From positions 1 through 20,778 of IMG/VR virus record IMGVR_UViG_3300048927_000359: 20,778 nt of DNA; one strand, 5' to 3'. Below, piece by piece: positions 1 through 20,778 of this stretch. The notes beneath the pieces were generated by a model. It had not been told where the DNA came from. It made no database searches and was given only the letters and a program-made list of their open reading frames with translations. This DNA comes from a virus. A program made the position numbers and the translations under genes. Within the stretch, counting starts at the first letter, position 1. The number at the start of each line of letters is the position of its first letter.

Positions 1-61
1 GGCTCTGCCCGGCTGGTGTTGAATTACGTGCGGAACGCAACGGGGCAGAGCCCCGCTCTAC
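1..61. repeat. Pair of GTAG-headed palindromic repeats (SMAG/REP-like), first one cut by the window edge
   Basis: On the minus strand bases 61-41 read GTAG, then AG, then a hairpin CGGGGC-TCT-GCCCCG. Bases 1-14 on the plus strand look like the second half of a similar unit facing the other way. The two share a perfect 10-bp inverted repeat (1-10 against 43-52). GTAG followed by an imperfect palindrome, often in facing pairs, is the known layout of the SMAG (Stenotrophomonas maltophilia GTAG) REP family. This points to Stenotrophomonas and suggests that this side of the tRNA fragment is chromosome, not phage. The family assignment is from memory of the motif, not from a search. Confidence 0.6.
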
Positions 62-75
62 GGGCGGGCGGACAC

Positions 76-103
76 AAAAAAGCCCACGCAGTGCTGCGCA
101 GGC
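76..103 (-). terminator. Rho-independent terminator of the tRNA-Pro locus
   Basis: On the minus strand a stem of about 10 bp (103-94 with 91-82, two G-T wobbles, loop of 2-4 nt) is followed at once by six T (81-76). It starts 20 nt after the CCA end of the tRNA-Pro fragment and has the right orientation to end that transcript. It is probably the original terminator of the tRNA gene, left behind on the chromosomal side. Confidence 0.75.
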
Positions 104-122
104 TTCTTCGATTTACCAACAA

Positions 123-171
123 TGGTCGGGACGGCCGGATTTGAACCGACGACCCTCTGCCCCCCAGGCAG
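123..171 (-). pseudogene. 3' fragment of tRNA-Pro(GGG), probable attachment site at the prophage-chromosome junction
   Basis: Read on the minus strand, the anticodon loop CTGGGGG with anticodon GGG sits between CTGC and GCAG. It is followed by a good T arm (GTCGG, TTCGAAT, CCGGC), acceptor strand CGTCCCG, discriminator A and CCA. Homology stops at about tRNA position 28. The sequence upstream of that (172-199) has no T8, no normal D arm and no CGGGACG acceptor strand. A stretch GGGATG could pair weakly with CGTCCC, but the 5' half is about five bases short. The usual explanation is integration into a tRNA gene: the element carries a copy of the 3' part, rebuilds the gene at its far end, and leaves the old 3' end displaced. 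A breakpoint in the anticodon stem fits integrases that cross over in the anticodon loop. Confidence 0.65.
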
Positions 172-314
172 CGAGCCTGCCGCGCGCATCCCTTTGTTTT
201 TATTTGACATTCCGGCTAGGCAACGCTCGCCAAACTCATCATTTCATGCCCATATGTATCAATCGCTTACACAACAATAGGGTGCACCGGGCGGTAGCGG
301 ACAGGCCGGGCGCT
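172..314. other. Non-coding, AT-richer junction segment, possible phage att arm
   Basis: No convincing gene lies between the tRNA fragment and the 137-aa gene. The part at about 190-290 is clearly AT-richer than its surroundings. An inverted repeat CAGGC-AGCGA-GCCTG (165-179) spans the point where tRNA homology ends and could be part of an integrase core site. TTGACA at 204-209 has no matching -10 box. Its role as an att arm is inferred from position only. Confidence 0.3.
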
Positions 315-728
315 CTACCTCTCGCCCGGTAGCTTCAGCGCTTCGCTCAGCCGTCGCTCCTGCTGCAACTGGGTGGCCGATCGCTTCGGCCGCGCGGGCT
401 CTTCTCCCTGAGCCGTGAGCTTCTGCACCGCCTGTCGCAGTGGCACCCCCTCCAGAATCCGGGCCGCACACCACCGCTCGGCGTAGCGCTTCCCTTGGCT
501 CACACTCGCCGCGCTGACCCGCTTGTCCTGCCACAGCTTCCGACAGGAGAGGATCACCGTGATGCCATCGGCACCTGGCTGGACGCTGGCGATCTGCCGG
601 CCGTTCCACCACAGGCCCCAAGACTCGCCGAACTGCACCCAGCCTTGTGGCCGTAGGGCGGTCATGAATCCGGTTTGTTCGCAGGGCGGGCGCATGCCGA
701 GCAGGATACGCCCGGGCGTCTCACGCAT
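315..728 (-). CDS. Unrecognised 137-aa protein at the prophage end
   Basis: I do not recognise the family with confidence. The protein is soluble-looking and has a Trp-rich core at about residues 28-55 (GWVQFGESWGLWWNGRQIAS), a middle part ending in AERWCAARILEGVPLRQAV, and a charged Arg/Lys/Gln-rich C-terminus. It has no signal peptide or membrane segment. The ATG at 728 has only a weak ribosome site; ATG codons at 695 and 665 are alternatives. It is transcribed away from the SRAP remnant, with 206 bp of GC-rich sequence (729-934) between the two starts in which I see no clear promoter. It lies between the tail region cargo and the tRNA-Pro fragment, so it is probably the last phage gene before the attachment site. 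Its GC content matches the host, which favours a real gene but also makes chance open frames more likely. Confidence 0.5.
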   Translation of the reverse strand: MRETPGRILLGMRPPCEQTGFMTALRPQGWVQFGESWGLWWNGRQIASVQPGADGITVILSCRKLWQDKRVSAASVSQGKRYAERWCAARILEGVPLRQAVQKLTAQGEEPARPKRSATQLQQERRLSEALKLPGER

Positions 729-934
729 TGCGACCAGGTGTCGAGGCGGCGCGGCTCAGGCGCTCCCGGGTTGAGCGGCCAATGGCCCCGGGTCCGACAG
801 GGATAGGTTGCGCCACTGCGGCAAGCGCGCACACCGGGGAACGCAGCGCGCTGGCGTAGGGCTTGGCCTGCCGGGGTCGTCAGGGTGCACGTCGCGCGAA
901 GGTCGGGGCCGGCAGCGGGGAGTATGGTTCGTCC

Positions 935-1312
935 ATGTGCGGCCGATTAGTCCAGACCCCGATCAGAGACGCCGCCGGCCCGGGCTTCCCGCAGCTGGTG
1001 GGCGACCTGCTCTCCATGCCGGCCAGCTACAACCTGGCGCCGACACAGCGCGCGACCGTGGTGCTGGACCTGGGCGACGGCCTCCAGCTGCAGCCACTGA
1101 CCCGGGGCCTGCTGCCCTTCTGGCCGAAGGGCAAGAGGCGGTATGGGTCAACCATCAACGCCCGCGTGGAGGCGGTGACCACCAAGCCGGCGTTTCGCTC
1201 GGCCTTCAAGACGCGCCGCTGCGTGGTGCCTGTGGCCGGGCACTACGAATCGTTGGAGAGCCCGGAGAATGGAAATAACCCTGAGTTATCCAGGCGGCTA
1301 GGCCGCTGCTGA
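935..1312 (+). pseudogene. Truncated SOS response-associated peptidase (SRAP, YedK/HMCES-like)
   Basis: SRAP proteins bind abasic sites in single-stranded DNA and form a DNA-protein crosslink through Cys2. This gene starts MCGR, so Cys2 is exposed after Met removal. YNLAPTQ follows at 32-38, Asn75 lies in STINARVE and Glu105 in AGHYE, at exactly the E. coli YedK positions Asn75 and Glu105. Right after Glu105 the family motif would continue with Trp; here the frame turns into SLESPENGN and stops at 125 aa, against about 220 aa in the family. The part carrying the catalytic His (His160 in YedK) is missing. I chose the start at 935 rather than the longer frame because MCGR is invariant; GGGGAG lies upstream. 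It is the only plus-strand gene here and converges on the DUF2971 gene, whose arrival may have removed its 3' half. Between the two stops (1313-1411) I see only a short GCGGC-TAG-GCCGC hairpin. Confidence 0.8.
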
Positions 1313-1411
1313 CCGCCAGCCCTGATAGGACAGCGGCCCGGTGTGTCTGGCACCTGCGTAGATCGACTCCTAGCTCACCACACCTCGGAGCCTGCCACTC
1401 TCTCACTGAGC

Positions 1412-2308
1412 TTACGGGCGCGGCTCGATGGTGATCCTCTCCACGCCATTCTCCGGCGCGTTGCTCCAACGACCATCCAGTGATCCATCTGCGCTGAAGG
1501 TGTCGAGTTCACTACGGAAGTCCAGTGCATAACGATCGTGTTTCGCACGCGCAAAGTACAGTTTCACGTGTTGGAACCAGGGGCATGCGAGCAACGTTCG
1601 CAACTCATTGACGTTTGCGTCACTGACTCGACATCCAACTGTGATCGACCTAAGGGCATTAGGCGAAAATGGGACTGGGTACAGCGTCTCGGCCGCCGGA
1701 GCTGGGATCATTCCCGGCACTATTGGTAGCAGTGCGCGCCATTCCGTTTCGTGGCTCCATTCCTCGCTTTTGTGCAGGTAGGGAAAATCTGGGTCAGCAT
1801 CCATATCTTCAAAGGTCAGCTGCGGCCGAAACTTGTCGTATTGCACAGCGCGCGGCTGGGCTGAATCCAGGAACAGTGCGCGGCTGAACTCCAAGGCCAG
1901 TCCTTTGCCTCCCTCCGCGTAGTAAGCCCACAACAATAGGTTGCGACGCGGATCACCGGAGTGGCCCGAGTCAACGTCGATCATGACGCTAGTATCTAGC
2001 GAAGCGCTCACCGACAGCACAGCGTGCATGCTGGCAAATGCTTCGACGCGCTCACGGTAGCCTGCCAGTTGATCGTAGCGCTCGGTGGAATAACGCGCGT
2101 CCTCTTCCGTCCAAGAGACCTTTGCGTGATCCAGTTTGGCGCCCTCAGCGGTATGATGTGTGACTGCAGGCAGCAACTCAAATACATCGTTCAGATCGTT
2201 GGCACGACGATAGCCGACGCTACAGGTCCTCAACATCACCAAGCCACCGCCGATAGTGACGAACTTGAAGAAGGAGTGCGGCATTTCCGGTGCAGATGCG
2301 TTGCTCAT
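1412..2308 (-). CDS. DUF2971 family protein, accessory (moron) gene
   Basis: This 298-aa protein carries the landmarks I associate with DUF2971: an N-terminal FFKF segment (13-16), NDVFE at 40-44, LLLWAYYAEGGKGLALEF at about 124-141, a K(x)nEWSHETEWR motif at 180-191, and FSPNALRSITVGC at 214-226. The family is common in prophages and genomic islands, and no reaction is established for it as far as I know. There is no signal peptide or membrane helix. GC is about 53-55% in two 60-base lines I counted (1561-1620 and 1981-2040), well below the tail genes, which suggests recent acquisition. It lies beyond the end of the tail operon, 263 bp downstream of it, in the same orientation. The ribosome site at the ATG is weak (GAAGAATTCC). 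By position it is likely expressed in the lysogen and could act in defence or host fitness, but that is inference. Confidence 0.75.
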   Translation of the reverse strand: MSNASAPEMPHSFFKFVTIGGGLVMLRTCSVGYRRANDLNDVFELLPAVTHHTAEGAKLDHAKVSWTEEDARYSTERYDQLAGYRERVEAFASMHAVLSVSASLDTSVMIDVDSGHSGDPRRNLLLWAYYAEGGKGLALEFSRALFLDSAQPRAVQYDKFRPQLTFEDMDADPDFPYLHKSEEWSHETEWRALLPIVPGMIPAPAAETLYPVPFSPNALRSITVGCRVSDANVNELRTLLACPWFQHVKLYFARAKHDRYALDFRSELDTFSADGSLDGRWSNAPENGVERITIEPRP

Positions 2309-2321
2309 GGAATTCTTCGGA

Positions 2322-2370
2322 TTGATCAGTGATTCGTTTGATCATGGCCGATGACGGCATGGAAAGCCAA
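2322..2370 (-). promoter_or_regulatory. Candidate promoter with paired TTGATCA sites ahead of the DUF2971 gene
   Basis: On the minus strand TTGGCT (2370-2365) and CATGAT (2346-2341) are 18 bp apart, each matching four of six consensus bases, with the -10 box about 33 bp before the ATG. Two direct copies of TTGATCA (plus strand 2322-2328 and 2338-2344, centres 16 bp apart) overlap the -10 box and the likely start region, as an operator might. The rest of the gap 2309-2571 holds only a 7-bp hairpin (2432-2449, loop CAAG) and no supportable gene. Confidence 0.25.
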
Positions 2371-2571
2371 CACCACGGATGTACCAACGCCTCAGTGCTT
2401 TGACACAGAACCGGGACAGGCCATGCAACTACTGCTCGCAAGCGAGCAGCGGGCGATTTATGCATACAGCATCAGCCGCGCCGTAAATACCCCACATAGC
2501 AACCCAGTGCAGCTGCTGAAGCAAGTGAGCTAAGCCACCGACGTATCAGGGTATCGGGCCGCTCGCCTCAG

Positions 2572-2940
2572 CTACCCCGCCGCATCGACGAACTCGCCAT
2601 TCCCAGCAGGATCCTCGGCAAGCGGCACGGCGGCGGCGTCCCATACCCGCTCGGTCGCCGCCTTGATCAATGCCATCAACTTCCAGCCTGGCTCTACGAT
2701 CACCTCGCCAGTGAACGGGTCGGTGATGGTGTACTCCCCTCCCAGCAACCCCAGGATGTCCTGCCGAATAGTACGGTCATATCCTCGCGTGTTGACCACT
2801 CGGGTTTCCCTATCCCAGTCCACCCGCTCGAAGTGGAACAGCACCGGTCCGGTGTTGGTCCGGAAATCCCACTGCACATCGATGCGGGTGGCGAACATCT
2901 CCACCGCGTTGTTGCCGCCTTCGGAAAGGATCAGGCTCAT
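2572..2940 (-). CDS. Small tail-region protein following the tail-tip gene
   Basis: The protein has 122 aa and no family I recognise firmly. It is mostly beta-strand-like in the first half, with a short stretch ITDPFTGEVIVEPGWKLMALI in the middle and an acidic C-terminus. It is the last gene of the late structural operon, directly after the tail-tip/fibre gene, a spot that often holds a small tail-tip accessory protein or fibre assembly factor. I chose the ATG at 2940 because GGAG lies 8 nt before it. The GTG at 2946 would overlap the previous stop as GTGA but has its ribosome site only 2-3 nt away. No terminator is visible directly downstream. Confidence 0.6.
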   Translation of the reverse strand: MSLILSEGGNNAVEMFATRIDVQWDFRTNTGPVLFHFERVDWDRETRVVNTRGYDRTIRQDILGLLGGEYTITDPFTGEVIVEPGWKLMALIKAATERVWDAAAVPLAEDPAGNGEFVDAAG

Positions 2941-2942
2941 GA

Positions 2943-5390
2943 TCACTGCTCCACAGAGATGATGGAAAGGTTCTGGGTAATCGTCTGCGAGTCGAAGGAC
3001 CCGGACTGGTGGGTGACGCTCTGCTCGCCAAATGCGACGATGAGTGCCCGATAGCTGACTGTCTCGAGAGCCGTGCTGCTGTCGTTTACAGTCAGCGCCG
3101 CGCCCCAGCCCGATATAGCAGTGTCAGGACCGTCGAACTCATTGATCAGGTCGACGCTGCCCGTGACGTTGAGCACCTGCCAAAGGACCCAGCCGCCCGT
3201 CCCGATCTGGCGGAACAGTTGCACCTGGGCAGTATTGGCGCCGCTGCCGGCGATGAACCCGGAACTGCCGCTGGCTGATTTCTGCCGACGGTGTGTGCGG
3301 GAGAAACTAATCGTTACCGTCCGGTTGCCGCCGTTGGTGCGGAACGGGCCGTTTACCAGTTCAGTGCCTACGGTCTGCGTTGTTCCGGTCTGTACAGCGT
3401 TGCGCAAAATGCCGGCCGACAGGCTGCCGCCGAAGTAAGCGTTGCCCTTGTTGTCGATCCAGAAGATGCCGTGTGCCTTGCTGGCGGCGTTCGGATCCGA
3501 GCCCACGCCGATGTACATCATCAGGTCACCGGTGGTGCCAAACGGCTTGCCGTGGACCTGCATGTAACCCCCAGACCGGGTGACCCAGCGGCCGGCCTCG
3601 AAGGTAGTGCTGCCAGTGCCGTTGGGATCGGTGACATTGAGGCGATCAGCCACGATATCGAAGATGCCCTGCGCGCCGTCATTGTTCGCACGCCAACCGA
3701 TCACCCGGTTGTTGACGTCCAGCAGCACGCCGGCCTTGGCCTCCAGGCGTGTCTGGCCGTTCTCCAACTGCGTTGCCCGGGTTTCAAGGATCTGCGTGGC
3801 GCTGGCGGCCAGCTGCACGGCAGTATCATCGGTCCAGAGTGTCGGTGTGAGCCCCAGCTCCAGCTTCATGCGCCGGACACTGTTGATGGTGTTGGTGCCC
3901 TCGAAGATGATTCGGCAATTTAAGTAGATCGTGCCAGCCGGAGCGTTGATCGCCACGAAGATCTGCTGCCACTGACCTACCTTGCTCCGCTCCGAAACCG
4001 CCGTAGTGCTACCAATGAAGCCCTGAGCACTGAATGCTCCGATCTCCACCCGCACATTGCCGGCATCGGAGTTTCGGTACACCTCGGCACTGAGCACATA
4101 GATGCCCGCAGTGGTGTCAACCCGCTGCTCGCTCGCGGTGCCGCCCTGGACCGCGTTGACCGCAAGGTAGTTTCCGTATTTCGGCTCGTAGTAGATGGCG
4201 CTCCCGAACGGGGCGGTCCAATAGGTGAACCCCCTCGCATAGGATGAATCCTTGAGCATGTTCGGACTGCCGCCCAGCTTGGCCGTCACTTGGGTTATTG
4301 CACTGCCCTGCGCATCCAGCCGGCCATCAATCTGGTCAACGCGCGATCTTACTTGCGCCACCGTGTCCACTGACGCCTTCCCCGCCACCGCGGCATTGGT
4401 TTGGTCGATGCGCTGGCCCAGGGCGTTATCACGGCTGGCGCTGGCGGTATCTACGGCCGAGACCTGAGCCGTGCTCGCCTTGTCGCCGAGTGCCGCGTTG
4501 GTGGTGTCGATACGCTGCCCCAACGCGGCAACGTCATCCGCTCGCGCTTGGATCTCGCTGGCTACCTGTGCCGACGTGGCCAGAGGTCCGCTTCCCGCCG
4601 GCAGGCGCGCCACGACTGCGTCCACGCGGCCAACCTCTGCAGCAAGGTCGCTGGCGTTCTGACAGGCAATGCTAATCGTTGCAGCCAGCGCATCACCCAC
4701 CGAGGCGTACTCGCCGATCTCCTGCCATGAGGCCGGATCGGTGCCCGGGACCACGCCCGTGCTCATCACCACCGCTTGGTAAAGCACCCCTCCCAGACGC
4801 GAGAAGGCCCCTGCGGGATACTCGCGGTCGGCCACCCACTCGCCAGCGCCGATGACGTCCTCGAGCATCCCATTCAGCGCCGACACCTGCTCATCGGTGT
4901 ACTGCCGCGCGGCGCCCACGGCCTGGTCCACAGCGTCCAGATCCCCCGCCAGGCGGTCGATGATCTCCTGCGTGATGGCCTGGTTCAGCGCCTCCATCTC
5001 CACGTAGTTCGGCACTTTGCCTGGCTGCGCCCCTACGACGCTGCCCTCGCCGGCTTTGCCCCGGACGCTCGCGGTGATCTTGAACCACCACAGCTGCCCG
5101 CTGCCATCGCTGTAGAGGTATCGGGTCTCGGTGGTCCTGTGAATCTCCGTCCACGGCCCGTCTTGCGCTGGGCCGCGCTCGATTATGTAGATCACGCCCT
5201 CCTGGTCCACGGCGGCCCACTCGATGAGCACGCCGTCGGCGACCGGATTGGGCACGACACCCTCCACCGGTGGCGTGTCCGGAGACACGTACACCTTCGG
5301 GAACCATGACGAACGCTGCACCTCCACCGGCGTTACAGACGGCAACGGCGCCCCGCCAATGTCTATCAGGGTGTTTTTCCTTGCCTGCAT
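2943..5390 (-). CDS. Tail-tip / host-recognition protein with coiled coil and carbohydrate-binding-like modules
   Basis: This 815-aa protein lies just after the tape measure gene, where siphophages encode the tip or central fibre. In order I see: a fibronectin III-like domain at about 36-112; a helical part at 130-180; a short WVADREYPAGAF...GVLYQAVV...W module at about 185-228 that resembles chitin-binding (CBM5/12-like) modules; coiled coil at 235-370 with a repeated LGQRID(T/Q)TNAA unit (290-300 and 324-334); a beta-rich module at 376-520 resembling CBM4/9 domains (NMLKDSSYARGFTYW at its start); a DUF1983-like segment at about 525-660, as in lambda gpJ-type proteins; and a Ser/Thr/Gly-rich C-terminal domain. 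The start follows the tape measure stop by 5 bp, with AAGG 9 nt before the ATG. It most likely binds the cell surface and sets host range. It is shorter than lambda J and lacks an obvious J hub part. Confidence 0.8.
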   Translation of the reverse strand: MQARKNTLIDIGGAPLPSVTPVEVQRSSWFPKVYVSPDTPPVEGVVPNPVADGVLIEWAAVDQEGVIYIIERGPAQDGPWTEIHRTTETRYLYSDGSGQLWWFKITASVRGKAGEGSVVGAQPGKVPNYVEMEALNQAITQEIIDRLAGDLDAVDQAVGAARQYTDEQVSALNGMLEDVIGAGEWVADREYPAGAFSRLGGVLYQAVVMSTGVVPGTDPASWQEIGEYASVGDALAATISIACQNASDLAAEVGRVDAVVARLPAGSGPLATSAQVASEIQARADDVAALGQRIDTTNAALGDKASTAQVSAVDTASASRDNALGQRIDQTNAAVAGKASVDTVAQVRSRVDQIDGRLDAQGSAITQVTAKLGGSPNMLKDSSYARGFTYWTAPFGSAIYYEPKYGNYLAVNAVQGGTASEQRVDTTAGIYVLSAEVYRNSDAGNVRVEIGAFSAQGFIGSTTAVSERSKVGQWQQIFVAINAPAGTIYLNCRIIFEGTNTINSVRRMKLELGLTPTLWTDDTAVQLAASATQILETRATQLENGQTRLEAKAGVLLDVNNRVIGWRANNDGAQGIFDIVADRLNVTDPNGTGSTTFEAGRWVTRSGGYMQVHGKPFGTTGDLMMYIGVGSDPNAASKAHGIFWIDNKGNAYFGGSLSAGILRNAVQTGTTQTVGTELVNGPFRTNGGNRTVTISFSRTHRRQKSASGSSGFIAGSGANTAQVQLFRQIGTGGWVLWQVLNVTGSVDLINEFDGPDTAISGWGAALTVNDSSTALETVSYRALIVAFGEQSVTHQSGSFDSQTITQNLSIISVEQ

Positions 5391-5395
5391 GTGAA

Positions 5396-8300
5396 TTACC
5401 TTGCGTTGAGCGCTGTGCGCATTGCCGAACTGCTGCTGGTGCGTACGCCCGTGGTGGTGACCGACAGCAGGTCCCGAATCAGCTGGTTCTGTTCTGCCAG
5501 CAGGGCGTTGCTCTGCTGCAGCGCTGCGTTGGTTTCGGCCTGGCCCTTCCCCTCGACCACCAGGTCGAACACTGCCCGGCTGAAGTTGTCCGGCAGCGCC
5601 TCGATGGCGTCGGCCAGCTGGCCCATGCTGGTGCCGTCCTCGGTGTCGAGGTTGCCGACCTTCATGCTGTCGATCAGGCCGGTCACCTGGCCATACAGGC
5701 CGCTGTAGTCCTGCCCGCTGGCGTAGAGGTTCCGACCAAAGCCCAGCGCCGCCTGTGCGGCCGCCTGCGCGGCGCTGGTGTCACCACCGGCCACCGCACG
5801 CTCCAGCTCCTGCATCGTCTTCTGGAGCTTCTCCTGGTCGGTCAGCGGCGACAGGTCGCTGGTGTCCAACCCGTACCGCATCGCCTTCTTGTCGGCGTCG
5901 ATCTGGGCCTGGAGCTTGCCCATGTTCGTCGCGCGCAACGCCTCGATCTTGGCCAGGTCCTCGGCGCGGGCACCGGACAGGCCCAGCGCCTTGGCGTAGT
6001 CGTTGGCCGCCTTCACCTGCTGGCGGTACGTGCGTTCAATCGTGAGCGCCTGCGACTGGTACTGGGTCAGGTCGCCGGTGAGCAGCTGGGTGCTTATGTC
6101 AGCCATCAGGCTGGCGTAGTTGCCCAGCAGGCCGCTCACCTTCTCGATCTGGGTGGCCAGGTCCGTGCCGGCCACGCTGGCCAGGTCCTGGAAGTAGTCC
6201 ACCGCCTTGTTGACCTTCTCGATCTCCATCGAATTCAGCGCGCGGCCGAGCTGGTCGGCGTTGCCCACCGCCAGCGCGATGGACGCACTGAGCGCGGAGA
6301 AGACGTCGGACGCCTCGAAGTACCCATCCAGCTGGCCACCAAACCCGGCCGCCTTCACCGCCTCGGTGAACAGCCTGTCGGTCATGTCGCCCAGATAGGC
6401 CTCCAGCTGCGACTTCGCCTCGGCCGAATCGGCCGACAGCTGCAGCTTGCCCAGCGACACCTTCACCCCGGCCAGCTGCCCCGACAGGTCGACGCCCAGC
6501 TGTTTGGCCAAGTCCGTCGTGGCGCCGCGCACCTGGCGCGCGGCCATGTCGAAGGTGCGGTCGATGCCCGGGTCAAGTGAACCGTACTGCGTCCACTTCT
6601 TGTCGCTGCGGAACATGCCTCCCTTGGCCTTGATATCCGCGTAGGACTGGCCGTCGAACCCACCGAAGCCGTAACTGCCGGTGAGCCCCTGCCCCGTCAC
6701 CTTGGGCGCGCTGCGGCCGAACAGCTTGGCGTGGATGCTGGACCCGGACAGGATCGATGCGGTCTTGTCGTTGAAGCCCAGCCCACGGAACCCCTTGTCC
6801 GCAAGGCCCACCGCACCGGCGGTGGCGATCTTGCCGGCCCAGCTTTCGCCGTTGGCAATATCCCAGCCTTGGTCGAACAGCTCGGCGTTCTTCATCATGC
6901 CGGCGACGATCCACCCGATGATGGGGACGGCGGCCGCGGCGGTAGAACCCGCTGCCCCTGCGCCGGCAGCTGCAGAGCCGCCGGCCGCGCTGGCGCCCCC
7001 GCCGGCAAAGGTGGCGATGTTGTTGCCGAACCCCATCAGGTTGCCGGCGCCCGCACCGCTGCTGGCGGCACCCGCACCGAACAGCCCCTGCCCTTTGGCC
7101 AGTAGGCCGGCGATGTTGCCCACGTTCTGCCCGCCAGCGGCAGAGCCGTTGCCGCCGAACAGCCCCATCAGGCTATCCATGCTGAAGCCGCCGCCTTGGC
7201 TGCCCCAGTTGCTGATGCCGTCCATGATCCTGGTCTGGATCGGGATCACCAGTTTCTGCTGCAGCAGCTCCCGGGCAAGGTCGCGCAACCCCTGCTTTGC
7301 CGTGTCCTTCAGGTCATCCCACAGACCGTTGAAGTCACGCAAGCCACTGGCCACGAAGTCGGCCATGGCGTCAGCGGCGCCATCCACGCCATGCAACACG
7401 ACGTTCGCCCAGGCTTCGACGTTGGCGGCCGCTTCTTCTACCTGAAGAGACAGGGACGCCGCCGCATCGGCGGCGTCCAGCATCGACCGTTCGTACTGCT
7501 CGTAGCTGCCCGCCCCCTTGGCCAGCGCCAGTGCTTGCTTGCTGCCGGCGGCCTCGACTGCCTTCTGCAGCTCTTCGCGCATGTCGCGCTCGTTCATCAG
7601 CTGCCGGCGGTACAGCTCGCGTGCGCGCCCGACCTTGCCGAGCATCACCAGCTCACCGTCCATGGCGGCAATCAGCGCCTCGGGAGCGCCCATCGCCTTC
7701 TCGACCTGAGTGGCAAGCTTGGCGTACTCCATGGCACTCTGGGCCATCAGTACATTGGCGTCGGCCTGGGCGACAGCCCCCTTCTCCAATAGCTCGTTGT
7801 ACTGAGCCATGTTGTTGAGATGCTTCGCCATGGCCTCAGCGAGCGGACCATTCATCGCGCCAGCAGCTTCCTCTGCCTGTTGCTGATAGCGCTTGATCGA
7901 CTCAGCATCGGCCTTGCGATCCTTCGCGCCGGCACGCTCAGCTGCGGAGGCAGCCGTACGTGATTCAGTGAAATTCTTCTGCGCGGCAGCCAGCTCGGTC
8001 TGCAGCCGGATGTACTGGGCGCCCTGCTCGATGTATTGCTTGACCTTCGGGTCGTCGCGCTTGGAGAAGTCGAGGCCACCGGCCTGCGCCTCCTTGAACC
8101 AATCGGCCACATCCAGCTTGGCGACGTCCGCCGCACCCTTGCCGACGCGCGCGAGCTGCCCCGGCAGCGATTGCATCGCCGAAGCGATGCGCTTGCCTGC
8201 TGCGCCGGCCGAATCGCCCAGCGCATTGAACGAACCCGACAGTGCGTCGGTTGCGCTCTTCGCCTGGGTGCTACTCCCGGTAAATGCCTCGAGGATCGAC

Positions 8301-9973
8301 CTCTTTCGGTCGACCTCCCGGCCAGCGGTAGCAGCCGCAGCCGTTTCTTCCGTCAGGCTCTTCGCGACGGCGGCAGCGGCCGGGGAACCTTCAATCATGG
8401 CCCGCCAAGCAGCCTCAAGGCCGGTGGCGAACTCGTCCGCCGTGACTTTCCCTGCCTTGAATGCGGCATCGAGCCGTTCAGTTTCCTTGATGAAGGCCGA
8501 CGCCTGACCGACGTTGGAGAAGTTGCTGGCGGCTGCCACCATCTCGCCAATCGAGCCGGTGATCGTCTTGTAGTTAGCGTCGATTTCCTTCTGCAGGCGC
8601 AGGATCTCGCCGGACTGCTGCTGACGGTTCAGCTCGCGGAACTTCGAGATGGCTGCGTCCGCTGCGCCACCGAAGTCGATCAGCGCGCTTGCGGCTGTAT
8701 TGGTGTTGTCGCGGAACAGCAGCCAACCGGCCGCCGCGGTGGCCAACATGGTGATGATGCCAGCCGGGCCGCCCAGCATCGCCAGGGTTGATGCCCCTGC
8801 TCGGGCCATCCAGCTCGCGTTCGCCGCTGTTGCCTGGGCCTGCGCCTGGGCGAGGAGCAACGTTGCTTGGCGATGTTCCAACGTGGCAGCCGCTGCTTTC
8901 GCGCTGACCGAGACACTGCCGCCGATGGTCGCGGATCGACGCACCTCGGCCTGCGTATCGAGCACCGCCGCGCGTGTGCGCAGCTCCAACTGCTGTGCTG
9001 CAGCGAGGTTCTGCGCAGCAGCAGCCTTGTCTGCGGTGATTCCGGCATTGGCTGCGGCGACCCTCGCGAGCAAAGCCTTGGTCAACGGCCCTGCGGCGAC
9101 GGCGGCGCCGGCGACGGCAACGGTCTGCAAGTTGCTTCCGAGCACCGCAATTCCCGCTGCGAGCACCTGCGATGCGCCGGTGGCCTCATCAGCGCGGCCA
9201 ATCATGACTTGCAGGTTGTTGTTGAACAGGGTCGTGGCCTGGCCGACCGTTGCGCTCATTTTCCCGAAGGAATCGTCGACGGCGGCGGCCTGGCTTTGAA
9301 GCGCACCGATAACGTCCTTGGCAGTCAGCTTGCCTGCAGCCCCCAGTTCCCTGAGCTTGCCAATCGGTACGTTCAGGCCCTTCGCGATGGCCTGTGCAAG
9401 CGCTGGAGCCTGCTCCATCACGGAGTTCAGCTCTTCGCCTCGGAGGGTGCCAGAGGCAAAGGCTTGGCCGAGCTGCACCAACGCCGCATCGGCTCCGGCC
9501 GCAGTGGTCCCGCTGATCACCATCGTTTTGCTAATGGTCTCGACGACTCGGGCGAGATCAGCGCCGGACAGCTTCAGCACCTCTTGGTTCATGGCGATTC
9601 GCTGGTACAACTCGGCCGTCGCTCCGAGCGGCTGCCGGGCCGCAGCCGCGATACGGACAACCTCTGCCTGTGCAGCCGCGAACTCCGCTTGCCCCGCAGT
9701 CACGAGCCGAAGGCGGTTGTTCAGATTCGTCCACTCATCAGCCTTTCCGATTACAGCTTTTGCAGCCGCGAGCGCGGACGTGAGTCCGATAGCTTCGACA
9801 GCTACTCGGCGGAAGCCCTGAGCCACTTCATCAGCGCCGCGCCGCGCTGCAACCGACATAGACGCCTGGATGCTGGCCATATCACGTTGGACCACACGCG
9901 CCGCCTTGCCGGAATCTCGCTCGAAGGCCCCCGTTTTCAGCAAAAGATCGACGGTAAGGGTGTAGAGGCTCAT
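5396..9973 (-). CDS. Tail tape measure protein
   Basis: This 1525-aa protein runs inside the tail tube, fixes its length, and takes part in DNA passage at infection. The N-terminal 75-260 region matches the tape measure domain TIGR02675 (KADEWTNLNNRLRLVT, LYQRIAMNQEVL, LGQAFASGTLRGEELNSVMEQAPALAQAIA, TTLFNNNLQVMIGR). A hydrophobic segment lies at about 388-420 (ML-GGPAG-ITMLATAAAGWLLF), long Ala-rich coiled coil in the middle, a Gly/Ala/Ser-rich low-complexity stretch at about 910-1030, and more helices to the end. At roughly 0.15 nm per residue the tail would be about 230 nm, long for a lambda-type phage. The start has GGAG 8 nt upstream, placed directly behind a terminator T-run. The chaperone genes G/GT sit several genes upstream rather than next to it. 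Confidence 0.93.
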   Translation of the reverse strand: MSLYTLTVDLLLKTGAFERDSGKAARVVQRDMASIQASMSVAARRGADEVAQGFRRVAVEAIGLTSALAAAKAVIGKADEWTNLNNRLRLVTAGQAEFAAAQAEVVRIAAAARQPLGATAELYQRIAMNQEVLKLSGADLARVVETISKTMVISGTTAAGADAALVQLGQAFASGTLRGEELNSVMEQAPALAQAIAKGLNVPIGKLRELGAAGKLTAKDVIGALQSQAAAVDDSFGKMSATVGQATTLFNNNLQVMIGRADEATGASQVLAAGIAVLGSNLQTVAVAGAAVAAGPLTKALLARVAAANAGITADKAAAAQNLAAAQQLELRTRAAVLDTQAEVRRSATIGGSVSVSAKAAAATLEHRQATLLLAQAQAQATAANASWMARAGASTLAMLGGPAGIITMLATAAAGWLLFRDNTNTAASALIDFGGAADAAISKFRELNRQQQSGEILRLQKEIDANYKTITGSIGEMVAAASNFSNVGQASAFIKETERLDAAFKAGKVTADEFATGLEAAWRAMIEGSPAAAAVAKSLTEETAAAATAGREVDRKRSILEAFTGSSTQAKSATDALSGSFNALGDSAGAAGKRIASAMQSLPGQLARVGKGAADVAKLDVADWFKEAQAGGLDFSKRDDPKVKQYIEQGAQYIRLQTELAAAQKNFTESRTAASAAERAGAKDRKADAESIKRYQQQAEEAAGAMNGPLAEAMAKHLNNMAQYNELLEKGAVAQADANVLMAQSAMEYAKLATQVEKAMGAPEALIAAMDGELVMLGKVGRARELYRRQLMNERDMREELQKAVEAAGSKQALALAKGAGSYEQYERSMLDAADAAASLSLQVEEAAANVEAWANVVLHGVDGAADAMADFVASGLRDFNGLWDDLKDTAKQGLRDLARELLQQKLVIPIQTRIMDGISNWGSQGGGFSMDSLMGLFGGNGSAAGGQNVGNIAGLLAKGQGLFGAGAASSGAGAGNLMGFGNNIATFAGGGASAAGGSAAAGAGAAGSTAAAAVPIIGWIVAGMMKNAELFDQGWDIANGESWAGKIATAGAVGLADKGFRGLGFNDKTASILSGSSIHAKLFGRSAPKVTGQGLTGSYGFGGFDGQSYADIKAKGGMFRSDKKWTQYGSLDPGIDRTFDMAARQVRGATTDLAKQLGVDLSGQLAGVKVSLGKLQLSADSAEAKSQLEAYLGDMTDRLFTEAVKAAGFGGQLDGYFEASDVFSALSASIALAVGNADQLGRALNSMEIEKVNKAVDYFQDLASVAGTDLATQIEKVSGLLGNYASLMADISTQLLTGDLTQYQSQALTIERTYRQQVKAANDYAKALGLSGARAEDLAKIEALRATNMGKLQAQIDADKKAMRYGLDTSDLSPLTDQEKLQKTMQELERAVAGGDTSAAQAAAQAALGFGRNLYASGQDYSGLYGQVTGLIDSMKVGNLDTEDGTSMGQLADAIEALPDNFSRAVFDLVVEGKGQAETNAALQQSNALLAEQNQLIRDLLSVTTTGVRTSSSSAMRTALNAR

Positions 9974-9982
9974 GGATACTCC

Positions 9983-10012
9983 AAAAAAAAGGCCCGCATA
10001 AAGCGGGCCTTT
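9983..10012 (-). terminator. Rho-independent terminator directly before the tape measure gene
   Basis: On the minus strand AAAGGCCCGC and GCGGGCCTTT form a 10-bp stem (10012-10003 with 9997-9988) with loop TTTAT, followed by a run of eight T (9990-9983, which overlaps the last stem bases). The T-run is followed at once by GGAG, the ribosome site of the tape measure gene. It would end transcription from the membrane-protein gene and block the distal tail genes unless it is read through. The 68 bp between this hairpin and the stop of the membrane-protein gene contain no convincing promoter (TTGAGG with TAATAG at 15 bp is the best, and is poor). Confidence 0.85.
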
Positions 10013-10080
10013 GGATCTACTTTGCTATTAGGAAGCAGATGCCACCCTCAAGCTTCTTTTCGACGAATCACATCGCACGA

Positions 10081-10800
10081 TCAATGACAAACATCCCATA
10101 TGTACTGAGACAGCCATAGAAGGAACGCAACGCTAGCCTGCCACAAAGCCCAGCAGAAAATGCCCTCATTAATGGCGAATCCGCCCGAAGCGAGTAGCGC
10201 CACGTAGCCCTGCACGAGTCCATCCAAAGCGAACGGAAGGGTGAGTAAAGAGCTGAACGTTATGACAACTACAAGCAGAACCAATGCGCCTCCAGTGAGT
10301 AGCACACTTCCCCATCCTGCATTGGAACTCCAAGGCTCATGCAGCTTCACGATCATTCTAGAGAGCCAAAGCGCGAAGACTAAAAAGACACCCGGCACAA
10401 CAATTTGGACTGACGCCACGATGCCCCCCGCGCTCTCAAGAATGGGTTTAAACGTCACGACCCCCACTGCGACTAGGGCTACCGCATACTCGCCGCATAG
10501 CCGAAATGTGGGTAGAAACCACTTTTTGGCTCTGGTTCTGCGATCGAGCTTGTGGTTGAACAACAGAGAAAAGAGGCTGATCGCAGTTGCAAGGCTTAGA
10601 AAGATCAACGAGAGCAACAAGAGAGGAAATGATGAGAGTCCTGACACTGCCCCCTCCCCCAAGTTCTGATGTCCCGTATTGAAGAAGAAAACACCAATTG
10701 TGCAAACCGTCATGATCAAGCTTCCGAGCCATGGCAGTTTCCAATCGAATACCAGGTCTAATGTACGCAGCGGCACCTCAGGACCAACCGGGTCACTCAT
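10081..10800 (-). CDS. Multi-pass membrane protein, probable moron inserted in the tail operon
   Basis: This 239-aa protein has five to seven predicted membrane segments, at about 22-41, 57-82, 103-120, 127-150, 163-187 and 213-234, with a possible one at 193-211. A basic loop follows the second (NHKLDRRTRAKK, 82-93). I recognise no family. GC is about 45-52% in two 60-base lines I counted (27/60 at 10561-10620, 31/60 at 10261-10320), against 46/60 in a line of the neighbouring gene (11041-11100). The start has AGGG 7 nt upstream. The gene lies between tail genes and is followed by a strong terminator, the layout described for phage morons. It does not look like a tail component; an inner-membrane role such as superinfection exclusion, defence or a fitness function is plausible but unproven. 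A holin is less likely, given the length, the number of segments and the position. Confidence 0.75.
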   Translation of the reverse strand: MSDPVGPEVPLRTLDLVFDWKLPWLGSLIMTVCTIGVFFFNTGHQNLGEGAVSGLSSFPLLLLSLIFLSLATAISLFSLLFNHKLDRRTRAKKWFLPTFRLCGEYAVALVAVGVVTFKPILESAGGIVASVQIVVPGVFLVFALWLSRMIVKLHEPWSSNAGWGSVLLTGGALVLLVVVITFSSLLTLPFALDGLVQGYVALLASGGFAINEGIFCWALWQASVAFLLWLSQYIWDVCH

Positions 10801-10828
10801 CTCTTTTCCCTAGCGTAGTGGTTGGTGA

Positions 10829-10858
10829 TCATCATGACCTATCCAGGAATCTCTTCAA
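10829..10858 (-). promoter_or_regulatory. Weak candidate promoter for the membrane-protein gene
   Basis: On the minus strand TTGAAG (10858-10853) and TGATGA (10834-10829) are separated by 18 bp and lie about 28 bp before the ATG, overlapping the end of the preceding gene. The -35 box is fair and the -10 box poor. I list it because a moron would be expected to carry its own promoter; the gene could equally be read from the tail operon. Confidence 0.2.
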
Positions 10859-11597
10859 ACTCCAGGGTGCCTCGAAAGTACTGCCTGCTGATGTTCTCCA
10901 CCGTGGGCAATTGGGTGGCGTAGCCATACAGCGCGGTGCGCGCGGCCAGCACGGGGTCGAATGCCTTGGTCATCATGTCCCGGTACTGCGGCACCACGCA
11001 GCCACGCCGGCGGCCGGAGAGTGCGACCCCCACCGTCTCCCAGTCGGTGCCGGCCAATCCCCCCTTGCGGGCCACCTCGGTCGGCCGCCCGCTGAGCGTG
11101 GCGGTCAGCTTCCGATATGTCGGGCCCGGCACCGTGTTGACCTGGCTGCCTTTGGTTCTGTTGTGCAGGCTGCTGTCGAAGCGTGCCACCGCCCAACCGT
11201 CGGTGATCCCCACTTCCACCGCGCTGAACACTGCGATCTCGCCCACCTCCACGTTGGTCACGACGGTGGCGATGGTGACCGCCACGGCGCTGACCAGCGC
11301 ATTGCCCGTGGGGAACAGCCAGGCGCACACGCTGCCGTCAGGCAGCCGAATGGTCGTGGCGCTGGCGCCGGCGGCCGTCACCAGTACGCCCGGCGGCACG
11401 TTCAGCCCCAGGACCGCAATGATGCCCGGCACAATGGCCTCGGCCAGGGTGATGTTGATGGCCAGCGCTCCGGTTCGCGTGATGCGTGCCCGACGCGCCG
11501 GCCGGCCATCGAACAGCGCGGCGCCCCCATCGTCGGTGAGCCAGGCGCCGCCGACCAGGGCGACCGACGCCGGTGGAATTCCATAACCAATCAGCAC
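10839..11597 (-). CDS. Unrecognised 252-aa tail-region protein
   Basis: I recognise no family. The protein is rich in Ala, Val and Thr, appears beta-rich, and ends in an aromatic, acidic stretch (NISRQYFRGTLEFEEIPG). A basic segment GRRRGCVVPQYR lies at about 200-212. There is no signal peptide, and the hydrophobic runs (for example GIIAVLGLNVPPGVLVTAAGA) are broken by Pro and Gly and do not look like membrane helices. The GTG start at 11597 lies 5 bp after the stop of the 655-aa gene and has GGGGTG just before it. No in-frame ATG gives a better start. Tight coupling to the 655-aa gene and matching high GC argue that both serve the same tail structure, perhaps the tip or baseplate. Confidence 0.6.
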   Translation of the reverse strand: MLIGYGIPPASVALVGGAWLTDDGGAALFDGRPARRARITRTGALAINITLAEAIVPGIIAVLGLNVPPGVLVTAAGASATTIRLPDGSVCAWLFPTGNALVSAVAVTIATVVTNVEVGEIAVFSAVEVGITDGWAVARFDSSLHNRTKGSQVNTVPGPTYRKLTATLSGRPTEVARKGGLAGTDWETVGVALSGRRRGCVVPQYRDMMTKAFDPVLAARTALYGYATQLPTVENISRQYFRGTLEFEEIPG

Positions 11598-11601
11598 CGC
11601 A

Positions 11602-13569
11602 TCACCCCCACACCGTCAGCACCACGTCCCCCGTGGCAGGGTTGCGCTCGACGCGCCGGACCAGCACCGGCTTGCCGTCTTGCAGGTCATATCGCTTGTA
11701 CGTCAGCCGGCCTACCTGACCCGGCTGCGGCGCCAGGTCCTGGTCGCCGCGAATGCTGACGCGATAGAAGAACCGCTGCGTGCGGTAGATCGACACGACG
11801 CGCTCTATTTCCGCCTGGGCATCCCCGGCATCCCAGAACAGAGAGATCACCGGATCGGCCGAATCGGCCCTCCGGTAGTGCGGGTGCAGCGGCGCACCGC
11901 CGTACACCTGAGCGCGGAACAGCCCGGACAGCTCGTCGCGGCGCGCCTGCGGCACGTCCACCACGTCGGTGATCATGTCCGACGCGGCCAGCGCCTGCGC
12001 GTTGGGCCGGTAGGACATGCGGCGCGTCAGGTTCGGGGCATCGTCGGGCACCGCCAGAAGATCCTCGGCCAGGTCGTCCCCGCTCAGGTTGAACGCGGGC
12101 GGGCCGTCGAGCGTCTCGGGCGCGACGACGCGGGTGAACCGCAGGACCCCGTTCGGGTCCTGGTAGCACCCCACGCCATAGCTGGGCAGCATGGCGTTCA
12201 TGGCGTCGCGCCCGGTCACCGCGTTACCGGCGTAGTAGCCGATGCCGGCATAGCCTGTGGCCGCGTCAATGGCCGAGCAATCGGCCGCCGACCATGCGGC
12301 CTTGCCCAAGCGCCCCATCAGGTCCGCCATCGCCTGCCGCAGCTTGGCGGGCTGCTGGCCGGGCCCGACGCTCGACACATCGGCCACCACCGGCGTGACC
12401 GGCGGCGACTTCATCAGCAGCTGCTGGCCATCGGGCGACACCGTGAACGTGCCGGGCTCCATCAGGTCGGCGCGGTCCATGACGGCATCGGCGTAGATAG
12501 GGCCGTCGGCCACGAACATGGCCGTCGCATCCGAATTGGCACCCATGGCCGGCACGCTCGCCACTGCGCCGATCACCGCCGGCTGCGGCTTCCACGCCAG
12601 CGCGGGGATGTTGGGAAGGAACACGCCGCGATTGATGGTGGCATCCAGGTCGTCGTGGGCGTCCCGGAAATGGAAGGTCTTGCTGCCGTCGTCATTGATC
12701 TCGATCCGGTCCACCGTGAACCGGAACACGTCGGCAGCATCGGCCAGCATCCCGCCGAGCGCGCCGGCGCGGATCTGCACAGGCAGCCCGGCGCCGCCGC
12801 TGAGCGCCAGGTCATCCAGCAGCCCATCGGCATCCAGCACGACGCACTCGGACGCGCTGGTTTGGCTCACAGGGTCACCGCCCCAGGGCCAGAAGTTGAT
12901 CTCGCTGATAAGGCTCAAGCCATCGGCGAGCAACCCCTCGTAGCGGGCGTTGGCCGGGCTGTCACCGGGCGCGGTGAGCCAGTCCATGTCAGCCAAGCGG
13001 GTGATGCCCGACGCGGCGCCAGGGAGCCGCCAGCCCGCTTCTGCGGCGGCGCTGCGCGCTGCCCACTGGCCGGCGTTCACCGCCATGCACAGCCCATCTG
13101 CCTTGGTGGCGGAGAGCGTCCCGGCGAAGTGCAGTGGACCAGCCAGGTTGATCTCGCGCTGGTGCACCTGCGTGCCGTTGAGGTACAGCTGCAGCACGGT
13201 GGGGCTGCCGAAGGTCAGGCGCAGTCCCACCATGTCACCGTGCTTCGCCGACGGCAGCCCGCTGGCGATCGCGCCGTTGCCCTGAAGCACCCGCCCGGTG
13301 GCCAGCTCCCAGCCAATGCCCGCAGCGCTGGCCCCCGGGTGTGCTTCCAGCGGTGCGGCCGGCGAAACAACACCGACCATGGCGGCCAGTGCGTCGTCAC
13401 CCCAGACAGCGAACTCGACGCCGGCGGTGCCAGTGCTGAGCGCGAAGTCCGAGCGTGCCATGCGGCTCAGGTCGGCAGCCGCAGTGGTGGCCAGCGTCAG
13501 CCCGCCATCGCGCGCGGCCAGCAGCGGGCCGATGGGTTGCGCCGCAAAGCGCCCAAAAGTTTCAGCCAT
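11602..13569 (-). CDS. Large tail protein: SPRY-like N-terminus fused to a tail-hub-like C-terminus
   Basis: This 655-aa protein has two parts. Residues of about 40-172 resemble a SPRY/concanavalin-like fold: VEFAVWG, GIGWELATGRVLQG, GDMVGLRLTF, VLQLYLNGTQVHQ, and a closing MAVNAGQW. Residues of about 195-655 look like a hub-type tail protein: LPVQIRAGALGGML, a FRDAHDDLDATINRG segment, AWKPQPAVIGAV, a DGPIYADAVMDR segment, YYAGNAVTGRDAMNAMLPSYGVGCY, and a C-terminal GQVGRLTYKRY...NPATGDVVLTVWG that ends exactly at the stop. The start follows the GT frame by 3 bp with GGGA 8 nt before the ATG. It sits before the tape measure gene, whereas hub proteins of siphophages are usually encoded after it. 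The domain assignments come from pattern memory; the tail role is firm by context, the exact role is not. Confidence 0.65.
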   Translation of the reverse strand: MAETFGRFAAQPIGPLLAARDGGLTLATTAAADLSRMARSDFALSTGTAGVEFAVWGDDALAAMVGVVSPAAPLEAHPGASAAGIGWELATGRVLQGNGAIASGLPSAKHGDMVGLRLTFGSPTVLQLYLNGTQVHQREINLAGPLHFAGTLSATKADGLCMAVNAGQWAARSAAAEAGWRLPGAASGITRLADMDWLTAPGDSPANARYEGLLADGLSLISEINFWPWGGDPVSQTSASECVVLDADGLLDDLALSGGAGLPVQIRAGALGGMLADAADVFRFTVDRIEINDDGSKTFHFRDAHDDLDATINRGVFLPNIPALAWKPQPAVIGAVASVPAMGANSDATAMFVADGPIYADAVMDRADLMEPGTFTVSPDGQQLLMKSPPVTPVVADVSSVGPGQQPAKLRQAMADLMGRLGKAAWSAADCSAIDAATGYAGIGYYAGNAVTGRDAMNAMLPSYGVGCYQDPNGVLRFTRVVAPETLDGPPAFNLSGDDLAEDLLAVPDDAPNLTRRMSYRPNAQALAASDMITDVVDVPQARRDELSGLFRAQVYGGAPLHPHYRRADSADPVISLFWDAGDAQAEIERVVSIYRTQRFFYRVSIRGDQDLAPQPGQVGRLTYKRYDLQDGKPVLVRRVERNPATGDVVLTVWG

Positions 13570-13572
13570 GGG

Positions 13573-14243
13573 TCATCCCAAATTGTCGAACCAGTCTTGG
13601 GCCTCGTCCTCATCCGACCGGGGCACCAACACGTCCATGAATTGCTGCATGCCGCGCTTGGTGCCGGCTTGGCTGTGCGCGGCGGTGGTGAAGGCAACGA
13701 AGGCGGCCGGCTTGATGTGCAGACTTACCGGATCGATGGGGTTCCGTTTGTGGAACTCCCACCATTCCAGATACTCACGGCGCGACATGGTCGCCCGCAG
13801 CTCGGACACCGTGCGGTGCAGGTGACCGGCCAGGACGTGCCAGAACCAGACCTCGCCGCGCTGCCTTAGACGTTTCCCGCCTCGGCCTGGGCTTCCTTGG
13901 CCTCGCCACCAAACCCGGAGTGCTTCAGCGCCACCTGCTGCAGTTCGGCCGCGAACAGCGGCTTGAGTTGGGCGGCCTGCGCTACGGTCAGCACGGGCTT
14001 ACCGTTTTCGTCGCAGATGGTGGCGGCGATCAGCTTCGCGCGGTCGTTCTCCTGGTACAGCTTGCGGAACTCCACATCGGGAAGTTCCCGCACGTGGAAC
14101 TGCGCCTTGTCGCCGTTCGGGAGGGTGACGGTATCAGCGTGCACGTCCTTGGACGCAAACATGCCCAGGCTGGTGAAAGCCTGCAGCACGGTCTGCGCGG
14201 GAGCGAGGGTTTCGAGCGGGAGGGTTTCGTTGGTCTTGCTCAT
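13573..14243 (-). CDS. Tail assembly chaperone GT, made by programmed -1 frameshift
   Basis: Ribosomes that slip -1 on GGGAAAC at codons 123-124 of the G frame continue from base 13872 for 99 more codons to the TGA at 13573. This gives a 223-aa fusion with no stop in the joined frame. The added part begins RLRQRGEVWFWHVLAGHL and continues through RTVSELRATMSRREYLEWWEF, which resembles the T domain of phage tail chaperones (DUF4035-like, with the typical Met-Ser-x-x-E-x-x-E-W motif). In lambda, G and GT keep the tape measure protein soluble and recruit tail tube protein. The GTG at 13809 could be taken as a separate 78-aa start, but it would cut the T domain in half. Coordinates span both frames; the shift re-reads base 13872. 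Confidence 0.85.
13866..14243 (-). CDS. Tail assembly chaperone G (short product)
   Basis: The unshifted product has 125 aa and ends AEAGNV. It lies between the tail tube gene and the later tail genes, as lambda G does, and has the expected small, helical, acidic character, including LPNGDKAQFHVRELPDVEFRKLYQ at about 43-66. The ATG has TTAGGAA 8 nt upstream. Most ribosomes should stop here, making an excess of G over GT. Upstream (14244-14327) there is a small GCGGG-AAAC-CCCGC hairpin (14309-14296) but no gene. Confidence 0.85.
   Translation of the reverse strand: MSKTNETLPLETLAPAQTVLQAFTSLGMFASKDVHADTVTLPNGDKAQFHVRELPDVEFRKLYQENDRAKLIAATICDENGKPVLTVAQAAQLKPLFAAELQQVALKHSGFGGEAKEAQAEAGNV
13872..13878 (-). 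promoter_or_regulatory. -1 frameshift slippery heptamer GGGAAAC
   Basis: On the mRNA the G frame reads GCG GGA AAC GTC TAA, so the heptamer is G GGA AAC, a canonical X XXY YYZ site; lambda uses GGGAAAG in the same place. The 0-frame stop follows one codon later. SD-like AAGGAAG lies about 13 nt upstream and might help slippage. I could not identify a clear downstream stem or pseudoknot by eye. Confidence 0.85.
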
Positions 14244-14327
14244 TGGCCGTTTCCTAAGATGGTGGCTGGGCGTGCAGGCCGCGCACGGCTAACACGCGGG
14301 GTTTCCCGCACGCCTGGCCGAAGGTAG

Positions 14328-14349
14328 ACGGCCCGCCGAAGCGGGCCGT
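14328..14349 (-). terminator. C(UUCG)G hairpin after the tail tube gene, without a T-run
   Basis: On the minus strand ACGGCCCGC-TTCG-GCGGGCCGT forms a perfect 9-bp stem closed by the very stable C(UUCG)G tetraloop, 18 bp after the tail tube stop. No T-run follows (CTACC), so it may be a partial terminator or an RNA-end protector rather than a strong stop. Seven of its stem pairs, GGCCCGC with GCGGGCC, are the same as in the terminator before the tape measure gene. Confidence 0.55.
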
Positions 14350-14367
14350 AAAGCGCCGTTGTGCCGA

Positions 14368-14841
14368 TCAGGGCGCCGGGCGGTGGGTCGTGACCGCACC
14401 GGAGCCGCGGATGGTCATCGTTCCCTTCCAGACGTCGTTATCGGCGACCTGGACCGCGAAGTTCTGCACGAACCCGTTGAACTGCTTGCACAGCACGGTG
14501 TCGGGCGGGGTGATGACGCCGTCAACGGCGATGGGCTTCGGCACGCCGGCCACTTCGGACAACGGTGCAGTCACCAGGAAGTTCACGACTTCGCCCGTTT
14601 CGTGGAGGCGCTCCAAGGCCTCGGAGTCGATCGAGTCGTAGATCACCTCGATGGTGGTGCTGCCGGTGGCCTTGCGGCCCGCCACGAACTGGTCCCAGTC
14701 GTCGTCGAAGTCGGAGATATCGATCTCCGAGGCCTGGCCATCAGGGAAGCCGACGGAGCGAACGCGGGTCACCTTGATGACCTCGGCGTCGCCGATGGCG
14801 ATGAAAAGTTGGGTATGTTTGGACTTGAGCACCTGGCCCAT
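14368..14841 (-). CDS. Major tail tube protein
   Basis: This 157-aa protein has the size and layout of siphophage tail tube proteins: an N-terminal strand pair (HTQLFIAIGD), an acidic loop EIDISDFDDDWDQFVAGRKATGSTTIEVIYD at about 39-69, a loop region, and a C-terminal NDVWKGTMTIRGSGAV typical of the tube fold. It polymerises around the tape measure protein. I chose the ATG at 14841 rather than the one at 14883 because AGAGG lies 9 nt upstream, and the longer reading would add 14 residues without a ribosome site and overlap a hairpin. The gene stands apart from its neighbours, with a terminator before it and a hairpin after it, which may allow higher output of this abundant protein. Confidence 0.85.
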   Translation of the reverse strand: MGQVLKSKHTQLFIAIGDAEVIKVTRVRSVGFPDGQASEIDISDFDDDWDQFVAGRKATGSTTIEVIYDSIDSEALERLHETGEVVNFLVTAPLSEVAGVPKPIAVDGVITPPDTVLCKQFNGFVQNFAVQVADNDVWKGTMTIRGSGAVTTHRPAP

Positions 14842-14864
14842 TGCGCTGTACCTCTTGGAGTGAA

Positions 14865-14879
14865 GCCCGGTCGCCGGGC
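14865..14879 (-). other. Leader hairpin just before the tail tube ribosome site
   Basis: On the minus strand GCCCGG-CGA-CCGGGC (14879-14865) lies between the T-run of the upstream terminator and the AGAGG ribosome site of the tail tube gene. A 5' hairpin here could stabilise the tube mRNA or keep the ribosome site free. Its function is inferred. Confidence 0.4.
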
Positions 14880-14881
14880 AC

Positions 14882-14903
14882 AAAAAAGCCGGCTGTTGCC
14901 GGC
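14882..14903 (-). terminator. Rho-independent terminator between head-completion genes and tail tube gene
   Basis: On the minus strand GCCGGC-AACA-GCCGGC (14903-14888) is followed directly by six T (14887-14882). It begins 25 bp after the stop of the tail completion gene. It would separate the head and completion genes from the tail genes unless the polymerase is antiterminated. Confidence 0.8.
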
Positions 14904-14927
14904 GGTTGGGGTTGTAGTGGTGGTCGG

Positions 14928-15290
14928 CTACCGGATCGCCAGCAGCCGCACGTCGAAGGAAATGCCGAAGGAGCCTGTGTCGTCGTCATCCGGCGTTGGG
15001 TTGTAGGACTCGATGCTGCCCCTACGTTCAAGCTCGTCGCGGATTGCCACGGCGGCGACATTGGCCTGGGAAGCCCCTTTGCCCCACACCGTTATCCGGA
15101 CCCGCCAGCCGTCTCCAGGTGGCGGCTCAGAAAGGAGCGCGACCGGCGAGCCCCCGACCACGGTCCACGTTGCGAACGGCAGGCCTGAGCCGGCCGGCGC
15201 CACGCTCGGCCACAGACGGATGGGATCACCAAGTTGCGCGCGCACTGCGGCGCTGTCCTGCAGGATCGACTGAACCAGTGGAACCATCAT
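14928..15290 (-). CDS. Tail completion protein, DUF3168-like
   Basis: The protein has 120 aa: MVPLVQSILQDSAAVRAQLG at the start, then PLRLWPS-type and PFATWTVVGGSP segments, GWRVRITVWGKGASQANVAAVAIRDEL, and a DDTGSFGISFDVRL end. These fit the DUF3168 / SPP1 gp17-like tail-to-head joining proteins, which cap the tail tube and dock it to the head. The start overlaps the previous stop by 4 bp (ATGA), with a second ATG directly after it. It is the last gene before the terminator. Confidence 0.75.
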   Translation of the reverse strand: MMVPLVQSILQDSAAVRAQLGDPIRLWPSVAPAGSGLPFATWTVVGGSPVALLSEPPPGDGWRVRITVWGKGASQANVAAVAIRDELERRGSIESYNPTPDDDDTGSFGISFDVRLLAIR

Positions 15291-15790
15291 CTCCAGCCCC
15301 TTGCCTTCATCAGTTTGTCGATCGCCGCCGTGGTTTCGTCGATGATGACTTGCGCGGCCTGGCCGCCCTTTGCTTCGCCTGCCGGCGTCAGGAACGGCTT
15401 TGCCGCCATCTTCTTCGTGCCGAACTCAAGGAAGCGCCAGTAGTGGGCCCAGCCGCTTTGTTCGTAGGCTTTGCCAGCCCGCCCAGCCCGTCTGTTTCGC
15501 TTGGTGTTGGCATATTTCACCCGTTTTCCGGTGCGTACCCCCACGGTGAAATACTCGCCACCATGGCCGACACCGGCTTTCCGGCGATCCTTGGCGCTGG
15601 CGCGTCGGACCACGATTTGCTTGGCTAGGAAGCCCGTATCTCTCGCGACTCGCGCGCGCGCGTCATCCCGGATGATGTTGCCGCCCTTCCGCATGCCGGC
15701 TTGCACGGCCTTCCCTTGCATCTGCTTGGGTAGCTCCCGTAGCGAGGCCAGCAGCCCATCCAGGCCACGAATTTGCAGGGTCTCAGCCAT
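15287..15790 (-). CDS. HK97 gp10-like protein
   Basis: This 167-aa basic protein fits the HK97-gp10_like family: the RGLDGLLASLRELPKQMQGKAVQAGMRKGGNIIRDDAR opening, VARDTGFLAKQIVVRR, a basic loop with KRNRRAGRAGKA, and HYWRFLEFGTKKMAAKPFLTPA, the family's most constant stretch. These proteins act in the neck and tail completion. The start overlaps the preceding gene by 8 bp (ATGGCTGA), and the end overlaps the DUF3168-like gene by 4 bp, so translation is probably coupled. Confidence 0.85.
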   Translation of the reverse strand: MAETLQIRGLDGLLASLRELPKQMQGKAVQAGMRKGGNIIRDDARARVARDTGFLAKQIVVRRASAKDRRKAGVGHGGEYFTVGVRTGKRVKYANTKRNRRAGRAGKAYEQSGWAHYWRFLEFGTKKMAAKPFLTPAGEAKGGQAAQVIIDETTAAIDKLMKARGWR

Positions 15791-16118
15791 CGTTCAAACC
15801 CGATACTGCCAGTACGGCAGTTTCACCTCTGTCATTGCTGGTGCCGGCGCTCTTGATGTCGTAGATGGTGCCCCCTTCCACGATCCGCCACTTTGGATCC
15901 ACCTTTCGCGCCAACAGGTCGAAGCGAACCTGCTCCCGGTATCTATCCGCGCCAGCGGCCACCGCTTCGGCCGTAGCGCTCAGCTGGTTGGTCTTCTTGG
16001 CCCACACCTCAACGACCAATTCCCAACGGACAGCAGAATCGCCGCCGAGGGGATCCCGTTCGATCACCGGCCGCTCGAACCGGATTTTGTGGCGTCGCTC
16101 GCCTGCATGGGTGGCCAT
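15783..16118 (-). CDS. Head closure / head-tail joining protein
   Basis: This 111-aa protein begins MATHAGERRHKIRFERP and has VVEVWAKKTNQLSATAEAVAAGADRYREQVRFDLLARKVDPKWRIVEGGTIYDIKSA, the pattern of the phage head-tail joining family (SPP1 gp16-like stopper). It would close the portal-connector channel and bind the tail. The reading frame extends upstream to 16304, but the ATG at 16118 overlaps the previous stop as TGATG and has AGGAAGAGA before it, so I chose it. The upstream part of the frame is only a shadow of the gp6-like gene. Confidence 0.85.
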   Translation of the reverse strand: MATHAGERRHKIRFERPVIERDPLGGDSAVRWELVVEVWAKKTNQLSATAEAVAAGADRYREQVRFDLLARKVDPKWRIVEGGTIYDIKSAGTSNDRGETAVLAVSGLNDG

Positions 16119-16420
16119 CAGAATCTCTTCCTGTACCAGAGCAGCCGCGACACACCCAAGGCGATTTCGGTGCTCAGCTCGCCGGCGGCGCCGCGGTTCT
16201 CGGCCCAATGGCCAACCATTAAGAGGACCGCCTGACGAACGTCGGCAGTAAAGGCCATCTGGTCGTCCGACGTGGGATCGCCCTCGACCAATGTGCGGTC
16301 GCAATGCATCTGCACATGTATCACTGCTGCGTCGACATAGGACTGCAACAGAAGGTCGCTGACCTCATCGACGATGCGGCACTGCTCCCGCACCAGGGCA
16401 AGATCGAGGGCGACGTCCAT
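16118..16420 (-). CDS. Head-tail connector protein, HK97 gp6-like
   Basis: This 100-aa protein fits the short all-helical gp6-like connectors that form a ring under the portal: LALVREQCRIVDEVSDLLLQSYVDAAVIHVQMHCDR at 7-42, an acidic gap, then MAFTADVRQAVLLMVGHWAENRGA and LGVSRLLWYRKRF at the end. The start overlaps the preceding stop by one base (TAATG), and the stop overlaps the next start (TGATG). The position between capsid and head closure genes is the standard one. Confidence 0.88.
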   Translation of the reverse strand: MDVALDLALVREQCRIVDEVSDLLLQSYVDAAVIHVQMHCDRTLVEGDPTSDDQMAFTADVRQAVLLMVGHWAENRGAAGELSTEIALGVSRLLWYRKRF

Positions 16421-16905
16421 TAATCCACCTTCGCGCCCTGAGCGCTCTTCAGGGCCTCTGCCAGCTTGGCGACACCCCAGCGACGGTCGAAGACGACACC
16501 TGCGGCTTCCAGCTCGGCAACCAGCGCGGTCTTCTCAGCGTCAGAACCCAGCTCGGCCGCTGCGGCGGGCGCCGCTGCCTCGCCAGAGACAGGAGCAGCC
16601 TCGGCTCCACCTTCCTCGGCACCGCCAGTCGACCGCCCAACCACCTTGATATCGGCCGGCGCTGGCTGGAGCGTCACGACGGGGCCGGGCTGGCTCGGGG
16701 AAGGTGCAGCGGCGGGTTTCGTGAAGGCCGGTGCCGAACCATCGAACTGCTGCACCAGGCCTTTCCCGATCAGGGTGTATGCGTATTCGTCTTCGACGTT
16801 CTCGAATACCTGGCCGGCGCGCGTGGGCGAACGCGAGTCGCCGTTCGTGTCGGGGCCCAGCTTCTCCACGTCGCCGCAGAAGCCCCAAAGGACTTTGATC
16901 TTCAT
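16420..16905 (-). CDS. Linker-rich protein with HeH/LEM-like C-terminus
   Basis: This 161-aa protein has a compact N-terminal part (MKIKVLWGFCGDVEKLG, then ENVEDEYAYTLIGKGLVQQF at 35-54), a Pro/Ala/Gly/Glu-rich linker at about 58-120, and a helical end (SDAEKTALVAELEAAGVVFD, RRWGVAKLAEALKSA, 121-155). The last part resembles the HeH/LEM-type helix-extended-helix motif seen at the ends of some phage and termination-factor proteins. It sits between capsid and connector genes, where small head accessory proteins occur. Whether it is part of the virion is not known. GGAG lies 11 nt before the ATG. Confidence 0.65.
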   Translation of the reverse strand: MKIKVLWGFCGDVEKLGPDTNGDSRSPTRAGQVFENVEDEYAYTLIGKGLVQQFDGSAPAFTKPAAAPSPSQPGPVVTLQPAPADIKVVGRSTGGAEEGGAEAAPVSGEAAAPAAAAELGSDAEKTALVAELEAAGVVFDRRWGVAKLAEALKSAQGAKVD

Positions 16906-16924
16906 CTGTATGGATCTCCGGAAG

Positions 16925-16955
16925 GTGGTGCAGCCGCATCAGCGGCCGTCACCAC
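16925..16955 (-). other. Hairpin after the major capsid gene, without a T-run
   Basis: In the 65-bp gap after the capsid stop, GTGGTG/CACCAC and GCCGC/GCGGC form an 11-bp stem interrupted by a small ACG/TG internal loop, with loop TGAT. The 3' side is followed by CTTCCGG, so this is not a standard rho-independent terminator. It could slow RNA decay from the 3' side or partly reduce transcription of the next genes. Confidence 0.45.
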
Positions 16956-16970
16956 GGGATGGCAGTTGGA

Positions 16971-18179
16971 TCAGGCGGCAGGCTTGAAGCGGCCCTTGAC
17001 GAACGCCTCGCGGCGACGCTTGGCCAGGCCCAGGCGCTCTTCGACCAGCAACACGCGCTGGTTCTTCACGAAGTCGTCGTTGATCATGCCGACCTTGAAC
17101 AGGAAGTTCATGCGGTCATAGATCGTCGCGCCGCGCTGGAAGTTGGCCACCAGGAACTCGCCTCCGGTGGTGGTGCCGTCACCTTCGTCCATGCTGTCCG
17201 AGGCAACCACCGGCCGGCCCCACAGGATCGGGGTAACGAAGCCCTGCAGGTTGGCAAACAGATAGCGGTTCTGGCTGTCCTTCTCCAGCTCGATGTTCAT
17301 CCAGTCCAGCTCGGTCATCACCGTCGCGTCGGCCGACAGCTTGGACTGCTTGCGAACCTGGTAGATGGCGCGCCGCACGGTGTCGATGGAGGTGTCGCTG
17401 GCCTTGGACAGGTCATCATCGAACACGAAGGCGTCGGTCATCAGGCCCGGGAGGTTGTTGCCCAGGCCGTCACCCTTCAGGATCTGAGCTTCCTCTTCCA
17501 GCTTGAGGTCGTAGCGCAGCAGTTGCTGCAGGTAGCCGTACATCTGCGGCACGTCGTCCAGGGTTTCGTCGGTCACCGGAATCCAGACGGCCAGCTTCTT
17601 GACCAGGTCGGTCTTCTGCTCGAACGTGACGTTGCTCTGCGGCTTGGTGCCGCCCTCGGCCACCGGCCCCGCACCGCGGGTGTGCAGCAGCTCGCGGAAG
17701 TAGGTGTAGCTCTGGCCGGTGACGGAGATCGACGGGATCAGGTCGCGGATACGCAGTTCTTGGCGCATGCCCGGCTGAATGGTCGGGTCGAAGTTGGGCA
17801 CGACGATGCCGGCGCTGGTGACGGCCTTGGTTTCCATCGCGGCCAGCTCTTCCTTCTTGACTTCGATCTCGGCCGAGCCCTTCTCGCGGCTCAGCAGCGA
17901 CTTGTACTCGCCGTTGTCCTTGATGAAGTCGATGAAACCCTTCTTCTGACCCGGCTGGTTGCCCAGCGCAACGCCCTTCTCTTCCAGCTTGAGCACCTTG
18001 TCCACCACCTTCTGGATCTCGTCGGTGGCGGTCTGAATCTGGCTCTTGAGTTCGCTGGTGACCTTGTTGCCCTTCTCGATCTCGGTGGAGGCGCTGTCGT
18101 ACTTCTTCTGCAGGCCGGCGAAGCCTTCCTTCAGCTGCTTTTCCAGGCCTTCGCGGATATCGGTGATGTTGTCGCTCAT
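16971..18179 (-). CDS. Major capsid protein, HK97 fold
   Basis: This 402-aa protein has the HK97 layout. Residues 1 to about 115 form an acidic/basic coiled-coil delta domain that takes the place of a separate scaffold protein. The mature part starts near KAVTSAGIVVPNFDP (118 on), much as mature HK97 capsid starts after a Lys, so cleavage near Lys118 is likely (inferred). Further landmarks are MRQELRIRDLIPSI (N-arm), YTYFRE, AVWIPVTDETLDDVP (spine helix start), GDGLGNNLPGLM, MTELDWMNIE, GRPVVASDSMD, and ATIYDRMNF near the end. Start and protease stop overlap by 4 bp (ATGA). An acquired capsid decoration gene is not seen nearby, apart from the possible role of the next gene. Confidence 0.95.
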   Translation of the reverse strand: MSDNITDIREGLEKQLKEGFAGLQKKYDSASTEIEKGNKVTSELKSQIQTATDEIQKVVDKVLKLEEKGVALGNQPGQKKGFIDFIKDNGEYKSLLSREKGSAEIEVKKEELAAMETKAVTSAGIVVPNFDPTIQPGMRQELRIRDLIPSISVTGQSYTYFRELLHTRGAGPVAEGGTKPQSNVTFEQKTDLVKKLAVWIPVTDETLDDVPQMYGYLQQLLRYDLKLEEEAQILKGDGLGNNLPGLMTDAFVFDDDLSKASDTSIDTVRRAIYQVRKQSKLSADATVMTELDWMNIELEKDSQNRYLFANLQGFVTPILWGRPVVASDSMDEGDGTTTGGEFLVANFQRGATIYDRMNFLFKVGMINDDFVKNQRVLLVEERLGLAKRRREAFVKGRFKPAA

Positions 18180-18823
18180 GCGTGCATTCCCTCAAAAATG
18201 GATTGGATAGATGTGCCGAGGTGCTTCAGCTCTTTCACGGTCTCCGTGTCCGCCATGCCACCGTCTCGGTGGATTGCAGGAAAGCCGAGCGAGGCGACGG
18301 CAGCCGCCTCCTTTTGAGACAAGCCCATGCGCTCGCGCAGGGCACATTCGAAAGCGCGCAGGTCCGACTTCACACTGAGAACCTGCGCCTCCGGATTCAT
18401 GCCGAAGGGGACGATCGACGCCTCCCACAGTTCGGCGCGCTTGATGACGCGGACGCGGCGCCCGTCGCGGGTCTCCATCGCGTCCTCGATGGGGTTGTAG
18501 CCAACCGACATCTCATCGAGCGTGCCGGCCTTCATCAGCTCGTAGGCGTCCTTGGCGTAGCTGACGTTGAGATTGACCTTGCCTTTGAGCAGCAGCCCGT
18601 TACCGTCCTGTTTGAACGCGGCGTCGCCGATCAGCCGCGTCAGGTTGTGGTAGAGCGCCAGTCGCAACCGACCGGTGCGGGTGGTCTTCACTGTGGTGAA
18701 GGCCCCGGAGACGATTACGTCGCCGCCCAGGTCAATGTTGTCGAATACCGAGGCGTATCCCTCGAAGTTGCCCGAATCGTCAGCGGACTTGACCTCGAAG
18801 GGGCAGGCGAAGGTGTTAAGCAT
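18176..18823 (-). CDS. HK97-family prohead protease
   Basis: This 215-aa protease removes the capsid delta domain after prohead assembly and then digests itself. Landmarks are FEGYASVFDNIDLGGDVIVSGAF at 20-42, the catalytic His in LYHN (His59) and the catalytic Ser in EMSVGY (Ser106), then ELWEASIVPFGMNPEAQV. An open frame continues upstream to 18907, but I chose the ATG at 18823: GGGAGA lies 8 nt before it, it overlaps the portal stop by 8 bp (ATGCTTAA), and the extra 28 residues are a low-complexity shadow of the portal end. The C-terminus is likely removed during maturation. Confidence 0.92.
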   Translation of the reverse strand: MLNTFACPFEVKSADDSGNFEGYASVFDNIDLGGDVIVSGAFTTVKTTRTGRLRLALYHNLTRLIGDAAFKQDGNGLLLKGKVNLNVSYAKDAYELMKAGTLDEMSVGYNPIEDAMETRDGRRVRVIKRAELWEASIVPFGMNPEAQVLSVKSDLRAFECALRERMGLSQKEAAAVASLGFPAIHRDGGMADTETVKELKHLGTSIQSIFEGMHA

Positions 18824-20078
18824 TTGCCGGATCTCCCGTGCTGTTGTCGTCCCCGATCGAGTCGGGCTTGTTGCTCGTCCATCGGGTGACCTGGTTGTAT
18901 TGGTCACCGTCCAACACAGGCAGGTTTTCCTTCACCCGAACCTCGTTGATGGTCATCCAGCCGGAGCCGCCGGAGCCGCCCAGTGCGGTCTTGAAGTAGT
19001 TGCCTCGCGCGGTGCTGTCGGCCCGCAGCAGCCCTTCCACCACTGCCTCGACGAACATGCTGCTTTCGCCAAAGAGCTTGTCGTTGAGCTCGCTCTCGAT
19101 GGCGTCCAGGTATGGCTTCAGGCCGAAGGTCACAAACCCACTCGTCTGCTGCTCAAGGTTCGACCCAAGCACGGACGTGGAGCGCGCCCTATTGGTGAGG
19201 TACAGCGGGACGCCCCAGATTCCGGCCAGCGCCTCTTCCTGGAACTGCTGCGACTCGATGAACTGGCTGTCTTTCTGCGTCATGCCGGCCGGCGTGATCG
19301 TCGGCCCGCCCTGCAGGATCGCCATCTTTCCCAGGTCGTCTACGTCGCCCTGGCGAATGTCTGGCAGCTTGGCCTTGATCTGAGCCTGTTGCTCCTTGGT
19401 CAGGAAGCCCGGATAGATGATGTAGCCACCGGTGAAGCCACCTTTCCGCATGAAGCGTGCAGACCAATCCTGCGCCGCGCGCGCGAGGCCGATCGATTCG
19501 GCCTGGTACTCGATCGGCGACAGCCCCACGATGCCGTCGGTGCTGAACAGCTTGAAGTGCAGCATGTTGACCGGGGACACCGGCGCTTCGTGTCCGCCGA
19601 TGTTCGCCCAGTAGAGCAAACCGTCATCGGTATCGATGCGGATGTTGTCGGCCGAGACAGGAATCAACCCGATCCACTCGCCGTCGTCGCTGCGCTGGAT
19701 GATGGCGAAGGCGTTGCCGCGCAGCCCCATGTTCACGACGATGGCTTTGATCAAGTCCAGCCATTTGACGTAGGGGTTGGGCTTGGCCAACAGCCGCAAT
19801 AGCCGACGCCGTTGCGGGCTACTGCCCTTTACCAGGGAACGGACGCCGCCCACATCCTCGTAAAGCTTCCAAGGCAGGCCGGAGGCAGACTCGCTGAGCA
19901 CTTTCAAGCACGCCCACACGATGCTCACGGTCAGCGCTGACTTGGCGGTCACGCGGACACCGGCCTTGGTGCCTTTTCCGCCTACCGAAAGATCGACCTC
20001 CACGTAGTCACCCGTCGCGGGGTCGTTGTAGCCGAAGAACCGCCAGCTCATCGGGTTGTACCAGCGAAAATTTGTCAT
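18816..20078 (-). CDS. Portal protein, HK97 family
   Basis: The 420-aa portal forms the dodecameric DNA gate at one capsid corner, to which terminase docks. Landmarks are SALTVSIVWACLKVLSESASGLPWKLYE (42-69), LLRLLAKPNPYVKWLDLIKAIVVNMGLRGNAFAII (92-126), PVNMLHFKLFSTDGIVGLSPIEYQAESIGLA (157-187), FMRKGGFTGGYIIYPG, QFQEEALAGIWGVPLYLTN, and a C-terminal WMTINEVRVKENLPVLDGD. These are typical of HK97-type portals and the length is normal. Its start overlaps the terminase stop by 4 bp. Confidence 0.95.
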   Translation of the reverse strand: MTNFRWYNPMSWRFFGYNDPATGDYVEVDLSVGGKGTKAGVRVTAKSALTVSIVWACLKVLSESASGLPWKLYEDVGGVRSLVKGSSPQRRRLLRLLAKPNPYVKWLDLIKAIVVNMGLRGNAFAIIQRSDDGEWIGLIPVSADNIRIDTDDGLLYWANIGGHEAPVSPVNMLHFKLFSTDGIVGLSPIEYQAESIGLARAAQDWSARFMRKGGFTGGYIIYPGFLTKEQQAQIKAKLPDIRQGDVDDLGKMAILQGGPTITPAGMTQKDSQFIESQQFQEEALAGIWGVPLYLTNRARSTSVLGSNLEQQTSGFVTFGLKPYLDAIESELNDKLFGESSMFVEAVVEGLLRADSTARGNYFKTALGGSGGSGWMTINEVRVKENLPVLDGDQYNQVTRWTSNKPDSIGDDNSTGDPANA

Positions 20079-20778
20079 CCGATCAGTCCAAAGAAGCCGT
20101 TTTCGAGGTAGTCATCAATGCCGCCGGCTTCGGCCGGCATGGCATGCGCAGCACCGAAGGCCATGCAAAGGGCCACCGCGGCGTCGATCTTGTTCACCGA
20201 ACGCGCCTTGGATAGCCAGCGGTTCTCCCATTTGTCCGACTCGATGACGGCCGACATGATTGCGGACACCAGCACGGGGTTTCCCTTGAGCCGAAGCCGA
20301 CCCTCAAGCAGCGCTTCCTCGAAGAGCCGCAGCGAGCCCGGCATCCACGTACCCTCAGGCGGTGGTAGCCCTTGGTCCTCCGCTGCCTTCAAGGCCACTT
20401 CCAACGGCCTGCCCTTCTTCGTGCCGCCCTGAGGGTGCTCGGCAAATGGCAGCGACAACCCAAGTTCGAGCACCTCGTCTTCGAACTTGCGGAACGCATA
20501 TCGGTCGTAGGCAATCAGCTCGACCAGGTAATCCCGGTCGTACTCGGCCAAGGTCTGAGCGACATGGCGGAAGCTGATCGTCTGACCCTGCGGTGCGTGC
20601 AGATGCCCGCCATTGATCCATGTCCGGTACGGCAGCTTGTCGCGCAGCTCGCGCGCCGCGACGGTGTCGCCCGGGGTCCACGCTTCCACCCACCCGTCGT
20701 AGGTGGGCTTGCTGATCATCTGCGTCTGTCCATCCACCACCACCGACACCTCGACACTGCCGGTTTCCACCACCGCCC
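20075..20778 (-). CDS. terL: Large terminase subunit, C-terminal part (cut by the window edge)
   Basis: About 234 codons of the 3' end are present; the frame stays open through the last base, so the ATPase part lies outside. The visible part is the RNase H-like nuclease domain: VELIAYDRYAFRKFEDEV with a metal-binding Asp candidate in AYDRYAF, and a final KIDAAVALCMAFGAA whose Asp is the usual last metal ligand. The pattern GNPVLVSAIMSAVIESDKWENRWLSKAR just before it is typical of HK97/P2-like Terminase_1 large subunits. It cuts and packages concatemeric DNA into the prohead with the portal. The GTG at 20773 is internal, not the true start. Confidence 0.93.
   Translation of the reverse strand, partial: AVVETGSVEVSVVVDGQTQMISKPTYDGWVEAWTPGDTVAARELRDKLPYRTWINGGHLHAPQGQTISFRHVAQTLAEYDRDYLVELIAYDRYAFRKFEDEVLELGLSLPFAEHPQGGTKKGRPLEVALKAAEDQGLPPPEGTWMPGSLRLFEEALLEGRLRLKGNPVLVSAIMSAVIESDKWENRWLSKARSVNKIDAAVALCMAFGAAHAMPAEAGGIDDYLENGFFGLIG

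What the first reader, a model, noticed from the sequence alone, without database searches (positions are those of the whole stretch)
10081..10800. Membrane-protein moron wedged between tail genes ahead of the tape measure gene
Seen: a 239-aa protein with five to seven membrane segments, lower GC (about 45-52% in counted lines against about 77% in a neighbouring line), its own good ribosome site, and a strong terminator behind it, all inside the tail operon. Known: phage morons have a compact promoter-gene-terminator layout and often change lysogen behaviour. Inferred: this is cargo rather than a tail part, possibly a superinfection exclusion or defence protein. I recognise no family for it, so it is the best candidate here for something undescribed.
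Basis: partly seen in the sequence, partly recalled or inferred. Interest (0 to 1): 0.65.

Follow-up and report, generated by a model that had tools for sequence, protein, structure and literature searches.

The report
Swappable membrane gene beside tape-measure gene
In a family of Stenotrophomonas viruses, a small slot just ahead of the tail "ruler" gene is filled in each virus with one of at least 15 unrelated genes, nearly all for cell-envelope proteins; the gene found here is a new multi-pass membrane protein in that slot, which probably helps the resident virus block rival viruses from injecting their DNA.

Summary
A 239-aa ORF (10081-10800, minus strand) encodes a helical protein with 5-7 membrane segments. 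Its GC is 51.7% (GC3 57.5%; other tail/head genes 73-90%), and a strong terminator lies between it and the tape measure (TMP) gene. Its own promoter and ribosome site are weak. In 108 other distinct gp252-TMP intervals from Stenotrophomonas-type phages the gene is absent. The closest relatives (gp252 ~95%, TMP 98.5% identical) carry an unrelated lipoprotein, and six intervals are empty. The slot holds 15 unrelated cargo families, all with envelope-directed members (control phage: 12 of 65 proteins). The terminator is present in 107/109 intervals, empty ones included, so it belongs to the slot. A promoter-like TGNCANNAT motif precedes 68/102 cargoes (2.5 expected) and no empty slot. Cargo family follows TMP type (AUC 0.88), not the other neighbour (0.58). 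HK97 has the same layout: gp15 moron, terminator, TMP; gp15 is a superinfection-exclusion protein. Best explanation: an exchangeable lysogen-expressed envelope moron, probably acting in superinfection exclusion at the TMP-dependent entry step. The protein has no detectable relatives; its function is untested.

The parts
10081..10800 (-). cargo gene: 239-aa polytopic membrane protein (5-7 predicted membrane segments; basic loop at residues 84-93)
   Evidence: absent from 108 other distinct intervals
9974..10838 (-). the exchangeable slot: everything between the gp252 stop codon and the TMP start codon; homology to the closest relative ends at the stop codon and resumes at the TMP ATG
9988..10012 (-). 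intrinsic terminator of the slot, 14 nt before the TMP start codon
   Evidence: equivalent terminator in 107/109 intervals, 1/109 in the control position
10831..10836 (-). degenerate -10-like box CATGAT, at about the place of the slot motif TGNCANNAT of other cargoes (weak; lacks the TG)
10808..10811 (-). modest Shine-Dalgarno-like AGGG, 7 nt before the ATG
   Evidence: read from the sequence
5396..9973 (-). tail tape measure protein (1525 aa), downstream neighbour; its type predicts the cargo family
10839..11597 (-). gp252, conserved upstream neighbour of unknown function, used as left anchor of the slot

Best explanation
The gene is an exchangeable envelope moron in a slot between gp252 and the TMP gene of Stenotrophomonas siphoviruses. 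Shown by comparison: the slot is swapped as a unit, homology ending at the gp252 stop codon and resuming at the TMP start codon, and it carries its own terminator in front of TMP. Inferred: the cargo is transcribed from a slot promoter in the lysogen while the late tail operon is silent, the terminator keeps that transcript out of TMP, and during lytic growth antitermination carries late transcription through. Inferred mechanism: the protein sits in the inner membrane and blocks the step in which the TMP of an incoming siphovirus meets its inner-membrane partner or forms the DNA channel, as HK97 gp15 and P22 SieA are thought to act. My estimates: exchangeable cargo 0.95; envelope protein expressed in the lysogen 0.75; superinfection exclusion at the DNA-entry step 0.5.
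For: Gene absent from all other 108 distinct intervals; six empty slots; closest relatives L004/L009 (gp252 ~95%, TMP 98.5%) carry an unrelated lipoprotein. 15 unrelated cargo families, all with members predicted to be lipoproteins, exported proteins or membrane proteins (97 of 102 individual forward cargoes, and the one reversed cargo), against 12/65 proteins in a control phage. Terminator in 107/109. Promoter-like motif in 68/102 filled slots against 2.5 in shuffles and 0/6 empty slots; a stricter form is about 60 times denser in the slot than elsewhere. Cargo family follows TMP type (AUC 0.88; 0/1000 label permutations reach the observed difference) but hardly gp252 (0.58). HK97 has gp15 'moron product', terminator, TMP in the same order. 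HK97 gp15 blocks DNA injection and HK97 hybrids with HK022 tail tube and TMP genes escape it (PMC10883804); TMP clades correlate with the inner-membrane entry route and with susceptibility to the membrane nuclease SNIPE (PMC13190303).
Against: No sequence similarity of this protein to any known exclusion protein or family. No usable structure (pLDDT 51.6). Its own promoter evidence is weak: no scan hit, degenerate motif only. The TMP linkage may simply reflect joint exchange of neighbouring modules. No expression or exclusion data exist.
Confidence: 0.55

Rival explanations
1. Lysogenic-conversion cargo of another kind: the membrane protein alters host transport, envelope stress resistance or surface properties and has nothing to do with excluding phages.
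For: Moron genes are known to change host phenotypes other than phage resistance (background in PMC6469090 and PMC11846083); the cargo families are unrelated to known exclusion proteins.
Against: The slot adjoins the TMP gene, cargo follows TMP type, and the one characterised case with the same layout, HK97 gp15, is an exclusion protein.
Confidence: 0.3
2. A phage tail or assembly factor for the TMP (membrane-associated chaperone or virion part) that is swapped along with TMP type.
For: Cargo family correlates with TMP type and the gene lies in the tail operon.
Against: Six distinct slots are empty, and phages with nearly identical TMP (98.5-99.5%) carry unrelated cargo or none, so no cargo is needed for assembly; GC and codon use differ from tail genes.
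Confidence: 0.05
3. Defence acting later than entry, for example an abortive-infection membrane effector or a tail-assembly blocker, using the TMP of the invader as trigger.
For: Tab, a moron of JBD26, recognises TMP and blocks tail assembly (PMC10884400).
Against: Tab is an 83-residue protein encoded between the terminase genes and shares no reported membrane role; no defence-model hit for the window protein.
Confidence: 0.1

Closest known systems
Escherichia phage HK97 gp15 (YebO-like moron, superinfection exclusion)
   Same: Lies just upstream of the TMP gene with a terminator between them; predicted inner-membrane protein; late-operon moron.
   Different: 62 aa and a PF13974 YebO match; the window protein is 239 aa, 5-7 membrane segments, with no YebO or other family match.
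Phage P22 SieA
   Same: Prophage-encoded polytopic inner-membrane protein; blocks DNA injection (PMC10883804).
   Different: 162-164 aa, three membrane segments, acts on short-tailed P22-like phages, other locus; no PHROG or NCBIfam match of the window protein to any such family.
Streptococcus phage TP-J34 Ltp (superinfection-exclusion lipoprotein with TMP as target)
   Same: Works as the F0/F3 lipoprotein cargoes that occupy the same slot in relatives might work: membrane-anchored lipoprotein, TMP as target (PMC10883804, PMC3952083).
   Different: Encoded in the lysogeny module of a Gram-positive phage; the F0 and F3 cargoes match no Pfam or PHROG family.
Pseudomonas phage JBD26 Tab
   Same: Late-operon moron acting on the TMP of invaders (PMC10884400).
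   Different: Between the terminase genes; blocks tail assembly, not entry; 83 aa.

Membership tests
phage moron | extra gene absent from close relatives, not needed for the phage | tested here: met
   0 of 108 other distinct intervals carry it; empty slots and unrelated cargo next to near-identical TMP
phage moron | base composition unlike the flanking genes | tested here: met
   GC 51.7%, GC3 57.5% against 61-70% and 73-90%
phage moron | own terminator | tested here: met
   stem-loop plus T run at 9988-10012; shared by the slot in 107/109
phage moron | own promoter | tested here: inconclusive
   slot motif common in other cargoes (68/102), degenerate in the window; no scan hit
phage moron | expressed from the prophage | not testable with these tools
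   no expression data
HK97 gp15-type superinfection exclusion | location directly upstream of TMP with a terminator between | tested here: met
   (HK97) against (window)
HK97 gp15-type superinfection exclusion | YebO-like sequence (PF13974) | tested here: not met
   gp15 matches at 1.2e-8; the window protein has no such match
HK97 gp15-type superinfection exclusion | blocks DNA injection in a TMP-dependent way | not testable with these tools
   needs plating and injection assays
known anti-phage defence families (PADLOC-DB 2.0.0) | profile match | tested here: not met
   no family up to E=1

The most novel reading that the evidence does not exclude
The slot is a dedicated, TMP-linked arsenal of entry-exclusion genes: each TMP type carries its own repertoire of envelope proteins that block siphoviruses using the same inner-membrane entry route, and the window protein is a new multi-pass class of exclusion protein with no known relative.
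Probability: 0.35. Interest if true: 0.75.

Novelty: new variant of a known kind. Interest (0 to 1): 0.55.

Why it matters
HK97 gp15 is a well-known case of an exclusion moron beside the TMP gene. Here the same layout recurs in a different phage family as a high-turnover slot holding 15 unrelated families, essentially all envelope proteins, whose identity follows TMP type. That gives a ready panel of natural swaps (near-identical phages differing in cargo) with which to test whether TMP-adjacent cargo controls siphovirus DNA entry, and a source of undescribed candidate exclusion proteins in Stenotrophomonas, where phage therapy is being explored.

Tried and rejected
Family searches of the protein in Pfam, PHROGs, NCBIfam, PADLOC and PDB: only a sub-threshold Jagunal match (E 0.024), rejected as a hydrophobic-segment artefact. 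Relatives in IMG/VR (two scans), phages, plasmids and GTDB genomes: none. 91 genomes of the genus of G001 (a Stenotrophomonas): none. 395 genomes of its family: three hits at E 0.003-0.005, 23-25% identity inside 800-aa frames, which is what chance gives over 395 genomes. Homology to the other polytopic cargo (F9, L040): none by BLASTP. AlphaFold of the window protein too poor for a fold search. Fold search of the F0 lipoprotein model (pLDDT 80.7): no match at E <= 0.001 in PDB or BFVD. Considered and rejected: the terminator as proof that this gene is a moron (it is kept in empty slots), and the gene as a tail part (empty slots). The L024 interval looked empty of cargo on the forward strand until a reverse-strand 176-aa membrane ORF was seen. 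The 2012 HK97 gp15 paper is not held in the library; HK97 facts are taken from PMC10883804 and from the HK97 record.

Full report
What was checked. The window is a 20,778-base IMG/VR fragment with a head-tail gene order read on the minus strand: portal, protease, major capsid, connectors, major tail protein, tail assembly chaperone, a 655-aa and a 252-aa protein, the finding, then the tape measure protein, TMP. Relatives lie in Stenotrophomonas genomes, so the host is most likely Stenotrophomonas or a close relative (inference).

The ORF. 10081-10800(-) encodes 239 aa. Hydropathy gives 5 to 7 membrane segments by threshold, and the arginine/lysine-rich stretch at residues 84-93 suggests that this loop faces the cytoplasm (positive-inside rule, established knowledge). 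A single-sequence AlphaFold model is all helix, seven helices, but of low confidence (pLDDT 51.6). GC 51.7% and GC3 57.5% stand apart from all tail and head genes measured; the only other gene near it is the 298-aa DUF2971 gene at 1412-2308 (GC3 63%). The terminator between the ORF and TMP is real: perfect stem, T run, fold z-score -4.75. The promoter is not convincing: no scan hit, only a CATGAT box about 30 nt before the start codon.

The decisive comparison. gp252, TMP and the 655-aa protein each recovered 80 loci from IMG/VR, and gp252 recovered 8 from named Stenotrophomonas genomes. Extracting the interval between gp252 and TMP gave 109 distinct intervals including the window. None of the others encodes the window protein (for the viral loci; for the rest). 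Lengths run from 97 to 950 bp. Six are empty. The rest fall into 15 unrelated cargo groups by BLASTP (the group holding only L024 is in truth a reverse-strand 176-aa protein with two membrane segments). The closest relatives, L004 and L009 (gp252 94-95%, TMP first 400 residues 98.5%), carry a 108-aa lipoprotein instead. Homology ends at the gp252 stop codon and resumes at the TMP ATG. The window's terminator and TMP ribosome site are nearly identical to those of L017, an empty slot in a phage with a less similar TMP, so the terminator travels with the slot contents.

The slot has a structure of its own. A terminator lies within 75 nt of the TMP start in 107 of 109 intervals, against 1 of 109 upstream of gp252 and none inside TMP. 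Its stem differs between phages (GGCCCGC, AGCCCGC, GCCCCGC and others) while staying paired. A motif TGNCANNAT, which resembles an extended -10 element, occurs between the end of gp252 and the cargo start in 68 of 102 filled slots (2.5 expected in dinucleotide shuffles), in 7 of 14 family representatives (0.24 expected) and in none of six empty slots; a stricter form is about 60 times denser in the slot than in the rest of the loci. Family members are not independent, so the representative count is the safer number.

The cargo is of one kind. Every one of the 15 families has members with a predicted membrane segment, signal peptide or lipobox: 97 of 102 individual forward cargoes, and the reversed one. 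With the same crude criteria 12 of 65 proteins of Pseudomonas phage Alize pass. The criteria are simple hydropathy rules, and start codons were chosen by script with a small bonus for N-terminal hydrophobicity, which could inflate the signal-peptide count somewhat; the multi-segment and lipobox families do not depend on it.

Cargo goes with TMP. TMP N-termini form four types at a 40% threshold. F0 (34 intervals) occurs only with T0, F3 and F5 only with T2, F7 and F8 only with T1, F1 mostly with T1. On 85 dereplicated intervals, TMP identity predicts shared cargo with AUC 0.88, gp252 identity with 0.58; no label permutation in 1000 reaches the TMP difference. This could be biology (cargo acting on the TMP-dependent step) or mechanics (cargo and TMP exchanged as a block, gp252 offering the homology for crossing over). 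Recent swaps next to near-identical TMPs (window/L009, L040/L039, L066/L054) show that the linkage is breakable.

How it probably works. HK97 carries gp15 ('moron product'), a putative terminator and TMP in the same order. gp15 is a predicted inner-membrane exclusion protein that blocks DNA injection, and hybrids with HK022 tail tube and TMP genes escape it; the block by Ltp, a lipoprotein, is overcome by TMP changes; SieA is a three-segment inner-membrane protein that blocks P22 injection (PMC10883804). TMP clades of lambda-like phages correlate with use of the inner-membrane complex ManYZ for entry (PMC13190303). A slot beside TMP that holds only envelope proteins, tied to TMP type, fits exclusion at the DNA-entry step. 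This is inference; nothing here measures exclusion. Expression in the lysogen and antitermination during lytic growth are inferred from the anatomy.

Known or new. Morons, prophage hotspots of antiviral genes (PMC9122126, title and abstract only) and a TMP-adjacent exclusion moron are known. I found no paper describing this slot in Stenotrophomonas phages or a TMP-linked repertoire, within a library that lacks most subscription journals. The protein has no detectable relative. It is not a member of the gp15/YebO family by sequence, though it sits in the same place and may work likewise.

Noticed in passing
window 1412-2308 (-): 298-aa DUF2971 protein matching PADLOC candidate defence family PDC-S31 (2.1e-20), also of low GC (56.6%, GC3 63%), at the downstream end of the tail module: probably a second cargo gene.
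   Followed up: partly
window 10839-13569 (-): Two conserved proteins (252 aa without any family; 655 aa, phrog_8917 of unknown function) lie between the tail assembly chaperone genes and TMP in the relatives, a place where the chaperone usually adjoins TMP.
   Followed up: partly
window 9988-10012 (-): The terminator before TMP is kept in five of six empty slots by the scan, the sixth (L079) having a similar hairpin with a poorer T run; TMP transcription must therefore pass it by antitermination, or the terminator tunes TMP level.
   Followed up: partly
L024, interval between gp252 and TMP: A slot without the terminator carries a reverse-strand 176-aa protein with two membrane segments, comparable to the 'reverse moron' gp23 of HK97.
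   Followed up: partly
L004:8793-9116, L009:8793-9116 and 32 further intervals: F0, the commonest cargo, is a lipoprotein family with an invariant lipobox cysteine and two further invariant cysteines; fairly confident model (pLDDT 80.7) without a structural match.
   Followed up: yes
L013, L014, L025, L147 and others (F1): A 55-92-aa family with two membrane segments and a conserved MLTQ.TMGVGAIAFG.FL.ALAR..QAERHH-like pattern, close to HK97 gp15 in size but without a recognised family match.
   Followed up: no
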